From: Nonomuraea typhae
GTDB lineage: Bacteria > Actinomycetota > Actinomycetes > Streptosporangiales > Streptosporangiaceae
Direction of reading: 5' to 3'
DNA: 64,000 bases
NCBI RefSeq assembly: GCF_009760925.1
Contig: NZ_VRLV01000002.1
Coordinates: 62,001 to 126,000, forward strand
Shown: in pieces, positions 1-64,000 of the stretch
How positions within the stretch are numbered: the stretch's first letter is position 1
Layout of the letters: each line of letters opens with the position of its first letter
Notes under the pieces: generated by a model
The model's input: only the letters and a program-made list of their open reading frames with translations
What the model was told of the DNA's origin: nothing
Database searches by the model: none
Translations under genes and position numbers: made by a program

Positions 1-589
1 GCTCGCCGACGCCGGTGAGCAGCCGAGCGCTCTCCTCGGCGGTCAGGTAGAGCAGGAGTCCTTCGGCGAGCCAGGCGGTGGGCGTGCCCCGGTCGAATCC
101 GGCCGCGGCCAGTTCGCTCGCCCAATCCTCGCGCAGGTCGGCCGGCACGACGGCGCGTTCGCAGCGTGGTACGGCGGCGCATCCGGTCAGCACGGTGTCC
201 TTGAAGGTCAGCACCTCGGGCAGGTCGAGCTCGAACATCCGCACGCCGTCCGGCCAGGGCAGCCGGAAGGCGCGCGCGTCGAGGCCCGCGGCGAGCAGGA
301 CCACCTGGCGGCACCCTGCCGCGGTCGCGCTCAGGAGGTGGTCGTCGAAGAACCGCGTCCGGATGACCCCGTGGAGGTAGAACAGCTCGCCCAGATGGGC
401 CAGCGGCCCGAACGCGGCGAGGTCCCGGGCGGATGCGGGTTCGGCGGGGAACACCCCGGGCGCGGCGTCCACGAAGGCCCGGGCGTAGGGATCGTCGAAC
501 AGCCGGTCTTCCCTCCGGCTCTCCCGCGCCCTGACCACCGCCACCCCTAATGCCGTCTTCTCCACTCCTTGCAGTGGTTCTCGCTCCAT
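1..589 (-). CDS. Class I SAM-dependent methyltransferase, LCMT/TIGR00027-like (3' end outside window)
   Basis: Seen: an ATG at 589 opens 196 codons that run off the left edge, so the C-terminus is missing. The protein reads RESRREDRLFDDPYARAF near residues 20-40, then VVLLAAGLDARAFRL, then FELDLPEVL and WLAEGLLLYLT. These are the hallmark blocks of the putative leucine-carboxyl-methyltransferase-like family (TIGR00027), common in actinomycetes as small-molecule O-methyltransferases. Known: AAGLDARAFRL forms the SAM-binding loop. The substrate cannot be read from the sequence. It is divergent from the MarR gene at 672, with inverted repeats between them, so MarR control is inferred. Confidence 0.85.
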   Translation of the reverse strand, partial: MEREPLQGVEKTALGVAVVRARESRREDRLFDDPYARAFVDAAPGVFPAEPASARDLAAFGPLAHLGELFYLHGVIRTRFFDDHLLSATAAGCRQVVLLAAGLDARAFRLPWPDGVRMFELDLPEVLTFKDTVLTGCAAVPRCERAVVPADLREDWASELAAAGFDRGTPTAWLAEGLLLYLTAEESARLLTGVGE

Positions 590-630
590 CGTGTGCCTCC
601 TCGCTCTGACGACTATTCATCGCCAACGAT

Positions 631-660
631 ACATCGCTACAGATGTTTCGGTGGCGATGT
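631..660. promoter_or_regulatory. Inverted repeats between methyltransferase and marR, likely MarR operator
   Basis: ACATCGC (631-637) is matched by GCGATGT (654-660). Nested inside, ACATC-N6-GATGT spans 631-646. Both lie in the 82-bp divergent gap between the methyltransferase start (589) and the MarR start (672). MarR proteins commonly bind such palindromes in divergent promoters, so autoregulation and control of the methyltransferase are inferred. Confidence 0.5.
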
Positions 661-671
661 AATCTTCCGCC

Positions 672-1082
672 ATGGATGGAGGACGACTGCACCGGCTGGG
701 CAAGCGCCTGCTCGAGCTGTCCGCACAGGTCACCGGCGAACCCGGCGACCTGTCGCTGACACCGGGAGAGGCCGCCGTCCTCGAGGACGTGATCAAGCAC
801 CCGGCCGGATCCATCAGCGAGATCTGCCGGCGCACCGGCTTCGCGCAGAGTCATGTGTCGGCCTCGGTGTCCCGGCTCAAGGCGCGCGGGCTGGTGACGA
901 CCACCACCGACCCCGGCGACGGGCGGCGCACCCGCGTCAGCGTCGCCGCCGGCGCGTTGCACGCGATCACCCGCCGCGCGGGCCGGAGCATCGACGAGAC
1001 GATCGGCCAGGCCGTCGCCGACCCCGGCAAGGCCCGCCGGGCGGCGGACCTGCTGGAGGAACTGGCCGAGCTCCTGCTGTGA
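672..1082 (+). CDS. MarR family transcriptional regulator
   Basis: Seen: 136 aa, the usual length for MarR. A winged-helix core runs from about residue 30 to 100: LTPGEAAVLEDVIKHP, then the recognition helix region ICRRTGFAQSHVSASVSRL, then the wing TTTTDPGDGRRTRVSV, the DxRxxRV-type block of MarR proteins. The C-terminal helix is the dimer arm. Start ATG 672 follows directly on the inverted repeats at 631-660. It is divergent from the methyltransferase at 1-589, its probable target. Ligand unknown. Family call is firm; target is inference. Confidence 0.88.
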   Translation: MDGGRLHRLGKRLLELSAQVTGEPGDLSLTPGEAAVLEDVIKHPAGSISEICRRTGFAQSHVSASVSRLKARGLVTTTTDPGDGRRTRVSVAAGALHAITRRAGRSIDETIGQAVADPGKARRAADLLEELAELLL

Positions 1083-1180
1083 CCACCGCACCGGGCAACC
1101 GCCCGCGCGGAGGCCACACCGGTGCGGACGGCCGGGCCGTACCTATGCCAAAAGGCCGGCCCGGACCTGCGGCGAGGAGC

Positions 1181-1261
1181 GGCCCTCCAGGACCCGGGGC
1201 CAGACGTGGCCCTCCAGGACCCGGGGTTAGAAGTGGTCCCTCGAGATCCAGGGCTAGGGGT
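1181..1261. repeat. Three tandem 27-bp units at the 3' end of the MFS gene
   Basis: Units at 1181-1207, 1208-1234 and 1235-1261 begin GGCCCTCCAGGACCC or a diverged form, and a fourth partial unit starts at 1262. Units 1 and 2 are almost identical up to GACCCGGGG; unit 3 is diverged. The array overlaps the last codons and stop of the MFS gene (stop 1254-1256). It looks like slippage-generated intergenic repeats. Confidence 0.6.
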
Positions 1262-2558
1262 GGCCCTTTGAGCTCTGCAGGGGGAGGGTGCGGACAGGGC
1301 GCCAGCCGCCCTTGAAGGCGGCCATCGAGGCCAGGAAGATCACCTGGCCGGCCAGGGCGACGCCCAGCCAGGTCTGCCAGCCGCCCGCTGCCACAACGCC
1401 GGGCGAGATCACCAGCAGCGCCACGATCATCACGCGCACGACCATCCCCCAGATGCCCAGCGCCGCCCCCTGCAGGCGGGATTCGACGTCCTCGGCGTTC
1501 TCGGAGAAGTTGGCCATCCACGGCACGTAGGCCACACCCATGAACAGGAACATCAGCGCGAACAGCACGGTGACCCGGGTGGCGGAGGTGCCGGAGCCGA
1601 TGAGGGCGACGAAGTAGGCGAGGGACGCGACGGTCAGGACGGTCCCGGCGGCGGTGAACGGCTTGCGGACCTGCAGGCGGTCGGACAGGCGGCCGACGGC
1701 GATGACGGCCAGGGCGTTCAGGACGATGCCGAGGGCGACGACGCCGTTGGCGGCGGCGGTGTCCATGCCGAACGCGTCGACCAGGACGGTCTGGCCGAAG
1801 ATCGCGAAGGTCCAGTAGAGCACCTGCCAGCCGGTGTTGCCGAGCACGTGCGCCCACAGGTGCGGGTGGCGCAGCAGCTCGCGGACCCGGCCCGGATGGA
1901 TCTTCTCCTCGGCGACGACGGCCGCTTCGGCCTGCATGACCTGGGCGCGCAGGGCGGCGGACGGCTCGGCGATCTGCCAGATGATCACCGCGCACATGAC
2001 CAGGGAGACGACGCCCATGATGATCGCCTGCGACTGCCAGGCGTTGCCGAACAGCGGCAGGGTGAGGCTGGCGAGCAGCGAGGCGAGGAAGGAGGCGCCG
2101 ACGGGTCCCCAGGTCCAGAAGGCGAACGCCTGGGCCCGGCCCACCCGCGGGGAGAAGTCGCGCACGAGCGAGGCGGTGATGGTGATCCCGGCGCCCTCGA
2201 TGAACAACATCAGGCACCGGACGAAGAAGAGGCCGGTGGTCGTCTCGACGGTGGCCAGCAGGAAGTTGCAGGCGGCGGTGACGGTCAGGGTGGGGACGAG
2301 GATGACGACGCGGCCCCACCGGTCGGACAGGATGCCGCCGAACCCGGCTGACAGCCCGCCGACGAGGACCGAGGCGGCGGCGATGAGCCCGTACGTCTGG
2401 AGGCTCATCCCGAGGTCTTCGCGCAGCAGCGGGAGGATGGTGGCGATGGTGGTCTCGAAGTTGGCGACCAGCGAGGCGAGCACGGCGACGGCCAAGAGCC
2501 GGATGCGGTGGCGGCCGACCGGATACACGTGGAGTTCGCGGACATAGAACGGCTTCAT
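1254..2558 (-). CDS. Major facilitator superfamily transporter
   Basis: Seen: 434 aa with about 12 hydrophobic segments. Between TM2 and TM3 is GGILSDRWGRVVIL, the canonical MFS loop motif (GxLxDRxGRR), and a second copy, VGRLSDRLQVRKP, sits in the C-terminal half, the classic 6+6 duplication. ATG 2558 is preceded by GGAGGACTTGGG, a good ribosome site. Substrate is not evident; the long central loop rich in Ala/Glu (about 200-225) is cytoplasmic. The short palindrome at 2588-2604 upstream suggests control by a TetR-type repressor, but no repressor gene is adjacent. The 3' end runs into 27-bp repeats. Confidence 0.85.
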   Translation of the reverse strand: MKPFYVRELHVYPVGRHRIRLLAVAVLASLVANFETTIATILPLLREDLGMSLQTYGLIAAASVLVGGLSAGFGGILSDRWGRVVILVPTLTVTAACNFLLATVETTTGLFFVRCLMLFIEGAGITITASLVRDFSPRVGRAQAFAFWTWGPVGASFLASLLASLTLPLFGNAWQSQAIIMGVVSLVMCAVIIWQIAEPSAALRAQVMQAEAAVVAEEKIHPGRVRELLRHPHLWAHVLGNTGWQVLYWTFAIFGQTVLVDAFGMDTAAANGVVALGIVLNALAVIAVGRLSDRLQVRKPFTAAGTVLTVASLAYFVALIGSGTSATRVTVLFALMFLFMGVAYVPWMANFSENAEDVESRLQGAALGIWGMVVRVMIVALLVISPGVVAAGGWQTWLGVALAGQVIFLASMAAFKGGWRPVRTLPLQSSKGHP

Positions 2559-2587
2559 CCCAAGTCCTCCGGGGTAGAACCTTCGCT

Positions 2588-2604
2588 CTAGAACGCGTTT
2601 CTAG
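2588..2604. promoter_or_regulatory. Palindrome CTAGAA-N5-TTCTAG upstream of MFS gene
   Basis: CTAGAA (2588-2593) and TTCTAG (2599-2604) are perfect inverted arms around CGCGT, 30 bp upstream of the MFS start. Size and position fit a TetR-family repressor operator. The core loosely resembles TNNAACNNGTTNNA sites of KstR-type regulators but does not match fully, so the regulator is not assigned. Confidence 0.45.
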
Positions 2605-2660
2605 TTGGGCCAACATTGCTCCCGTTCGTCGTCCTTGGTCAACGACGGCGGGGATTACGA

Positions 2661-2676
2661 TGTGATCTCGATCACA
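2661..2676. promoter_or_regulatory. CRP/GlxR-like site TGTGA-N6-TCACA
   Basis: TGTGATCTCGATCACA is a perfect match to the CRP-family consensus TGTGA-N6-TCACA, with 7-bp inverted arms. It lies in the divergent gap between the MFS gene (start 2558) and the CbiX-like gene (start 2738). A cAMP-receptor-type regulator is inferred; which gene it serves is not decided by position. Confidence 0.5.
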
Positions 2677-2737
2677 GAACGCGGCGTGATCGAATCGCAG
2701 CCAGGTTTCGTTACATGGATCAGCGAATGCGCATAAA

Positions 2738-3508
2738 ATGCGCGCCGTGAGCTTGCCTGTACGCGAACGTTCCCCCCGGCCCGGCGGCGGCCGTCATCGG
2801 CGCCCGGTGCCCACGTCCCTGCCCCCGGACGCCCCCGTGCTCGTGCTCGCCTGCCCCGGCGACGTCGACGGCGCCGCCGCGGAGATCGCGGCCGTGGTCA
2901 GGGTCGACAACCCGCAGATCGAGGTACGCCTCACGACCGTCGCCGAACTCCCCAGGGCCCTGACCGAGGAGCGGGGCAGTGTGGTCGTGCCCTTGCTGAC
3001 CTGGGACGACCCGGCCGTCCTCGGCGAAATCGGCAAGCACGTCGCCGCCTCCGGCGCCGAAGCAGCCGTCACCGAGGCGCTCGGCCCCCACCCGCTGCTC
3101 GCCGAGGCCCTCCACATCCGCCTGGCCGAGCGCGGCCTGGCCAGGGCCGATCGCGTGCGGCTGCTGAACGTCGGCAGCCCCGTGGACGCCGTCATCCTCG
3201 GCACCCTCGGCGGCGAGCAGGCCGTGGCGGCCGCCCAGCCCACCGCCGTCCTGCTCGCCTCGCGGCTGACGATGCCCGTCGTGGCCGCCTCCCTCGACAG
3301 CGAGCCGGGCGTCGCCGTGGCCGCCGAGCGCCTGCGCGCCGCCGGCGCCGAGCGCCTGGCGATCGCCGTCTGCTCCATCGACACACCCGACGGCCTGGTC
3401 GAACGTGCCGCCGAAGCCATCGGCGCGGGCCACGCCGGCCCCCTCGGCGCGCACGGCGCCATCGCCGAACTTGTCGCGCGAGCTTACGGAAGTCAACTAG
3501 CATCTTGA
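2738..3508 (+). CDS. CbiX/sirohydrochlorin-chelatase-like protein lacking the usual histidines
   Basis: Seen: 256 aa in two similar halves, as in long CbiX-type chelatases: PVLVLACPGDVD at about 33, VVVPLLTW, ALGPHPLLAEALHIRLAERGL at about 120, then a second half with RLRAAGAERLAIAVCSI and GPLGAHGAIAELVARAY at the end. Known: CbiX/SirB chelatases use a His in the first strand (usually HGS) and one after VPLFL. Here the first is ACPGD and the second position is TWDDP, so both are missing. It may be a non-catalytic paralogue. Start 2738 or GTG 2747; a CATAAA box sits just before ATG, so the shorter start is possible. A CRP-like site lies upstream. Confidence 0.65.
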   Translation: MRAVSLPVRERSPRPGGGRHRRPVPTSLPPDAPVLVLACPGDVDGAAAEIAAVVRVDNPQIEVRLTTVAELPRALTEERGSVVVPLLTWDDPAVLGEIGKHVAASGAEAAVTEALGPHPLLAEALHIRLAERGLARADRVRLLNVGSPVDAVILGTLGGEQAVAAAQPTAVLLASRLTMPVVAASLDSEPGVAVAAERLRAAGAERLAIAVCSIDTPDGLVERAAEAIGAGHAGPLGAHGAIAELVARAYGSQLAS

Positions 3509-3533
3509 CAAGACTTGTAAAGATCACTATATA
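3505..3533 (+). promoter_or_regulatory. Consensus housekeeping promoter of the GNAT gene
   Basis: TTGACA (3505-3510), a 17-bp spacer and TATATA (3528-3533) are an almost ideal vegetative sigma-factor promoter, rare in this GC-rich sequence. Transcription would start near 3540, about 10 nt before ATG 3551, leaving almost no leader. The -35 overlaps the stop of the CbiX-like gene. Confidence 0.7.
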
Positions 3534-3550
3534 GGCGTTACCGTCAGCGC

Positions 3551-4105
3551 ATGCACTGCGTAAACGTCGTCGGCGAGCGTCTCGGCTTACGGGACGTCAC
3601 TCTGTCCGACGTCGACGCGCTGCACGCGATCTATGGCAACCGTGCGGCGACAGAGCATCTGCCGTTCAATCCACGTTCCCTCGACGAGGTGGCCGGGATC
3701 GTCGAGGAAGCCATGGCCGCGGCGGCGGCCGAACCCCGGCGCCTCTACCTCCTGGCCGTGACCGATCCCGACCAGCACGACGTGATCGGGGTGGCGCGCC
3801 TGCACGTCGAGGCCGACCATCCGCACAGCGCGGAAATCGGCCTCGGCCTGCGCCCCGACCAGTGGGGCCGCGGCATCGGAACCGACCTCATCCGCCTGTT
3901 GTTAGGCTTCGGCTTCCGCTCCCTCGGACTCCACCGCATCTGGGGGGCACGCTCCCCCGCCAACATCCCCGCCCAGCTCGCGATGCTGACCGCGGGGATG
4001 ATCGAGGAAGGCAGGATCCGGCACCACGTGCTGGCGCCGGAAGGCTGGCGGGACTCCATCGTCCACTCGGCCATTGTGGACGAATGGAACTCCCTCTTCT
4101 TGTGA
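3551..4105 (+). CDS. GNAT family N-acetyltransferase (RimJ/RimL type)
   Basis: Seen: 184 aa. The N-terminal block ERLGLRDVTLSDVDAL and the acetyl-CoA binding segment AEIGLGLRPDQWGRGIGTDLI (Q/RxxGxG/A) at about 98-118 are typical, followed by GLHRIWGARSPANIPAQL, the RimJ/RimL signature (HRIxxxxxxxNxxS). Known: these enzymes acetylate N-terminal or small-molecule amines using acetyl-CoA. Substrate unknown. It has its own strong promoter. The next methyltransferase starts 10 bp downstream, so the two are probably co-transcribed. Confidence 0.85.
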   Translation: MHCVNVVGERLGLRDVTLSDVDALHAIYGNRAATEHLPFNPRSLDEVAGIVEEAMAAAAAEPRRLYLLAVTDPDQHDVIGVARLHVEADHPHSAEIGLGLRPDQWGRGIGTDLIRLLLGFGFRSLGLHRIWGARSPANIPAQLAMLTAGMIEEGRIRHHVLAPEGWRDSIVHSAIVDEWNSLFL

Positions 4106-4115
4106 TCTTGTTACC

Positions 4116-4700
4116 GTGGCGACGGTGCACTGGAATCACAACATCGCCTTCCATCCGCTGATCCTCGCCCAGGTGCCGCGGGGGTGCGAGCATGCGCTGG
4201 ACGTCGGCTGCGGCGACGGGCTCCTCGCCCGGAAACTGTCGGAGACCTCGCAGCGTGTCACGGGCGTCGACGTCTCCGCCGAGATGATCGCCGAAGCCCG
4301 CGCCGCCGGCGGCGCCCCCGCCTACCTCCAGGCCGACTTCATGACCGGCGATCTGCCCGAGCGGTCCTACGACTTCGTGTGCACCGTCGCCACCCTGCAC
4401 CACCTGCCCTTCGCCCCCGCGCTGACCAAGATGGCCGGCCTGCTGCGCCCCGGCGGCCGCCTGGTCGTCATCGGCCTGGGCAGGAACGCCACCCCCGGCG
4501 ACTGGGTCATCGACGCGGGCAGCGTGATCAAGCATCAGATCGTCTCCAGGATGTACGGCGGCGCCGTACAGACCGCTCCCACGGCCGAGCCCACGATGAC
4601 CTGGTCACAGGTGCGCCGCCAGGCTCTCACCCTGCTGCCGGGGGCCAGGTGGCGGCGCCATCTGCTGTGGCGGTACTCCCTCGTCTGGACCAAACCGTAG
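4116..4700 (+). CDS. Class I SAM-dependent methyltransferase
   Basis: Seen: about 194 aa from GTG 4116 (a TTG at 4074 would overlap the upstream gene by 32 bp; no clear ribosome site decides). Motif I is ALDVGCGDGLLARKL at about 25-40, followed by VTGVDVSAEMIAEA (acidic residue after strand 2), YDFVCTVATLHHLPF (motif II) and LLRPGGRLVVIGLG (motif III). This is a Methyltransf_11/25-type fold. Substrate unknown. It directly follows the GNAT gene, likely in one transcript from the 3505 promoter. Confidence 0.82.
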   Translation: MATVHWNHNIAFHPLILAQVPRGCEHALDVGCGDGLLARKLSETSQRVTGVDVSAEMIAEARAAGGAPAYLQADFMTGDLPERSYDFVCTVATLHHLPFAPALTKMAGLLRPGGRLVVIGLGRNATPGDWVIDAGSVIKHQIVSRMYGGAVQTAPTAEPTMTWSQVRRQALTLLPGARWRRHLLWRYSLVWTKP

Positions 4701-4777
4701 CCAACACCGCCACGCCCGGCCGGAGAATGTCGGTGCCGCCCTCTACGATGAGCGACCTCACGGAGGGATGCCTGCTC

Positions 4778-5218
4778 ATGCTCGATTCGCTGATCGTGCC
4801 CCTGCTCGTCACGACGGACCTGCCGCCGGATGCCGACCTGGCCGAGTTCGGCGTGCTCCTCGCGGAGACGGCCCGCACCCTGCCCTTCGACGCCTTCCTG
4901 GCCGGCCGGGTCTTCTGGCTCGACCGCCCCGTCCTGCCCGAGCAGCGCCCGGCCGCGGAGACCGAGCTGCGCTTCGCCGCGATGCTGGGCTACGTCGCCG
5001 CCTCGGGCTCCGGTCACGAGACGCGCGAGGTGGTGACAACGGTACGGCGGGCCGCCACCTCGGCCATCGCCGCCCGCTACGGCGCCGGCGCCGCCGCCCC
5101 TGCGGTCCTGGCCATCAGGGAACGCGACATCCACGAGCGCACCCCTGACACGGCCCTCTACGTCGACACCCGCGACGCCACCCCCGACCTGGTCACCGCC
5201 ACCCGCGCCTACCTCTGA
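4778..5218 (+). CDS. Conserved hypothetical protein
   Basis: Seen: 146 aa from ATG 4778, chosen because GGAGG at 4761-4765 is correctly placed; ATGs at 4727 and 4748 are in frame but lack a ribosome site. The protein starts MLDSLIVPLLVTTDLPPD and is Ala-rich and mostly helical by composition, with no signal peptide or membrane segment. I do not recognise a family. It lies 77 bp after the methyltransferase on the same strand. Third-position GC is high, supporting coding. Confidence 0.6.
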   Translation: MLDSLIVPLLVTTDLPPDADLAEFGVLLAETARTLPFDAFLAGRVFWLDRPVLPEQRPAAETELRFAAMLGYVAASGSGHETREVVTTVRRAATSAIAARYGAGAAAPAVLAIRERDIHERTPDTALYVDTRDATPDLVTATRAYL

Positions 5219-5406
5219 CCCGGCAGGCAAGCAGCCCAGCTCCCGGTGCGGGAAGGCGGGTGGGTGGCGAGCCCAGGGCCGGAAGGCGGACGAGTGGCGC
5301 GGCTCCCCGGTCAGGAAGGGCGGGCAGGCGGCGGGGTTCCCCCGAGAGGGGTGGCGGCCCAGGGCGAGGGCGCGGCTCCCCGGAGTGGCAGGGCAGGCGC
5401 GTCCGG
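5219..5406. other. Gene-free GC-rich spacer with degenerate repeats
   Basis: The spacer between the convergent hypothetical gene and the Rid gene consists of G-rich degenerate repeats. GGCGCGGCTCCCCGG occurs exactly at 5296-5310 and again at 5369-5383, and GGAAGGCGG recurs near 5249 and 5281. No gene or clear terminator is seen. Confidence 0.4.
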
Positions 5407-5820
5407 TTACTCCACGACGGCCGTGGCCTCGACCTCCACCAGCAGGTCGGGCTCGCCCAGCGCGGACACGCCCAGCAGCGTGATGGGCTTGACCGGGTCG
5501 ATGCCCAGTCTGGCCGCCGCCCGGCTCACCCCCTCGCCCAGCAGTGGCATCTTGTCCGGCGTCCAGTCGACGACGTAGACGGTCAGCTTCGCCACGTCGG
5601 CGAAGGTAGCGCCGACGCCGGCCAGGGCGGTGGCGACGTTGAGGTAGGACTGCTCGACCTGGGCGGCGAGGTCGCCTTCGCCCACCTTCGAGCCGTCCGC
5701 GGCGCGGGCGACCTGCCCGGCCAGGAAGACCAGCTTCGACCCGGTCGCGACCGAGAGCTGGCGGTAAACATCGGGCTTCGGCAGCCCGTCGGGATTGTGC
5801 AGGGTCACAGCCATACCCAA
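5407..5820 (-). CDS. Rid family protein (YjgF/YER057c/UK114)
   Basis: Seen: 137 aa, the usual length for the single-domain Rid fold: LVFLAGQVARAADGSKVGEG near 35-55, then LNVATALAGVGATFADVAKLTVYVVDW and the C-terminal strand LLVEVEATAVVE. Known: RidA hydrolyses reactive enamines/imines using a conserved Arg in a PxRxxxxV block. Here the corresponding stretch is PITLLGVSALGEPDLLVEV, with no Arg, so it probably belongs to another Rid subfamily of unknown reaction. It is divergent from the TetR gene at 5856 with only 35 bp between them, filled by a perfect palindrome. Confidence 0.85.
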   Translation of the reverse strand: MGMAVTLHNPDGLPKPDVYRQLSVATGSKLVFLAGQVARAADGSKVGEGDLAAQVEQSYLNVATALAGVGATFADVAKLTVYVVDWTPDKMPLLGEGVSRAAARLGIDPVKPITLLGVSALGEPDLLVEVEATAVVE

Positions 5821-5821
5821 A

Positions 5822-5843
5822 ACATAACATAGCTATGTTATGT
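5822..5843. promoter_or_regulatory. Perfect 22-bp palindrome, TetR operator
   Basis: The half-site ACATAACATAG (5822-5832) is repeated exactly in inverse on 5833-5843. The AT-rich palindrome starts 2 bp from the Rid start codon and ends 12 bp before the TetR ATG (5856). It is almost certainly the operator through which the TetR protein represses both itself and the Rid gene. Confidence in the palindrome is complete; the pairing is inferred from position. Confidence 0.8.
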
Positions 5844-5855
5844 ATTCTAGGGGCC

Positions 5856-6470
5856 ATGGCACGCACGAAGGACCCCGCGGTCCGCACCCTGCTGATCGAC
5901 CGGGCGGCCCACATGCTGCGCACCCGGCAGCCGGTCACGCTCCGCGCGCTGGTCGAGGGCGCCGGGGTCTCCACCATGGCCGTCTACACCCACTTCGGCG
6001 GCATGGACGGGCTGTGGAGCGCGATGCGTCAGGAAGGCTTCGTACGGCTGGCCGCCCGGCTGGCCCGCGTCCCGCTGAGCGAGGACCCGGTCCGCGACCT
6101 CGCCGCCCTCGGCGCCGCCTACACCGCCAACGCGCTGGACAACCCGGATCTGTACCGGGTCATGTTCGAGGCCGCCTTCGAGCTGGAGGACGCGGCTGCG
6201 GCCGACGACACCCTGCACGCGCTGGTCACGAACGTCGAGCGGGCCAAAGCCCTCGGGAGGTTCCGGGACGACGTGGACGCCCTGGAGCTGGCCACGCGGA
6301 GCTGGGTCGCCGGCCACGGGCTGACCGCGCTGGTCGCCACCGGGCCGCTGCCCCGGGCAGCGCTCGGCCACGCCGTACCCCTGCTGACGGCGTTGTTCGT
6401 CGCGGCCGGTGACGAGCCGGAACGGTGCCGCGTGTCCGTGGAAACCGGGTGGAATCAGGCAGCCGAATGA
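5856..6470 (+). CDS. TetR/AcrR family regulator (WHG-type C-terminal domain)
   Basis: Seen: 204 aa from ATG 5856. The earlier in-frame ATG at 5835 lies inside the palindromic operator, so it was rejected. HTH: TLRALVEGAGVSTMAVYTHFGGMDGLWSAM at about 30-55, the characteristic TetR recognition helix (YxHFxxxxxL). The C-terminal half (ALGAAYTANALDNPDLYRVMFE) fits the WHG ligand domain of a common actinobacterial subgroup. Neighbour: divergent Rid gene; the operator lies between them. Ligand unknown. Confidence 0.85.
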   Translation: MARTKDPAVRTLLIDRAAHMLRTRQPVTLRALVEGAGVSTMAVYTHFGGMDGLWSAMRQEGFVRLAARLARVPLSEDPVRDLAALGAAYTANALDNPDLYRVMFEAAFELEDAAAADDTLHALVTNVERAKALGRFRDDVDALELATRSWVAGHGLTALVATGPLPRAALGHAVPLLTALFVAAGDEPERCRVSVETGWNQAAE

Positions 6471-6506
6471 CTGTCGCATTACCCGGCCCCGGGGAAGGTG
6501 TCCGGT

Positions 6507-7520
6507 ATGCGAATCGCAATGGTGGGACTCGGCCGCATGGGCGCGAACATGGTGCGCCGGATCATGCGCGCCGGTCACGAGTGCGTGGTGTTCGACCGGT
6601 CGCCGGAGGCGGTCGCGGCGCTGACCGCCGAGGGCGCCCGCGGGACCGGCTCGCTCGAGGAACTGGTGCGGGCGCTGCCGGCGCCGCGGGCCGTCTGGCT
6701 GATGCTGCCCGCCGCGGTCACCGGGCAGGCCGCCGAGACGCTGTTCGGGCTGCTGGAGGCCGGCGACGTGGTGATCGACGGCGGCAACTCCTACTACCGC
6801 GACGACGTGGACCGGGCGCAGGCGGCCCGGGAGCGCGGGATTCACTACGTGGACGCCGGGACCAGCGGCGGGGTCTGGGGGCTGGAGCGTGGCTACTGCC
6901 TCATGGTCGGCGGCGACGACGAGGCGGTGAAGCTGGTCGAGCCGGTGCTGGTGGCGCTGGCGCCCGGGATCGGGGCGGCCGGCCGTACCCCGGGCAGGAC
7001 CGGCGAGCCCAGCCCGGCCGAGCAGGGGTGGCTGCACTGCGGGCCGCCCGGTGCGGGGCACTTCGTGAAGATGGTCCACAACGGCATCGAGTACGCGATC
7101 ATGGCCGCGTACGCCGAGGGGCTGAGCGTGATCCGCGAGGCGGGGGCGGGCCGGCACCGGCGCGAGGCGGACGCGGAGACGGCGCCGCTGCGTGAGCCGC
7201 AGTACTACCAGTACGACGGGATCGACCTGGCCGAGGTCGCCGAGGTGTGGCGGCGCGGCAGCGTGATCGGATCCTGGCTGCTGGACCTGACCGCCGCCGC
7301 CCTTTATGCCGATCCCGGCCTGGATCGGTTCGCGGGGCGGGTCTCCGACTCCGGTGAGGGGCGCTGGACCGGCATCGCGGCCATCGAGGAGGGCGTGCCG
7401 GCGCCGGTGCTGACCGCCGCGCTCTACAGCCGCTTCGCCTCGCAGGGGGCGGCGGCGTTCGCCGGGAGGGTGCAGTCGGCCCAGCGCAAGGGGTTCGGCG
7501 GGCACGAGGAGAAGGACTGA
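6507..7520 (+). CDS. Short-form 6-phosphogluconate dehydrogenase (decarboxylating)
   Basis: Seen: 337 aa from ATG 6507, which is placed 8 nt after GGGGAAGG (6491-6498); a GTG at 6498 would overlap that site. MRIAMVGLGRMGANM is the Rossmann dinucleotide loop. DGGNSYYRDD and DAGTSGG are 6PGDH blocks, and GPPGAGHFVKMVHNGIEY carries the catalytic Lys and the substrate-binding HNGIEY. DAETAPLREPQYYQYD and WRRGSVIGSWLLDLT follow. Length fits the short GndA-like enzymes rather than the 470-aa form. Known: converts 6-phosphogluconate to ribulose-5-phosphate plus CO2, often NAD-dependent in this clade. Confidence 0.85.
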   Translation: MRIAMVGLGRMGANMVRRIMRAGHECVVFDRSPEAVAALTAEGARGTGSLEELVRALPAPRAVWLMLPAAVTGQAAETLFGLLEAGDVVIDGGNSYYRDDVDRAQAARERGIHYVDAGTSGGVWGLERGYCLMVGGDDEAVKLVEPVLVALAPGIGAAGRTPGRTGEPSPAEQGWLHCGPPGAGHFVKMVHNGIEYAIMAAYAEGLSVIREAGAGRHRREADAETAPLREPQYYQYDGIDLAEVAEVWRRGSVIGSWLLDLTAAALYADPGLDRFAGRVSDSGEGRWTGIAAIEEGVPAPVLTAALYSRFASQGAAAFAGRVQSAQRKGFGGHEEKD

Positions 7521-7526
7521 CCGCCG

Positions 7527-7594
7527 CATCCTGACGGCCGCCCCATCCTGACGGCCGCCCCATCCTGACGGCCGCCGCAGCGTGACGGCCGCCG
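7527..7594. repeat. Four tandem 17-bp units
   Basis: CATCCTGACGGCCGCCC occurs at 7527-7543 and 7544-7560, then with a last-base change at 7561-7577, and diverged (CAGCGTGACGGCCGCCG) at 7578-7594. The array starts 7 bp after the 6PGDH stop. The last copy forms the left arm of the hairpin at 7587-7610. Confidence 0.85.
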
Positions 7595-7610
7595 CCGGGA
7601 TGCGGCGGCC
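7587..7610. terminator. Hairpin between convergent genes
   Basis: GGCCGCCGC (7587-7595) and GCGGCGGCC (7602-7610) form a 9-bp perfect stem with loop CGGGAT. It lies between the convergent ends of the 6PGDH (7520) and GH39-like (7615) genes. There is no U-tract; a bidirectional terminator is inferred. Confidence 0.5.
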
Positions 7611-7614
7611 GGGG

Positions 7615-9411
7615 TCATGGCTGGAGTCTGGTCAGTTCCACGAAGGACACCCCCGGCATGGGCAGCAGGAACTCCAGCCGCACCGGCCCCCGCACGCGCA
7701 CCGGCGGCGCCAGCTCGGCCAGGCCGTCGGCGGCGGCCAGTTCCGCCCACTGCCCGGCCGCGGGCCAGTCGCCGCCGCCCATCCCCTGCCAGACCGCCTC
7801 GATGTTGGTGTGCCGCTCGTCGATGCGGTGGTGGGTGAGCTGGTGCTCGCCCTCCAGGCCGGGGATCTCCAGGGTGACCGTGCGGGCCAGGCCGGGATCG
7901 CCGCCGGCCTGGGCGTGGTTGAGGGTGCCGTTCCAGAGCAGCACGCCGACGCGGCCGTCGTCGTGGCGGGCGGCCCAGACCTCCACGCCGCCGGGGTCGC
8001 CGCTCACCTCGGCGGCCAGCTCCTGCGGGCCCAGGCGGGCGGCCAGGGCGAGTGCGTGGTAGCGGGGTTTGCGCAGGTTGCCGACGGTCAGCAGGCCGAA
8101 GCCGCCGTGGAACAGGCGGGGCGGGCGGCCCAGTTCCTCGAAGTGGTCGGAGGCCACCCAGTGCGCCAGCGCCTCCAGCCGACCGGCCGCCGCCTTCATG
8201 CCGTGCAGCAGGAAGGCGGCGCCGAACGGGCCGTCGCCGATGCTGTGGAAGTGGGTGGGCGTGGGCCCCCACTCGGTCCACCAGATCGGCGTTCCGGCGC
8301 GGCCGTGGCGCTGGAGGGCGGGGCGCCAGTCGAGCGGGGCGTTGCCGTAGGTGTGGGTGGAGACGAAGTCGAGCGCGGCGCCGGACTCGCCCACGTGGGC
8401 CAGCAGCTCCTCGACCCAGCCGTTGGCCGCCGAGGCGGGGCCGCCCACCCGCAGGTCCGGGTGGACGTTCTTCACCGCCGCCGCCGTGACGTCATAAAGC
8501 AGGAAATATTCGGATGGCGTGCCGGACCAGAAGACCGCCAGGTTGGCCTCGTTCCACACCTCGAAGGCCCAGTTGTCCACGAGCTCCTGGATCCCGTAGC
8601 GCTCGGCCAGATGCTCCACCAGCGCCCTGACCAGGTCGCCCCACGCCTCGAAGTCCTTGGGCGGCGAGATGATCGCCTGGTAGCCGAAGACCGTCTTCGA
8701 CGGGTCGGCGGCCAGGTCGCGCGGCATGTACCCGAGCTCCACGACCGGCCGCAGCCCGAACTCCATGATGGTGTCGTAGACCCGGTCCACCCCGCTGAAG
8801 TCGTAGACCGGGGCCCCGTCCACCTCCTTGTACACGCCGAGGTCGTCGCAGAGGATGGCGTGCGCCCGCACGGTCTGGACGCCGAGCTCCTCCCGCACCC
8901 TCCTGAGGGCGGCGGTCAGCTCCGGCCCGATCGGGCGGCCGCCGGTGTGGTCCTCGCTGAGCATGTGCGACAGGTGCTCCGAGCCGATCATGAACTGCCA
9001 CGGCCTGGGCAACGGGCGGGTGACCGTACCCGGATCGACCCGCACGACGACGCCCGCCGGCCCGTCCAACGGCCCGGCGTGGACCGGCGCCGAGAAGGCG
9101 CCGGTCACCTCCATGCTGGCCACGGCGGCCACCGCGTAGGCGGCCGGGCCGTGGCCGGTGTCCACGAAGCGGCAGGACGGCACCGCGGGGACGTCCACGT
9201 CCGGCTGGGTGACCGGCCGGCCGTCCCTGTGCACCAGGTAGCCGATGGCGCCGGGCACCGGCTCCCAGGTCAGCGTCACGTGCCCGGCGCCCGGCTCGGC
9301 CCGCAGCCCCTCGGGGGCCGGTAGCTCGAGCCGGTTGACCGGGATGACCTCCCCCGAGGCCCGGTGGATACGTTCCTGCCAGTCACGCCGTGCGGCATCG
9401 GCCCTACTCAT
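7615..9411 (-). CDS. GH39-like glycoside hydrolase with N-terminal fibronectin type III-like domain
   Basis: Seen: 598 aa, no signal peptide. Residues about 30-110 form a fibronectin-III-like module (PAPEGLRAEPGAGHVTLTWE). A TIM barrel follows: VQTVRAHAILCDDLGVY, LRPVVELGYMP, then WAFEVWNEANLAVFWSG, carrying the NE acid/base pair, and PIWWTEWGPT with the likely nucleophile Glu. These are the GH39 (beta-xylosidase/iduronidase) and clan A hallmarks. Specificity is inferred only. It is the last gene of the LacI operon and probably cleaves imported oligosaccharides in the cytoplasm. Confidence 0.75.
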   Translation of the reverse strand: MSRADAARRDWQERIHRASGEVIPVNRLELPAPEGLRAEPGAGHVTLTWEPVPGAIGYLVHRDGRPVTQPDVDVPAVPSCRFVDTGHGPAAYAVAAVASMEVTGAFSAPVHAGPLDGPAGVVVRVDPGTVTRPLPRPWQFMIGSEHLSHMLSEDHTGGRPIGPELTAALRRVREELGVQTVRAHAILCDDLGVYKEVDGAPVYDFSGVDRVYDTIMEFGLRPVVELGYMPRDLAADPSKTVFGYQAIISPPKDFEAWGDLVRALVEHLAERYGIQELVDNWAFEVWNEANLAVFWSGTPSEYFLLYDVTAAAVKNVHPDLRVGGPASAANGWVEELLAHVGESGAALDFVSTHTYGNAPLDWRPALQRHGRAGTPIWWTEWGPTPTHFHSIGDGPFGAAFLLHGMKAAAGRLEALAHWVASDHFEELGRPPRLFHGGFGLLTVGNLRKPRYHALALAARLGPQELAAEVSGDPGGVEVWAARHDDGRVGVLLWNGTLNHAQAGGDPGLARTVTLEIPGLEGEHQLTHHRIDERHTNIEAVWQGMGGGDWPAAGQWAELAAADGLAELAPPVRVRGPVRLEFLLPMPGVSFVELTRLQP

Positions 9412-9429
9412 CGTGTGAAATTTCCCTTT

Positions 9430-10947
9430 CTATCGGGTGGTGGCGGGTGGGACGACGTCCCAGGATTCAAGCCCCATCACCGGACGGAGCCTGGCCTCGA
9501 CGGCGGGCGTGCCGAAGTAGCGGTGCATGTTGCCGCGCGCCAGCAGGTTGCCCAGCGCGGCCATGACCATGCCCTGGTCCAGCGCGAGATACCAGCGCGA
9601 CACGGTGCCCGACCTGACCGCGACGCTGTCGTAGAAGCCGCCGGGCCCGTAGGCGTCGAAGTCCCGCTTCAGCTTGGCCAGGTTCGCCATCGCCTGCTTC
9701 TTCGCGTACGGCAGAGCCAGGAAGGAGGCATGCGGCGTGACGACCCCGTCGCCGAAGGCGGCCGGCTCCGGCTGGGCGGGGCGGCAGCCCTCGTACCCCG
9801 GGTCGGTCTGGGTGCGTTCCCTGTCGGAGGTGTATCCGGGGGCGTCCATGCCCAGCGGGTCCACGCCGTACTCGCGGTAGCCGCCGTGCGGGTCGTTGGC
9901 CGGCGAGAAGCCCCAGTAGCCGTATTTCGCCTCGTCCAGCCCGTGCTGGATCTGGCCCTGGACGAAGACCGGATGGTTGCGGCCCCAGCTCCTGGGCGCC
10001 CAGGCCGCCTCGGGCACCACGAGGTCGGGCATCAGGGCCTCGAACATCGATCCGCCCCAGTTGGGGACGTAGCGCATGCCGCGGTAGCCGTACGTGCCCT
10101 CCCAGACCTTGACGCCCAGGTACTCCTTCCAGGAGCCGGCCGGTTTCTGGTCCTGCCAGGCCCAGTCGCAGCCGGCGTCGGGGAAGGTGCGGTAGATGCC
10201 GAAGTAGTGCTCACGCGGGATCTGGCCGAGGGCGATGCCGACATAGGTGGCGATGCGGGTCTCGGCGGGGGCGCCGTAGTGGTGGCAGGTGGAGTAGACG
10301 ATCGTGCCGGTGCCGGGGTAGTCGGTCTCCACCGAGCAGCCTTCGGGTTTCTCCGGCCAGAAGCCGCCGCGGATCAGGCCGGTCCCGGCGTCGGGGCGGG
10401 CGGCGGGGTCGTAGTAGGAGGCGAAGTTCATGGAGCGGGCCAGGCGGGTGGCCTTGGCCGCGTGCTGGGGCATGGCCTTGGGCAGCATCATCAGCGCGGT
10501 GGCCAGCCAGCCGTTGTCCACGCTGGAGGCGAAGAGCCGGACCGGGTCGCCGCTCTCCGGCCAGACGCGGACGAGCGCGAGCGTGGCCGGGTCGTACCAG
10601 TTGTAGTACTGGCCGGTGGGGGCGTGGCGCTCCATCTTCTCCAGTGCGGCCAGGACCCGGCCCACGCGCCCGGCGGCGTCGCCGGCGTTGATGAGGCCGA
10701 GGTCGCGGGCGGTGAGCGTGCTCCAGACGTAGGTGGCGACGTTGGTGGGCGAGGTGACCTTGGCCCGGGTGCGCAGGTCGCCGGTGACCTTGTCGGCGGG
10801 CAGGCCGGTGGCGGGCTCGACCATGGCGCTCATCGAGCGCCACGTGTCCTTCGCATACCTATAGAGCGATAAATCGGGATCTGTTGCTGATACCGGTGTC
10901 GTTGCGAGCAGGCCGATCAGCAGGGTCTTGAACAGCATGGACGGCAC
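9430..10947 (-). CDS. Secreted glucoamylase-family (DUF3131/GH144-like) glycoside hydrolase
   Basis: Seen: 505 aa. The N-terminus MPSMLFKTLLIGLLATTPVSA is a Sec signal peptide. The mature protein has helical repeats typical of an (alpha/alpha)6 barrel: SPTNVATYVWSTLTARDLGLI, YNWYDPATL, SSVDNGWLATALMML, and later WGGSMFEALMPDLV, GFSPANDPHGGY and DQGMVMAALGNLL. These match the DUF3131/glycoamylase-like (PF10091) pattern, the fold that contains GH144 beta-1,2-glucanases. Substrate cannot be fixed. It acts outside the cell and would feed oligosaccharides to the adjacent ABC transporter. Confidence 0.7.
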   Translation of the reverse strand: MPSMLFKTLLIGLLATTPVSATDPDLSLYRYAKDTWRSMSAMVEPATGLPADKVTGDLRTRAKVTSPTNVATYVWSTLTARDLGLINAGDAAGRVGRVLAALEKMERHAPTGQYYNWYDPATLALVRVWPESGDPVRLFASSVDNGWLATALMMLPKAMPQHAAKATRLARSMNFASYYDPAARPDAGTGLIRGGFWPEKPEGCSVETDYPGTGTIVYSTCHHYGAPAETRIATYVGIALGQIPREHYFGIYRTFPDAGCDWAWQDQKPAGSWKEYLGVKVWEGTYGYRGMRYVPNWGGSMFEALMPDLVVPEAAWAPRSWGRNHPVFVQGQIQHGLDEAKYGYWGFSPANDPHGGYREYGVDPLGMDAPGYTSDRERTQTDPGYEGCRPAQPEPAAFGDGVVTPHASFLALPYAKKQAMANLAKLKRDFDAYGPGGFYDSVAVRSGTVSRWYLALDQGMVMAALGNLLARGNMHRYFGTPAVEARLRPVMGLESWDVVPPATTR

Positions 10948-10950
10948 TCC

Positions 10951-11772
10951 TTACTTGAGGCCGGAGGTGGCGATTCCCTGGACGAAGAAGCGCTGCAAGA
11001 CCACGAAGAGGATCAAGATCGGCGCGACCACGATCATCGCGCCGGCGACCAGCAGGTTGTAGTGGGTGGTCTCCTGTCCGTTGAGGATGTTGAGGGCGAC
11101 CGGCAGCGTGTAGACGTCCTCCGACTGCGCCACGACCGCGGGCCAGAGGAAGTTGTTCCACGCGTTCAGGAAGGTGATCAGCCCCAGCGTGGCCAGTGCC
11201 GGTCTGCACAGGGGCAGCACGATCCGGAAGAAGATCCGGAACTCCCCCGCCCCGTCGACCCGGGCGGCGTGGATGAGCTCGTCGGGCAGCTCGGCGATGA
11301 ACTGCCGCATCATGAACACGCCCAGTGGCGCGATCAGCCCCGGCAGGATGATGCCGAGGAAGGTGTTGACCAGGCCCAGCCGCGAGATCAGCACGAACTG
11401 CGGGATCATGAGCACGATCGCCGGGACCGCCATCTGGGCCAGGACCAGCGCGAACGCCGCGTTCTTTCCCCGGAAGCGGAGCTTGGCGAAGCCGTACCCG
11501 ACCATCGAGCAGAAGAGCAGGTTGCCCGCGACGACGGCCAGCGACACGATCACCGAGTTCACGAACGCCTGCCCGATGTGCACGCGCTCCAGCAGCTCGG
11601 CGTAGTTGCCCAGCGTCCAGGTCTCCGGCAGGAACGTCGGCGGGTCGCGGCGGATCTCCGGCTCGGGCTTGAGCGAGCTCAGCCCGGCCCACAGGAACGG
11701 CCCGGTGACCAGCAGCAGCCCGAGCGCGAGGCCGGCGTAGGTGAGCAGGTGCTGCCTGCGGGTGCGTCTCAT
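10951..11772 (-). CDS. Carbohydrate ABC transporter permease, MalG type
   Basis: Seen: 273 aa, six membrane segments. The EAA loop reads ELPDELIHAARVDGAGEFRIFFRIVLPLCRPA, the contact site for the ATPase in CUT1 permeases. ATG 11772 overlaps the stop of the upstream permease by 4 bp (ATGA), so they are translationally coupled. Partner of the MalF-type permease at 11769-12653 and the binding protein at 12650-13912. No ATPase gene is in the operon. Confidence 0.9.
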   Translation of the reverse strand: MRRTRRQHLLTYAGLALGLLLVTGPFLWAGLSSLKPEPEIRRDPPTFLPETWTLGNYAELLERVHIGQAFVNSVIVSLAVVAGNLLFCSMVGYGFAKLRFRGKNAAFALVLAQMAVPAIVLMIPQFVLISRLGLVNTFLGIILPGLIAPLGVFMMRQFIAELPDELIHAARVDGAGEFRIFFRIVLPLCRPALATLGLITFLNAWNNFLWPAVVAQSEDVYTLPVALNILNGQETTHYNLLVAGAMIVVAPILILFVVLQRFFVQGIATSGLK

Positions 11773-12653
11773 CGCCGCCTCCCGATCCTGAGCTGCAGCA
11801 CCGCCAGCGCGATGATCACCGTGAAGAGCACGGTGGCCGCGGCCCCCGCGTAGCCGTAGTTGCCGACGCCGAACTGCTTCCAGATGGCCAGCGAGACCGA
11901 CAGCGTCGAGTTGAGCGGCCCGCCGCCGGTCATGACCAGGGGCTCCTCCATGAACTGCAGGAAGCCGACGGTGCTGTAGACGGTGCAGAACAGGATCACC
12001 GGCCGCAGCTGCGGCACCGTGATCGACCAGAAGCGCTGCCACCGGCTCGCGCCGTCGACCTCCGCCGCCTCGTAGAACTCGCGCGGGATCCCCTGCAGCG
12101 CCGCCAGGAAGACGACCATGTCGAAGCCGAACCCGCGCCAGGCGGTCATGACGATGATGGACGGCAGCGCCGTACGCTCATCCTGCAGCCAGGCTGGGCC
12201 GGCGACGCCCACGAGCTCCAGCAGCCGGTTGACCAGCCCCGCCTCCGGCTCCAGCAGGAACTTCCAGGCCACGGCGATGCCGATGATGCTGGTGATGTGC
12301 GGCAGGTAGTAGCCGAGCCGGAAGAACGCGGCCGGCAGCCGGGCGATGCCCGAGTTGAGCGCGACCGCCGCGGCCAGCCCCAGCCCGATCGTCAGCGGCA
12401 GGCAGAACAGCACGAAGACCAGCGTGTTGAGCGCCGCCCTGACCATGGAGGCGTCCTGGGCCAGCCGGATGTAGTTCTCCACCCCGACCGGGTCGACGGC
12501 GAGCACGTCGGCCACGTCGGTGCTGCGGAAGTCGGTGAAGCTCATCCCGAGCCCCGCCAGCAGCGGCCCGAGGTAGAACACGACGAACATGAGCAGGAAG
12601 GGCAGCACGAACACCCAGCCGACCCCCGCTCTCCGCGCGTGCCCCACGATCAC
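11769..12653 (-). CDS. Carbohydrate ABC transporter permease, MalF type
   Basis: Seen: 294 aa. An N-terminal cytoplasmic stretch is followed by LPFLLMFVVFYLGPLLAGLGMSF (TM1) and five more segments. The EAA loop is GIPREFYEAAEVDGASRWQRFWSITVPQLRPV. It overlaps the binding-protein gene upstream by 4 bp and MalG downstream by 4 bp, so all three are one coupled unit. It forms a heterodimeric pore with the MalG partner. Confidence 0.9.
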   Translation of the reverse strand: MIVGHARRAGVGWVFVLPFLLMFVVFYLGPLLAGLGMSFTDFRSTDVADVLAVDPVGVENYIRLAQDASMVRAALNTLVFVLFCLPLTIGLGLAAAVALNSGIARLPAAFFRLGYYLPHITSIIGIAVAWKFLLEPEAGLVNRLLELVGVAGPAWLQDERTALPSIIVMTAWRGFGFDMVVFLAALQGIPREFYEAAEVDGASRWQRFWSITVPQLRPVILFCTVYSTVGFLQFMEEPLVMTGGGPLNSTLSVSLAIWKQFGVGNYGYAGAAATVLFTVIIALAVLQLRIGRRR

Positions 12654-13912
12654 AGGCCGGTGCCGAACGTGTCGGCCTGCGCCTGGATGGCCTTGGCCGC
12701 CTGCTCGGGCGTGGTCCGGCCGCGGGCGATCTTCTCCAGCTCACCCTCGATCACCCGCGCGAGCTGCTCCCACGTCGGGAACGGCGGCGGCGTCTTGGCG
12801 TCCTTCAGCTGCTCGCCGAAGACCTTCAGCTGCGGGTCCGCGCTCAGTTCCGGCTCCTGCCAGGCGGCTTGTACGGCGGGCAGCGCCTTCACCGCCTGAT
12901 ACCACGTCGCCTGCACCTTGGGCTCGCTCAACCACCGGACGAACGACCAGGCGGCGTCGCGGTTCTTCGCCTTCTTGAACACCACCAGGTCGGCGCCGCC
13001 GACGAAGCTGGTGCCGCTCTTCGGGCCCTTCGGGTAGGTCACCAGGCCGAACCTGCCCGCGAACCCGGCCCCGCCGTCCTTCTCCAGCACCCCGGCCATC
13101 CAGGGCCCGGAGACGAACGCGCCGACCTCGCCCTTGATGAAGTTCTGCGGGAAGGCGCCCCTCGGGGTGTCGCTGGGCGCCAGCTTCTCCTGGAAGAAGG
13201 AGGCGTACTGCTTGAGCCCGGCCACGGCCTCGGGCGTGTCGAAGGTGTACGCGCCGTCCTTGACGATCTCGCCGCCCGCCTGCCAGATGAGCGGCAGCAG
13301 TTCCTGCCAGGAGCCTTCCATGTAGCCCTGGTTGTAGCCCTTCCCGGCGCCGCCCTTGTCCTTGAGCGCCTGGATGAACGTCTTCCACTCCGCCCATGTC
13401 GCCGGCGGTTGCACGCCCGCCTTCCGCGCCTGGTCCTTGCGGTAGTAGAGGACGCGGGTCTCGACGTACCAGGGCACGCCGTACGCGGTACCGTTGACGT
13501 CGACCGTCTGCCACGCGCCGGGGAAGAACGCGGCCTTGTCCACGACGTTGCCGGGTGTCGCTTCCAGCGCGCCCGTCTTGGACAGCTCCCCGGCCCAGGT
13601 GGAGCCGATCATGCTCACGTCGGGGGTGGCGGACCCGGCGATGGCCGAGGTGATCTTGTCGTGCGCGACCTCCCAGCTGATGGGCGTCACGTTGATCGTC
13701 ACGCCGGGGTTGGCCGCCTCGAACTTCTTCGCGAAGGCGCCCAGCGCCTTGCCCTCCTCACCGATGGCCCAGACCGTGACCTCGCCCGACAGCTTGCCCG
13801 TCGTGACGTCCGCGGCCTGCTGCGGCGCCGTGCCCGCGCCGCGTCCGCAGGCCGTGCCCAGGACCGCGAGCGCGATCAGCCCGGCGGCCGCGCGCCTGGT
13901 GGTGGTGTTCAT
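12650..13912 (-). CDS. Extracellular sugar-binding lipoprotein (CUT1)
   Basis: Seen: 420 aa. Signal peptide with lipobox LAVLGTACG; Cys at about 22 would be lipidated. The mature part is a family 1 solute-binding protein: VTVWAIGEEGKALGAFAKKFEAANPGVTINV at the start, SMIGSTWAGELSKTGAL, then DAAWSFVRWLSEPKVQATWY near the C-terminus. It captures a sugar for the two permeases that follow. The start overlaps the LacI stop by 4 bp, so regulator and transporter are one transcript. Confidence 0.9.
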   Translation of the reverse strand: MNTTTRRAAAGLIALAVLGTACGRGAGTAPQQAADVTTGKLSGEVTVWAIGEEGKALGAFAKKFEAANPGVTINVTPISWEVAHDKITSAIAGSATPDVSMIGSTWAGELSKTGALEATPGNVVDKAAFFPGAWQTVDVNGTAYGVPWYVETRVLYYRKDQARKAGVQPPATWAEWKTFIQALKDKGGAGKGYNQGYMEGSWQELLPLIWQAGGEIVKDGAYTFDTPEAVAGLKQYASFFQEKLAPSDTPRGAFPQNFIKGEVGAFVSGPWMAGVLEKDGGAGFAGRFGLVTYPKGPKSGTSFVGGADLVVFKKAKNRDAAWSFVRWLSEPKVQATWYQAVKALPAVQAAWQEPELSADPQLKVFGEQLKDAKTPPPFPTWEQLARVIEGELEKIARGRTTPEQAAKAIQAQADTFGTGL

Positions 13913-14904
13913 GGGGGTTCCTCCTGGGGGTGGATACCGCAGCTGGCCCGGATCACCAGCTCGGTGGTCAGCGTGAGGTGGTTGGGGGTGGAGCGCGCCC
14001 CGGTGATCAGCTCGTCGAGCGCGCGGGCCGCGCGGGCGCCGAGCTCGCGCATGGGCTGGCGGATCGTGGTCAGCGCCGGGCGGGCGTGCCGGGCGGCCAT
14101 GATGTCGTCCCAGCCGGTGACGGCCAGGTCGTCGGGTACGGCGAGGCCGAGTTCCTCGGCGGCGAGCAGCGCGCCCAGCGCCACCTCGTCGTCGGAGCAG
14201 ACGAGCGCCTGGGGCCGCTGCCGCCTGAGCAGCCGGAGGGCGGCGTCGTAGCCGTCCTCGACGGTGTACTGGCCGGTGGCCACCGCCTCGATCGCCCCGC
14301 CGAGCACCGAGCGCACGCCCTGCCAGCGCTCGTCCACGTCGTCGCCGGAGACCAGGGGCGCGCCGAGGTAGGCGAAGTGTTCGTAGCCGTGCTCCAGCAG
14401 GTGCCCGGCCAGCAGCCGCGCGGAGGCGGTGTTCTCGCTGCGCAGGGTGTCGGCGCCGGCCAGCGGCTCCCGGGAGACGAACACCAGGGGCATGCCGACC
14501 TGCACCAGCTCGGTCACGACGTCGTCCGGCGCCGTGTGCCCGAAGATCAGCAGCCCGTCCACGCGCCCGGCCAGGTCCTTGACCAGGTCGCGGACCCGGG
14601 TGCGGCCGGCGGTGGACAGGATCAGCACCGAGCGCCCGAGCTCGGCGGCGACCTCCTCGTAGCCGAGCAGCACCTCGGTGTAGTAAGGCCCCGACAGGCT
14701 GGGGAAGACGATCCCGTTGGCGGCGTGGCGCCCTTCGGCCAGGCTCACACCCAGCCGGCTCGGCGTGAAGTTCAGCTCTTCGACGGCCTTCAGGACCTTC
14801 TCCCGGGTCTTCGACGCCACCGGCCCGGTGCCACGCAGGGTCCGCGAAACCGTCGCGATCGACACCCCGGCCCGCTGGGCCACCTCGTAAATCGTTACGT
14901 CCAT
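13909..14904 (-). CDS. LacI family transcriptional regulator of the sugar operon
   Basis: Seen: 331 aa, standard length. The N-terminal HTH is TIYEVAQRAGVSIATVSRTLRG, then the hinge helix with PSRLGVSLAEGRH. A periplasmic-binding-protein-like effector domain follows, with GLLIFGHTAPDDVV and AVTGWDDIMAARHARPALTTIRQP, a LacI hallmark. Start ATG 14904 lies 15 bp from two operator copies (14919-14958). It is the first gene of the operon and probably represses itself and everything down to the GH39 gene, released by the transported sugar. Confidence 0.9.
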   Translation of the reverse strand: MDVTIYEVAQRAGVSIATVSRTLRGTGPVASKTREKVLKAVEELNFTPSRLGVSLAEGRHAANGIVFPSLSGPYYTEVLLGYEEVAAELGRSVLILSTAGRTRVRDLVKDLAGRVDGLLIFGHTAPDDVVTELVQVGMPLVFVSREPLAGADTLRSENTASARLLAGHLLEHGYEHFAYLGAPLVSGDDVDERWQGVRSVLGGAIEAVATGQYTVEDGYDAALRLLRRQRPQALVCSDDEVALGALLAAEELGLAVPDDLAVTGWDDIMAARHARPALTTIRQPMRELGARAARALDELITGARSTPNHLTLTTELVIRASCGIHPQEEPP

Positions 14905-14918
14905 CCGTACTCCCCTAG

Positions 14919-14958
14919 GTGTAAGCGGTTACACCACATCGTGTGTAACCGCTTACAC
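14919..14958. promoter_or_regulatory. Two mirror-image LacI operators
   Basis: GTGTAAGCGGTTACAC (14919-14934) and GTGTAACCGCTTACAC (14943-14958) are exact reverse complements of each other, 24 bp centre to centre. Each has the central CG and near-palindromic arms of LacI-family sites (TGTAANCGNTTACA). They sit directly upstream of the LacI start. Confidence 0.88.
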
Positions 14959-15039
14959 AAAAGGAGCATGCCAGCCACGTCAACTTCCCGTACAGGCCCC
15001 CGGGTGTAACGGTGAGGTCACGCCAGACAGGGTAGGTGC

Positions 15040-15450
15040 GTGTTCATGCTGTATGGCAAGGAACATGTCGAGAGATATCAGCAGACCGGCGGCGCCGAGG
15101 GCCACGACTGGAACGGCACCACCGTCCTGCTGCTGACCACCCGCGGCCGCAATTCCGGCCGCCCCTATACCACGCCGCTGATCTACCAGCCCCACGACAG
15201 CGACTACGTCATCGTGGCCTCGAAGGGCGGCGACCCGAACGACCCCGACTGGTACGCCAACCTGCAGGCGGATCCCGAGGTCGAGGTTCAGGTGAAGGCG
15301 GATCGGTTCAAGGCCCGCGCCAGGACCGCCACCGACGAGGAGAAGCCGGAACTGTGGGGCCTGATGACCCGCACCTGGCCGGACTACGACGACTACCAGC
15401 AGAAGACCGACCGGCCGATCCCGGTGGTCGTCCTGGAACGCATCACCTGA
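15040..15450 (+). CDS. F420-dependent nitroreductase-family (Ddn-like) oxidoreductase
   Basis: Seen: 136 aa, typical of the deazaflavin-dependent nitroreductase family. TVLLLTTRGRNSGRPYTTPLIY is the characteristic TTxGRKSGxxRxxPL-type block that binds F420 phosphate, followed by YVIVASKGGDPNDPDWYANL and a C-terminal DDYQQKTDRPIPVVVLE. GTG 15040 or ATG 15046 are both possible starts. Known: Ddn-like proteins use F420H2 to reduce quinones or nitro compounds. The substrate is unknown. It stands alone, divergent from the LacI operon. Confidence 0.85.
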   Translation: MFMLYGKEHVERYQQTGGAEGHDWNGTTVLLLTTRGRNSGRPYTTPLIYQPHDSDYVIVASKGGDPNDPDWYANLQADPEVEVQVKADRFKARARTATDEEKPELWGLMTRTWPDYDDYQQKTDRPIPVVVLERIT

Positions 15451-15544
15451 CCCCGTGCTCCCCGGCCGGCGCGGCCACCCGGCAGAAAGCGCGCCGGCTC
15501 ACCGTCCGGAACCACGCTCGCCACGGGCCGGTGGCCGCAGGCGA

Positions 15545-17023
15545 TCAGAACGTGATCAGCGGGTCCCCGATCGTGTCGGCGACGAAGTTGACGAAGAAGA
15601 ACCCGAAGAACAGGACGTTGAGGATCAGGATGACGTAGTGCCAGGGGCGCGGCCGGGCGGGGCGGGGCAGTTTGCCGTTGAGGTAGATGAGCAGGAACGG
15701 ATAGATCAGCGCCCCGAGGTTGGACATGTTGGCCGACCACTCCACGAGCCCGACCGGCAGCGCCAGATGGATGACCACCGAGATGACCACCAGCAGGACG
15801 ATCATGAAGGGGTAGTAGAAGCGCCGCGGGTCGCCCTCGATCAGGGCGCGCAGGCGGGGGCTGGTGGCGTGGGCGGCGTCGGTCGTCACCCTGACCATGG
15901 CCTCGAAGATGCCGAGCTGGGTGGAGAACAACACCAGGACCCCGATGACCAGCGCCGCGTAGAACATGGCCCGGCCGTACTCGTCGCCGAGGGCGGCGGC
16001 GACGAAGGTCGGCACGTTCGCCCGGGTCGGCTTCTCCCCCGACAGGTTGACCGCCTGGGCCATGAGGATCGTGGGCAGCAGCATGCCGAGCATGGCGCAG
16101 ACGAAGAAGACGCCCCACATGTCGGTCAGCAGCAGCCGGTACCACCGCCGCCACATGTTCCGGTTGCGCTCGTCGTCGGGGAAGGTGACGCCGCTGGCCA
16201 GGATCTCCTGGCGGCCGCCGCGCAGCCCGGAGATGAACCCGGCGCGGAAGCCCATGCCGTACCCCTTGTCGCGGTAGTGCCCCATCACGTACCAGTTGAG
16301 CCCGGAGGCCAGCGCGGTGAACCCGGCCAGCGCGCCGAGCTGGGTGGCGGTGATGCCGGACGGCGGCGCCGCCGGGGTGAAGAAGCCCCTGACGCCCTCC
16401 CACCACAGCGGGAAGGGCACCACGAACAGGTCGATGGCCAGCAGCCCGAGCAGGATGGCGCTGACCATGACCCAGTTGGCCAGTTCGAGGGCACGGCTGA
16501 TGCGCCGGGCGGAGGCGGCGATGACGAAGACGAGCACGAGCAGCGCGATGGCCCACAGCCGCGGCTCCTCGGCTCCGGCCGGGGCGATGGTCCCGTGGAC
16601 CAGCGCGTAGACGCCCTGGCCCGCGGAGGCGGCCCAGCCTCCGGCGATGAAGGCGAAGATGACGACGAGCACGGACAGCGGCACCCACAGGCGCCAGCCG
16701 GGCGGCACCCGGCCCCATCCGACGACCGGCGTCTCCCCGGTGGCCAGCACGTATCTGGAGCATTCGACGTTGTAGAACGTCTGGAGCAGCGCCGAGACGA
16801 GGATCACCCAGCCGACGCCGACGAAGCCGAACTGCCCGACGTTGAGCGGCCCGAGCAGCCATTCGCCGCTGCCGATGGAGATGCCGAGCGCGATCAGGCT
16901 GGGCCCGAGGGCGTACTTGACCAGTTCCTTCGGCCCGATGCGGGAGACCTTGAAGACCTCCTCCGGGCTGGGCAGGTCGGTGACGGTGAGATCGGGGCGG
17001 CTGACTCCGAGGGGGTGTGTCAT
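15545..17023 (-). CDS. Nramp-family-like membrane transporter lacking the canonical DPGN motif
   Basis: Seen: 492 aa with about 11-12 hydrophobic segments. The order of segments and loop lengths fit an APC-fold Nramp-related protein: ALGPSLIALGISIGSGEWLLGP at TM1, then TFYNVECSRYVLATGETP, and GHYRDKGYGMGFRAG in the middle. Known: true Nramp proteins bind Mn/Fe with DPGN in TM1 and MPH in TM6. Here TM1 has GISIGSGE, so Mn/Fe transport is doubtful. A different cation or substrate is possible. No neighbouring gene points to a role. Confidence 0.6.
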   Translation of the reverse strand: MTHPLGVSRPDLTVTDLPSPEEVFKVSRIGPKELVKYALGPSLIALGISIGSGEWLLGPLNVGQFGFVGVGWVILVSALLQTFYNVECSRYVLATGETPVVGWGRVPPGWRLWVPLSVLVVIFAFIAGGWAASAGQGVYALVHGTIAPAGAEEPRLWAIALLVLVFVIAASARRISRALELANWVMVSAILLGLLAIDLFVVPFPLWWEGVRGFFTPAAPPSGITATQLGALAGFTALASGLNWYVMGHYRDKGYGMGFRAGFISGLRGGRQEILASGVTFPDDERNRNMWRRWYRLLLTDMWGVFFVCAMLGMLLPTILMAQAVNLSGEKPTRANVPTFVAAALGDEYGRAMFYAALVIGVLVLFSTQLGIFEAMVRVTTDAAHATSPRLRALIEGDPRRFYYPFMIVLLVVISVVIHLALPVGLVEWSANMSNLGALIYPFLLIYLNGKLPRPARPRPWHYVILILNVLFFGFFFVNFVADTIGDPLITF

Positions 17024-17127
17024 GACGGCCTCGCTTTCCGGCGATCCGACTTCAGAGTCATCCCGGAGGCGGAAGTCAGCAAGACCCCTTAAGGAACCGC
17101 CGCCGCCGTGCCGTTCGTTACCCGGAC

Positions 17128-17496
17128 ATGGCGGACATCCCTTATGACCGGAAAGAGCAGCTCAAGCAGATCGAGAGCGGCCTGCTGCCCGGCGAGAAGA
17201 TCATCGCTGTCTACGACGCCATCGGGGCGGGCACCGGCTTCCTGGGCCTGACCGACCGGCGCGTGATCGTGCAGGACAAGTCGTTCGTCGGCAAGCGCGT
17301 GGCGATCACGAGCATCCCGTACAGCAAGATCTCGGCGGTGAGCGTGGTCAGCAACAAGTCGATCGCCGGAAGCTTCTTCTCCTCGGGCGCGATCGCCGTC
17401 CACGTCGGCACCCACACCTACGAGGTCGACTTCCGCGGCGACAACAAGGCCCACCACGTGCACAACGTGATCCTGCACTACATCTCGAAGCCCTAG
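17128..17496 (+). CDS. Bacterial PH-domain protein
   Basis: Seen: 122 aa, soluble, no signal peptide. A single bacterial pleckstrin-homology-like domain spans most of it: GEKIIAVYDAIGAGTGFLGLTDRRVIVQDKS (TxRRVIV strand pair) and ITSIPYSKISAVSVVSNKSI, typical of the bPH domains in YvbH/YokE-like proteins. Role unknown. Its stop TAG shares bases with the stop of the convergent glgM gene (17493-17496 overlap). Confidence 0.75.
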   Translation: MADIPYDRKEQLKQIESGLLPGEKIIAVYDAIGAGTGFLGLTDRRVIVQDKSFVGKRVAITSIPYSKISAVSVVSNKSIAGSFFSSGAIAVHVGTHTYEVDFRGDNKAHHVHNVILHYISKP

Positions 17497-18677
17497 CCGA
17501 GCGAGGCGTAGAGCTCGAGGGTACGGCGGGCCACGCTCTCCCAGGAGAAGTGCTCCACCGCCCTGGCGCGACCGGCGGCGCCCATGGCCTTCGCCCGCGC
17601 GGGATCCTCGAGCAGGGCGTTGACCCGCTCGGCGAGGTCGGCGGCGAACCGTCGGGGATCGTGGGGTTCCCCGTCGGCCCCGGCGGAGATGGGCACGAGC
17701 AGCCCGGTCTCGCCATCGGCCACGACCTCGGGGATGCCGCCCGTCGCGGTGGCCACCACGGCGCTCTCGCAGGCCATGGCCTCGAGGTTGACGATGCCCA
17801 TCGGCTCGTACACCGACGGGCAGACGAACACCCGCGCGTGCGTGAGCAGCTGGATGACCTCGGGCTTGGGCAGCATCTCGGAGATCCACACCACTCCGTC
17901 GCGGGCCGCGGCCAGCCCCTCCACCAGCCCGGCCACCTCCGCCGCGATCTCGGGCGTGTCCGGCGCGCCGGCGCACAGCACGATCTGCGCGCCCGGCGCG
18001 AACGAGCGGGCCGCGCGCAGCAGGTGCACGAGGCCCTTCTGCCGGGTGATCCGGCCCACGAAGATCACGTACGGCCGCGCCGGGTCGATGCCGTGCTTGG
18101 CCAGGACGTCCTGGCCGGCGTCGGGGGCGTACTCGGCGGTGTCGATGCCGTTGTGGATGACGCTCACCCGATCGGGCGAAATTTCGGGATATGCGGCGAG
18201 CACGTCCCGGCGCATCCCCGCCGACACCGCGATCACCGCGTCGGCCGCCGCCAGCGCGGTCCGCTCGGCCCACGACGAAACCGTGTAGCCGCCGCCCAGT
18301 TGCTCGGCCTTCCACGGCCGCAACGGCTCCAGGCTGTGGGTGGTGACCACGTGCGGCATGCCGTACAGCAGCTTGGCCATGTGCCCGGCGAAGTTGGCGT
18401 ACCACGTGTGCGAGTGCACGACCGACGCGCCCTCACAGGCGGCGGCCATCTCCAGATCCACGCCCAGCACCTGCAGGGCGGCGTTGGCCGTCTCCAGCCC
18501 GCCCGGCACCCGGTAGGCCGATACGCCCGGCTCCTCCCGGGCCGCCCCGAAACACCGGACCCGGACGTCGGCCAGCCTGCGCAGCTCGCGGGCCAGATAC
18601 TCCAGGTGGACCCCGGCACCGCCGTACACCTCGGGCGGATACTCACGGCTGAGCAGATCGACGCGCACGGACCCCAC
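17493..18677 (-). CDS. glgM: Alpha-maltose-1-phosphate synthase / glycogen synthase (GlgM/GlgA, actinobacterial type)
   Basis: Seen: 394 aa GT4-fold glycosyltransferase. N-terminal SREYPPEVYGGAGVHLEYL is the family hallmark, VVHSHTWYANFAGHMAK and VVTTHSLEPLRPWK follow, and the C-terminal domain has YVIFVGRITRQKG and the E-x7-E block VCPSVYEPMGIVNLEAMA. Known: the mycobacterial homologue uses ADP-glucose to make maltose-1-phosphate for the GlgE pathway, and older annotation calls it glycogen synthase. It is divergent from glgC, which supplies ADP-glucose, the same arrangement as in mycobacteria. Start GTG 18677, or GTG 18668 three residues later. Confidence 0.88.
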   Translation of the reverse strand: MGSVRVDLLSREYPPEVYGGAGVHLEYLARELRRLADVRVRCFGAAREEPGVSAYRVPGGLETANAALQVLGVDLEMAAACEGASVVHSHTWYANFAGHMAKLLYGMPHVVTTHSLEPLRPWKAEQLGGGYTVSSWAERTALAAADAVIAVSAGMRRDVLAAYPEISPDRVSVIHNGIDTAEYAPDAGQDVLAKHGIDPARPYVIFVGRITRQKGLVHLLRAARSFAPGAQIVLCAGAPDTPEIAAEVAGLVEGLAAARDGVVWISEMLPKPEVIQLLTHARVFVCPSVYEPMGIVNLEAMACESAVVATATGGIPEVVADGETGLLVPISAGADGEPHDPRRFAADLAERVNALLEDPARAKAMGAAGRARAVEHFSWESVARRTLELYASLG

Positions 18678-18756
18678 CCTAACGTGAGATCATTCCGGCC
18701 CCGCCGCGGCGAATGGGTTGTTCGTACTTGCCGGATTTCGGGGTAGCTTCCTGGTC

Positions 18757-19992
18757 ATGACGTCCCCCAGGGTTCTCGCGGTGGTGCTGGCCGGCGGCGA
18801 AGGCAAGCGGCTCATGCCGCTCACGGCCGACAGGGCGAAACCGGCGGTGCCCTTCGGCGGGATGTACCGGCTGATCGACTTCGTGCTGTCGAACCTGGCC
18901 AACGGCGGCTACCTGAAGATCGTGGTGCTGACTCAGTACAAGAACCACAGCCTCGACCGGCACGTCTCGCGCACGTGGCGGCTCTCGGCGATGCTGGGCA
19001 ACTACGTGACGCCGGTCCCGGCGCAGCAGCGGCTCGGGCCGCGGTGGTTCTCGGGCTCGGCCGACGCGCTGTTCCAGAACCTCAACCTGATCTACGACGA
19101 GATGCCGGAGCACGTGATCGTCTTCGGCGCCGACCACATCTACCGCATGGACCCTCGGCAGATGGTCGCGCAGCACGAGGCGTCGGGCGCGGACGTGACC
19201 GTGGCGGCGATCCGGCAGCCGCTGTCGCTGGCCGACCAGTTCGGGGTGATCGAGACCGACCCCGAGGGGCGGAAGATCGTCGCCTTCCGTGAGAAGCCGA
19301 AGGACGCGGTGGGCCTGCCCGACGCGCCCGACGAGGTGTACGCCTCGATGGGCAACTACGTGTTCAGGACGCAGGCGATGATCGACGCGCTGCGCGAGGA
19401 CGCCCTGGACCCCTCCAGCAAGCACGACCTGGGCGGCAACATCATCCCGATGCTGGTGAAGACGGGTGGCGCGGAGGTCTACGACTTCGCCAACAACGTG
19501 GTGCCCGGCTCCAGCGAGCGCGACCGCGGCTACTGGCGCGACGTGGGAACCCTGGACGCCTACTACGAGGCCCACATGGACCTCATCTCGGCGCACCCGG
19601 TCTTCAACCTGTACAACGACCGGTGGCCCATCTTCACCGGACACGACCCGCTGCCCCCGGCCAAGTTCGTGCACAACGACGGCGACCGGGTGGGCCGGGC
19701 GATCGACTCGCTGGTCTCCCCCGGCGTGATCGTCTCCGGCGGTACGGCCAGCCGCTCGATCCTGTCGCCCAAGGTCGTCCTCCACTCGCACTCGCTGGTG
19801 GAGGACTCGGTGCTCATGGACAACGTCAAGGTGGGCAGGGGCGCGATCGTGCGCAGGGCGATCGTCGACAAGAACGTGATCATCCCGGACGGCGCCCGGA
19901 TCGGCTTCGACCTGGACTACGACCGGACCCGGTTCGCGGTGACCCGGGCCGGCGTCGTGATCATCGGGAAGAACGAGATCGTGGACCGCTGA
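18757..19992 (+). CDS. glgC: Glucose-1-phosphate adenylyltransferase
   Basis: Seen: 411 aa. The pyrophosphorylase signature [23 protein letters not shown] is at residues 12-35, [14 protein letters not shown] follows, then DHIYRMD (catalytic Asp region) and the C-terminal left-handed beta-helix with [22 protein letters not shown]. Known: makes ADP-glucose from ATP and glucose-1-phosphate. ATG 18757 was chosen because [14 protein letters not shown] is the usual N-terminus; an earlier frame-open ATG at 18718 adds no conserved sequence. Divergent from glgM. Confidence 0.95.
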
Positions 19993-22711
19993 GCCACACG
20001 ATCCGGCCGCCGCCGTCCACGGGGACCGGCTTGTGCAGCGAGAGCACGGCCGGTTTCTGCAGGCCCTCGATCTCCGGGGCGCGCAAAGTGGCGGTGCGCG
20101 GGTCGAGCCCGAGCCGGTCCCAGTCGATCTCCAGCGTGACCGGCCCGTCCTGCCAGCCGCCCAGCGCGATCAGGGTGCCGTTGCGGCCCACGTAGGCGGT
20201 GGCCTTCGCCGTATCCGTCCCGGATCGGACCGGCGCGGACGGTGACCAGTAGCCGTACATGTCGGCGTCCGGCACGCCGTACTCGTCGAAGAGCCGCCAC
20301 ATGGCGCGGGGGTTCCCGCCCGGGTAGATCCGGCTGGTCATCCCGTAGACGAGCCCCCGCCAGGGGTGCCCGCCGTCCTGCAGCATGTCCGCCATGACGC
20401 CGAACGGGATGCCGCACGTCTCGGCCAGCCACTGATCGGGCTCGGCGTCGTAGTCGAAGTACTCCCCGAACCACAGCCGGTCCACGTACGGCAGGTGCTC
20501 CAGGTAGAGGTTCGCGCTGCTGGCGAAGCCGTCCTTGGCGTTGAACTGGTTGGCGGAGTGCAGGTCGACCAGCGGCGCCGGGCGCTGGTCCAGGACCCGG
20601 CGCACCCGCTTCATCACCTCGCGGTCGAAGCCGAGATCGTCGAGGTAGATCCCGTCGATCCCGACGTGGCGCACCAGCCAGTCGAGCCCTTCGACGTAGA
20701 AGTTGTGCCAGCGCGACTGCCCGCCGGTGACCAGCGAGGAGTCGCCGACGCCGGTGGCGAACCAGGCCGGCAGCCGCCCGTCCCCCACGTGCTCACGCGA
20801 CCAGGCGCCGCCGCCGCCGGGCCCCGGCGCCAGCACCTCGTCCCCGAGGCTGAGCAGCGCCCACAGCTCCGGCGCCCGCGTGGTCAGCTCGCGCACCGTG
20901 TAGTAGATCTTGCTGCGCAGCCCCGCCTCGTGCAGCGTGTCCACGTACTCCCTGAGCCGGTCCACGGTCAGGAACGGGTAGTTGATGTAGGGGTTGACCT
21001 CGGTGGCGTGGTGGGTGTTGACCACGGTGGCGCCGCTGGCCGCGATCTCGGCGGCGGGCCGGTAGGCGTGGAAGTACCGCTCGCGGAAGTGGGCGCCGGT
21101 GTCGATCGGCTTGAACGGGGTCAGCGTCAGCCGCACGTCGAAGCGCAGCCGTTCCCCGGCGGCCATCCGCCGCGGCCCGCCGTAGCAGCGCAAGCGGTCG
21201 CCGTCGCGCCGCACGCCGCCGCGCCCGCCGTTGTGCCACGAGCCGGGCAGCACGAGCGGGCGCTGGTGGTAGAAGTTCGTGTTGAGCGGCCGCACGTAAT
21301 GCTCGTCGGCCAGCCTGACCTGCACCCCGGCGTTGACCGCGCCGGCCCACAGCGCGTCCTGGTTGCGGGTGACGTCCCAGCGCCAGTCGAGGTCCGCGCG
21401 CCGCCCGCCGGGCCGCCCCAGCCCCATCTGGTACGGCAGCGCCGCCAGCGGCAGGGTGAGCCGGGTGTCGTCCAGGTCGGCGCCGGCCTCGGCGGACAGT
21501 TCCAGCCGGTAGTCCAGGGTGCCGTCGAACTCCAGCCGGCCGTCCAGGTCGAGCGTGAGCTTTCCGGAGCGCCACCGGGAGACCCAGGTGACGGCGGCCG
21601 CGGTGTGTGCGGTGATCCGCCACCCGTCGTGCGCCCAGTCGTGCCCGGGCACCTCGAAGGAGACGGGCCCGGACAGCACCTCGGCAGGCGTCTGCCCGAT
21701 CGCGGTCACCTCGGGGGTGAAGTACGAGGTCAGCTTGGCGGGCAGCCCGTCGTGGCCGAGGGTGACGGTACGGCCGAGCACGCCGAGCCGGTCGCCGTCC
21801 ACGGTGACCGGGGTGTAGGGGCGGACCACGGTGTCGTCGGCGAAGCGGCGTGAGTCGAGCCAGCGCAGCCGGGACAGCTTGGCCGGGTCGTCATCCGTGT
21901 GATCGTCAGAGGTCCGATCGGTGAGCTCCACCACGAAGTCGACCGCGCGTTCACCCTCACCCTCCGTGATCACCCGGACAGTGAACTCCCTTTCGGAAAT
22001 GCGCATTCCGCACCAGAGCGCTTGCACTGTGTGCTCGGCCACATCCAGGCGGCGGGTGAAGGCCCGGCCGAGGTAGTCCACACCGCCGAGGGTGAAACAG
22101 GTGAAGTCCGGTGCGTCGCAGGTCACGCGGACGTCGCGGAGCGGGCGGGAGCCGTACACGCCGATCTGGAAGACGAGGTAGTCGCCGCGGTCGGCGCGCA
22201 GGCGCACCGGGCCGGGGGCGCGTTCGAGCCAGCGGGCGGGCAGCGCGCGCATGCGGATGGGGTGCTCGCGGCTCTCGCCGAAGGCGAAGAAGCCCTCCTG
22301 CGGCGGGGCCGGGCGCTCCAGGTCGGTGTAGCGGTCGTGCTCGGTGCGGGCCTCGTAGGCTTCCACGACGCACGTGGCCATCGGGCCTTCCGGCAGGTCA
22401 CCGGCGGGCTGGAGGTACTCGTCCTGCGGGTACTGCGGGGTCGCCGCGTTCTCGTAGGGAGTGTAGTAGAGAACGTAGCGTCCTCTGCCCTTGACCGGGG
22501 CGAAGGCGTAGCCGCCGGGCACCGCGTGCGCGCGGCCGGCCTCCTCGCCCGTGGATGTGCGCACGAGGCCGGCTCCTCCGTGGTGCTGGGGCGTGAGCCA
22601 GGGCACGGGCACCTTCACCAGCGGGCTTTCCGTCTCTACCTGGACGATCACGCGGTGGTTGCCGAGCTCCTCGGGAGCCCAGGAGGAGACGGCCTCGTGG
22701 GGTTGCAGCAT
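19961..22711 (-). CDS. Large TIM-barrel glycoside hydrolase-like protein of unassigned family
   Basis: Seen: 916 aa from ATG 22711 (GTG 22720 is an alternative). No signal peptide. The N-terminal half (1-500) is rich in beta strands. A barrel-like region from about 560 reads [35 protein letters not shown], then [16 protein letters not shown] and [13 protein letters not shown], and ends with [20 protein letters not shown]. The GIYLDDLG segment is a plausible catalytic strand. Similar to DUF6067/GH123-like proteins in outline, but I cannot fix the family. It converges on glgC with a 32-bp overlap and is divergent from the sugar transporter at 22848, whose substrate it probably processes. Confidence 0.6.
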
Positions 22712-22725
22712 GGCAGCCACGCTAA

Positions 22726-22737
22726 CGTGTGCACACG
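22726..22737. promoter_or_regulatory. Perfect palindrome CGTGTGCACACG
   Basis: A 12-bp perfect palindrome sits in the divergent gap between the large hydrolase (start 22711) and the ABC operon (start 22848). A TTGACC box at 22779-22784 on the plus strand may serve the transporter. No regulator gene is adjacent, so this operator assignment is inference. Confidence 0.4.
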
Positions 22738-22847
22738 GATGATTAAAGATGTCTCTTTCATAAATACTGCGAACACTATTGACCAGGATGGTTGGCATCT
22801 CGCACGATGTCGGATCAATCCCCCATTAATCCGGACGAAGGTGAGAC

Positions 22848-23819
22848 GTGACGACGGTCGAGTCGGCAGTGCGCCCCGCGAAGGGGCAACGCCGTACCGA
22901 GGGCGAGGCGAGCGGGAAGCGCGCCGGGCGCTGGCGCAGGGACAAGACACTGTTCTTCCTGGCACTGCCGGGAGCGCTGTGGTTCGTGTTGTTCTTCTAC
23001 ATCCCGCTGCTCGGCAACGTCGTGGCCTTCCAGGACTACTCGACGTTCAAGGGGTTCCTCGCGAGCCCGTTCGTCGGGTTCGAGAACTTCACGGCGATGC
23101 TGGGGGATGACTCCTTCTGGAAGGCAGTGGTCAACACGCTGGAGATCACGACACTCCAGCTGATCTTGTTCTTCCCAGCACCCCTGGGGCTGGCCCTGCT
23201 GTTGCACAGCATGCTGGGCAACTACCTCAAGCGCCTGGTGCAGACGGTCGTCTACCTGCCGCATTTCATGTCGTGGGTCATCGTCGTGTCGATGTTCCAG
23301 CAGGTGCTCGGCGGTGCGGGCTCACTCAACATGTTCCTGCGCCAGAACGACATCGGCGTCCTGAGCATCATGAACAACCCCGACACCTTCTCCCTGCTGA
23401 TGACCAGCCAGATCATCTGGAAGGACTGCGGCTGGGGAACGATCATGTTCCTGGCCGCGCTGGTCGCCGTAGACCAGAACCTCTACGAGGCGGCGGCCGT
23501 GGACGGAGGTGGCAGGTGGCGCAGGTTGTGGCACGTCACACTGCCCGGCATCCGCCCCGTGCTGATCATGCTGTTCATCCTGCGCCTGGGCGACATCCTC
23601 TCGGTCGGCTTCGAGCAGATCTTGCTGCAACGAAAATTCGTCGGTGCCAACGCCTCTGAGGTGATCGACACCTACGTGTTCCAGAACGGCCTCATGAACG
23701 GTGAGTACGGGATGAGCACCGCGGCCGGCCTGATGAAGGGCATCGTCGCCGCCGCGATGATGATCGCCGCGAACAAGCTGGCGCACAAGTTCGGAGAGCA
23801 AGGGGTCTACAGCCGATGA
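22848..23819 (+). CDS. Sugar ABC transporter permease, LplB type
   Basis: Seen: 323 aa, six membrane segments. GTG 22848 follows GAAGGTGAG. The N-terminus is basic and polar; TM1 begins LFFLALPGALWFVLFFYIPLLGNVVAFQDY, characteristic of LplB/YtcP-type permeases. The EAA loop reads NLYEAAAVDGGGRWRRLWHVTLPGIRPV. Overlaps the next permease by 4 bp (ATGA). Known: the LplB/LplC/LipO type imports polysaccharide-derived oligosaccharides. No ATPase is encoded here. Confidence 0.88.
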   Translation: MTTVESAVRPAKGQRRTEGEASGKRAGRWRRDKTLFFLALPGALWFVLFFYIPLLGNVVAFQDYSTFKGFLASPFVGFENFTAMLGDDSFWKAVVNTLEITTLQLILFFPAPLGLALLLHSMLGNYLKRLVQTVVYLPHFMSWVIVVSMFQQVLGGAGSLNMFLRQNDIGVLSIMNNPDTFSLLMTSQIIWKDCGWGTIMFLAALVAVDQNLYEAAAVDGGGRWRRLWHVTLPGIRPVLIMLFILRLGDILSVGFEQILLQRKFVGANASEVIDTYVFQNGLMNGEYGMSTAAGLMKGIVAAAMMIAANKLAHKFGEQGVYSR

Positions 23820-24715
23820 GGAATCCGTTCGCGCTGCCGCCGATGCCGCCGTGGATGGAAAAGCCCACGGTCCTCGGCCGCGCCACCAAAGGCGTCGCAC
23901 TGGCGATCATCTGCGTGCTCGTCCTCTATCCGTTCGTCCTGGCCGTCGGCACCAGCCTGGCCGGGGCCGACGAACTGCGCGAGCGCGGCGGCTGGGTCCT
24001 CATCCCGGACAAGCCGACGCTGGACGCCTACCAGGTCCTGCTTTCGGGCGGCGTGGTGACCAAAGCCGCCATCGTGTCGATCGGCGTCACTGTGATCGGC
24101 ACCGCGCTCAGCATGATCGCCACCATCATGCTCGCATACGGCACCAGCCGCCCCGGCGCGTTCGGCAGCCGGTGGATCGTGCTCATGATGTTGGGCACCT
24201 TCCTCTTCGCGCCCGGAATCATCCCGAGCTTCCTGCTGGTCAAGGAACTCGGCCTGCTCAACACCTACGCGGCGCTGGTTCTGCCGGTGCTGCTCAACGC
24301 CTTCAACGTGATCGTCGTGCGGCAGTTCTTCATGAACGTGCCGAACGAACTGCTGGACGCCGCCCGCATGGACGGCGCCGGCGACATGACGATCCTGCGC
24401 AAGGTGATCCTCCCGCTGTCCAAGGCGGTGCTGGCGGTCGTCGGCCTGTTCTACGCCGTCAGTTATTGGAACGCCTTCTTCAACGCGATGATCTACGTCC
24501 AACCTGACAAGTACCCGCTCCAGATGGTCCTGCGCTCTTACATCATCGAGGCCGGCGAGATGAACGCCGGCGACCTCGGCATCGCCCACCTGCCTCCGGG
24601 TCAGGCGATCAAGATGGCGGTCCTGGTCTGCGCCGTGGCCCCCATCGTGTGCGTCTACCCCTTCCTCCAGAAGTACTTCGTCAAGGGTGTCCTCACGGGC
24701 GCCATCAAGGGCTAA
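23816..24715 (+). CDS. Sugar ABC transporter permease, LplC type
   Basis: Seen: 299 aa, six membrane segments. The EAA loop is NVPNELLDAARMDGAGDMTILRKVILPLSKA. The C-terminus YPFLQKYFVKGVLTGAIKG is the usual end of the YtcP/LplC family. The ATGA overlap with the preceding permease shows coupling, and the binding protein follows 14 bp later. It forms the heterodimer pore with 22848-23819. Confidence 0.9.
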   Translation: MRNPFALPPMPPWMEKPTVLGRATKGVALAIICVLVLYPFVLAVGTSLAGADELRERGGWVLIPDKPTLDAYQVLLSGGVVTKAAIVSIGVTVIGTALSMIATIMLAYGTSRPGAFGSRWIVLMMLGTFLFAPGIIPSFLLVKELGLLNTYAALVLPVLLNAFNVIVVRQFFMNVPNELLDAARMDGAGDMTILRKVILPLSKAVLAVVGLFYAVSYWNAFFNAMIYVQPDKYPLQMVLRSYIIEAGEMNAGDLGIAHLPPGQAIKMAVLVCAVAPIVCVYPFLQKYFVKGVLTGAIKG

Positions 24716-24729
24716 AAGGAGCCTGCACC

Positions 24730-26352
24730 ATGAACCTGAACCGGCGTTCCTTCCTGGGCCTGGCCGGACTGACCGCGGCCGCCGTGGTCACCGGCTGCTC
24801 CTCCTCGGGCGGCGGCACTGCGGGCTCCAAGGCCGGGGCCGCGGGCGGCCCGCTGAAGATGCCGACCTACGTGCCCTTCGCCGGCCCCACCCCCGACCTG
24901 CCCGGAAACGCGCAGGGCCTGGACCCGGGCTACTTCAAGTTCCCGGCCAGCCCCGTCAAGACGGTCAAGGCGGTCCCCGGCGACGGCTCCACGATCACCG
25001 GCCTGACCTACTACGACGGCCCGATCGTGCCCCAGATGGACGCCAACGCCTTCTGGCAGGAGGTCAACAAGCGCCTCGGCGTCACCTTCCAGCTCGACAC
25101 CGGCAACGACGACGGTTACCCGACGAAGTTCAACACGACCGTGGCCGGCGGCGACCTCAAGGACCTGATGTGGGTCGCGCCGAACCAGGGCATCACCAAG
25201 GTCGCCGACCTGGCCGAGGCCAAGTTCGTCGACCTGACCCCGTACCTCTCGGGCGACGCGGTCAAGGAATACCCGAACCTGGCCAACTTCCAGGAGATGA
25301 CCTGGCAGGCCGCGGTGATGAACGGCCGGATCTGGGGCGTCCCGGTGCCCTACAGCTTCTTCGGCCAGACCTACGTGGGCAACAAGAAGTCCTGGGACTC
25401 CGTCGACGGCTTCTCCGCCAAGTCCCCCGACGAGCTGATCGAGAAGTTCAAGCAGCTCACCGACGCCAAGGCCGGCCGCTGGGCGCTGGAGCCCGCCTAC
25501 ATCAACGCCGTCGCCCAGTTCAACCAGATCTTCCGCGGCGCCAACGTGTGGCGGCTGGAGGGCGGCAAGCTCGTCCACATGTTCGAGACCCTGGAGTACG
25601 TCTCGGCCCTCGAAATGGGGATCAAGGCATTCAAGGCCGGCGTCTTCTATCCCGACCCGAAGATCACCGACATCGCCTCGAAGGTCGCCCAGGGCACCGT
25701 CGCCGCGCAGGTCCTGTCGGGCGCGGGCTGGGTCGGCGTCCCCAACCAGCCGGGGTACGGCAGCGCCTGGGAGCTGACCACGCTCATCCCCTTCGGCCAC
25801 GACGGCGGCAAGGGCGTGCACAACCTGGCCAGGGGCTCGGTCGGGTTCACCGGCATCAGCAACAAGAACGACGAGAAGAAGACCAAGATGCTGCTCAAGG
25901 TGCTGGACTATCTGGCCGCGCCGTTCGGCAGCGAGGAGTGGTTCTTCCTCAACTACGGCGTGGCCGGCGCGCAGCACACGATGGAGAAGGACGCCCCCGT
26001 CAAGACCAAGGAGGGCGAGACGCAGCTGGCCTTCACCAACCAGCTGAAGTTCATCAACCAGTCGCCGGAGTTCCTGTTCTACCCGGGCATGGACGAGACC
26101 ACCAAGGCCATCCACACCGCCCAGCAGCAGCTCCTGGAGATCTCCCAGCCGAGCCCGATCCTCGGCCACTACTCGGAGACCAACATCGACAAGGGCCAGT
26201 CGCTCACCTCGAAGGTCTACGAGTTCGTCGACGACGCGGTCACCGGCCGCCGGTCCCTGACCGAGTTCAAGTCGGTGGTGGAGGAGTTCAAGAGCGGCGG
26301 CGGCGACAAGATCCGCAAGGAGTTCGAGGAGTCGATCGCCAAGAGGGGCTGA
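24730..26352 (+). CDS. Extracellular oligosaccharide-binding lipoprotein, LipO/YtcQ type
   Basis: Seen: 540 aa from ATG 24730, preceded by AAAAGGA. The N-terminus MNLNRRSFLGLAGL has a twin-arginine motif followed by lipobox VVTGC (Cys about 24), so Tat export and lipidation are likely. The mature domain has TGLTYYDGPIVPQMDANAFWQEVNKRLGV and TTVAGGDLKDLMWVA, the long family 1 binding-protein type that pairs with LplB/LplC. A strong terminator at 26366-26392 closes the operon. Ligand is unknown, probably the substrate of the divergent hydrolase. Confidence 0.88.
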   Translation: MNLNRRSFLGLAGLTAAAVVTGCSSSGGGTAGSKAGAAGGPLKMPTYVPFAGPTPDLPGNAQGLDPGYFKFPASPVKTVKAVPGDGSTITGLTYYDGPIVPQMDANAFWQEVNKRLGVTFQLDTGNDDGYPTKFNTTVAGGDLKDLMWVAPNQGITKVADLAEAKFVDLTPYLSGDAVKEYPNLANFQEMTWQAAVMNGRIWGVPVPYSFFGQTYVGNKKSWDSVDGFSAKSPDELIEKFKQLTDAKAGRWALEPAYINAVAQFNQIFRGANVWRLEGGKLVHMFETLEYVSALEMGIKAFKAGVFYPDPKITDIASKVAQGTVAAQVLSGAGWVGVPNQPGYGSAWELTTLIPFGHDGGKGVHNLARGSVGFTGISNKNDEKKTKMLLKVLDYLAAPFGSEEWFFLNYGVAGAQHTMEKDAPVKTKEGETQLAFTNQLKFINQSPEFLFYPGMDETTKAIHTAQQQLLEISQPSPILGHYSETNIDKGQSLTSKVYEFVDDAVTGRRSLTEFKSVVEEFKSGGGDKIRKEFEESIAKRG

Positions 26353-26365
26353 CCTTCCCCGCGCG

Positions 26366-26392
26366 GGGCCGGTGTGCCGCACCGGCCCTTTT
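26366..26392 (+). terminator. Rho-independent terminator of the LplBC operon
   Basis: GGGCCGGTG (26366-26374), loop TGCCG and CACCGGCCC (26380-26388) form a perfect 9-bp stem followed by TTTT (26389-26392), 13 bp past the binding-protein stop. Confidence 0.85.
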
Positions 26393-26479
26393 GCATGAAG
26401 TTGAAAAGGCGTCCGAAACCCTCCCTGTTTTACCGCCGAATCGGTAGAGTGCCCGGTCCCGGGATGTAAGGACACATAC

Positions 26480-27478
26480 GTGAAGGTGAAAGAGGCGCGC
26501 GAGGCGGCGGCGCGCTGGGTGGCGGGGGTCGCCTGTGACGGCGCGTTCCTCACCGGGTCGGTGACCTGGCTCGACGACGGCGACGACCTGCCCGAGTCCT
26601 CGGACGTGGACGTCTTCCTCGTCGCCGGGGAGCAACACCCCAAACTCGGCAAGTTCCCGTACGAAGGGGTCCTGCTGGAGGCCACCTACCTCACCTGGGA
26701 CGAGATCCCGTCGGCCGCGGCGATCCTCGGCCACTATCACCTGGCCGGCGCCTTCCGCCGCGACAACGTGCTGGCCGACCCCACCGGGCGGCTGCGGGAG
26801 CTCCAGTCCGAGGTGGGGCCCGCCTGGGCGGCTCCGGACTGGGTGCGCAGGCGGTGCGAGCACGCCGAGTCACGCATCCTCAAGGGGCTGGCGGGGGCCG
26901 CGGCGGCCGAGCCGTACCCGATGGCGGTGTTGCGGTGGTTGTTCGCGACGGGCGTCACCACGCACGTGCTGCTCACCGCCGGGTTGCGCAACCCGACCGT
27001 GCGGCTGCGCTACCCGGAGGTGCGGCGGCTGCTCATGCCGTACGGCCGGGCCAGGCTGTACGAGGCGCTGCTGGAGCTGCTGGGCAGCGAGCGGCTGGGC
27101 CCGGGGCGGGTCGAGCGGCATCTGGCCGCCATGACCCGGGCCTTCGACGCGGCGGCCGGTGTGGACGGCGCGCCGTACCCCTTCGCTTCAGACATCTCCC
27201 CGCAGGCCCGGCACATCGCGGTGGACGGCTGCCGTGAGCTCATCGAGCGCGGGCTGCACCGGGAGGCGATGTTCTGGATCACCGCCACCCACGTGCGCAG
27301 CCTGCTCGTCCTCGGCACCGACACGCCCGCCTTCCACGAACTGCTGGCCGACCTGCGGATCGGCTCGCTGGAGGCGCGGGCGCAGGAGGTACGGGCCTTC
27401 CTGCCGAGGTTGCGGCGGGCGGCCGAGAAGATCATCGTGCTCCGAGACGGCGCCGGGCCTCCTCCAGCTGGCGCATGA
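26480..27478 (+). CDS. Nucleotidyltransferase-domain protein
   Basis: Seen: 332 aa from GTG 26480. The N-terminus has CDGAFLTGSVTWLDDGDDLPESSDVDVFLV, the minimal nucleotidyltransferase signature GS...(D/E)SDxD with two acidic metal ligands (SDVD). The rest is helical (WVRRRCEHAESRILKGLAG, PYGRARLYEALLELLG) and may be a substrate-binding lobe. Known: such folds transfer nucleotides to antibiotics, proteins or RNAs; this member is unassigned. Its 3' end overlaps the convergent Gfo/Idh/MocA gene by 47 bp. Confidence 0.7.
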   Translation: MKVKEAREAAARWVAGVACDGAFLTGSVTWLDDGDDLPESSDVDVFLVAGEQHPKLGKFPYEGVLLEATYLTWDEIPSAAAILGHYHLAGAFRRDNVLADPTGRLRELQSEVGPAWAAPDWVRRRCEHAESRILKGLAGAAAAEPYPMAVLRWLFATGVTTHVLLTAGLRNPTVRLRYPEVRRLLMPYGRARLYEALLELLGSERLGPGRVERHLAAMTRAFDAAAGVDGAPYPFASDISPQARHIAVDGCRELIERGLHREAMFWITATHVRSLLVLGTDTPAFHELLADLRIGSLEARAQEVRAFLPRLRRAAEKIIVLRDGAGPPPAGA

Positions 27479-28382
27479 CCGCGAGGCTCTCGTCCAGCGG
27501 CATGATCGTGCTCTCGGTGCGGCCTTCGGCGACCGCCCTGGCGACTTCGCGGACCTCGCCGCGGTAGCCGTCCTCGCCCGGTTCCAGGAGCAGTTCCTCC
27601 GGCTCGGCGCCCGGCCTGGTCAGCACGATGCGGCGCGGCGCCCAGAACGAGGCGTCGATCTCGGCGGTCATGCCGGAACCGATCACGGTGGCGGTGTTGG
27701 AGAGCGGCTTGAGCAGCGAGGTCTCCAGCGTGGCCCGCGCGTCACCCGGATAGGCCAGCAGCACGCTCGCCTCGGCATCGACGCCCGACGGCCCGAGCGA
27801 CCCGGTCACGTGCATGTCCAGCGGCGTCCCGAGCAGCAACTGGGCCAGCGCGAACGGATACACACCCAGGTCGAGCAGCGCCCCGCCGCCCAAGGCCGGA
27901 TCCCAGAGCCGGTGGGCCGGATCGTAGGGCTGATGGAACCCGAACTCCGCCCGCACCCCCAGAATCTCACCGAAGCGCTCGTCCCGGGCGACCCGCTGAA
28001 TGAGCGGATTGAACCGCATCCACATCGCTTCCATGAGAAAAACCCCGGCCTCGCGGGCCAGCGCGACCATGCGCTCCGCCTCGTCCAGCCGGCCGGTGAG
28101 CGGTTTCTCGCACAGCACCGCCTTGCCGCAGGCGATCGCCGCCTCGGCGACCTCCAGGTGCTGGGCATGCGGCGTGGCCACGAAGACGGCGTCCACCTCG
28201 TCGGCGGCGCACAACTCGGCGTAGGACCCGAAGGCCAGCTCAGCCCCCAGCTCCCGGCCCAGGACGGCCGCGCGTTCCTTGGACCGCGACGCCACCGCGG
28301 ACACCCGCATCCCCGGCTCGCCGGCGATCACCCTGCCGACGGTCTGCGCGATTCCGCCGGTGGCGGCGATACCCCATCTCAA
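27432..28382 (-). CDS. Gfo/Idh/MocA family oxidoreductase
   Basis: Seen: 316 aa. The Rossmann start is MRWGIAATGGIAQTV, then VDAVFVATPHAQHLEVAEAAIACGKAVLCEKPLTG, the standard CEKP catalytic-Lys motif. The C-terminal domain has GGALLDLGVYPFALAQLLLG, the G-x-x-x-D-x-G-x-H/Y region. Known: NAD(P)-dependent sugar or inositol dehydrogenases. The specific sugar is not readable. It overlaps the DUF5107 gene by 4 bp and closes the 34.9-27.4 kb sugar operon, so it probably acts on the imported sugar. Confidence 0.85.
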   Translation of the reverse strand: MRWGIAATGGIAQTVGRVIAGEPGMRVSAVASRSKERAAVLGRELGAELAFGSYAELCAADEVDAVFVATPHAQHLEVAEAAIACGKAVLCEKPLTGRLDEAERMVALAREAGVFLMEAMWMRFNPLIQRVARDERFGEILGVRAEFGFHQPYDPAHRLWDPALGGGALLDLGVYPFALAQLLLGTPLDMHVTGSLGPSGVDAEASVLLAYPGDARATLETSLLKPLSNTATVIGSGMTAEIDASFWAPRRIVLTRPGAEPEELLLEPGEDGYRGEVREVARAVAEGRTESTIMPLDESLAVMRQLEEARRRLGAR

Positions 28383-30331
28383 TCGGACACCTGCATCCTG
28401 AAGTCGTAGCGGCTGGGCAGCGGGTTCTCCCGGCGGGCCCGTTCGGCCAGGTCCGGGGTGACCGGATCGGGTCCGGCCAGGCGGCGCTCGTGGTAGGTGA
28501 ACCAGACGGCGTCTAGGGATATCTCACCTTCGCGAAGATTGTCCACCTCGATGCCGCTGGTGAGGAGGCCGCCGGCGCGCTCCAGGTCGCCGGCGTCCAG
28601 GGCGGCCTGGGTCTCGATGAGCTGGATGCGGCCTCGGGTGCGCTGGTCGGCGGGGAGAGTGTCGATGATCGTGAGGGCCGCCTCCGGGCGGGCCGCGGCC
28701 AGGAGGGCGCGCAGGGTCTCCACCGTGAGCTCGGGCACGTGCGGGGCCAGGGCGTGGGCTTCGGACAGCAGGCCGGCCACCTCGCCGGGGGCCGTGCCCG
28801 TTTCCAGGCGGCGGGATTCGGCCAGGCAGCGCAGCGTCCAGGGGGTGCGTTCGTGCGCCAGGGACTCCTGCCAGGCCGCGCGGGCTCCGTCGAGGTCGCC
28901 GTCCGCGTACCGGACCAGGCCGAGGTGGTAGCGGGCGTGCCAGTCCGGCGGATGGTCCTCCAGCAGGGCCCGCCATTTCGGGCCGGTCACCGGGGCGGCG
29001 GGCGGGTCGCAGAGCGGGAGCCTTCCCGTGGCCAGCAGCTCCGCCCAGGGGGCCTGCTCGTCGCCGATCTCCCCGTACGGCAGGCCGTCCGGCTCGGGCA
29101 GTTGTCCGGCGGCGGCCTCCAGCGCGGCCCAGCCGGAGCCGTGGGCCAGCCTCTCCACCTCGCCGGAAAGGTCCTCGTTCAGCGCCGCGTCCAGGGCGGC
29201 GCGCGGGACCAGCCGGTCCAGTGCCTCGGCCGCCGCCGCCCGGGCCTCGGTCCAGGTGCCGTGCACCCGGCCGGGGTCGGCTTCCAGGAGGCCGTACGCC
29301 TCGGCCCACGACCAGGTCGCGTGTGCGGGCATCGGGAGGTGCTCCAGCTGGGTGCGGGCCAGGCCCGCCTGGATCTCCAGGTAGCGGGAGCCGGGGCCGC
29401 TGAGCCATTCCTGCCAGCGGCGGCCGCCCGGGCCGGTGCCCCAGTGGAAGAGTTTGCGGCCGCGCAGCAGGTCCGTGGAGGTCTGGACGAGGCCGCGGCC
29501 CTCGGCGTCCAGGGCGGTGATCCAGCGGCGTTCGCCCGCCGGGATCTCGAAGAAGTAGTCGGCCGCGCGCGGCACCCCCTCGGTGTAGCTGCGGTCGCGG
29601 CCGTCGAGCACCGGGAAGTCGACGACCCGCAGCTCGGCGGTGTAGTCGAAGTGGTGGGCCTGCGCGGCGGGTGCCACCACGCGGATCCCGGGGCCCTCGG
29701 GGACGGCGATGTTGGACCACCAGTACACCGGCGTCTCGGCCGGGGACGGGTTGTGCAGGGTGATCTTCACCAGCAGGACGGGCGAGTCCGGTGGCAGCCA
29801 GGCGTCGAGCCGCACCACCAGCCGCCGCATGCGCTCGAACTCGTACATCCGCAGCACCGACGTACCGTCCGGCCGGGTGAGGGCGACGGCGTGCAGCGGG
29901 GAGCAGGTCAGGGGCCAGTGGCCGGTGGCGCCGAGGTTCCACTCGACGCCGCCGGCCAGCCAGGCGTCGCGCAGCGCCAGGTTGGCCGGTTGCAGGATCG
30001 GGTTGCGGTGCAGCAGCTCCCGGCCGGTCGGCAGGTGTTCCAGGGACCACAGCCGCCCGCCGTACCCCGGCAGGAAGGTGGCTCGGAGCTGGGAGTTCTC
30101 GAGGACCACCACCGGCAGCTCGCGTTCGCGGCGCGAGCGCGTGTAGCCGTCCTGCGGGGTGTAGGGCAGGAGCGCGTGCGGCTGGCCGTACCCGATCTGC
30201 GCGGTCATCTCCGCGTCCGCGCCGCTGATGCCGGGGCGGACGCCGGTGCCGTGCAGGATCGGCAGCGGACCGGCCGCGGGCGGGGCGGCGGCGGGCAGGC
30301 GCAGGGTGGCGCGGCGCAGGGTGCTGGTCAT
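28379..30331 (-). CDS. DUF5107-domain protein (copy 1)
   Basis: Seen: 650 aa from ATG 30331, preceded by GGGGACC. The N-terminal half has AEMTAQIGYGQPHALLPYTPQDGY and LENSQLRATFLPGYGGRLWSL, a DUF5107 beta-sandwich resembling galactose-mutarotase-like folds, with VEWNLGATGHWPLTCSPLH. The C-terminal half (about 430-600) has TPR-like alpha repeats: HLGLVRYADGDLDGARAAW. Function not established; DUF5107 proteins travel with sugar operons. It shares much sequence with the second copy at 35090-37018. Coupled by 4 bp to the dehydrogenase. Confidence 0.8.
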   Translation of the reverse strand: MTSTLRRATLRLPAAAPPAAGPLPILHGTGVRPGISGADAEMTAQIGYGQPHALLPYTPQDGYTRSRRERELPVVVLENSQLRATFLPGYGGRLWSLEHLPTGRELLHRNPILQPANLALRDAWLAGGVEWNLGATGHWPLTCSPLHAVALTRPDGTSVLRMYEFERMRRLVVRLDAWLPPDSPVLLVKITLHNPSPAETPVYWWSNIAVPEGPGIRVVAPAAQAHHFDYTAELRVVDFPVLDGRDRSYTEGVPRAADYFFEIPAGERRWITALDAEGRGLVQTSTDLLRGRKLFHWGTGPGGRRWQEWLSGPGSRYLEIQAGLARTQLEHLPMPAHATWSWAEAYGLLEADPGRVHGTWTEARAAAAEALDRLVPRAALDAALNEDLSGEVERLAHGSGWAALEAAAGQLPEPDGLPYGEIGDEQAPWAELLATGRLPLCDPPAAPVTGPKWRALLEDHPPDWHARYHLGLVRYADGDLDGARAAWQESLAHERTPWTLRCLAESRRLETGTAPGEVAGLLSEAHALAPHVPELTVETLRALLAAARPEAALTIIDTLPADQRTRGRIQLIETQAALDAGDLERAGGLLTSGIEVDNLREGEISLDAVWFTYHERRLAGPDPVTPDLAERARRENPLPSRYDFRMQVSD

Positions 30332-30357
30332 GTGGTGGTCCCCGAGGTGCTCGATCG

Positions 30358-31821
30358 TCAGTTGCAGGGGGTCAGCTGGTGCATGCCGAGGTCGGGCGTG
30401 CACGTGACGGGGTTGCCGAAGTAGTCGCGGCCGCCGTTGTTCTCGATCGTCCTGCCCTTCTGCAGCGCGGGAGAACCGGGCTGCAGCTTGCCGTCCGCGC
30501 TCAGGAGCGGGTCGCCGGTGACGGTGCCGGTCGCCCCCGCGGGTACGGCGAGGCCGTTCAGGAGGTTGTTCTCCAGGGTGTAGCCGCCGGAGCGGAGGTT
30601 GAAGGAGGCCCTGCCGGTGCCCGTGACCGAGACGACGTTGTTGGCGAACAGGACGTTGCGGCGGTTGGCGTTGTTCTCGTTGACGACGGTCTGGGTGACG
30701 CCGTCGCCGATGACGAACGTGTTGTTGTAGATGGCGGCGCTTTCTACGCCGCCGCTGCAGTTCTCGACGCCGCGGAAGTGGTCGTTCACGCTGAGGTTGT
30801 AGCGGACGACGGCGTCCTTGATCTTGCCGGCGGCGTTGCAGAGCAGCAGGAAGCCGCCCTGGTTGTCGTGGCTGTAGTTGTACTGGAAGACGGTGCCGAA
30901 GCCGTTCTCGTCCACGTCGAAGCTCATGCCGTCGCGCGTGGTCTCGCCGCCGCTGACCTCGTTGAACTGGATGACGACGTTGTCGGAGTTGTGCGTCCAC
31001 AGGCCCGCGCTGTAGCCCTTGGAGCGGCGCTGGAAGCCGTGGACGCGGTTGTTCTCGGCCAGCGCGCCGGTGACGCTGCCGAGGACGATGCCGTCGCCGC
31101 CGACGTCGGTGACGGTGTTGCCGCTGACCTTCACCCCGGTCCACGGGATGTGGCGGTTGCCCGGCTCCTTGCCCCAGCCGGAGGTGTTCCAGGTGGAGAA
31201 GAGGAAGATGCCGGAGCGGTCCACGCCGGTCACCGTGTTGCCGGTGATGCGGACGTCGTCGAAGAGGGTGGGCACGGTGTTGCCCTCGACCCACATGGTG
31301 ATGCCGGCCGAGCCGTACTCGTCCTTGGTGTCGTCGCCGTTGACGTCGTGCACGTCGAGGTCGCGCAGGACGATGTGGCGCAGCGTGCCGGCGTCGCGGG
31401 CGCTGACCCGGACGCCGCGGCGCTTGCCGGCGGCGGCGCCGGTGTTGGCCACGTCGAGGCCGGCGATCTCCCAGTACTGCTGGTTGTGCAGCTTGATCGC
31501 GTCCTCGGCGCCGCCGCCCTGGATGCGGGGCTTGGCGCCGCGGCCGTAGGCGTCGATGACGATGGGGCGGCCCGGCGCGCCGGAGCCCTTCGGCGCGAGG
31601 GTGCCGGCGCAGGTGGTGCCGCGTTTGAACAGCACCCGGGTGCCCGGGCGCAGGGTGAGGTTGTTGACCTGGTCCAGGGAGGTGAGGGGGTGGCCCACGG
31701 TGCCCTTGGGCGTCTTGGCCGACTGGCAGTCGACGTGGACGGCCCGGGCGCTGCCCGCCAGGGCGGGGGTGGCGGTCAGGGTAAGCCCTGTGACGACAAA
31801 CCCGGCAAGCACAGCTTTCAT
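30358..31821 (-). CDS. Secreted right-handed beta-helix protein
   Basis: Seen: 487 aa from ATG 31821, preceded by GAGGGAAA. Signal peptide MKAVLAGFVVTGLTLTATPALA. The mature part has a run of short parallel-helix turns rich in Asn, Gly and Val: VRITGNTVTGVDRSGIF, VKVSGNTVTDVGGDGIVLG, VVIQFNEVSGG, AAIYNNTFVIGD, as in pectate-lyase-like (PbH1) beta-helices. Known: such folds include polysaccharide lyases and GH28/GH55-type enzymes; no catalytic set is clear. It sits in the sugar operon between the permease and DUF5107 genes, so it is likely an extracellular polysaccharide enzyme. Confidence 0.75.
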   Translation of the reverse strand: MKAVLAGFVVTGLTLTATPALAGSARAVHVDCQSAKTPKGTVGHPLTSLDQVNNLTLRPGTRVLFKRGTTCAGTLAPKGSGAPGRPIVIDAYGRGAKPRIQGGGAEDAIKLHNQQYWEIAGLDVANTGAAAGKRRGVRVSARDAGTLRHIVLRDLDVHDVNGDDTKDEYGSAGITMWVEGNTVPTLFDDVRITGNTVTGVDRSGIFLFSTWNTSGWGKEPGNRHIPWTGVKVSGNTVTDVGGDGIVLGSVTGALAENNRVHGFQRRSKGYSAGLWTHNSDNVVIQFNEVSGGETTRDGMSFDVDENGFGTVFQYNYSHDNQGGFLLLCNAAGKIKDAVVRYNLSVNDHFRGVENCSGGVESAAIYNNTFVIGDGVTQTVVNENNANRRNVLFANNVVSVTGTGRASFNLRSGGYTLENNLLNGLAVPAGATGTVTGDPLLSADGKLQPGSPALQKGRTIENNGGRDYFGNPVTCTPDLGMHQLTPCN

Positions 31822-31843
31822 ACGAAATTTCCCTCTATTTCCT

Positions 31844-32674
31844 TTATTTCCCGATGCCAACGGTCATCCCCTGGATGATCCGCGTGCCCAGCCACGAGAA
31901 GAGCGCGACCATGGGGGCGAGGATGATGCAGATGCCGGCGAACATGGTTCCCCAGTCCCGTCCGGCGTACTGCTGGAGCCCGACGAAGTTGACCAGCGCC
32001 ACCGGCAGCGTGATCTTCTCGTCGCTGGTCATGAGCGCGATCGCGAACAACGTCTCGTTCCAGGCGCCGATGAACTGCAGCAGGAACGCGGTGATCAGCC
32101 CGCCCCGCGCGACCGGCAGCACCACCCGCACGAACGCCCGCAGCCCGGAGGCGCCGTCGATGGCCGCCGCCTCCTCCAGCACCACGGGGATCCCCGCGAA
32201 GAAGCCGGTCAGCAGGTAGACGGTGAACGGCATGGCCAGCCCGATGTAGACGACGGTCAGGCCGATGAAGCTGTCGGTCAGCTCGACCGCGGCCAGCCCG
32301 ACGAACAGCGGCACCAGCAGCACCTGCCCGGGCACGCCGAGGCCGAGGGCGAAGGTCATGGTCAGCGCGTTCGAGGTGCGGGTACGGCGGCGCGCGAGCG
32401 CATAGGCGGCGGGCGCGGCCAGGGCGACCGCGACGAGCGAGGAGAGCGCGGCGACCATGACGCTGTTGAGCGCGGCGGTGCCGAAGCCGCCCTCGGCCCA
32501 CGCCTTGGCCCAGTTGCCGCCCTGGGGCGGGACCGGCAGGCCGAAGGGCTCGCTGAAGATCGACTGGGTGTCGCGCAGCGAGGTGACGAAGATCCAGGCC
32601 AGCAGCGCCAAGTCGGCCGCGACCAGGAGCCACACGATGCCGTGGCCCACCCGGAAAAGCCGAGCGCGCTTCAC
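31844..32674 (-). CDS. Carbohydrate ABC transporter permease, MalG type
   Basis: Seen: 276 aa from GTG 32674. The EAA loop is GIPVVLEEAAAIDGASGLRAFVRVVLPVARGG, with six membrane segments. The start overlaps the upstream permease stop by 4 bp (GTGA), showing coupling. The beta-helix gene follows 22 bp downstream. Confidence 0.9.
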   Translation of the reverse strand: MKRARLFRVGHGIVWLLVAADLALLAWIFVTSLRDTQSIFSEPFGLPVPPQGGNWAKAWAEGGFGTAALNSVMVAALSSLVAVALAAPAAYALARRRTRTSNALTMTFALGLGVPGQVLLVPLFVGLAAVELTDSFIGLTVVYIGLAMPFTVYLLTGFFAGIPVVLEEAAAIDGASGLRAFVRVVLPVARGGLITAFLLQFIGAWNETLFAIALMTSDEKITLPVALVNFVGLQQYAGRDWGTMFAGICIILAPMVALFSWLGTRIIQGMTVGIGK

Positions 32675-33612
32675 ATCATCACCCGCTCCCTGCGCATGAG
32701 CCGGCGCAGGATCACCACGAGCAGGCCGACCATGACCAGGCTGACGATCGCCGCCGCGGCGGCCAGGCCCAGCTTCGGCACCGAGCTCTGCGGGAAGGCG
32801 GAGTAGTAGACGTACATGGCGGTGGTCCAGGTCTGGATGGGCGCGCTGCTGACCGTGGCACCGCCGCCGAACAGCAGCACGATCTCGAAGACCTTCACCG
32901 AGCTGACCGTCCAGAGCACCGCGCACACGCTGACCACCTCCCACGACAGCGGCAGCGTGATGTGCCGGAAACGCTGCCAGGCGGTGGCGCCCTCCAACTC
33001 GGCCGCCTCGTAGAGGTAGGTGGGGATCTGGTCCACGGCGGCCATGATGATCGTGGTGTAGTAACCGGTCGCGGTCCACACGATGGTCGCGATGATCATC
33101 GCGGGCAGGTTGTCGATCGACAGCCACTTGGGCACCGCGTCCACGCCCAGCAGGTTGAGCACCTTGTTGACCGGCCCGTTCGGCCCGAACAGGAACCCGG
33201 CCGCGATGCCGAAGACCAGCGCGTTGACCAGGCAGGGGAAGAACAGCACCGACCGGGCGAACATCTTGCCGGCCATCTCGCGCAGCGCCAGCGTGAGCAG
33301 GAAGCTGATCGCGAAGGTGGCGACGCCGCCCAGGACGAGGATCTTCAGCGTGTTGCCGATGGCGTAGTGGAAGGCTCCGTCGTCCAGGAGGAAGCGGTAA
33401 TTGTCCAGGCCACGCCACTGCATGGCGCCCATGCCGTCCCACTTGTACAGGCTGGTCCAGGCGGCGTAGGCGATCGGCGCCAGGAACAGCAGGCCGTAGA
33501 AGGCCAGCGCCGGGCCGACGAACGGCCAGAACAGCCGGGTGGCCTGCCGTTCCAACGGGCCCCCGCGGGCCGCGCGGGCCCGCCGGGGCGCGGCGAGGGT
33601 GGTGACGGCCAC
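32671..33612 (-). CDS. Carbohydrate ABC transporter permease, MalF type
   Basis: Seen: 313 aa from GTG 33612, which shares one base with the stop TAG of the binding-protein gene. TM1 is FWPFVGPALAFYGLLFLAPIAYAAW. The EAA loop reads IPTYLYEAAELEGATAWQRFRHITLPLSWEV. It overlaps the MalG partner by 4 bp. Heterodimer partner of 31844-32674; no ATPase in the operon. Confidence 0.9.
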   Translation of the reverse strand: MAVTTLAAPRRARAARGGPLERQATRLFWPFVGPALAFYGLLFLAPIAYAAWTSLYKWDGMGAMQWRGLDNYRFLLDDGAFHYAIGNTLKILVLGGVATFAISFLLTLALREMAGKMFARSVLFFPCLVNALVFGIAAGFLFGPNGPVNKVLNLLGVDAVPKWLSIDNLPAMIIATIVWTATGYYTTIIMAAVDQIPTYLYEAAELEGATAWQRFRHITLPLSWEVVSVCAVLWTVSSVKVFEIVLLFGGGATVSSAPIQTWTTAMYVYYSAFPQSSVPKLGLAAAAAIVSLVMVGLLVVILRRLMRRERVMM

Positions 33613-34898
33613 TACCCGTTGGCCTTCCAGTAGGCGAGGTGGCCTTCCTTGGCCTTGGCGATGAACTGCTCGGCCGTGGCCTTGCCCAGCCACAACTCGC
33701 TGAAGGCGGGGAAGAGCGCCTTGTCGAGGTAGTCGCCGGAGACGCCGTCGATGGGCAGGCGGCTGGGGTTGTCGTTGAGCAGCTTCTGCGCGTCGAGCAG
33801 TTCGTCGGGGGCGGGCACGTCGGCGCGCGGGGTGATGTTCTTCGCCTCCGTCGAGATGCCGGAGATGTTGTCCTTCTTCAGGAAGTAGGCGATGAACTTC
33901 TGGGCCGGCTCGGGGTTCTTGGCGCGCTTCGGGATGGCGAAGCCGAGAGGGATGGTGTTGACCTCGGTGTTGCCGCCCTTGGTGGCCGGTACGGCGAATT
34001 CGCCCATCTTGAAGCCACTGGCCAGGTTCTTCTGCGCTTCGCTGGGCACCCAGGTGCCGTCGAGGTGGAAGGCGGCCTTGCCGGTGGCCCAGTTGGTCTG
34101 CTGGGCTGGGTACTTGCTGGCGTCGTAGCCCTTGAGTATGTAGCCGGCCTTGACGAACGCCTCGATCCGCTTGGCCGTCTCCAGCACTCCCGGCTGGCCC
34201 CAGGCGGCGCCGGTCTTGTCGTTGAAGATCTTGCCCATGGTCCCGGCGCCGTTGTCGCGCACGAGCAGGTAGTCCATGAGCAGGAAGTTGGTCCAGGTGT
34301 TGTCGCCGTCGGAGGCCACGCACGCCTTGTCCTTGGCCTTGAGCGTCTGGCAGAGCTTGACGAACTCGTCCCAGGTGGCGGGGGTCGTGGCCAGGTCGGC
34401 GTCGGCCTTGTTGTAGAAGTACGTGGCCGAGTTCAGGACGTAGGGGACGATCCAGCGGGTGACGCCCTCGGGGTCCTTCGGCATCGCGTCGAGGTACTTG
34501 GCCGGGATGACGTCGGCGACCTTCTTGCCCTCGCCGGGCACCTCGCTGTCGTAGACCGGGGTGAGGTCCCTGGCCTGGCCGGTCGCGGCGAGCAGCGAGC
34601 TGATCACGTCGAAGCCGTTCTCGACCAGGTCGGGCGCCTTGTTGGCGGCGATGGCCGGGCCGATCTTGGTGCGGATGTCGCGGCCCTGCCACTCGACGGT
34701 GACCTTGGTGCCGGTCTCCTTCTGGAACTTGTCGATCGCGGCCTTGATGACCTTGGCCTGCGGCTCGTTCTCCTTCCACATCGACCAGTAGGTGAACTGG
34801 CCGCCCTTCGCCTCCTCCTTGGAGCCCGTGCCGCCGCCGCAGGCGGTCAGGGCGAGACCGGCCACGACACCGGCCGCCAGGACTTTGGGTGCGCGCAT
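33612..34898 (-). CDS. Extracellular sugar-binding lipoprotein (CUT1)
   Basis: Seen: 428 aa, ATG 34898 preceded by AAAGGTGAAC. Signal peptide with lipobox GLALTACGGG (Cys at about 20). The mature part has FTYWSMWKENEPQAKVIKAAIDKFQKETG and LAATGQARDLTPVY, typical of family 1 binding proteins, with Lys-rich surfaces unlike the surrounding Arg bias. First gene of the 34.9-27.4 kb operon. A candidate operator region lies at 35009-35043. Confidence 0.9.
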   Translation of the reverse strand: MRAPKVLAAGVVAGLALTACGGGTGSKEEAKGGQFTYWSMWKENEPQAKVIKAAIDKFQKETGTKVTVEWQGRDIRTKIGPAIAANKAPDLVENGFDVISSLLAATGQARDLTPVYDSEVPGEGKKVADVIPAKYLDAMPKDPEGVTRWIVPYVLNSATYFYNKADADLATTPATWDEFVKLCQTLKAKDKACVASDGDNTWTNFLLMDYLLVRDNGAGTMGKIFNDKTGAAWGQPGVLETAKRIEAFVKAGYILKGYDASKYPAQQTNWATGKAAFHLDGTWVPSEAQKNLASGFKMGEFAVPATKGGNTEVNTIPLGFAIPKRAKNPEPAQKFIAYFLKKDNISGISTEAKNITPRADVPAPDELLDAQKLLNDNPSRLPIDGVSGDYLDKALFPAFSELWLGKATAEQFIAKAKEGHLAYWKANG

Positions 34899-35008
34899 AT
34901 CAGTTCACCTTTCGCAATTACCTGTGGCCGCACCCTAGAACCGCGCCAAAGCCGCAAACAAGGCAGTCCATGCAACGCTTTGATCACATCATGCACTAAG
35001 CGACGATT

Positions 35009-35043
35009 TTTGCGCATAAATCTGCACACTCCTGCAAGGAGTG
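35009..35043. promoter_or_regulatory. DeoR-like motif and inverted repeat upstream of the sugar operon
   Basis: TTTGCGCATA (35009-35018) resembles TTTGCACATA at 37031-37040 near the deoR gene. Beside it CACTCC-TGCAA-GGAGTG (35027-35043) is a perfect 6-bp inverted repeat. Both lie in the 191-bp gap between the binding protein start (34898) and DUF5107 copy 2 (stop 35090), suggesting control by the nearby DeoR regulator. Confidence 0.45.
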
Positions 35044-35089
35044 CGAGAAAAGATGCACTGGGGGTGTCGGAAGAGGGAACGCGCGGGTG

Positions 35090-37018
35090 CTAGTACTGCT
35101 TGACGCTGTAGTCGTAGCGGCACGGCAGGCGCGAGGCGTGCGTGTGCGGCTGCCCGTGGTAGTCCCACCACAGCGCGTCGAGAGAGTCCTCCCCCTCGCG
35201 CAGGTCGTCGACGACCAGCCCGGTGTCGAGGATCCGGCGGGCCCGCGCCCGGTCTCCGCCGTCCAGCGCGGCCCGGCACTCCAGCAGCCGGACGCGCCCG
35301 TGCCAGCGGTCGGCCGGGCCCAGTTTGTCGATCAGGGCGAGGGCGTCGCCGTACCGGGCCGCGGCCAGCAGCGCCGAGACGGTCTCGATGGTCAGGGGCC
35401 GCAGCCGCGGCGAGAGCGCGTGCGCCCGCAGGTACAGCTCCGCCGCCACGCCGGGGTCGGCCTCCAGCACGGCGAGGTTGCGCAGCGCCCAGGCGTTGGG
35501 CGCGCACTCCAGGGATCGCCGCCACGCCTCGCGCGCGCCCTCGCGGTCGCCGTCGTGGTAGAGGTTGACGCCCAGGTGGAACAGCGTGAACCAGGTCGGC
35601 TCAGCCGCCTCCAGAAGCGCCCGCCACTCCGGCCCGACCGTGTAGGAGGACGGCGGCAGCGCCGGCGCGGGCGCGGGGATCGTGCCCTTGCGCACCAGCG
35701 AGAGCCAGGACTGCTGGTCACGCCCGATCGTGGCGTCGGCGAACGGCGTGGCCGGCAGGTTCAGCGCCCTGCTGCGCCGCTTGGCCAGGGCCCGCCGTTC
35801 CAGCGCGCCCCAGCCGCTGCCCACGTGCAGCGTCTCCTCCGGTACGGCTGCCGCCAGCCGTACCGCCTGCTCGTGCTCGGCGGCCAGGCGGTCGCGCGGG
35901 ATCAGCCGTTCGACCGCCTCCCCGGCGCGGGAGACGGCCTCGGCCCACCCCTCGTGCCCGCCGGCCGCCTCGGCCAGGCCGTACGCCTCGGTCCAGGAGA
36001 AGGCCGAGCGGGCGGCCAGGCGGACGTGTTCGAGCTGGGTGCGGGCCAGGCCCGCCTGGATCTCCAGATAGGGGCGGTCGGGGCCGGACAGCCAGTCCTG
36101 CCAGTTGCGCCCGGCCGGGCTGGTGCCCCAGCGGAAGTGCTTGCGGCCGCGCAGAAGGTCGGTGGAGACCTGCGCCAGCCCGGCGCCCGACTCGTCGATC
36201 GCCGCCACCCAGCGGCGCTCGCCGTCCGGGATCTCGTAGAAGAAGTCGGCCGCCTGCTCGTTCCGCCCCGGGTAGGACTGGTCGGCGTCCTGCCAGTGCG
36301 GCACCGGCACGCGGCGCAGCCGGCCGTCGTAGGAGAAGTGGTAGGCACGCTCGGCCGGGGCGAGCACGCGGGTGCCCGGCGTCTGCGGCACCGCCGCGTT
36401 CGACCACCAATAGACCGCCGCGTCCTGCGTGAACGGGTTGTGCACGCGCACGTGCACGAGCAGCACCGGCGAGCCGGGCGGCAGCCAGGCGTCGATCTGG
36501 TAGACCAGGCGCCGCATCCGCTCCCACTCGTACATGCGCAGCACCGGCACCCCGTCGGGCCTGGTCACCCGGGCCGCGTGCAGGGGCGCGCAGGCCAGCG
36601 CGGTGTGGCCGAACGTGCCGAGGTTCCACTCCACGCCCCCGGCGAACCACGCGTTGCGCAGGCCCAGGTTGGCCAGTTGCAGGTGCGGCGGCCGGTGCAG
36701 CAGCTCCCGTCCGGTCGGCTGGTGCACGAGCGAGCGCAGCCGCCCGCCGTACTCCAGCAGGAACTCCGCGCGCAGCACGCCGTTGTCGAGCACCGCGGTC
36801 TTGAGCTCGCGCTCGGTCCGCTCGCGGCCGTATCCGTCCTGGAAGGTGTACGGCAGCAGCGACCCGGCGTGGCCGTAGGCCAGCTGGGCGGCCATCTCGG
36901 CGTCGGCCGCGGTCGTCTCGAGGCCGCCTCGCGGGTCGGGCAGCGTGTGCAGCGGCGGCAGCGGGTTCTCCGGTCCGAGCGGCGAGACCGGGAGGCGGAC
37001 AGAGGAGATGCTCAGCAT
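35090..37018 (-). CDS. DUF5107-domain protein (copy 2)
   Basis: Seen: 642 aa from ATG 37018, no signal peptide. Same architecture as copy 1: AEMAAQLAYGHAGSLLPYTFQDGY, DNGVLRAEFLLEYGGRLRSL, FAGGVEWNLGTFGHTALACAPLH, YLEIQAGLARTQLEH, and C-terminal TPR-like repeats (FHLGVNLYHDGDREGAREAW, VAAELYLRAHAL). The copies are diverged paralogues, so a recent local duplication is not indicated. It is divergent from the DeoR gene. Function unknown; inferred role in sugar metabolism or processing. Confidence 0.8.
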   Translation of the reverse strand: MLSISSVRLPVSPLGPENPLPPLHTLPDPRGGLETTAADAEMAAQLAYGHAGSLLPYTFQDGYGRERTERELKTAVLDNGVLRAEFLLEYGGRLRSLVHQPTGRELLHRPPHLQLANLGLRNAWFAGGVEWNLGTFGHTALACAPLHAARVTRPDGVPVLRMYEWERMRRLVYQIDAWLPPGSPVLLVHVRVHNPFTQDAAVYWWSNAAVPQTPGTRVLAPAERAYHFSYDGRLRRVPVPHWQDADQSYPGRNEQAADFFYEIPDGERRWVAAIDESGAGLAQVSTDLLRGRKHFRWGTSPAGRNWQDWLSGPDRPYLEIQAGLARTQLEHVRLAARSAFSWTEAYGLAEAAGGHEGWAEAVSRAGEAVERLIPRDRLAAEHEQAVRLAAAVPEETLHVGSGWGALERRALAKRRSRALNLPATPFADATIGRDQQSWLSLVRKGTIPAPAPALPPSSYTVGPEWRALLEAAEPTWFTLFHLGVNLYHDGDREGAREAWRRSLECAPNAWALRNLAVLEADPGVAAELYLRAHALSPRLRPLTIETVSALLAAARYGDALALIDKLGPADRWHGRVRLLECRAALDGGDRARARRILDTGLVVDDLREGEDSLDALWWDYHGQPHTHASRLPCRYDYSVKQY

Positions 37019-37030
37019 TTGCGGCACATC

Positions 37031-37040
37031 TTTGCACATA
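37031..37040. promoter_or_regulatory. TTTGCACATA box in the deoR/DUF5107 divergent gap
   Basis: TTTGCACATA lies in the 37-bp gap between DUF5107 copy 2 and deoR. GGCACATC directly upstream and CGCAAGAACTGCATG downstream are further A/T-GC repeats. Shared with the box at 35009-35018. DeoR-type proteins bind such short repeats, so autoregulation is inferred. Confidence 0.4.
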
Positions 37041-37055
37041 TCACGCAAGAACTGC

Positions 37056-37850
37056 ATGATTGGGCAGGTGAACCGGTACGAACGCTGGAACGTGCTGCTC
37101 GAGATGGTCGCCGAGACCGGGCAGCTCGACGTTGTCGAGACCGCCGGAAGGCTCGACGTGTCCACCGCGACGATCAGGAGGGATCTCGACGAGCTGGCCG
37201 CGCAGCAGCTGCTGACCAGGACCCGCGGCGGCGCCATCGCGCACAGCGTCTCCTACGACCTGCCGCTGCGCTACAAGGTCGCCCAGCACGCGCCGGAGAA
37301 GCAGCGCATCGGCGCCGCCGCCGCCGCGCTGGTGCCGGAGGGCTCCACCGTCGGGCTCAACGGCGGCACCACCACCACGGAGGTGGCCCGCGCCCTGGCC
37401 GTGCGCGACCTGGGCGGCGACCGGCGCGGCCCCGCGCTCACCGTGGTCACCAACGCCCTGAACATCGCCCACGAACTGGTCGTCCGCCCCCACCTGCACG
37501 TGGTCACGACCGGCGGCTCGGCCCGCGCCCAGTCCTACGAGCTGGTCGGCCCGGTCGCCACCGGCATGCTGGAGCGCATCGCGCTGGACGTGGCCGTGCT
37601 CGGCGTGGACGCCATCGACGCCGACCACGGCGCCAGCGCCCACAACGAGGGCGAGGCCGCGATCAACCAGCTCATGGCCGCCAAGGCCCGCCAGGTGATC
37701 ATCGTCGCGGACGGCTCCAAGCTGGGCAGGCGGGCCTTCGCCCGGATCTGCCCGCTGGCGCAGATCGACGTCCTGGTCACCGACTCCACGGCCCCCGCCG
37801 AGCTGGCCGCCCGCTTCACCGAGTCGGGGGTGCGGATCGTCCAGGTGTGA
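37056..37850 (+). CDS. DeoR/GlpR family transcriptional regulator
   Basis: Seen: 264 aa from ATG 37056 (GTG 37068 is an alternative). The N-terminal HTH is LDVVETAGRLDVSTATIRRDLDELAAQQLLTRTRGGAI, the DeoR signature. The C-terminal sugar-phosphate sensor has VGLNGGTTTTEVARAL and VVTNALNIAHEL, with VLGVDAIDADHGASAHNEGEAAINQLM. Known: effector is usually a phosphorylated sugar. Divergent from DUF5107 copy 2 and 2.2 kb from the ABC operon; probably regulates both. Confidence 0.88.
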   Translation: MIGQVNRYERWNVLLEMVAETGQLDVVETAGRLDVSTATIRRDLDELAAQQLLTRTRGGAIAHSVSYDLPLRYKVAQHAPEKQRIGAAAAALVPEGSTVGLNGGTTTTEVARALAVRDLGGDRRGPALTVVTNALNIAHELVVRPHLHVVTTGGSARAQSYELVGPVATGMLERIALDVAVLGVDAIDADHGASAHNEGEAAINQLMAAKARQVIIVADGSKLGRRAFARICPLAQIDVLVTDSTAPAELAARFTESGVRIVQV

Positions 37851-37855
37851 GCCGG

Positions 37856-38419
37856 TTACTTCTTCGGCTTGGCCCGCACGTGCATGCGCTCGCCCTGGCG
37901 GCCGAACAGGCTGAGGATCTCAACCGGCCCGTCGCCCGCGCTGCCGAACCAGTGCGGCAGCCGGGTGTCGAACTCGGCCGCCTCCCCCGCGCCCAGCACG
38001 AGGTCGTGGTCGGCCAGCACCAGACGCAGGCGGCCGGAGAGCACGTACATCCATTCGTAGCCCTCGTGGGTGCGCGGCTCCGGCTCGCACTGGTCGGCCG
38101 GGATCACCATCTTGTACGCCTGAAGGCCGCCGGGCTGGCGGGTCAGCGGGAGAACCGTGCGCCCGTTGACGTTGCGGGCGACCACCCGGACCCGGGGATC
38201 GCCCACCTCGGGCGCGCCGACCAGCTCGTCCAGCGGGACCTGATGGGCCTGCGCGATCGGCAGCAGCAGCTCCAGGCTGGGCCGCCGCTGCCCGGACTCC
38301 AGGCGGGACAGGGTGCTCTTGGAGATGCCCGTGGCCTCGGCCAGCGCGGCCAGCGTGACCCCGCGATCGGTGCGCAGCCGCTTGAGCCGGGGGCCTACTT
38401 GGGCGATGACGTCGTCCAC
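37856..38419 (-). CDS. XRE family regulator with C-terminal cupin
   Basis: Seen: 187 aa. N-terminal HTH_3 at about 10-65: RLKRLRTDRGVTLAALAEATGISKSTLSRLESGQRRPSL. The C-terminal cupin_2 has EGYEWMYVLSGRLRLVLADHDLVLGAGEAAEFDTRLPHW, with the usual PHW. Known: such regulators sense small molecules through the cupin. Start GTG 38419. A GATAAT box ends 6 nt before this codon, so the mRNA may be leaderless. Ligand unknown. Confidence 0.85.
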   Translation of the reverse strand: MDDVIAQVGPRLKRLRTDRGVTLAALAEATGISKSTLSRLESGQRRPSLELLLPIAQAHQVPLDELVGAPEVGDPRVRVVARNVNGRTVLPLTRQPGGLQAYKMVIPADQCEPEPRTHEGYEWMYVLSGRLRLVLADHDLVLGAGEAAEFDTRLPHWFGSAGDGPVEILSLFGRQGERMHVRAKPKK

Positions 38420-38425
38420 CGTCCC

Positions 38426-38457
38426 ATTATCCCGGAACCGGCAACCCCCGTTGCCGG
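38426..38457. promoter_or_regulatory. Palindrome and promoter of the XRE-cupin gene
   Basis: CCGGCAAC-CCCC-GTTGCCGG (38438-38457) is a perfect 8-bp inverted repeat; on the minus strand GATAAT (38431-38426) follows and ends 6 nt before the GTG start. The palindrome covers the expected -35 zone, so autorepression is likely. It also directly follows the alpha/beta hydrolase stop and may terminate that gene. Confidence 0.55.
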
Positions 38458-39246
38458 CTAGTCCCGCAGGAAGTCCCGCATCGCATGGGCGACCTGCGCC
38501 GCTCCGCGCCCGCGCGGCGCGTCGTGCCCCAGCTTCGGCAGGTCCACGAGGCGGGCGCCCGGGATGACCGCGTGCAGGGCGGCGGCGACTTCCCGCAGGT
38601 ATCCGGGTCCTCGCTCGCCGGTCAGCAGCAGGGTCTCGGCGTGCACGCCCCCGTAGCGCGCGCCCGAGGAGTCGAGCCGCAGCACCTCACGCATCTCCCC
38701 GGCCACCCGCGGGAGCACCTCGACGAACTCCCGCCGCCGCTCCCCGGTCAGCGTGAGCCGGATCAGGGCCTTGAGCAGCCACAGCGGCATCGTGCCCGGC
38801 CCCGCCACCTGCAGTCCCCCGGCCTGGATCGCGAGCGCGTCCAGGGTACGGCCGGCCGCCACGGCCCGTTCGAAGGCGGGCAGCCAGCCGGAGGGCAGGC
38901 CGCCGTCGATGGAGACGGCCGGTTCGAAGACCGCCACCTTCGCCACCGGATGCCGTAACGCGGTCTCCAGCGCCACCAGCCCGCCCGAACTGTGACCGAA
39001 CAGCCGCGTGGCGCCGGTCTCGGCCATGATCGCGATCACGTCGTCGCAGACCAGGTCGAGGGTGTAGTCGTCGAGGCGGAGGTCGCGGTCCACGAGGTGG
39101 ACGGTGAAGGCGTCGGCCAGGTGCCAGGCCAGGTCCCGGTAGACCCGCCCGGTCACCCGGCCCCCGCCGAGCACGACGAGGCCGGGAACCGTGCCGATGC
39201 TCTCGAAACCGATCTGCGTGCCATCCGCTGAAGCCAGTTGTGCCAT
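38458..39246 (-). CDS. Alpha/beta hydrolase
   Basis: Seen: 262 aa, no signal peptide. The oxyanion region has GLVVLGGGRVTGRVY. The nucleophile elbow is LFGHSSGGLVALE (GHSSGG) at about 100, and the C-terminal His lies in LPKLGHDAPRG. The Asp partner is likely in the preceding strand. This is a complete Ser-Asp-His hydrolase. Substrate unknown. Strong promoter at 39285-39312 drives it. Confidence 0.85.
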   Translation of the reverse strand: MAQLASADGTQIGFESIGTVPGLVVLGGGRVTGRVYRDLAWHLADAFTVHLVDRDLRLDDYTLDLVCDDVIAIMAETGATRLFGHSSGGLVALETALRHPVAKVAVFEPAVSIDGGLPSGWLPAFERAVAAGRTLDALAIQAGGLQVAGPGTMPLWLLKALIRLTLTGERRREFVEVLPRVAGEMREVLRLDSSGARYGGVHAETLLLTGERGPGYLREVAAALHAVIPGARLVDLPKLGHDAPRGRGAAQVAHAMRDFLRD

Positions 39247-39284
39247 AGCGCGATCACCTCGATCGTGGGGCCGTCACGAGAGAC

Positions 39285-39312
39285 GATATATCGCGACTTA
39301 AGACCCGGTCAA
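39285..39312 (-). promoter_or_regulatory. Promoter of the alpha/beta hydrolase, overlapped by repeats
   Basis: On the minus strand TTGACC (39312-39307), a 16-bp spacer and TATATC (39290-39285) form a good promoter. The related sequences GATATATCGCGAC (39285-39297) and GATATGTCGCGTC (39313-39325) are direct repeats flanking it, likely a repressor site. Confidence 0.55.
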
Positions 39313-39325
39313 GATATGTCGCGTC

Positions 39326-39553
39326 ATGGTGATTCGGGCCCCCGGGGTGAGCTGGCGTAGGCCCGCCCGGGGGCCATGTCCAACCGGGGGGCGCCATTCC
39401 CGCCGGTCAGACCGAAGGCCCTCGATCACCATTTGTAGCCCCAGGGCACATCCGGTCTCCACTCATTAATGCCGGAGCGGGTGGATGAGGCATCCGGGAC
39501 GGACGCTCATCCGCTAGTGGGCCGCCGGAATGACGATCGTCTGGCCGGCGGGG
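39326..39553. other. Gene-free stretch with a long GC stem
   Basis: GGCCCCCGGG (39337-39346) and CCCGGGGGCC (39366-39375) form a perfect 10-bp stem with a 19-nt loop. With the promoter repeats at 39285-39325 this fills the 307-bp gap between the hydrolase start (39246) and the MscS stop (39554). Otherwise no ORF or RNA gene is evident. The stem may terminate the nrd-MscS transcript. Confidence 0.5.
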
Positions 39554-40645
39554 TCAGGCTTCGGGCCGCGGGGCCGGAGAATCCCCTGCCCACGCTGCCG
39601 TATCCGTGACCGGGCCGGTCGGCAGGTCCACGCGGAAGCGGGGCAGCGCATCGGGGTGGTTCTTCCGGACGTAACCCACCAGGTGCTCGCGCACGTCGCA
39701 TTTGAGGTCCCACGCGGAGGCCGAGTCGGCGGCGCTCATCAGGGCGCGTACTTCGACCAGGCCGTTCGGCAGCACGTCGGTCACCTGCATGGTCCAGTCC
39801 TTCTGGTCCCACAGGGGATTCTCCTGGATGTAGCGGTGCAGTTCCTCGCGCAGCGCGTCCACCGGGACGGACCAGTCCATCCGCAGGTAGACCACGGCCA
39901 GGACGCGGCTGCCGTGCCGGGTCCAGTTCTCGAAGGGGTTCTGGGTGAAGTAGGACACCGGCAGCACCAGCCGCCGTTCGTCCCACAGGCGCAGGACCAC
40001 GTAGGTGAGCGTGAGCTCCTCGATGCGGCCCCACTCGTTGTTGACCACGACCACGTCGTCCAGGCGCAGCGCGTCGCTGAAGGCGAGCTGGAGCCCGGCC
40101 AGCATGTTGCCGATGGTGGACTGGGCGGCGATGCCGACGATGGCGCCGGCGATGCCCGCCGAGGCGAGCAGACCGGCGCCGAGCGCCCGGACCTGCGGGA
40201 ACGAGAAGAGCATCGCGCCCAGGGCCACCACCACGATGACCGCGGTGGCGACCCGGCGGACCAGCGCGATCTGCGTCATGATGCGCCGGGCGCGGCGGTT
40301 CTGCTCGCCCTCGACGAGCACGAGGTGGTCGAGGATGACGTCCGTGACGGCGTAGGCGGCCCCGACGATCAGCCAGGTGACGCAGGCGATGGTGACCAGG
40401 CCCAGCCCGTGGTCGATCGCGGCGTCGCGGGAGAGGTCGCGCGGGGTGGTGCCGAACTGGCCGGGGTTGAAGACCAGGTTCACCACGATGACCACCGCGG
40501 TGGCGAAGCCCGCCCACGTGCAGTGCTCGACGAGGTGCCGGGGCAGGCTCCATTTGTTCCCGGCCCTGGCCAGCATCCGCCGGGCCACCTCCACCAGAAG
40601 AATCGCGCCGGCCAGCGAGAGGGCAAGGATCGCCCACATCGACAC
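39554..40645 (-). CDS. Small-conductance mechanosensitive channel (MscS family)
   Basis: Seen: 363 aa. Three or four N-terminal hydrophobic segments lead to VRALGAGLLASAGIAGAIVGIAAQSTIGNMLAGLQLAFSDALRLDDVVVVNNEWGRIEELTLTYVVLR, the pore-lining TM3 plus MscS beta domain. The following YLRMDWSVPVDALREEL is the soluble vestibule. Known: opens under membrane tension to relieve osmotic shock. It follows nrdB by 56 bp on the same strand and may be read from the same transcript. Confidence 0.88.
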   Translation of the reverse strand: MSMWAILALSLAGAILLVEVARRMLARAGNKWSLPRHLVEHCTWAGFATAVVIVVNLVFNPGQFGTTPRDLSRDAAIDHGLGLVTIACVTWLIVGAAYAVTDVILDHLVLVEGEQNRRARRIMTQIALVRRVATAVIVVVALGAMLFSFPQVRALGAGLLASAGIAGAIVGIAAQSTIGNMLAGLQLAFSDALRLDDVVVVNNEWGRIEELTLTYVVLRLWDERRLVLPVSYFTQNPFENWTRHGSRVLAVVYLRMDWSVPVDALREELHRYIQENPLWDQKDWTMQVTDVLPNGLVEVRALMSAADSASAWDLKCDVREHLVGYVRKNHPDALPRFRVDLPTGPVTDTAAWAGDSPAPRPEA

Positions 40646-40701
40646 GGGTCACTCCTCACGAGTCGGGAAAAATCACTCTCCTCTCTATGGTGCCGGACAT
40701 C

Positions 40702-41697
40702 TCAGAACGACTCGTCAAAGGACACGTTGCCCTCGACCGCCACCTGGTAGGCGGAGACCCGGCGCTCGAAGAAGTTGGCCAGTTCCTGGACGTCCTGCAA
40801 CTCCATGAAGGCGAACGGATTGGCGGTGCCGTACCGCTTCTTGAGCCCGAGGCGGGTCAGGCGCTGGTCGGCGACGTACTCGAGGTATTCGCGCATGTGC
40901 TCGACGTTCATGCCGCCGATGCCGTCGCCGCACAGGTCGCGGGCGAAGGCCAGCTCGGCGGCGACCGCCTCCTCGATCATCCGGGTGACCTGCTCGCCCA
41001 GCTTGTCGTCGAACAGCTCGGGCTCCTCGGCCCGTACGGTGTCCACGACGCTGAAGGCGAACTCCATGTGCATGGACTCGTCGCGGAAGACCCAGTTCGT
41101 CCCGGTGGCCAGGCCGCCGAGCAGGCCGCGGGAGCGGAACCAGTACACGTAGGCGAAGGCGCCGTAGAAGAACAGCCCCTCGATGCAGGCGGCGAAGCAG
41201 ATGAGGTTGAGCAGGAACGTCCGCCGGTCCTCCTGCGTCTCCAGGCGCTGCAGGTCGGAGAGCGAGTCGATCCAGCGGAAGCAGAACTCGGCCTTGTCGC
41301 GGATGGACGGGATGTTGTCCACGGCAGCGAACGCCTTGACCCGCTCGTCCGGGTCGGGCAGGTAGGTGTCGAGCAGCGTCAGGTAGAACTGCACGTGCAC
41401 CGCCTCCTCGAACAGCTGCCTCGACAGGTAGAGGCGCGCCTCGGGGGCGTTGACGTGCTGGTACAGGTTGAGGACCAGGTTGTTGGCGACGATCGAGTCG
41501 CCGGTGGCGAAGAAGGCGACCAGGCGGTTGATCAGATGGCGCTCCTGGGGCGACATCTTGCCCAGGTCGGCCAGGTCGGAGTGCAGGTCCACCTCCTCGA
41601 CCGTCCACGTGTTGCGGATGGCCGCCCGGTAGCGCTCGTAGAAGTCGGGGTAGCGCATCGGCCGGAGGGTCAGGTCCATTCCGGGGTCAAGAAGCAT
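40702..41697 (-). CDS. nrdB: Ribonucleoside-diphosphate reductase subunit beta (class I)
   Basis: Seen: 331 aa from ATG 41697, which overlaps the nrdA stop (TAATG), so translation is coupled. Two E-x-x-H di-iron motifs are visible, EEAVHVQFY at about 115 and RDESMHMEF at about 205, and LNLYQHVNAPEARLYL is the family block. Known: provides the tyrosyl radical for NrdA. Directly downstream of nrdA, controlled by the cobalamin riboswitch at 43981-44152. Confidence 0.92.
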   Translation of the reverse strand: MLLDPGMDLTLRPMRYPDFYERYRAAIRNTWTVEEVDLHSDLADLGKMSPQERHLINRLVAFFATGDSIVANNLVLNLYQHVNAPEARLYLSRQLFEEAVHVQFYLTLLDTYLPDPDERVKAFAAVDNIPSIRDKAEFCFRWIDSLSDLQRLETQEDRRTFLLNLICFAACIEGLFFYGAFAYVYWFRSRGLLGGLATGTNWVFRDESMHMEFAFSVVDTVRAEEPELFDDKLGEQVTRMIEEAVAAELAFARDLCGDGIGGMNVEHMREYLEYVADQRLTRLGLKKRYGTANPFAFMELQDVQELANFFERRVSAYQVAVEGNVSFDESF

Positions 41698-43853
41698 TAC
41701 TGGCACGCCTCGCAGTACTCGGGGTTCTCCAGGGAGCAGGCGACCGCTTCCTGGACGACGGCAACGGTGGTCTGCGCGATCCGGGTCGCCGGACGCGAGC
41801 GCAGGTAGTAGGTGGTCTTGATGCCCTTCTTCCAGGCATAGGCGTACATCGAGGAGAGCTTGCCGATGGTGGGCGTGGCCATGAAGAGGTTCAGCGACTG
41901 CGACTGGTCGATGTACGGCGTGCGGGCCGCGGCCAGGTCGATCAGCGCCTTCTGCGGCAGTTCCCAGGCGGTGCGGTAGAGCACCTTGAGCTCGTCGGGG
42001 ATGCCGGGGACGTCCTGGACGGAGCCGTCGGCGCGCTTGATGGCGTCGCGCATCTCCTGCGTCCAGAGGCCGCGCTCCTGCAGGTCACGCACGAGGTACC
42101 GGTTGACCTGCAGGAACTCCCCCGACAGCGTTTCGCGCTTGAAGACGTTGGACACCTGCGGCTCGATGCACTCGTAGCACCCGGCGATCGAGGCGATCGT
42201 CGCCGTGGGCGCGATGGCGATCATGAGGGAGTTGCGCAGCCCGGTCCCGGCGATCTTCGCGCGGAGCGCGTCCCAGCGCTCGGTGGCGCCGACGCCGTAG
42301 TGGTCGGGGTGGAGCACGCCCTGGGCGGCGCGGGTGTCGGCGTAGGACGGGTGCCGGCCGCGCTCGACGGCCAGATCGGCCGAGGTCGCGTACGCCGCCA
42401 GCGCGATCTCCTCGGCGATCCGGGTGGACAGCGCCAGCGCCTGCGGCGAGTCGAACGGCAGCCGCAGCGCGAAGAACACGTCGGCCAGCCCCATGACGCC
42501 GAGCCCGATCGGCCGCCACCGCTTGTTGGCCGCCTCGGCCTCGGGCGTCGGGTAGAAGCCCAGGTCGATGGTCCGGTCGAGGAAGCGTACGGCGGTGCGG
42601 GCGGTCCCGGCCAGCCGCTCCCAGTCCATGCCGGTCCCGGTGAGGTGGGCGGCCAGGTTGATCGAGCCGAGGTTGCAGACCGCCGTCTCCCCGTCGCTGG
42701 TCACCTCGAGGATCTCGGTGCACAGGTTGGACAGGTGGATGACGTTCTCCGGCCGGGCGGTCTGGTTGGAGGCCCGGTTGGCGGCGTCCTTGAAGGTCAT
42801 CCAGCCGTTGCCGGTCTGGGCGAGCGTGCGCATCATGCGGCCGTACAGGGTCCTGGCCGGGAGCTGCCGGATGGCCAGGCCCTCCGCCTCGGCGGTGCGG
42901 TAGGCGGTGTCGAACGCCTCGCCGTACAGGTCGGTGAGGTGCGGGACCGTCTTGGGGTCGAACAGCGACCACGCCTCGTCGGCCTCGACGCGGCGCATGA
43001 ACTCGTCGGGCACCCAGTTGGCGAGGTTGAGGTTGTGGGTACGGCGGGCGTCCTCGCCGGTGTTCTCCCGCAGCTCCAGGAACTCCTCGATGTCGGCGTG
43101 CCAGGTCTCCAGGTAGACGCAGGCGGCGCCCTTGCGCCGGCCGCCCTGGTTGACCGCGGCCACGGAGGAGTCCAGGGTGCGCAGCCAGGGCACAATGCCG
43201 TTGGAGTGGCCGTTGGTGCCCCTGATCAGCGAGCCGCGGGAGCGGACCCGGGTCCAGGAGACGCCGATGCCCCCGGCGTACTTGGACAGGCGGGCGACCT
43301 GCCCGTAGCGGTCGTAGATCGACTCCAGCTCGTCGCGGGGCGAGTCCAGCAGGAAGCAGGACGACAGCTGCGGGCGGCGGGCGCCGGAGTTGAACAGCGT
43401 CGGCGAGGAGGGCAGGTAGGACAGCGTGGACATCAGCGCGTACAGCTCGGCGGCCTCGGCGACCGTCTGGGACAGGCCGCAGGCGACGCGGAGCATGAAG
43501 TGCTGCGGGCGTTCGAGGACCTTGCGGGTCTCGGGGTGGCGCAGCAGGTAGCGGTCGTAGACGGTGCGCAGGCCGAAGTACTCGAACCGGCCGTCGGCCT
43601 CGGGGTCGATCAGCGCATCCAGCTCATCACGATTTTTCGCGACAAAGTCGGCGAGCTGGTCCTGGATGAGCCCGGCCGCGTGCGTGGCGGCGATGGAGTC
43701 CGAGAACGCGTGGACACCGTGGCCGGCCGCCTCGTCGGCGATCTCCTCGGCCAGCAGCCGCGCGGCCACCCGGGAGTTGGCCGGGTCGGCGATCACCCGC
43801 GCCGCCGCCTCCTCGATGGCCAGCCGCCGATCCGTCTCAACGATCTGCGTCAC
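41697..43853 (-). CDS. nrdA: Ribonucleoside-diphosphate reductase subunit alpha (class Ia)
   Basis: Seen: 718 aa from GTG 43853, set by GAGGAGT 7 nt upstream. Key blocks: SSCFLLDSP (first active-site Cys region), SKYAGGIGVSWTRVRSRGS, VIHLSNLCTEI (catalytic Cys), AIAPTATIASIAG and the C-terminal CEACQ (shuttling Cys pair). No extended N-terminal ATP-cone is evident. Known: reduces ribonucleotides to deoxyribonucleotides with NrdB and oxygen. In Streptomyces the homologous operon is repressed by adenosylcobalamin; the riboswitch here supports the same logic. Confidence 0.93.
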   Translation of the reverse strand: MTQIVETDRRLAIEEAAARVIADPANSRVAARLLAEEIADEAAGHGVHAFSDSIAATHAAGLIQDQLADFVAKNRDELDALIDPEADGRFEYFGLRTVYDRYLLRHPETRKVLERPQHFMLRVACGLSQTVAEAAELYALMSTLSYLPSSPTLFNSGARRPQLSSCFLLDSPRDELESIYDRYGQVARLSKYAGGIGVSWTRVRSRGSLIRGTNGHSNGIVPWLRTLDSSVAAVNQGGRRKGAACVYLETWHADIEEFLELRENTGEDARRTHNLNLANWVPDEFMRRVEADEAWSLFDPKTVPHLTDLYGEAFDTAYRTAEAEGLAIRQLPARTLYGRMMRTLAQTGNGWMTFKDAANRASNQTARPENVIHLSNLCTEILEVTSDGETAVCNLGSINLAAHLTGTGMDWERLAGTARTAVRFLDRTIDLGFYPTPEAEAANKRWRPIGLGVMGLADVFFALRLPFDSPQALALSTRIAEEIALAAYATSADLAVERGRHPSYADTRAAQGVLHPDHYGVGATERWDALRAKIAGTGLRNSLMIAIAPTATIASIAGCYECIEPQVSNVFKRETLSGEFLQVNRYLVRDLQERGLWTQEMRDAIKRADGSVQDVPGIPDELKVLYRTAWELPQKALIDLAAARTPYIDQSQSLNLFMATPTIGKLSSMYAYAWKKGIKTTYYLRSRPATRIAQTTVAVVQEAVACSLENPEYCEACQ

Positions 43854-43980
43854 GTGCAACACTCCTCGCGAGCGAGCTATCCCCCTGCGAGGGCACGCGA
43901 GAGCGCACACGGCAAAGTACAGACCCCCGGCCGCGCAGCCCCCGGGCCCTCCCTCGAGGCCCATGGACAAGACAACCGCT

Positions 43981-44152
43981 GGCAGGTCTTCGGGCTCGCG
44001 GGCGTCTCAACGCGTGAGTCCTACTGGCCGTCGCTTCCCGGACATGCGTCCAGTGCTCGATGACGGCGGTCGTTCCCGCTTACCGCTGCGGGGCAGCCCT
44101 GGAATCACACCAGGTTCCCTTTTGCTCCGCCCCCGCGGGGGCGAACCAGCGA
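43981..44152 (-). promoter_or_regulatory. Adenosylcobalamin riboswitch upstream of nrdAB
   Basis: On the minus strand the leader contains GGGAACCTGGTG and ATTCCAGGGCTGCCCCGC then AGCGGTAAGCGG, the conserved core of the cobalamin element, followed by AGCGACGGCCAGTAGG (B12-box-like) and the closing GAAGACCTGCC. It lies 128 nt upstream of nrdA and the order matches the AdoCbl riboswitch. A TAGGAT box at about 44167-44162 with TTGCGG 16 bp upstream could be its promoter, within the 3' end region of the next gene. Repression by B12 is inferred. Confidence 0.9.
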
Positions 44153-44189
44153 CAGTGCAGGATCCTACATCTAGTGGCCGATCCCGCAA

Positions 44190-45116
44190 CTATCCCCGGT
44201 ATGTTGTGCTCGGCGTGTCGAGCATGCCCAGCTCGCGCAGGACTTTCCTGGTGCGCTCCCCCTCGGTGGCCAGCCACGTGGCGAAGCCGTCGCCGGTCAG
44301 CGGGATGGTCTCCCAGCCGCGGTCGCGGCACGCCTGCGCCCACGGCGCCGACCCGATCGCCTCCTCCACCACGCGTACGGCCGCGCCGCGCCGGTCACCG
44401 GTCATCGCGGGGCCGACCACCGCGCACCAGTCGGCGAAGTCGATCCGGACCCCGCACTCCAGCAGCGTCGGCGCGTCGAGGCCGGGTACCCGGGCGGCCG
44501 AGGAGACGGCCAGCACCCGCACCTTGCCCGAGTCGACGCGCGGGCGCCAGTCGTGCAGCCGGCCCGCGGCTGCGGCGACCTTGCCGCCCAGCATGGCCGC
44601 GGCGGCCTCGGCGGCTCCCGGGTACCCGGTGTAGTCGATCTTCCGGACGTCGGCGCCGAGCCCCTGGGCGATCAGGCCGAACAGCAGGTGGTCGGGCTCG
44701 CCCAGCGGCCCGCCGGCCAGGTAGGTGCGCTCCGGCCGGGCCAGGAGGTGGGCGGCGAAGGCCGCGAAGTCGGGCAGGCGCGAGCCGGCCGGCACGAACA
44801 CGGCCTCGGTGTGGCCGGTGAGCCTGGCCAGCGGGGTGCTGCTCAGGTGCAGGGGGCGCAGGCCGCTCATCTCGCCGGCGGCCAGCGCGGCCAGGCCGGT
44901 GACGGTGAGCGTGGTGGCGCCGCCGGTGCCGGTCACGGGGTGGCCGGTCCTGCGCAGGGTGCGATAGAGGGCCTGGGCGACCGGGGACCAGCGTTCACCG
45001 GCGGGCAGGACCGAGATGGTGCCGAGATCGCCGGCCGTACCGCTGCGCGCGGTGCCGCATCCGGCCGCGCAGGCCGCCACGCCGAGCCCGAGTGCGAAGA
45101 ACCGCCGGCGACGCAT
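44190..45116 (-). CDS. TctC/Bug-type tripartite tricarboxylate substrate-binding lipoprotein
   Basis: Seen: 308 aa from ATG 45116, chosen because GGAGGGGG lies just upstream. Signal with twin-Arg run RRRRFF and lipobox CAAGCG (Cys about 20). The mature part has YLAGGPLGEPDHLLFGLIAQGLGADVRKIDYTGYPGAAEAAAAMLGGKV, the Bug/TctC pattern, and VRVLAVSSAARVPGLDAPTLLE. Known: binds small carboxylates for TctAB or signalling. No TctA or TctB gene is adjacent, so it is an orphan binding protein. Confidence 0.8.
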   Translation of the reverse strand: MRRRRFFALGLGVAACAAGCGTARSGTAGDLGTISVLPAGERWSPVAQALYRTLRRTGHPVTGTGGATTLTVTGLAALAAGEMSGLRPLHLSSTPLARLTGHTEAVFVPAGSRLPDFAAFAAHLLARPERTYLAGGPLGEPDHLLFGLIAQGLGADVRKIDYTGYPGAAEAAAAMLGGKVAAAAGRLHDWRPRVDSGKVRVLAVSSAARVPGLDAPTLLECGVRIDFADWCAVVGPAMTGDRRGAAVRVVEEAIGSAPWAQACRDRGWETIPLTGDGFATWLATEGERTRKVLRELGMLDTPSTTYRG

Positions 45117-45215
45117 GGCGCCCCCTCCCCCGAGCTCCGCGAGCTCCGCCAGATCCCCCATTACCTCAGGTTATTGACAGATCACACCGTGTTACACATC
45201 GGGGGGTACTCTTCG

Positions 45216-45797
45216 CTATTCCGGCGGCTCATCCGCGGGCAGCGCGAAGAGCCTGATGTACATCGGCCGGGCGTCCGGCGGCGCGTCGGAGGCGCGGTGG
45301 CTGTACTTGAACAGCAGCGCGATGTACTCCTCGAAGAACGCCTCGAACTCCCGCCTGGTCATGCGGCCGAAGCCGCGCGAGGCTTTGGCCCAGTCGGGGT
45401 CGCGCCGGTAGGCGGCCGGGAAGCTCTCGAGGAGGCGGCGGTCCTCGTCCATCCCGATGCGGTGGAACTCCTGCAGCACCGCCCGCGCGGCCGGATCGAC
45501 CCGGCCGAAGTCGGGCGTGCGGATGTCGCGCGGCCCCTCCACCCTGCGCCACCAGCGCTCGCGGCCGGTCGAGCGCTCCGGGATCTCCTCGATGAAGCCG
45601 TACTTCTCGAGCTGGCGCAGGTGGTAGCTGGTGGTGCCGGTCTTGGCGCCGAGCAGCTCGCCCAGCGTGGTGGAGGTGGCCGGGCCGTGCACGTTCAGGT
45701 GCGTGAGCATGGCCCGGCGCATCGGGTGGGCGAGCGCCTTCAGCCGCTCCGGATCGTCGAGGTACAGCGGCGGCTCATCCTTCATGAGGACGAGCAT
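45216..45797 (-). CDS. ArsR-type winged-helix regulator
   Basis: Seen: 193 aa from ATG 45797 (ATG 45785 is a second option; GGGAG precedes the first). HTH at about 15-75: PERLKALAHPMRRAMLTHL, TTLGELLGAKTGTTSYHLRQLEKYGFIEE, an ArsR/HTH_20-type fold with C-terminal sensor RDPDWAKASRGFGRMTRREFEAFFEEYIALL. Divergent from the hydrolase at 45865, over two TCTGCAGA palindromes. Ligand unknown. Confidence 0.85.
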   Translation of the reverse strand: MLVLMKDEPPLYLDDPERLKALAHPMRRAMLTHLNVHGPATSTTLGELLGAKTGTTSYHLRQLEKYGFIEEIPERSTGRERWWRRVEGPRDIRTPDFGRVDPAARAVLQEFHRIGMDEDRRLLESFPAAYRRDPDWAKASRGFGRMTRREFEAFFEEYIALLFKYSHRASDAPPDARPMYIRLFALPADEPPE

Positions 45798-45814
45798 AGT
45801 TCTCCCGGAGGATT

Positions 45815-45850
45815 TCTGCAGACATCTCTTTGCCGACACTTCTCTGCAGA
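45815..45850. promoter_or_regulatory. Paired TCTGCAGA palindromes in the divergent gap
   Basis: The perfect palindrome TCTGCAGA occurs at 45815-45822 and 45843-45850, centres 28 bp apart, between the ArsR-type regulator (45797) and the hydrolase (45865). The first is followed by CAT, the second by CTAT. Likely a dimer-of-dimers operator for the regulator. Confidence 0.6.
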
Positions 45851-45864
45851 CTATCTTCGGCGGC

Positions 45865-47241
45865 ATGAGACGAACCTTGACCGTCCTGATCGCACTGATC
45901 TGCTCGTTCCTGCCCGCCGCCCCGGCGCTGGCCGCCGACGAGCTGCGCAGCGCCGAGGTCACCTTCCGCGGCGGCGGCGGGCTGGAACTGCGCGGCACCG
46001 TCCTCACCCCCGCCGGCGCGACCGGCCCCCTGCCCGGCATGGTGCTGGTGCACGGCTCCGGCGCCGGGACGCCGCGGGCCAAGCTGCGGACCGAGGCCGA
46101 GGCGTTCGCCCGGCAGGGCATGGCGGTGCTGATCTACGACAAGCGGGCCGAGGGCTACTCGCTGACCCGCCGCGACTACGGCGAGCTGGCCGACGACGCG
46201 CTCGCCGCGCACGCCGCGCTGCGCTCGTCCCCCGGCGTGGCCCCCGACAAGGTGGGCATCTGGGGCCTCAGCGAGGGCGGCTGGGTCGCGCCGCTGGCCG
46301 CCTCACGCTCGAAGCAGGTGGCGTTCGTGGTGATCGTCGGCGGCAATGCCATGGAACCCCTGCGCCAGCAGACCTGGGCCGTCGCCGCCGGGCTGCGCAA
46401 GGCCGGAGTGACCGGGCAGGTGCCCGACCGCGGCGTCCCCGCCTTCTACCGGTTCCTCGCCGGCGCCGGGATGTTCCCCATGCCCTGGCACGACGCGCAA
46501 GCCGTACTCGCGAAGGTGGGCCAGCCGATGCTCGGCATCTGGGGCGCCCACGACCTGCTCACCCCGCCGCAGGAGACCCCGGGCCTGCTCGCCCGCGGCC
46601 TGAAGCACGACCGCTACACGCTGCGCTACTTCCCCGGCGCCGACCACGCCGCCCACCTCACCTTCGACGGCGGCGTGACCCGCGACCCGCGCCTGGCCCC
46701 CGGATACCCGGAGGCCGTCGGGACCTGGGTCAAGCGCGTCACCTCCGGCGACCTGCCCAGCGCCGAGACCGTCGGCGACCTGCCCCGGCAGGCGTCCCTG
46801 ACCGTGCCGGTGCCGCCCGCGGCGTTCTGGGAGTCGGCGTTCGTGCAGGTGCTGGCGCTGGTGGTGTTCCTCGTGGCCTTCGCCGGCTACCCGGTGTGGG
46901 CGCTGGTCCGGCGCGTGCGCGGGCGCAGCGTGCAAGGGGTCTGGCCGGCCCGGGTGCTGGCCCTGGGGGCGCCGCTGTCCGCCTTCGGGGCGGTCGCGTA
47001 CCTGATGTACTCGGTGATCAGCGGCGGAAAGCTGGCCTCCCCCGGTCCGGTGGTGGCCGGGCGCCCGGTGATCTGGCTCCTGTTCCAGGTCCTGGCCGTG
47101 GCCGCGCTGGTGGCCGCCGCGTTCCTGGTGCCGGTGGCGCGCCGGGCGCGCAGGTCCGAGCGGGTACGGCTCGGCGCCCTGCTGACCGGCGCCGTGGTCT
47201 TCCTGCTCTGGGCGCTGTACTGGGGCGTCCTGCTGCCGTGA
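45865..47241 (+). CDS. Secreted/membrane-anchored alpha/beta hydrolase
   Basis: Seen: 458 aa from ATG 45865. Signal peptide MRRTLTVLIALICSFLPAAPALA. The catalytic domain has LVHGSGAGTPRAKLRTEAEAFA (oxyanion HGSG), GIWGLSEGGWVAPLAA (nucleophile GLSEGG), the acid region GAHDLLTP and PGADHAAHL with the catalytic His. The C-terminal 130 residues hold three or four membrane segments (VLALVVFLVAFAGYPVWAL, ALGAPLSAFGAVAYL and so on). An extracytoplasmic esterase/peptidase-like enzyme anchored at the membrane is inferred. Divergent from the ArsR-type regulator. Confidence 0.82.
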   Translation: MRRTLTVLIALICSFLPAAPALAADELRSAEVTFRGGGGLELRGTVLTPAGATGPLPGMVLVHGSGAGTPRAKLRTEAEAFARQGMAVLIYDKRAEGYSLTRRDYGELADDALAAHAALRSSPGVAPDKVGIWGLSEGGWVAPLAASRSKQVAFVVIVGGNAMEPLRQQTWAVAAGLRKAGVTGQVPDRGVPAFYRFLAGAGMFPMPWHDAQAVLAKVGQPMLGIWGAHDLLTPPQETPGLLARGLKHDRYTLRYFPGADHAAHLTFDGGVTRDPRLAPGYPEAVGTWVKRVTSGDLPSAETVGDLPRQASLTVPVPPAAFWESAFVQVLALVVFLVAFAGYPVWALVRRVRGRSVQGVWPARVLALGAPLSAFGAVAYLMYSVISGGKLASPGPVVAGRPVIWLLFQVLAVAALVAAAFLVPVARRARRSERVRLGALLTGAVVFLLWALYWGVLLP

Positions 47242-47248
47242 GGCTGCG

Positions 47249-47662
47249 TCAGGCGGGGTCCGGCTTTCGCGCGACACCCGCCCGCAGGTAGGGCGGCAGC
47301 CGTACCTCGCCCACGGCTCCGCCGGCCGACGAGCGCCGGTAGACGTTCTTGGCCTCCTCCTCCGCCTCTGTCTCACCCAGCGTCGGCACCGCGTGGGTGA
47401 GCGCGAGGTAACTCCCGGGGGCCAGCGCCTCCCGCACCCGGGCCAGCGCCCCGGCCGGGTCGGCGGCGTCCTGGACGAAGTGCAGGATCGACACCTGCAG
47501 CACCGCCACCGGCTCGTCGAAGTCCAGGAACCCGGTCACCCCGGGGCTGGTCAGGTACTCCTCCGGGCGGATCTCGTGCACGTTGCCCTGCGTGGGCAGG
47601 CCGCTGCCCAGGTCGAGGAACTGCCGGATCCCCGCCCCGGTCAGGCTGCGCACCACCCGCAT
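47249..47662 (-). pseudogene. Internally deleted SAM methyltransferase (Methyltransf_19/DUF574 type)
   Basis: Seen: 137 codons. VRSLTGAGIRQFLDLGSGLPTQGNVHEI matches the GIRQFLDIGTGLPT start of the actinobacterial S-adenosyl methyltransferase (DUF574) family, and VAVLQVSILHFVQDAADPAGALARVREALAPGSYLALTHAVPT matches the later block. The VVYVDNDPVVLxHARALL and DxRDP segments that normally lie between them are missing: NVHEI joins directly to RPEEYL. The family N-terminus (about 60 aa) and C-terminal 50 aa are also gone. The reading frame stays open, but a working SAM pocket is unlikely. Confidence 0.65.
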
Positions 47663-47722
47663 GCGACAGTTGGGCTCATGGGGCGGCGTGTGACAAACGA
47701 CAGGCGCCCGCCCGGCTAGCGC

Positions 47723-49543
47723 CTACTCCACCGTCACGCTCTTGGCCAGGTTGCGTGGCTTGTCCACGTCCCGCTCCAGTGCCACCGCCGCGTGGTAGGC
47801 CAGCAGTTGCAGCGGAATCGTCAGCAGAATCGGGTCCAGCTCGATCTCGTTCTTGGGCACCACGATCACGTCGTCGGCCAGCTTGGCCTCGGGCTCGCGG
47901 TGGCCGATCATGAGCACGTTTCCGCCCCGGGTGCGGATCTCGCCGAGCGTGGTGAGGTTCTTGTCCAGCAGTTCGTCGTCGGGCACGACCGCGACCGTCG
48001 GCATCTCGGGGCCGATCAGCGCCAGGGGGCCGTGCTTGAGTTCGCTGGCCGGGTATGCCTCGGCGTGGATGTAGGAGATCTCCTTGAGCTTCTGCGCCCC
48101 CTCGCGGGCGACGGGGTAGCCGCGCACCCGGCCGACGAACATCAGCGACGGGTGGGTGGCGTACTTGCGGGCGAGTTCGCGGATGCGGTCGCCCTGCTTG
48201 AGGATCTCCTCGATCTGGTCGGGGAGTTTGGCCAGGCCGTCCACGATGCGGCGGCCGTCGGCGGGCGAGAGGTCGTGGACGCGGCCGAAGTGCAGGGCGA
48301 GCAGGGCGAAGGCGACGGCGGTGGAGGTGAACGCCTTGGTGGAGGCGACGGAGACCTCGGGTCCGGCGTGCAGGTAGATGCCGCCGTCCACCTCGCGGGC
48401 GATGGCGCTGCCGACGGCGTTGACGATGCCGATGACGCGGCCGCCCTTGCGCTTGAGCTCCTGGACGGCGGCCAGCGTGTCGTAGGTCTCCCCGGACTGG
48501 CTGATCGCTACGTAGAGGGTGTCGGGGTCGACCACCGGGTTGCGGTAGCGGAACTCCGAGGCGGGCTCGGCGTCGGCGGGGATGCGGGCGAGCTCCTCGA
48601 TGAGCTGGGCGCCGATCTGGCCGGAGTAGTAGGCGGAGCCGCAGCCGATGATCTTGACGCGGCGGAAGGAGCGGGTGGCGCGGGCGTCCATGTTGAGGCC
48701 GCCCAGGTGGGCGATGTGGAAGCGGTCGTCGAGGCGGCCGCGCAGGGTGCGGGCGACGGTCTCGGGCTGCTCGGAGATCTCCTTGAGCAGGTAGTGCTCG
48801 TAGCCGCCGGTGTCGTAGTGGCCGGCCTCGACGTCGACGGTCAGCGGCTCCTTGGCGGTCTCCAGGCCGCCGCTGGCGAAGGTGTGGAAGCCGTCGGCCT
48901 TCAGCACGGCCAGTTCGCCGTCCTCCAGGTGGACGACCTGGCGGGTGTAGCGGACCAGGGCGGCGACGTCGGAGGCGGCGAACATCTCCTTCTCGCCGAT
49001 GCCGAGCACGATCGGGCTGCCGTTGCGGGCCACGACGACCTCGCCGGGCCGTTCGGCGTCGATGACGGCGATGCCGTACGTGCCGACGACGCTCTTCAGC
49101 GCCTTCCTGACCGCTTCCTCCAGGCTGGCGGTCTCCTCGACGGTGCGGGCGATCATGTGGGCCAGCGTCTCGGTGTCGGTCTCGGACTTGAAGACGACGC
49201 CGTCGGCTTCGAGTTTGGCGCGCAGTTCGGTGGCGTTCTCGATGATGCCGTTGTGGACGACGGCGATGCGCTCGTCGGCGGACAGGTGCGGGTGGGCGTT
49301 CTCGTCGCTGGGCACGCCGTGGGTGGCCCACCGCGTGTGACCGATGCCGAGCGTCCCCTTGAAGCGCGCGGGTACGGCTTTCGCCAGGTCGGCGACCCGG
49401 CCCTTGACCTTGCGGACCTTGAGCCCCTTGCTGGACACGACGACTCCGGCCGAGTCGTAGCCCCGATACTCCAGCCGCTGGAGGCCCTCCAGCAGGATGG
49501 GGGCGGCGTCCTTCGGCCCAACGTAGGCGACAATTCCGCACAT
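47723..49543 (-). CDS. glmS: Glutamine--fructose-6-phosphate aminotransferase (isomerising)
   Basis: Seen: 606 aa, standard length. Cys2 of MCGIVAYVG is the glutaminase nucleophile. LEYRGYDSAGV and LGIGHTRWATHG follow. The two SIS isomerase domains have IGCGSAYYSGQIGAQ and YVAISQSGETYDTLAA, then FVGRVRGYPVAREGAQKLKEISYIHAEAYPASELKHGPLAL, ending LAKSVTVE. Known: makes glucosamine-6-phosphate, first step to UDP-GlcNAc for the cell wall. ATG 49543 follows AGGAGAGGA. A 95-aa gene ends 15 bp upstream of it. Confidence 0.96.
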   Translation of the reverse strand: MCGIVAYVGPKDAAPILLEGLQRLEYRGYDSAGVVVSSKGLKVRKVKGRVADLAKAVPARFKGTLGIGHTRWATHGVPSDENAHPHLSADERIAVVHNGIIENATELRAKLEADGVVFKSETDTETLAHMIARTVEETASLEEAVRKALKSVVGTYGIAVIDAERPGEVVVARNGSPIVLGIGEKEMFAASDVAALVRYTRQVVHLEDGELAVLKADGFHTFASGGLETAKEPLTVDVEAGHYDTGGYEHYLLKEISEQPETVARTLRGRLDDRFHIAHLGGLNMDARATRSFRRVKIIGCGSAYYSGQIGAQLIEELARIPADAEPASEFRYRNPVVDPDTLYVAISQSGETYDTLAAVQELKRKGGRVIGIVNAVGSAIAREVDGGIYLHAGPEVSVASTKAFTSTAVAFALLALHFGRVHDLSPADGRRIVDGLAKLPDQIEEILKQGDRIRELARKYATHPSLMFVGRVRGYPVAREGAQKLKEISYIHAEAYPASELKHGPLALIGPEMPTVAVVPDDELLDKNLTTLGEIRTRGGNVLMIGHREPEAKLADDVIVVPKNEIELDPILLTIPLQLLAYHAAVALERDVDKPRNLAKSVTVE

Positions 49544-49558
49544 AACCGACGTCCTCTC

Positions 49559-49846
49559 CTAGCCGTACACGATGCGGCGCAGCTGTCGCAGGGACAGCTC
49601 CGGGGCCGCGACCCGGCGTCCGGGCAGTTCCGCGGCGATCCTGGGGAAGATCTCGTCGTTCGTCAGGCCGCGGGCCTTCAGTTCGCCGTGGCGCCGCCGT
49701 ACGAACTCCTCGACCGGCTCGGAGAAGTACGCCAGCACGTCGGCGATCACCCGCGCCGCCTCACCGGGACCCAGCGGGCTGGTTCTGGTCAGGTGCGCGA
49801 TGAGCTCTTCGTAGGGATGCCGTGCCATGGACACAGTCGAGGACAT
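49559..49846 (-). CDS. Small conserved hypothetical upstream of glmS
   Basis: Seen: 95 aa from ATG 49846 (ATG 49828 is another possible start). Sequence is helical and charged: RHPYEELIAHLTRTSPLGPGEAARVIADVLAYFSEPVEEFVRRRHGELKARGLTNDEIF, ending RQLRRIVYG. No signal or membrane segment. No family recognised. It ends 15 bp before the glmS start in the same direction, so the two are likely co-transcribed. Confidence 0.6.
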   Translation of the reverse strand: MSSTVSMARHPYEELIAHLTRTSPLGPGEAARVIADVLAYFSEPVEEFVRRRHGELKARGLTNDEIFPRIAAELPGRRVAAPELSLRQLRRIVYG

Positions 49847-49873
49847 TACGCATCTGGAGCGGGTTCAAACAAC

Positions 49874-49897
49874 TTCCTGCCCGAAATCGGGCAGGAA
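49874..49897. promoter_or_regulatory. Near-perfect 24-bp palindrome
   Basis: TTCCTGCCCGA (49874-49884) and TCGGGCAGGAA (49887-49897) are exact inverted copies around AA, in the divergent gap between the 95-aa gene/glmS and the amidase. A hairpin or regulator site; the adjacent cell-wall genes on both sides make a shared operator plausible. Confidence 0.6.
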
Positions 49898-50035
49898 TCC
49901 ACGCTTTCTGGACTGATCTTTGCTGACGATCCCCCGAAATCGGACCACATTCGCATCACACACCCCGGGTGACACTCTTCTCACAGGGCATGATTACTCT
50001 ATGTAGCTCTATGCTGCCTTTCCGTGGGAGTTGTC

Positions 50036-51883
50036 ATGCCACACTGGATCGCACTCACCCTCACCGCCGGACTCCTCACCGCACCCACCACCAGCCAGCC
50101 GGGCCGGCAGAACGACTTCATCGAGGCAGCACGCGAGTTCGGGGTCCCGCTCAGCGTGCTGCTCGCGGTCTCGTACCTGCACTCGCGATGGGACGACCAC
50201 GGCGGGCAGCCGAGCGTGTCCGGCGGCTACGGGCCGATGCACCTGGTGGACGGCGCCGCCGTACCCCTGGGGGGCCATCACGAGGGGGATCCGCGCGGGG
50301 ACGACTCCCGGCCGCTGCTGCGGCCGCTCCCCCAGCCGCCGCGCGCGCCCGAGGACACGCTCCGGCCGGCCGCGCGGCTCAGCGGGACGAGCGTGGCGCT
50401 GGTGCGGCGGGATCCGCGGGCCAACATCCGGGCGGGCGCCGCGCTGCTCGCCTCCCATCGGGTACGGCCCGGCGGGGAGCCCCGGGACTGGTATGAGGCG
50501 GTGGTGCGGTATGCGGGCTCGAAGGGGTTCGCCGACGAGGTGTTCACGGTGATCAGGGAGGGGGCGGCCCGCCGTACCGACGACGGCTCCTACGTGCGAC
50601 TGGTGCCCGCGCCCGACGCGGTGCCGCCGCCGCCCGCGCGGACGCCGATGCTGGGGCGCGCCGACGAGCCGGCGGCCAGGGCGCAGGGCAGGACCGACTG
50701 CCCGGCCACGCTCGCGTGCGAGTGGATGCCCGCGGCCTACGCCAGGTTCGGCAAGAAGAAGCACAGGGACTACGGGAACCACGACCGGGTGAACGGCTCC
50801 CGGCGCATCGACTACATCGTGATCCACGACACGGAGGGCTCGTACCAGGGCATTCCTTCCATGGTCAACAATCCCCGGTATGTGAGCTGGCACTACACCA
50901 TCCGCTCCAGCGACGGCCATGTCGCCCAGCACGTGAAAAATCGCGATATCGCGTGGCATGCAGGTAACTGGGATATCAATGCGCGTTCCATCGGCATCGA
51001 GCACGAGGGCTACCTGGCCCGGGGCGGCACCTGGTACACCGAGGCGATGTACCGCTCCTCCGCCCGGCTGGTCAAGCACCTGGCCACGGTGTACAACGTG
51101 CCGATCGACCGGGCGCACGTCATCGGCCACGACAACGTGCCCGGCACCACGCCGTCCACGGTGGCGGGCATGCACGAGGACCCCGGGCCGTACTGGGACT
51201 GGGGGCGCTTCTTCGCCATGATGGGCGCCCATCTGAAGCCGTCCGGCGCCGGCTCCTCGGTGATCATCCGCCCCGCCTACGACCGGCACCAGCCGCGCTA
51301 CACCGGCTGCTCGGGCGGGCGCCCGGCCAAGGACTGCAAGCCCCACGGCTCCTCCAGCGTGTGGCTGCACACCGCCCCGAGCGCGCAGGCGCCCCTGGTC
51401 GACGACATCGGCAAGCGCGTGGGCGCGGGCAGCACGTACAGCGTCTACGACCACAGCGCCCGCGCCTCGACCGGGCAGCGGTACGCCGTGGCCGGACGGT
51501 CGGGCGACTGGACCGCGATCTGGTACCTGGGCCAGAAGGCGTGGTTCCACAACCCGGCCTCGGCGCCGACCGCCATCCCGGCCGGGGGCCCGCTGGTGAC
51601 GCCGGTGAAGAACACCGTCCGGGTGTACGGCCGGGCGTACCCCGAAAAATCCGCTTACCGGGCCTCCCGCACCCGATTCCAGCGCCACGTCCCGCTGAAG
51701 TACGTCATCCGCAAGGGCCAGTCCTACTCCGTCGGCAGCACGGTCACGGGAACGTTCCAGAGAGCCGACTCCATGAACCCCGCCCACCACGACCTCGTCA
51801 AGGGAGCCCTGCGCTACCACCAGATCCAGCTCGGCCACCGGCTGATGTTCGTCAAGGCCAAGGACGTGCGCGTGATCGGATGA
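50036..51883 (+). CDS. Secreted N-acetylmuramoyl-L-alanine amidase (amidase_2) with N-terminal helical domain
   Basis: Seen: 615 aa from ATG 50036, preceded by GGGAG. Signal MPHWIALTLTAGLLTAPTTS. Residues about 25-170 read EFGVPLSVLLAVSYLHSRWDDHGG and NIRAGAALLASHR, like lytic-transglycosylase-type helices. The amidase_2 domain is at about 260-400: YIVIHDTEGSYQGI and WHYTIRSSDGHVAQHV, AHVIGHDNVPGTTPSTVAGM, with the Zn-binding His residues. The C-terminal part has SH3-like repeats (SSSVWLHTAPSAQAPLV, FVKAKDVRVIG). Known: cuts MurNAc-L-Ala in peptidoglycan. Confidence 0.88.
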   Translation: MPHWIALTLTAGLLTAPTTSQPGRQNDFIEAAREFGVPLSVLLAVSYLHSRWDDHGGQPSVSGGYGPMHLVDGAAVPLGGHHEGDPRGDDSRPLLRPLPQPPRAPEDTLRPAARLSGTSVALVRRDPRANIRAGAALLASHRVRPGGEPRDWYEAVVRYAGSKGFADEVFTVIREGAARRTDDGSYVRLVPAPDAVPPPPARTPMLGRADEPAARAQGRTDCPATLACEWMPAAYARFGKKKHRDYGNHDRVNGSRRIDYIVIHDTEGSYQGIPSMVNNPRYVSWHYTIRSSDGHVAQHVKNRDIAWHAGNWDINARSIGIEHEGYLARGGTWYTEAMYRSSARLVKHLATVYNVPIDRAHVIGHDNVPGTTPSTVAGMHEDPGPYWDWGRFFAMMGAHLKPSGAGSSVIIRPAYDRHQPRYTGCSGGRPAKDCKPHGSSSVWLHTAPSAQAPLVDDIGKRVGAGSTYSVYDHSARASTGQRYAVAGRSGDWTAIWYLGQKAWFHNPASAPTAIPAGGPLVTPVKNTVRVYGRAYPEKSAYRASRTRFQRHVPLKYVIRKGQSYSVGSTVTGTFQRADSMNPAHHDLVKGALRYHQIQLGHRLMFVKAKDVRVIG

Positions 51884-51972
51884 AATTCTCCGGAGAGGCG
51901 ATCGTTGCGCACGGGCACTCCGCGGAGGCGATATGGTTTTCCCGTGGCCGGCGCTCGAAACCCCGGCCGCAC

Positions 51973-52044
51973 GCGGAAGTGGCTCAGTGGTAGAGCATCA
52001 CCTTGCCAAGGTGAGGGTCGCGGGTTCGAATCCCGTCTTCCGCT
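51973..52044 (+). tRNA. tRNA-Gly (GCC), copy 1
   Basis: 72 nt. The acceptor arm GCGGAAG pairs with CTTCCGC, the anticodon loop reads CTTGCCAAG (anticodon GCC), the T arm is GGGTTCGAATCCC. First of a four-tRNA cluster. No CCA is encoded. Confidence 0.97.
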
Positions 52045-52059
52045 CGGAGTGTTACTCCT

Positions 52060-52130
52060 GGTGGAGTGGCCGAGAGGCGAGGCAGCGGCCTGCAAAGCCG
52101 TCCACACGGGTTCAAATCCCGTCTCCACCT
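52060..52130 (+). tRNA. tRNA-Cys (GCA)
   Basis: 71 nt. Acceptor arm GGTGGAG pairs with CTCCACC; the anticodon loop is CCTGCAAAG (GCA); T arm CGGGTTCAAATCCCG. It starts 15 bp after tRNA-Gly copy 1. Confidence 0.95.
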
Positions 52131-52179
52131 CGGTTGTGCGGCGGACCCTCGGGATCCGCTAAAGTAGTGCGAGCGCCAT

Positions 52180-52251
52180 GCGGAAGTGGCTCAGTGGTAG
52201 AGCATCACCTTGCCAAGGTGAGGGTCGCGGGTTCGAATCCCGTCTTCCGCT
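52180..52251 (+). tRNA. tRNA-Gly (GCC), copy 2
   Basis: 72 nt and identical in sequence to the first Gly tRNA (51973-52044), anticodon GCC. Both copies are followed by CGGA. It lies 49 bp after tRNA-Cys. A TAAAGT box (about 52160-52165) suggests it may also have its own promoter. Confidence 0.97.
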
Positions 52252-52271
52252 CGGAACAACTTCATATTCTT

Positions 52272-52343
52272 GGACGATTAGCTCAGCGGGAGAGCGCTTC
52301 CCTGACACGGAAGAGGTCACTGGTTCAATCCCAGTATCGTCCA
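52272..52343 (+). tRNA. tRNA-Val (GAC)
   Basis: 72 nt. Acceptor GGACGAT pairs with ATCGTCC; anticodon loop CCTGACACG (GAC); T arm CTGGTTCAATCCCAG. An encoded CCA follows (52344-52346). The 3' end is the left attachment site of the island. Confidence 0.96.
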
Positions 52344-52346
52344 CCA
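52328..52346 (+). other. attL (tRNA-Val 3' end)
   Basis: ATCCCAGTATCGTCCACCA is the last part of the T arm, acceptor stem and CCA of tRNA-Val. The right copy at 63368-63386 differs only at one base (G52334 versus A63374). Integration leaves the tRNA intact. Confidence 0.85.
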
Positions 52347-52390
52347 CGCTCCATAGCAGATCAGGGCTGACCTGGTCAAAACAGGAGACA

Positions 52391-52438
52391 GAGCCCCAGC
52401 TCACGGCCTATGCCGAGAGTCTGGGGCTTCTTGTTGTT
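52391..52438 (+). terminator. Hairpin just inside the left island end
   Basis: AGCCCCAG (52392-52399) and CTGGGGCT (52421-52428) form an 8-bp stem followed by TCTTGTTGTT. It lies just downstream of tRNA-Val and may end that transcript inside the island. Confidence 0.6.
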
Positions 52439-52456
52439 TGTGGTTGTTCGCGACGG

Positions 52457-52477
52457 TTGTCAGTACGGTGCTGACAA
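52457..52477. promoter_or_regulatory. Inverted repeat near left att
   Basis: TTGTCAG (52457-52463) and CTGACAA (52471-52477) flank TACGGTG. The core CGGTGCTGAC (52466-52475) recurs as a direct repeat at 63296-63305 near the right att. It may be an integrase arm site or a promoter operator. Between this repeat and the start at 52589 no gene is visible. Confidence 0.4.
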
Positions 52478-52588
52478 TGTGCTGATGTGTGGCATCTACG
52501 CGCTGGCCTTGGCACTTGACGCCAATCTGACGGGCGTTCAGGCTTCAAGTGCGCCACAGTCCGACACAGTCCAATCCGGGAGGAATCC

Positions 52589-52837
52589 ATGCGGCTACGC
52601 TTCCTCGTGATCGATCCTGACACTGACGGCGACGACTGCCCCGCCCTGCACCTCGACGAAGAGACGGGCGATCTCGCCGTCATCGGCGAGACGATCACCG
52701 ACCCTTCCGACCTCGCCGCCATCAAGGCGAGTACGGGACTAAAGTCCTGCGAGACGGCGATCATCATCCCGGCCCGCATGAGAAAGCACATCCTGGAGGC
52801 GCTGCGTGAACTCGACGACAGTTCCACCCTTCCCTGA
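52589..52837 (+). CDS. Small hypothetical, island
   Basis: Seen: 82 aa from ATG 52589, preceded by GGGAGGA. Acidic N-terminus with DPDTDGDDCPALHLDEETGDLAVIG, then KSCETAIIIPARMRKHILEAL. No family name recognised. It overlaps the next gene by 32 bp in another frame, so it is part of the same unit as the DUF6879 and XRE genes. Small conserved partners of this type are common beside Scr1-like regulators. Confidence 0.65.
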   Translation: MRLRFLVIDPDTDGDDCPALHLDEETGDLAVIGETITDPSDLAAIKASTGLKSCETAIIIPARMRKHILEALRELDDSSTLP

Positions 52838-53324
52838 GCTGATCGCAGGAGCCTCCCACAGCGCAGTGCATCTAGAGATGCGTGATGTCTATACGCCCGA
52901 CGACCCATCGTTCATCGCGTTTCTGGGCGGACCGCCCTTCGACCGCACGCAGCGGGAACGCGAATGGAGGGACATCATCGGCAGTGCCGTGTCTAGAGGC
53001 GTCACGGTCCGTCGTGCCCGGATCGTCTCTGAACCCATCACCGACTACATCCGCTTTGAGCACTCGGTAACGGACTCCATGAACATCGTCGCAGGGGAAC
53101 GCGTGCGCTGGCTCCCTCGGAGTCAGGCATCTGATCTATGCCTGCCGGGGAACGACTTCTGGGTGTTTGACGATCATCTCGTCAGGTTCGGCCACTTCGC
53201 CGGAGACGGTTCCGTAACTGGCAAGGAACTGCGTACAGAGCCTGCTGTCATCCAGCTCTGCCAGTCAGCCTTTGAGGCGGTCTGGCTACGGGCAATCGAC
53301 CACGCAGAGTACAAGCCTCTGTAG
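52806..53324 (+). CDS. DUF6879 family protein
   Basis: Seen: 172 aa from GTG 52806, with GGAGG about 10 nt upstream. Blocks EMRDVYTPDDPSFIAFLGG, VTVRRARIVSEPITDYIRFEH and GNDFWVFDDHLVRFGHFAGDG match the DUF6879 pattern that accompanies Scr1-type XRE regulators in actinomycetes. Function not established; a paired partner of the XRE protein is inferred. It precedes the XRE gene by 24 bp. Confidence 0.75.
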   Translation: MNSTTVPPFPELIAGASHSAVHLEMRDVYTPDDPSFIAFLGGPPFDRTQREREWRDIIGSAVSRGVTVRRARIVSEPITDYIRFEHSVTDSMNIVAGERVRWLPRSQASDLCLPGNDFWVFDDHLVRFGHFAGDGSVTGKELRTEPAVIQLCQSAFEAVWLRAIDHAEYKPL

Positions 53325-53348
53325 ACGTCAGCCCGCAAGAGCACCATC

Positions 53349-54197
53349 GTGCCTACCTCGCCCTCGCCTTCGGTCCAAGAAGCGCGTAGAGCGCTCGCCA
53401 GTCGGCTACGCGCTATGCGCGAGGAAGCAGAGCTGACCGCCATCGAGTTGGCGAGGTTGGCCGGTTGGGAACGAACCAAGATCAGCAAGATTGAGCACCT
53501 AGCCCGATCCCCATCCGTGGCCGACATCCGGACCTGGTGTCGGCTCTGCCGAGCCGAAGATCAAACTGATGACCTCCTGGCTGCACTGCGCGCCGTCACT
53601 GGCATGTATCAGGAATGGAAGCGACTCCAGCGCAGGGGCCTACGCCGGCTCCAGGAGCAGCGGACTGCGGTGTTCGAGCAGACTCAGGAGTTTCGGAGCT
53701 ACGCCTCCCAAGTGATTCCCGGTCTACTACAGACGCCGGAGTACGCGACTGCGATCTTGTCGGCAGTCGCTGTACGCAACAAGCTTCCCAATGACGTTGA
53801 AGCCGCCGTTGCTGCGCGTATGAAGCGCGCCCGGCTCTTGCGGGAAGGTGGCCATCGCTTCGCATTCATCCTGGAAGAGTCCGTCCTGCGCTACCAAATC
53901 GGCGGCCCTCCGGTCATGGCCGGGCAGCTCGGATACCTCCTGATGGTCATGGCTTTGCCATCCGTCTCGCTCATGGTGATTCCGTTCAGCAGGGCACGTA
54001 AGACGCATGCACTCGGCAACTTCAACATCTACGACGAAGCCGAAGTGCGCATCGAACTGCTGACAGCCGCCATTAACGTCACTGTGCCTTCCGAGATCGA
54101 TCAATACCGCCGTGAGTTCGAGCTACTGGCCAGCATGGCGGTCACTGGATCTGAGGCGCGCTCAGTCATCACCAAAGCCCTGGCCGATATGCAATGA
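53349..54197 (+). CDS. XRE regulator with DUF5753 domain (Scr1 family)
   Basis: Seen: 282 aa from GTG 53349. HTH at about 14-65: ALASRLRAMREEAELTAIELARLAGWERTKISKIEHLARSPSV. The DUF5753 C-terminal domain has FRSYASQVIPGLLQTPEYATAIL and RARLLREGGHRFAFILEESVLRYQIGG, and VSLMVIPFSRAR near the end. Known: Scr1-type regulators pair with DUF397 proteins in streptomycetes and relatives. It is in a typical arrangement with DUF6879 upstream and DUF397 at 54966. Confidence 0.88.
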   Translation: MPTSPSPSVQEARRALASRLRAMREEAELTAIELARLAGWERTKISKIEHLARSPSVADIRTWCRLCRAEDQTDDLLAALRAVTGMYQEWKRLQRRGLRRLQEQRTAVFEQTQEFRSYASQVIPGLLQTPEYATAILSAVAVRNKLPNDVEAAVAARMKRARLLREGGHRFAFILEESVLRYQIGGPPVMAGQLGYLLMVMALPSVSLMVIPFSRARKTHALGNFNIYDEAEVRIELLTAAINVTVPSEIDQYRREFELLASMAVTGSEARSVITKALADMQ

Positions 54198-54261
54198 ACT
54201 CGCATGCCACACATTGCCACACTCGTTGAGCCTGGCTCGTAGCCGCTCCTACCGTCGATGC

Positions 54262-54486
54262 ATGGCCCTCGAACACAGAACACGCCGCCGGTACGCGAAG
54301 CCGCTCGCCTGCAACGACGGGCCTTCCAAACCGCGTCAGGCCGTGGCCGTCATCGACGGCTTCACGGTGACGCGGGAGGAGCGGGGGCTGCGGGCGGTTC
54401 ATGACCGCAGCGGTTACGACGAGTTCGTACTGGGCGATGACCTGCCGGAGCTGAGGCGGCGTGCCACCGAGCTGGGGCGCTCATGA
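54262..54486 (+). CDS. Small hypothetical, island
   Basis: Seen: 74 aa from ATG 54262. N-terminus basic (HRTRRRYAKPL), then VAVIDGFTVTREERGLRAVHDRSGYDEFVLGDDLPELRRRATELG. No clear ribosome site precedes the ATG, so the start is uncertain. No family recognised. Lies between the XRE and DUF397 genes. Confidence 0.45.
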   Translation: MALEHRTRRRYAKPLACNDGPSKPRQAVAVIDGFTVTREERGLRAVHDRSGYDEFVLGDDLPELRRRATELGRS

Positions 54487-54550
54487 AGCGCATCTACGCT
54501 CGGCGGGTGCACTTTAGCGGCCTGTGCCAGTTGTGCAGGAGCTGAGCCGG

Positions 54551-54754
54551 ATGACACTCGCAGAACTGCAAGCCAGGTACGGGGGCGTGTGGGAGTTCTT
54601 CCCCAACTTGGCTAACGGCGTAGCCGCCGCCCGCCGCCACCGGATCTTGTCCGATGAGGAGTACCGGCGTGGTGTGCTCCTGGTGCTGCTGGCCGGTGAT
54701 CTGGCCGAACTTGAACCCCGGCTGGAGCAACAAACCCAACTCACCGGGCGCTGA
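54551..54754 (+). CDS. Small hypothetical, island
   Basis: Seen: 67 aa from ATG 54551, chosen because AGGAG lies at 54537-54541. MTLAELQARYGGVWEFFPN then VAAARRHRILSDEEYRRGVLLVLLAGDLAELEPRLEQQ. Helical and charged, no signal. No family recognised. Confidence 0.5.
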   Translation: MTLAELQARYGGVWEFFPNLANGVAAARRHRILSDEEYRRGVLLVLLAGDLAELEPRLEQQTQLTGR

Positions 54755-54965
54755 GCGCCCGCAGACGCACGGCTGGCGGCACGCCCCCTAGACGTCGGGC
54801 GTGGGCACGGCCTTAGCCCGTTCCGGGACGTTGGGGCACTCGGAGACACGGGCTCGCGATCGGAACACATCCCGTGTCAGGGCTGGTCGTGCGGTGGTCC
54901 CCGTCTGTGACGTCACGGCGGGGGCCACCACAACCCTTCAACCACTGTCAGGAGGTCTGTTCAGC

Positions 54966-55187
54966 ATGTCCGTGGACTTGTACGCCAGAGAGCTGAGGCC
55001 GTTGGAGTTCCGCCGCGTGTGCGGCGGCAGCAACAACGAGGACGGGGAAGGCGAGTCCTGCGTGGAGATCGCCCCGCTTGCGGGCGTGGACGACGCGTTC
55101 GCCCTGCGTGACTCGAAGTACCCCGGTGCCGGGACGCTCCGCTTCACCGGTGCCGAGCTTCGCGCTTTCCAGGCAGCCACCATCTAG
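54966..55187 (+). CDS. DUF397 domain protein
   Basis: Seen: 73 aa from ATG 54966, preceded by AGGAGG at 54951-54956. The pattern FRRVCGGSNNEDGEGESCVEIAPL and ALRDSKYPGAGTLRFTGAELRAF matches DUF397 (FRRSS..CVEVA..RDS..P.LRFT). Known: DUF397 proteins occur as partners of Scr1/XRE-DUF5753 regulators, apparently antagonising them. Terminator hairpin follows at 55203-55239. Confidence 0.85.
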   Translation: MSVDLYARELRPLEFRRVCGGSNNEDGEGESCVEIAPLAGVDDAFALRDSKYPGAGTLRFTGAELRAFQAATI

Positions 55188-55202
55188 CACCACCAGCCGT
55201 CA

Positions 55203-55239
55203 ACGGCTCCCCGTCTTTGAGGAAGGGGCGGGGAGCCGT
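55203..55239 (+). terminator. Hairpin after DUF397 gene
   Basis: ACGGCTCCCC (55203-55212) and GGGGAGCCGT (55230-55239) form a perfect 10-bp stem with a 17-nt loop. No T-tract. It follows the DUF397 stop by 15 bp. Confidence 0.6.
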
Positions 55240-55265
55240 CCGACCCGACCGTACGGGGGACTCCG

Positions 55266-55658
55266 TTGGAGAAGCTGCACTGGCACGGCTACACCTGGAA
55301 CGGCAACGGGCAGGACTTGGCCCGTGAAGGTGAACGGCGACCGACGTCGCCGGACTTCTTTAGTTCTGTCTTGCCGCCGATGCGGACCGGCGAATGGCTG
55401 GCCAAACCCACATCACGCATCGCCGAGACGTTCGACGACGTGGACAAGGCCATTGAGTGGATGCGGGCGGCGTACGCGCCCGCCTCGGCGCACGACTCGA
55501 TACCCGTGTCTCATCGTCGAAGCGACGCGTACGACCTGTTGCCGCGAGGGGTGGATGTCGAGTGGTCCACGTGGCTGCCAGGAGGGCGGTTCGCCAAGGT
55601 CAGCATGATCTGTTGCCCCAACCGGCACGTGCCTCATCCGTGCCCCTTGAGGCGGTGA
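55266..55658 (+). CDS. Hypothetical protein, island
   Basis: Seen: 130 aa from TTG 55266, with GGGGGA 6 nt upstream. Reads MEKLHWHGYTWNGNGQDLARE, then PDFFSSVLPPMRTGEWLAKPTSRI, DVDKAIEWMRAAYAPA and VEWSTWLPGGRFAKVSMICCPNR, ending VPHPCPLRR. Four Cys/His-rich residues close the protein. No family recognised; start codon TTG is unusual here, so the true start could differ. Confidence 0.5.
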   Translation: MEKLHWHGYTWNGNGQDLAREGERRPTSPDFFSSVLPPMRTGEWLAKPTSRIAETFDDVDKAIEWMRAAYAPASAHDSIPVSHRRSDAYDLLPRGVDVEWSTWLPGGRFAKVSMICCPNRHVPHPCPLRR

Positions 55659-55754
55659 CGGCCGGTAGCGGCCGGCAAACTGCCCGCTGATCATCAGCCC
55701 TGGTCACAGCCATGGAAGGAGACCCCCGATGCTCCGGAAGCACCTGTATGTTCG

Positions 55755-56297
55755 GTGTCGGTCACACGCGGAGTCGTCTCCGTCCTGCGGCGACTCTTCG
55801 AGCCCGCCGTATTAAAGCGCCTGATCGCCGAGACCCCGTTCCAGGACATCGCCACCCCCAAGCCCCCGCCCCGCAAGGAACTCAACGTCCCCACCTGGAC
55901 CCAAGTGAAGGCCATCGCCGACGCGATGCCCGAACGGTGGCGGGCGATCGTGTGGCTGATGGCCGGAGCCGGGCTCCGCATCGACGAATCCCTTGCCTTC
56001 CACAAGACCTGCATCCGCCCCGACCGGCTACGCATCCACCAGCAGTACGACCGCCGCGACGGCCTGACCCCGCTCAAGCACCGCGAGGAAGGCGAGAGCC
56101 GGTACATGCCCCTCCCGGCCTACCTGCGCGACATCCTGACCGACCACATGGCCACCCACGGCACCCACTCAGACGGCTACCTGTTCGCCGGAGAGAAGTC
56201 CACGTTCGTCGTGGACGACACCTTCCGTAACCGCTTCACCGACGCCGTTAAGAAGGCAGGTATCAAGACCCGCTTCACGCCCCACGACCTAAGGCAC
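55755..56297 (+). pseudogene. Tyrosine integrase of the island, N-terminal half (truncated and split)
   Basis: Seen: from about 55755, LIAETPFQDIATPKPPPRKELNVPTWTQVKAIADAMPERWRAIVWLMAGAGLRIDESLAF carries catalytic Arg I (GLRIDE). The segment ends at HDLRH, the HxxR pair, at 56297. The next codons (IVFA, stop 56312) come from the nested element. The core-binding N-terminal domain is also absent, so the gene is truncated at its 5' end as well. It continues at 63097-63294. Known: such integrases insert at tRNA genes, consistent with the att sites. Confidence 0.85.
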
Positions 56298-56298
56298 A

Positions 56299-56308
56299 TT
56301 GTCTTCGC
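56299..56308 (+). repeat. Imperfect terminal inverted repeat, left
   Basis: TTGTCTTCGC (56299-56308) matches the inverse of GCGGACACAA (63085-63094, reads TTGTGTCCGC) at 8 of 10 positions, and similarity extends inward over a further 13-16 bases (CGTGTTGC versus CGTGTGC). Ends lie within a few bases of the integrase break. Confidence 0.5.
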
Positions 56309-56409
56309 TTAGTTCTCGTGTTGCGATTGGTGCCTGAAGCGGGGCCCTACCTGGTTGTTTGAGTGTTGCGCTGACCTGTGTGGTATTTCTACTGTCGGTG
56401 CCCGTGATC

Positions 56410-57879
56410 ATGAGCTTCTTCTCGTCCCGGGGCTGGGAGTCCTGGGATGTTGAGCACCGGCCGGTGATCCCGGAGGGGATGCCGGTGCTGGTCGACGATG
56501 ACTTGCTGTTCGAGGACGGCGCGGCTGCGCCGCGTCCGGCCGCGGTGGTGAATCGCTGGCTACGGGAGCTCCCAGCCAGCGGGGCTCCAGCGCCGAGTTC
56601 GTGGGAGAACTACGCGCGGGTTCTGAAGCAGTGGATGGAGTTCCTGGCCGAGCACGGAGTGGCGCTGTTCGACTCGCGAGGGCGGCTGAAAGCTGGGCTG
56701 AGCCGGTATGCCGAGCACCGCGCCGCGGGACCGGTCGAAGCCAGGTTCGCGGCGACGACCTGGGGCCAGCACATGAGCATCCTGTCGTTGTTCTACGGGT
56801 GGGCGATCAGCGAGGGATACGCGGCGGCCGAGCCGTTCACCTACCGTTCCGCGCGGGCACTGTTCGCCGGGACCGGTCGGGAGGTGAAGGTCAATCTGGC
56901 GGTTCGCCGCACGCCGAAGCCGCACGTGACGATCAAGTATCTGGAGCCGGACTTCACCGAGTTGTTGCGCAAGGGGCTGCGGGGGCTGGCCCCAGACGGC
57001 TCGCAGGACACCGCCTTCAACGGCCGCGAGCTCGTCCGCAACGCCGCGGTCGGGGACCTGGCGCTGGCTACTGGGCTGCGGCTGCAGGAGTTCACCTACC
57101 TGCTGCGATGGGAGATCCCTGCGCTTCCGCCAGAGCCGACGGCGGTGCCGATACCGTTCCCGGTCCCGGCGGGGGTGACCAAGGGCCGCAAGTTCCGCAC
57201 CACCTGGATCTCCTACGAGGCCCTCGCCGGGGTGCACGTCTATCTGGAACTGGACCGTGCGGCCACCACCGAGGGCTCGGGATGGAGACCGCCGCGAAGG
57301 TGGGGCGATCGGTTCCAGGTCACCGAGCCCGACGCGCGGGGCGGGCGGGTCAACGGGGTGCGCCGCTCGTGGGGCTCGCTCAGCCCAGCAGAGCGCCGCC
57401 GCCTGGTGGCCCCGGAGGGCGGCTCGTGCCTGGTGGCGGTGAAGAGCGGCGGCGGCCCGTTCACTGCCTGGGCCACCGTCTTCGAGCGGACCTCCGAGCG
57501 GCTCCGGACCCGGTTCGAGCCCCGCTTCCCGCATGTCTGGCCCCACCGCCTCCGCCACACGTTTTCGATGCGAACCCTGGAATACCTGGTCACCGGACAT
57601 TACCGGCAGGCCGCGAAGCTCGTGACAGAGACCGACGCGGACGCCGCGCTGGTGTTCTACCTGTCCAAGGCCGACCCACTGCTGGTCCTGCGCGACCTGT
57701 TGGGCCACAGCACCGTCTTGGTGACGGAGAAGTACCTGCGCCGGCTGGACACCACGCGCATCTACCGGCAGGCCTACGAGGCTGCGGGGGCAGCTGCCGG
57801 GTTCCTCACCGAGACAGCCGCCGAGCAGGAGGCGGACGAGGAATTCGAGGGCGAATTGGAGAGTGTGGGCGGTACCTGA
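56410..57879 (+). CDS. Tyrosine recombinase 1 of the nested element
   Basis: Seen: 489 aa from ATG 56410 (an upstream start at 56359 adds only a hydrophobic stretch). The SAM-like N-terminal domain runs SSWENYARVLKQWMEFLAEHG to WGQHMSILSLFYGWAISEG. The catalytic set is complete: ATGLRLQEF (Arg I), PHRLRHTFS (HxxR), LLGHSTVLVTEKYLR (His and Tyr nucleophile). Known: cuts and joins DNA via a 3'-phosphotyrosine. Its stop overlaps the next ATG (TGATG), so translation is coupled. Confidence 0.85.
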   Translation: MSFFSSRGWESWDVEHRPVIPEGMPVLVDDDLLFEDGAAAPRPAAVVNRWLRELPASGAPAPSSWENYARVLKQWMEFLAEHGVALFDSRGRLKAGLSRYAEHRAAGPVEARFAATTWGQHMSILSLFYGWAISEGYAAAEPFTYRSARALFAGTGREVKVNLAVRRTPKPHVTIKYLEPDFTELLRKGLRGLAPDGSQDTAFNGRELVRNAAVGDLALATGLRLQEFTYLLRWEIPALPPEPTAVPIPFPVPAGVTKGRKFRTTWISYEALAGVHVYLELDRAATTEGSGWRPPRRWGDRFQVTEPDARGGRVNGVRRSWGSLSPAERRRLVAPEGGSCLVAVKSGGGPFTAWATVFERTSERLRTRFEPRFPHVWPHRLRHTFSMRTLEYLVTGHYRQAAKLVTETDADAALVFYLSKADPLLVLRDLLGHSTVLVTEKYLRRLDTTRIYRQAYEAAGAAAGFLTETAAEQEADEEFEGELESVGGT

Positions 57880-59601
57880 TGCCGACGATGGTCGTTGAAG
57901 AGCCGTTGGGCATCGTCTGCGTGTTCAGCGACGGCAGCCGGGCCGAGTTCGGCTTAGACGGCTTGCCCAATCCGTTCCTGGCCCGTGATCTGGCCGTCGG
58001 CCTGGTGGAGCTGATTCACCCACACGGCAGCGTCGATGCGGCAGGCTCGGTCCACCACTATGTTCGGTCCCTGCGAACCATGGTCAAGTCCCTGGCGGGA
58101 CAAGGCTTCGGCGGCGGCGCCGGTGATCTTCGGCGGGGCCAGCTTGCGCAGTTCTGGATGGCCGGACCTGCGCCTTTGGAAGCGATGACCCGCAGCCTAG
58201 TGGAGGGTTTCGCCCGTTCCGGCGGCGTTCTGGGCGAGGGGGTGCTGGAGCTGGCTGCCGGCCGGCATTTCAACATCCAACCTTTTCGGCAAGCACTGCC
58301 GCCCTACCGGAGGCCGAATGGGAGCGGCTGACCGGGGTCTGCCGAAGGCTGATCGACGAAGCCTATGCCGCCCATCGGCAGGCGCTGGCAGCCGTCGCCG
58401 CCGGGCGGCATCCGGCTGAGGGCGGGTGGCGGGTGGAGAACTTCTGCTGGCTGCTGGCCCGAACTGGTCCGGTCGGCACACCGCAGTTCGCCCAGGCCGT
58501 CGGCGTGACCGTCAACGTCTTTCACAAGCGCGGTGGCACCGTCGACCTTCATGAGGCGATGCAGGCCGTCTTCCCGCACCTGGACACGCTCATCGCCTAC
58601 CGGCTGCTGTTCGGCGCCTACTCCGGGATCGTCCCGGACGGCATCGCCGACCTCGGTGTCGAGGACGTCGACTGGGCCGGGGATTCCACGATCCTGCTGT
58701 CCTATGTCAAAGGCCGAACCGCGGCCGAGAGCCTGAATCTTCCGCGCCCGGCGGTGCGGCTGCTGGAACAGTGGCTGGCCCACTCGGCACTGCTGCGCAG
58801 CCTCGTGCCGGCGCCGGAACGCAGCAAACTCTGGTTGGGGCTGAGCCAGGTCGGCAACGCACGCCTGGTCCGTGAGATCGATCGCGTCGCCGTCCAGCGC
58901 TGGGTCCGCCGCTTCAACGTCTTGGACGAGGACGGCCAGCCCATGAAGATCCACCGAGCGCGGATCCGCACCACCCACCAGTCGATGCGCGACAAGAGCA
59001 CCTGGACCGGCAGCGCCCGGGCCACAATCGACCCGAACCACACTCCGGCCGTCGAAGGTGATCACTACCTGACTGCCACGACCCCCGCCCAACGGCACAA
59101 CATCGAAACGATCGTTGAGGACGCTCAGTACGACATCCTGCGCCGCGCTCACCCACCCACGGTGATCACCGAGGCGGACGCGGCCGTGCTGGCCGAGAAC
59201 TATCCGCAGCTGATGGCGGACCTGGGCCTGGATGACGCGGCGATCATCGAACTGGTCGGCGGGGCGAGGGATGTGTTCACCGCGGCCTGCGGCGACCAAC
59301 TGTCGGGACTGCACGGCCCGTCGGCAAGCCGTGTCCGGCCCGCCCTTGGGTCTGCCTCCTCTGCCCGCTGGCGATCTTCGCTCCACGCCATGCGGTGAAC
59401 GTGCTTCGGCTCAAAGCGTTCTTCTCCCGGCAGTGGCAGCAGATGCCCGCCGCGCACTTCATGGCCGTCTTCGGCCCTTATGTCGCCCGGGTCGACCAGG
59501 TGCTGAACCGATTCGACCCCGCCGTACTCGTCTCGGCGGCCGCCAAGGTCGCCGGCACCGATGAGGAGATCCCCCTACGCCCCGAGGAGCAGACGGCATG
59601 A
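57879..59601 (+). pseudogene. Tyrosine recombinase 2 of the nested element, two frameshifts
   Basis: Seen: from ATG 57879 the frame reads to about 58283 (RHFNIQPF), then the homologous text continues one base back (LPEAEWERLTGVCRRLID...WRVENFCWLL), and again near 59320 (DQLSGLHG, then VGKPCPARPWVCLLCPLAIFAPRH...LRLKAFFSRQWQQM). Each shift equals a one-base loss. Restored length is about 574 aa. Core blocks TTHQSMRDKSTWTGSARATIDPNHTP and GDHYL fit a tyrosine recombinase, but Arg I is not evident (SGIVPDGIAD), as in some trio members. The first shift has a CCTTTTC run, so a programmed event cannot be excluded. Confidence 0.75.
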
Positions 59602-61800
59602 CAGCGCCGACCGCCGCCCACCACCTCACCGAGGCCCCGGCTTCGCCGTTCGCCGGCGCCGACGTTTGCCGCCAGGCTGGTCTGGCTCTCCCCGACGACG
59701 CTACCCGCCCTGCCTTCGGCCATGATCTGTGGGATTTCACCCACGTCATCGGGTTGCCCGTCCAGATGCCTCCCCACCAGCGGCGCTTCGACTTCACCGC
59801 GATCACTCACCCCGGCTGGCGGCTGGTCGCCAAGGAGCTGGTGCTGGCGAAGCTGGCCCCACACCACCCAGCTGTCGCCCTGCTGCCGCGGGCCTACCGC
59901 ACGCCGTTGCACCTGCGCAGCTGCGCGGCCCGGCTGGACGAACTCGTCCGGTTCTTCACCTGGCTTCGACAGCGGGGCATCACCAGCCTGGCGCAGCTCG
60001 ACACGACCGGCTGCGAGGCCTATCTGGCCCACCGGCGCTTCGTTCTCGACAACGCCGGAGCCGTCGTCGGAGAGCAAAGCCCCGGCGTCCGACGCGCGGC
60101 CGCGCAGGCCATCATCGATCTGATCGACTATCGCGAGCTGTTCACCGCCGACCGGGTCCCGCCCGACCTGCGGCCCTGGGGTGGCGCCTCCGCCACTGCG
60201 GTGGCGGAGATGCCTTCGGGCCGGGAAGGAAACAAGACCGCGCCGGTTCCGAACGAGATCCTGCAGCCGATGCTCGCCGCGGCCCTGCACCTGGTCACGG
60301 TGCTCGGCCCGCACGCGGTCGCGCTACACCGGCAAGTACGCGAAATCGGCAAGGTGTCCTCGCTCAAGGCCGCAGGTCTTCGCCATAGCGCACCGACCGC
60401 CGTCGAAGACATCAAGGTTGTGCTGGCCGACTATGTCGCCACCGGCACCGCCCTGCCGATGATCGAGGACCATGATCGCGAGCCGAGGCTGGCCGCCGGC
60501 TGGGCCTGCGACGACCCGCTGCTGGCGGTGGCCACCCGGGGTCCTGGCCAGACAGGCCGGCTACACCCAGCTCTGGACCCGATGGATGCCGATGCTGCGT
60601 GGTCCGCTCCAGGAGGCGGTGGCCTTGGTGGGAGTGGGCAAGCAGTTCGCCGGCGACGCCGCCGAAGTCCCGGCCGCCGACGGCTCGGGCATGCTGCCGT
60701 GGACTCTTCCGCTGCACCGGTCCCAGGCCGTCGCCTTGATTGGGTTCGTCCGCACCGCGGCCATCATCGTGCTGGCCGCGGTCTCGGGGATGCGGGCCAG
60801 TGAGCTGATGGAACTGCGCGTCGGTTGCCGACGCCCGATCGAGGAGCCGATTCCCGGAATGCGGCGGTTGCGGATCGCCAGCAAGGTCGTCAAAGGCCAG
60901 CCGCTGGGCGGCACCGACGACGAATGGGTCGTCATCGAGCCCGCCTATCAGGCCGTCGAACTCGCCGAGCAACTACACGAGGACCCACAGCACGGCGCCC
61001 TGCTGTTCGGCCGCTTCAGCTTCTACTTCCGCTACATCTGGTTCCGGAACTGGATCAACTCCCCAGCCGGACAGCGTCTTGGACTGGCCCCGATCCCCGA
61101 GTGGCCGGTCACGCTCAGGGCGCTGCGAAGAACTCTCGCGCTGGAGATGGCCTACCGTCCCGGCGGCGTCCTCGCCGCCAAGATCCACCTGAAGCACATC
61201 GCCGTCGCCACCACCGAGGGCTACGCCTCCCGTCCCGGAGGCGCCCAGGCCGAACTACTTGCCGAGGTCAACAAGCACGAGGCCGACCGCAACCTGGAAT
61301 TGATCCTGGCCGAGTTCCGCAACTACCAGCAGGGCATCCTGCCCGCCGGACCAGCTGCCCGGGACCTGACCGCGTTCTTCGCCAGCGTTGACGCCACCTT
61401 GGACACCAAGGTCTTGGCCGCACCCAAGACCCACAACAACGACCGCGACATCCTCAACCTGCTCAGCAAACGCGCCAAGGTTCTGCACCTTGGCGCGGCG
61501 AACTACTGCTGGTTCACCGACCCTTCCCGGGCGCTCTGCCTCCGCCTGGCTGGCACGCCCACCGCCGAACGGCCTCTGATCGGAATGTGTGACTCGGCCC
61601 GCTGCCCGCAGGCCACCCACCACCCCTGCCACCGTCCCGTCTGGGCCGAGCACGCCGATCGGACCGAGACCTTCCTCGGCCAGCTCGGCTCCACCCGCAA
61701 GACCGAACGATCCCGGCTCCAAGCCGACCACGACCGGGCCCTCCGCGTCATCGCGGAGATCGACGCCGCCAGCATCACCGACACCGAGGAGTCCGCATGA
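59598..61800 (+). pseudogene. Tyrosine recombinase 3 (TnpB-like), one frameshift
   Basis: Seen: from ATG 59598, overlapping the previous stop, the frame reads to 60539 (DDPLLAVATR), then one extra G in GGGG (60537-60541) shifts it; coding continues VLARQAGYTQLWTRWMPMLRG and runs to 61800. Restored length about 734 aa, like the large TnpB of Tn554-type elements. VSGMRASELMELR (Arg I), SKVVKGQPLGG (Lys), VTLRALRRTLALEM, LKHIAVATTEGYAS (His, Tyr) are present. A Cys/His segment MCDSARCPQATHHPCHRPVW near the end may bind Zn. Without reframing it would be inactive. Confidence 0.78.
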
Positions 61801-62261
61801 GGATTTCCGCAGCCCAGCGGACCGAGAACGAAACCCGCATCCGAGCCGCCATGGACCGCCTCCTGCGCGGCGAACTCCAGCCCGGCGGCAAGTGCGATAT
61901 CAAGACCCTCGCTCGCGAAGCCGACGTCGACCGCACCGCCTTCTACGGCACCCGCCCCTACGCTCACCTCCGCACCGAGTTCGAGCGCCGCCTCCGGACC
62001 CTGCAGCAGCAAACCGGCGAGACCCCCGACCCGCGCGAGGCCCAGATCATCCGGCTCAAGGCAGCGAACGCCAAACTCAAGGAACGACTCGCGCAAGCAG
62101 AGCAGGCCAACACAGAGCTCACCGACTTCCGCAGCCAGGCCCTGGCCCGGCTGGCCGCGCAACATGAAGAGATCGTCAGGCTCCGAACCGTCGCCGATGC
62201 CTCCGCTCGCGTCGCCCGGCTCCCCAGCCCTCACGCGTCGGCCATCGGACCATGCGGCTGA
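61797..62261 (+). CDS. Small HTH/coiled-coil protein (DUF6262/TnpC-like)
   Basis: Seen: 154 aa from ATG 61797, overlapping the recombinase 3 stop by 4 bp. N-terminal HTH-like ERTENETRIRAAMDRLLRG and IKTLAREADVDRTAFYGTRPYAHLRTEFERR, then a long coiled coil (IRLKAANAKLKERLAQAEQANTELTDF). This matches DUF6262 accessory proteins found next to TnpA/TnpB-type recombinases and the role of TnpC in Tn554. Function inferred: assists recombination. Confidence 0.75.
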   Translation: MRISAAQRTENETRIRAAMDRLLRGELQPGGKCDIKTLAREADVDRTAFYGTRPYAHLRTEFERRLRTLQQQTGETPDPREAQIIRLKAANAKLKERLAQAEQANTELTDFRSQALARLAAQHEEIVRLRTVADASARVARLPSPHASAIGPCG

Positions 62262-62293
62262 CGCGGGCGACCACTCGTCCCTACGCTGTCCAG

Positions 62294-62944
62294 ATGATCA
62301 ATCCGATTGAACTCGTCATCTTCGACTGCGACGGCGTGCTCATCGACAGCGAACGCATTGCCGTGCGCGTCCATGTCGCCGTGGGCGCCGAGCTGGGCTG
62401 GCCGCTGACCGAAGCCGAGGTGATCGAAAAGTTCATCGGCCGGTCGATCGTCTCCAACGGAGAGCAAATCACCGCCCGAGTAGGCCCGAGCCGGGCCACG
62501 CTCTGGCTGGAGAGATTCGAGCAACTCCACCGCGCGGCCGTCGATGCCGAACTCACCCCGGTCGATGGCATCCTCGAAGTGCTCGACACCCTCACGCTTC
62601 CCAACTGCGTCGCCTCTGGCGGCAGTCACGACACGATGCGCCACACCCTGGGCCACACCGGGATCTACCGATACTTCGAAGGCCGCATCTTCAGCGCCAG
62701 TGAGGTCGCCCACGGCAAACCGGCCCCCGACCTGTTCCTGCACGCCGCCAAGCAGATGGGCGTCCACCCGTCGGCCTGCATCGTCGTCGAGGACAGCAAA
62801 TACGGGATCCAGGCAGCCCGCGCAGCCGGCATGCGCGCCCTTGGATACACCGGCGGACTCACACCCGCGCAATGGCTCGAAGGACCGAACACAACGGTCT
62901 TCGACGACATGCGCAAACTCCCGGGACTGCTCGCAGGAGCCTGA
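62294..62944 (+). CDS. HAD-superfamily phosphatase (beta-phosphoglucomutase-like), element cargo
   Basis: Seen: 216 aa from ATG 62294 (ATG 62252 overlaps the preceding gene). Motif I is FDCDGVLIDSE, motif II VASGGS, motif III GKPAPD, motif IV VVEDSKYG, a complete HAD set with C1 cap, similar to phosphatases of sugar phosphates. It lies in the nested element after the small HTH protein and before its right end, so it is likely cargo. No ribosome site is clear. Substrate unknown. A CRP-like palindrome follows at 62965. Confidence 0.82.
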   Translation: MINPIELVIFDCDGVLIDSERIAVRVHVAVGAELGWPLTEAEVIEKFIGRSIVSNGEQITARVGPSRATLWLERFEQLHRAAVDAELTPVDGILEVLDTLTLPNCVASGGSHDTMRHTLGHTGIYRYFEGRIFSASEVAHGKPAPDLFLHAAKQMGVHPSACIVVEDSKYGIQAARAAGMRALGYTGGLTPAQWLEGPNTTVFDDMRKLPGLLAGA

Positions 62945-62964
62945 CTGACCATGACCTCGCGCGT

Positions 62965-62980
62965 TGTGATCCGCATCACA
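62965..62980. promoter_or_regulatory. CRP-like palindrome near the right end of the element
   Basis: TGTGATCCGCATCACA carries TGTGA-N6-TCACA with 6-bp inverted arms, 20 bp past the HAD stop. The stretch 62945-63096 has no gene otherwise. It resembles the site at 2661-2676; function is unproven here because no gene start follows closely. Confidence 0.35.
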
Positions 62981-63096
62981 TAGGGAACAGTCGAATGCAA
63001 CACGCCCCGGAATCGGCATGGCGAACGCAGCATTCACAACGATGCTGCTCAATGACTACACAAAACCACCTGCACACGGCCACTGCGGACACAAGC

Positions 63097-63294
63097 CACT
63101 CCTTCGCCTCGCGCGCCCTCGCTGACGGTGTCCGCATCGACGCCGTCGCCCGCCGGCTCGGCCACAAGGACATCAACGAGACCTATAAGACGTACGCCCA
63201 TCTCCTGCCGGACGAGTACGCCAAGGCCGCCAAGGTCCTGGACGCCGCCTACCGGGAAGCCACCCCAGCCACCCCAGCCGCCCAAGCGGCATGA
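63097..63294 (+). pseudogene. Tyrosine integrase of the island, C-terminal half
   Basis: Seen: HSFASRALADGVRIDAVARRLGHKDINETYKTYAHLLPDEYAKAAKVLDAAYREA, beginning at the element boundary. It carries the second His (LGHKD) and the nucleophile Tyr (TYKTYAHLLP). Together with 55755-56297 it rebuilds the catalytic domain. It lies 74 bp from the right att site, where an integrase gene is expected. Confidence 0.88.
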
Positions 63295-63367
63295 TCGGTG
63301 CTGACGTTGTGATGACCCAAAACCGTCCAGGCCCCAGAAAACGGGGGGTTTTGCTCCCCAAACGACC

Positions 63368-63386
63368 ATCCCAATATCGTCCACCA
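63368..63386 (+). other. attR
   Basis: ATCCCAATATCGTCCACCA repeats the tRNA-Val 3' end at 52328-52346 with one mismatch. Outside it, sequence changes to the chromosomal downstream flank, including the terminator at 63390. Confidence 0.85.
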
Positions 63387-63389
63387 TCG

Positions 63390-63422
63390 AGGCCGGGCAT
63401 CCCATCGGGGTGACCGGCCTTT
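63390..63422 (+). terminator. Terminator at the chromosome flank
   Basis: AGGCCGG (63390-63396) and CCGGCCT (63414-63420) form a 7-bp stem running into TTT. It probably ended the tRNA-Val transcript before the island entered. Confidence 0.65.
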
Positions 63423-63495
63423 GATCTTGCGGTTCGCGTGCCGGCCGATCAAGGATGGGGCTTGACGGTGACCGCCCCGCCCCGTGGAGTGCGCG

Positions 63496-64000
63496 ATGAA
63501 CCTGATCTTCGACGCCGACGACACGTTGTGGGAGAACAACGTGCTGTTCGAGAGCATCATCGAGGCATTCATCGACGCGATGGCCCGGAACGGCCGCGGC
63601 CGCTCCGGGATCCGCGCGGTCCTGGACGCGATCGAGCGGGCCAACAGCCACGCGCACGGGTACGGCAGCGCGGTCTTCGAGCGCAGCCTGGCCGAGTGCA
63701 TGGAACGGCTGCGCGAGCCGTACCCCCTGACCGGCGAGGAGCGCGCCTGGATCACCGGCCTGTGCCGGGCGCTGCGCGAGGAGCCCGTCGAGCTGCTGCC
63801 GGGCGTCCCCGAGACGCTGCGGTCACTGGCCCTCCGGCACCGGCTCTACCTGTGCACCAAGGGCGAGCCGGCCGAGCAGCAGCGGAAGATCGGCTCCTCG
63901 GGGCTGGCCGGATTCTTCGAAGAGATCGTCATCGTCCGGGAGAAGGGCGCGGACACCTACCGTGACCTGGTCAAGACGTTCAGCCTGGACGCCGGGTCCA
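63496..64000 (+). CDS. HAD family hydrolase (3' end outside window)
   Basis: Seen: 168 codons from ATG 63496, preceded by GTGGAG. Motif I is MNLIFDADDTLWENN at the N-terminus (nucleophile Asp and DDTLW). The cap domain holds AFIDAMARNGRGRSGIRAVLDAIERA; motif II is LYLCTKGE, then FFEEIVIVREKGADTYRDL near the window end. Known: HAD phosphatases of this type act on small phosphate esters. It is the first chromosomal gene past the island and is unrelated in sequence to the HAD at 62294. Confidence 0.85.
   Translation, partial: MNLIFDADDTLWENNVLFESIIEAFIDAMARNGRGRSGIRAVLDAIERANSHAHGYGSAVFERSLAECMERLREPYPLTGEERAWITGLCRALREEPVELLPGVPETLRSLALRHRLYLCTKGEPAEQQRKIGSSGLAGFFEEIVIVREKGADTYRDLVKTFSLDAGS

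Follow-up and report, generated by a model that had tools for sequence, protein, structure and literature searches.

For many site-specific elements the landing site is a single conserved locus, for example a tRNA gene; the unique site of Tn554 is radC, and Tn5053 and Tn402 enter res sites by DDE-type transposition. The layouts closest to that of the element described here are those of strand-biased circularizing elements (SEs) and GInts, rather than that of the recombinase-in-trio (RIT) elements named as related in the initial annotation. SEs are found in Gammaproteobacteria, circularize with a strand bias and without an empty site, and carry four genes in the order intA-tfp-intB-srap, the second protein lacking the catalytic RHRY set; in Vibrio, the set taken to be SE-6945 lies beside blaGMA-1 on pSEA2 and encodes proteins of 408, 581, 720 and 135 amino acids. 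The 6 bp at the donor attL of an SE are carried into the new attR, and the relevant sections of two reports give bcp, insJ, the yjjN terminator and the yaaA promoter as targets, with no integrase among them (PMC9345347, PMC10214605). GInts, which are genomic islands with the genes ginABCD, form circles, are cut with a stagger of 6-7 nt, have imperfect direct repeats of 10-17 nt and carry 2.5-70 kb of cargo, and the sections consulted list an ABC transporter gene, ssb and a ribonucleotide reductase gene as targets (PMC5385486). Tn554 has a unique insertion site, and its actinobacterial relatives, which are already published, combine a long recombinase of 611-828 amino acids, a shorter one of about 350 and a TnpC-like protein (PMC3414803); in such elements the right end receives 6 bp from the donor (PMC10214605). 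The RIT archetype contains recombinases of 315-410 amino acids, all with a catalytic tyrosine, between 34-bp inverted repeats (PMC10214605). Finally, the res-site hunters Tn5053 and Tn402 aim at the recombination module of other mobile elements (PMC7765201).

The window, that is, the whole 64,000-nucleotide stretch of Nonomuraea typhae DNA that was analysed, contains a tyrosine-recombinase (Y-recombinase) gene split at HDLRH|TFAS by one 6,796-bp element (56,299-63,094) with a 6-bp spacer on each side; all features lie on the forward strand. The 5' remnant of the target (55752..56298; PF00589, E 2.4e-13) ends in TPHDLRH and includes the attL spacer (56293-56298, GGCACA), while the attR spacer (63095-63100, GCCACT) opens the 3' remnant (63095..63294; PF00589, E 1.3e-5). 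These halves cover PF00589 profile positions 7-135 and 130-169, respectively, the right match of E 1.3e-5 spanning 134-169. The integrase had been read earlier as broken and then resumed, and this stands with small corrections, TPHDLRH ending at 56297 and H-SFASRALADG being read from 63097. An uninterrupted relative of the target, L117, has an intact 409-aa frame straight through the insertion point, and both halves align contiguously to this single gene at 87% identity each; the insert is therefore one insertion, as had been proposed. The left remnant is 88% identical to the L117 frame from residue 167 onward; compared with this closest relative found, the interrupted integrase is about 166 residues short at its N-terminus. 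The element ends were set from terminal motifs, at 56299 (TTGTCTTCGC...) and 63094 (...CTGCGGACACAA). The left motif TTGTCTTCGCTTAGTTCTCGTGTTGCGATT (56299..56328) agrees with the consensus used at 27 of 30 bases; the same comparison gives 22-28 of 30 for relatives of at least 70% TnpA identity whose left ends can be recognised. The right motif CACACGGCCACTGCGGACACAA (63073..63094) agrees with the right-end consensus at 21 of 22 bases, the next best match downstream reaching 13. Of the imperfect inverted ends claimed initially, only weak inverted repeats are found, with 8 of 12 bases alike by eye.

Four core genes and a HAD phosphatase gene with overlapping starts and stops are present, as initially annotated; that genes 2 and 3 are broken had been missed. 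Gene 1 (tnpA, intA-like; 56359..57879) encodes a 506-aa Y-recombinase whose R241, H396, R399, H450 and Y459 are invariant in the six rows of alignment A1, and contains its own HRLRHT codons at 57544. Gene 2 (57879..59601), assembled from tblastn pieces and about 575 aa in relatives, is frameshifted near 58,310 and 59,310, and its pieces have no match in Pfam. The gene 2 product of a relative is predicted to adopt a Y-recombinase fold and matches Cre (E 3.1e-4) with a low TM-score and a model pLDDT of 68.8; the first row (L045) of the fold alignment A4 leaves the consensus at the C-terminus, apparently out of frame, which may weaken that region of the model. Gene 3 (59598..61800), likewise assembled from tblastn pieces, encodes a large Y-recombinase of about 740 aa in relatives and is frameshifted near 60,540; R406, R514, R517, H540 and Y549 are invariant in the 21 rows of alignment A6, and a PDB sequence search with gene 3 returned no match at E<=0.01. 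Gene 4 (61797..62261) encodes a 154-aa protein with an HTH and a coiled coil. It matches DUF6262, a domain presumably linked to TnpC, weakly and below the cut-off (E 0.0039), and 8 of 23 gene 4 relatives match it at E<=0.01. The structure model of one such relative consists of helices and a long coil, and a fold search with gene 4 gave nothing at E<=0.001. PHROGs yielded nothing useful for genes 2-4 of L045, PADLOC no hit for four window proteins, and IMG/VR scans with P0001 and alignment A1 no relatives. Since genes 2 and 3 are frameshifted, the window copy is, to judge from its sequence, probably dead and immobile.

In layout and apparent 6-bp footprint the element resembles SEs. The gene order and protein sizes (about 506, 575, 740 and 154 aa) match, the invariant residues being R, HxxR, H and Y in gene 1 and R, RxxR, H and Y in gene 3. 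The imperfect terminal motifs, the 6-bp spacer, which may hold a donor footprint at the right, and the optional cargo are also alike, although the host here is an actinobacterium. Sequence gives no placement among SEs: hhalign against single SE-6945 proteins gave, in four comparisons, Prob values of 20.7 (E 0.0011), 0.2 (0.35), 13.4 (0.0021) and 0.7 (0.082). The gene 3 profile matches 42 residues of SE IntB (E 0.003) and the gene 1 profile matches nothing among the SE-6945 proteins at E<=0.1; SE membership by sequence was rejected, this profile similarity being unconvincing. As far as the published description allows, GInts are alike in their three recombinase-type genes and small HLH protein, and also in the cargo found in some relatives of the present element (PMC5385486). 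The degenerate recombinase of GInts is the third, whereas here the middle protein is the least recombinase-like, and the ends were compared here at the 6-bp spacers only. The Tn554-related class has two recombinases, its long one spanning the 740 aa found here and its shorter one falling below 506 aa, and the section consulted describes neither a middle gene nor the target (PMC3414803). RIT elements share three adjacent recombinase-like genes; membership was rejected on the sizes of 506, 575 and 740 aa and on the poorly matching ends. Unlike the res-site hunters, the present element enters the coding DNA of a catalytic motif.

Landing sites were compared in the best 80 of 96 confirmed relatives. 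After removal of seven duplicates (L012-L018), 47 loci with TnpA identity of at least 67.5% were tabulated, and eight were left out: L030, L031 and L039, where the contig starts at the element; L048, L051 and L057, with unrecognisable left ends; and L053 and L054, with flanks of 13 and 30 bases that end in VLRH and AHRLRH. Grouping the 60-base flanks of the remaining 39 loci at 80% identity leaves 30 that are distinct. Alignment filters removed L060 and L061, the latter reading WTLHDLRH and uncounted. At TnpA identities of at least 71%, a cut-off set post hoc with the data already in view, 25 of 27 distinct flanks end on the identical base of an [H/R/Y]xxR[H/R/K] codon block, all 25 insertions in one orientation; of the other two, L027 lies in the codon block with a one-base shift and L047 in a nucleoside hydrolase gene, with the same spacer on both sides. 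The preference for tyrosine-recombinase genes suggested in the initial annotation is thus found again in relatives with the same gene set, 26 of 27 flanks being at HxxR codons. At 67.5% or above the count is 27 of 30, L027 included, the exceptions being L047, L052 and L059. The preference holds for close relatives; those subfamilies examined that are more distant have different targets. PF00589 is matched at E<=0.01 by 13 of the 25 left target peptides submitted (of 30 distinct) and by 10 of 19 right ones, so about half of the target peptides lack this match and are identified by the signature and flank reading. In L032, L073, L091 and L097 the left flank is open as recombinase only in part or has other matches (LacI in one). 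As for right ends, 30 of 47 scored at least 17; four of these stop at the contig end and the others give 19 distinct right flanks. In L038 the C-terminus of a sibling tnpA begins at a right end.

These landings probably define a family of four-gene actinobacterial Y-recombinase transposons aimed at the catalytic HxxR codons of tyrosine recombinases. It is unlikely that they merely reflect survival, a loose DNA word being present in many genes and dispensable integrases retaining the insertions that are purged elsewhere. The window's genome does contain 31 occurrences of a crude target motif (24 of a reversed control), and only 11 of the 31 fall in Y-recombinases, namely the element's own tnpA and 10 PF00589 matches; L047 and L052 are insertions into non-recombinase genes. 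Nevertheless, under this word rule 26 of 27 in Y-recombinases has P 3.6e-11, the word being a rough model and one genome not the pool that the elements meet. A 40-position insertion-site matrix separates better: in leave-one-out tests 14 of 18 sites score at least 18, a score met once in 400 kb of chromosome, or about 28 times per genome, with low values for L040 (8.6), L052 and L047. Applied to 20 intact Y-recombinase segments from the window's genome, the matrix scores highest at the HxxR codons, in register, in every one; nine of these segments had been preselected for the crude pattern. Many other genes in such large genomes would be dispensable too.

A single insertion in an ancestral integrase gene, spread by duplication or recombination of that gene, is a very improbable source of the pattern. 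Flanks are indeed shared by six Mycobacterium loci, by four Rhodococcus koreensis copies and by L050 and L065, and the L100 and L038 targets, the most similar pair, are 66% identical. Shared flanks were counted once each, however, and the 25 left target peptides have a median pairwise identity of 0.19; this diversity largely contradicts such a spread. That the integrase halves derive from different genes through two unrelated events, with the insert ending elsewhere, is less credible still. The missing 5' end of the integrase does point to a decayed locus, but the contiguity of both halves in L117 (87% each) refutes this, and both terminal motifs recur in relatives.

For the targeted transposon family, the two ends would recombine to yield a circular copy, possibly in a copy-out mode, and the circle would integrate by strand exchange across the 6-bp spacer. 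The target would be the DNA that encodes the catalytic HxLRHT(F)A motif of tyrosine recombinases, with the spacer usually G-N-C-A-Y-A, chosen through sequence recognition by the element's recombinases. Under an SE-like rule the target's 6 bp would go to the left end and the donor's to the right. Rhodococcus koreensis has five copies, four at site A and one (L044) at site B. Over a 6.13-kb block, L044 is 98.6-99.9% identical to three of the site-A copies; the fourth, L043, is cut by a contig end. The four genes are all open in L041, L042, L044 and L063, the element being about 6.1 kb long and free of cargo. In L044 the attR spacer is GGCATA, the sequence of the attL spacer at site A, which is what the SE rule would lead one to expect (PMC9345347, PMC10214605). 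The attR spacer is GGCATA in L041 and GGCACA in L042 and L063, and the footprint history is not fully simple.

Insertion would separate the host integrase from its catalytic His/Tyr portion and disable it, and the repeated landings on such codons suggest a parasite of mobile elements. It is possible, and put forward only tentatively, that the catalytic HxLRHT codons of the element's own superfamily evolved into its attachment site, making it a general hyperparasite of mobile DNA. If so, nearly every integrase-bearing mobile element would offer a target, each landing would disarm an integrase, and the tnpA of siblings would be a target too. In sister lineages the target may have become another conserved coding motif, WALYL of an MFS transporter or LDLFAG of a DNA methyltransferase-like protein. 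A search confined mostly to the open literature did not turn up any family described as targeting the catalytic codons of Y-recombinases. The landing site is here the protein-coding signature of a large and diverse enzyme family that moves mobile DNA, the element included. In this family the idea that transposons prey on other mobile elements becomes open to test. Its insertion sites form a natural collection from which the choice of DNA by multi-recombinase systems could be learned, and its recombinases would be of interest for a specificity that is both defined and unusual.

The HAD-IA phosphatase gene (62252..62944; PF13419, E 3.9e-26) has its first ATG overlapping gene 4 and an internal ATG at 62294, and its top NCBIfam match is PRK10563 (E 1.9e-43, below that model's cut-off). 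Its initial description as cargo is retained, with the correction that cargo varies among relatives. In the relatives measured, L038 apart, gene 4 and the right end are separated by no more than about 1.6 kb, against 2.5-70 kb of cargo in GInts. No HAD was found in 10 cargo frames scanned from relatives. Relatives about 6.1 kb long lack any cargo frame of >=80 aa, and in others the cargo is a methyltransferase, metallophosphatase, NUDIX, 2-phosphosulpholactate phosphatase-like or nucleotidyltransferase-like gene; a role of the HAD protein as machinery was rejected on these grounds.

The reading of the target integrase breaks off after TPHDLRH at position 56297 of the window and restarts as H-SFASRALADG at 63097, the left half covering positions 7-135 of the Pfam profile PF00589 and the right half positions 130-169. 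An uninterrupted relative, L117, from another genome of the same genus, encodes one 409-aa frame across PHDLRHTFASRALADGVRIDA; its protein is 88% identical to the left half, and the sequences on either side of the insert in the window match it without a gap between them, each at 87% identity. The insert therefore results from one insertion event. The initial annotation had described an integrase split by one directly readable insert; the break after HDLRH is confirmed, and the relative that might have revealed two events shows one contiguous gene. Terminal motifs bound the element at 56299-63094, a length of 6796 bp, and a 6-bp spacer separates each end from its flank, GGCACA on the left and GCCACT on the right. 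If the left spacer belongs to the target, as in the strand-biased circularizing elements (SEs), the pre-insertion reading is predicted to be HDLRHTFAS, which is also what L117 encodes. Compared with L117, the split integrase is also missing about 166 residues at its N-terminus (window 55659-55751), which is a loss independent of the insertion. Elsewhere in the window's own genome, a related stretch (L002, contig 12, near 935850) has in common with this locus the upstream region and the final codons of the integrase, the portion between them not being shared.

Gene 1 of the element (TnpA) encodes a tyrosine recombinase of 506 aa, with R241, H396, R399, H450 and Y459 invariant in a six-sequence alignment. 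Gene 2, aligned from 73 open copies, is 575 aa long in the related locus L019; no Pfam match was obtained for the pieces of it in the window, and no PHROG match for the copy at locus L045. Structure prediction for the L045 copy gave a model that matches nine PDB chains at E<=0.001, Cre and Cre-derived (best E 3.1e-4); TM-scores are low and the last third of the model is poor. In gene 3, which is 740 aa long in L019, the residues R, RxxR, H and Y are conserved across 21 sequences, the first H of HxxR being replaced by R. Gene 4 (154 aa) comprises an HTH and a coiled coil, and matches DUF6262 weakly, a match found in 8 of 23 relatives. Adjacent genes have overlapping starts and stops. Genes 2 and 3 (57879-61800) are frameshifted in the window, near 58,310 and 59,310 and near 60,540 respectively, so that this copy is probably immobile unless the frameshifts are sequencing errors.

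In the first four junctions compared, the readings of four different recombinase genes break off at the same codon. Left ends were then located by motif, the 6-bp spacer was taken and the flank translated. Among the matches listed, 47 loci have a TnpA at least 67.5% identical, 39 of them with a left end and a flank of 60 bp or more, giving 30 distinct left flanks. Twenty-six of these 30 end in phase at [H/R/Y]xxR[H/R/K]; L027 has this junction shifted by one base, while the exceptions are L047, L052 and L059. At 71% TnpA identity or more, a cut-off set after seeing the data, 25 of 27 are in phase, plus L027, the exception being L047, which lies within a nucleoside hydrolase gene (PF01156). PF00589 is matched at E<=0.01 by 13 of the 25 left peptides submitted from the 30 flanks (L047 included) and by 10 of 19 right peptides; targets lacking a match were assigned by the signature and by right-flank readings such as LGH...T..Y. 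Median pairwise identity of the 25 left peptides is 0.19, with one pair at 0.66. As only 42 matches to PF00589 occur across the 11.4 Mb of the genome that contains the window, chance landing this often on one exact base of tyrosine-recombinase genes is not credible. The proposal that the transposon favours such genes thus holds, the insertion recurring at HxxR codons of diverse integrases.

Most information at the insertion site comes from the first two positions of the H, L, R and H codons and from the first base of the spacer, which is G in 27 of 28 sites. The window's genome has 31 occurrences of the crude pattern CAYNNNYTNCGNCAYA (reversed control, 24), 10 of them within PF00589 matches and one more in the element's own tnpA. 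Were insertion governed by this pattern alone, with this genome as the pool, the P value for 26 of 27 would be ~4e-11, so recognition must be longer, or selection also acts. A 40-position matrix built from 28 insertion sites outperforms the crude pattern: with leave-one-out, 14 of 18 sites reach a score of 18, against one match in 400 kb of chromosome (about 28 per genome); the scores of L040, L052 and L047 are 8.6, -5.3 and -16.4. When 20 intact recombinase segments of the window's genome were scored, the best match of the matrix fell on the HxxR block, in register, in all 20; nine of them were preselected for holding the crude pattern. On the simplest interpretation, recombinases encoded by the element would bind a degenerate DNA site coinciding with the HxLRHT(F)A codons.

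Rhodococcus koreensis contains five copies, four with a common flank A and the attL (left) spacer GGCATA, and a fifth in a different recombinase, B, with GGCACA. Copy B and three site-A copies have a common 6.13-kb block, 98.6-99.9% identical, while the fourth site-A copy is cut. The attR (right) spacer of copy B, GGCATA, equals the attL spacer of site A, as would a donor footprint of the kind reported for SE-6945 from Vibrio (PMC9345347). At site A the attR spacer is GGCATA in L041 and GGCACA in L042 and L063, so more than one step occurred. In L038 (13553-19107) the base after a right end opens the sequence HTFSMRTLEYLV, which is the C-terminal part of tnpA from a sibling (83% identity), cut at its own HRLRH codons; a sibling element thus served as a target too, in a rearranged locus whose left flank is another gene.

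SEs have the same gene order and sizes as the present element, the set beside blaGMA-1 on pSEA2, which we take to be SE-6945, having 408, 581, 720 and 135 aa. Profile comparison with single SE-6945 proteins gives Prob 20.7, 0.2, 13.4 and 0.7 for the genes in order, and pairwise E for the two recombinases is 0.0011 and 0.0021; distant kinship of these two to their counterparts is possible. The element appears SE-like in its mode of working, yet is not classed as an SE. The ginABCD genomic island (GInt) has a similar gene set, but its targets, in the part of the published account drawn on here, differ from recombinase codons (PMC5385486). Actinobacterial Tn554-related transposons were defined in 2012, in a section that gives no target (PMC3414803). 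The element type is already known in outline; no account of tyrosine-recombinase catalytic codons as target class was found, and this class is new as far as the open literature was searched.

TnpA relatives, the window's own included, are found in 9 of 394 genomes sampled across the class (E<=1e-40) and 6 of 98 nearer relatives (E<=1e-20), and also in 113 of 72,556 plasmid records (E<=1e-20) and at least 79 named loci in GTDB contigs; two scans of IMG/VR returned none. Six Mycobacterium records (L033-L037, L040), with five named species among them, have the same insertion and left flank, which suggests one carrier common to several species. At L109:6748-12262 two elements lie head to tail, a right-end-like motif of the first preceding the left end of the second. 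Two alphaproteobacterial plasmids (L164, L166) have gene 1 relatives at ~30% identity; hypothetical genes come after them, and the annotation of the 2.5 kb upstream lists no recombinase gene.

In a subfamily with ~57% TnpA identity, several members lie at NTLWALYL-like codons. WALYL/WAYYL-like codons stand at the left junction of L076, L078, L080, L081, L085, L087, L088, L092, L103 and L029:17150, and at L023, the sole basis for annotation, the site adjoins a frame annotated as an MFS transporter. L079, L084 and L086 have other readings but a similar DNA word. In another subfamily (L070:8897, L072:8897 and L082:8898) the codons at the left junction read ILDLFAG, apparently similar to motif I of DNA cytosine methyltransferases. 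Given these other sites, tyrosine-recombinase targeting looks like a property of the window element's clade and not of the entire family.

The cargo of the window element is a HAD-IA phosphatase, whose first ATG lies inside the end of gene 4. Ten cargo frames of relatives comprise three methyltransferases, two metallophosphatases, two NUDIX proteins, one 2-phosphosulpholactate phosphatase, one nucleotidyltransferase and one without a match. In L047, L051 and the copies from R. koreensis and Mycobacterium, gene 4 is 144-147 bp from the right end, and this stretch holds no cargo frame of 80 aa. In a Nocardia element, the cargo frame (L050:14873-15793) matches AadA_C, with a weaker match to a nucleotidyltransferase domain, as in aminoglycoside-modifying enzymes. 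A second HAD-type frame (PF00702), distinct from the cargo, starts just outside the element at 63484-63999.
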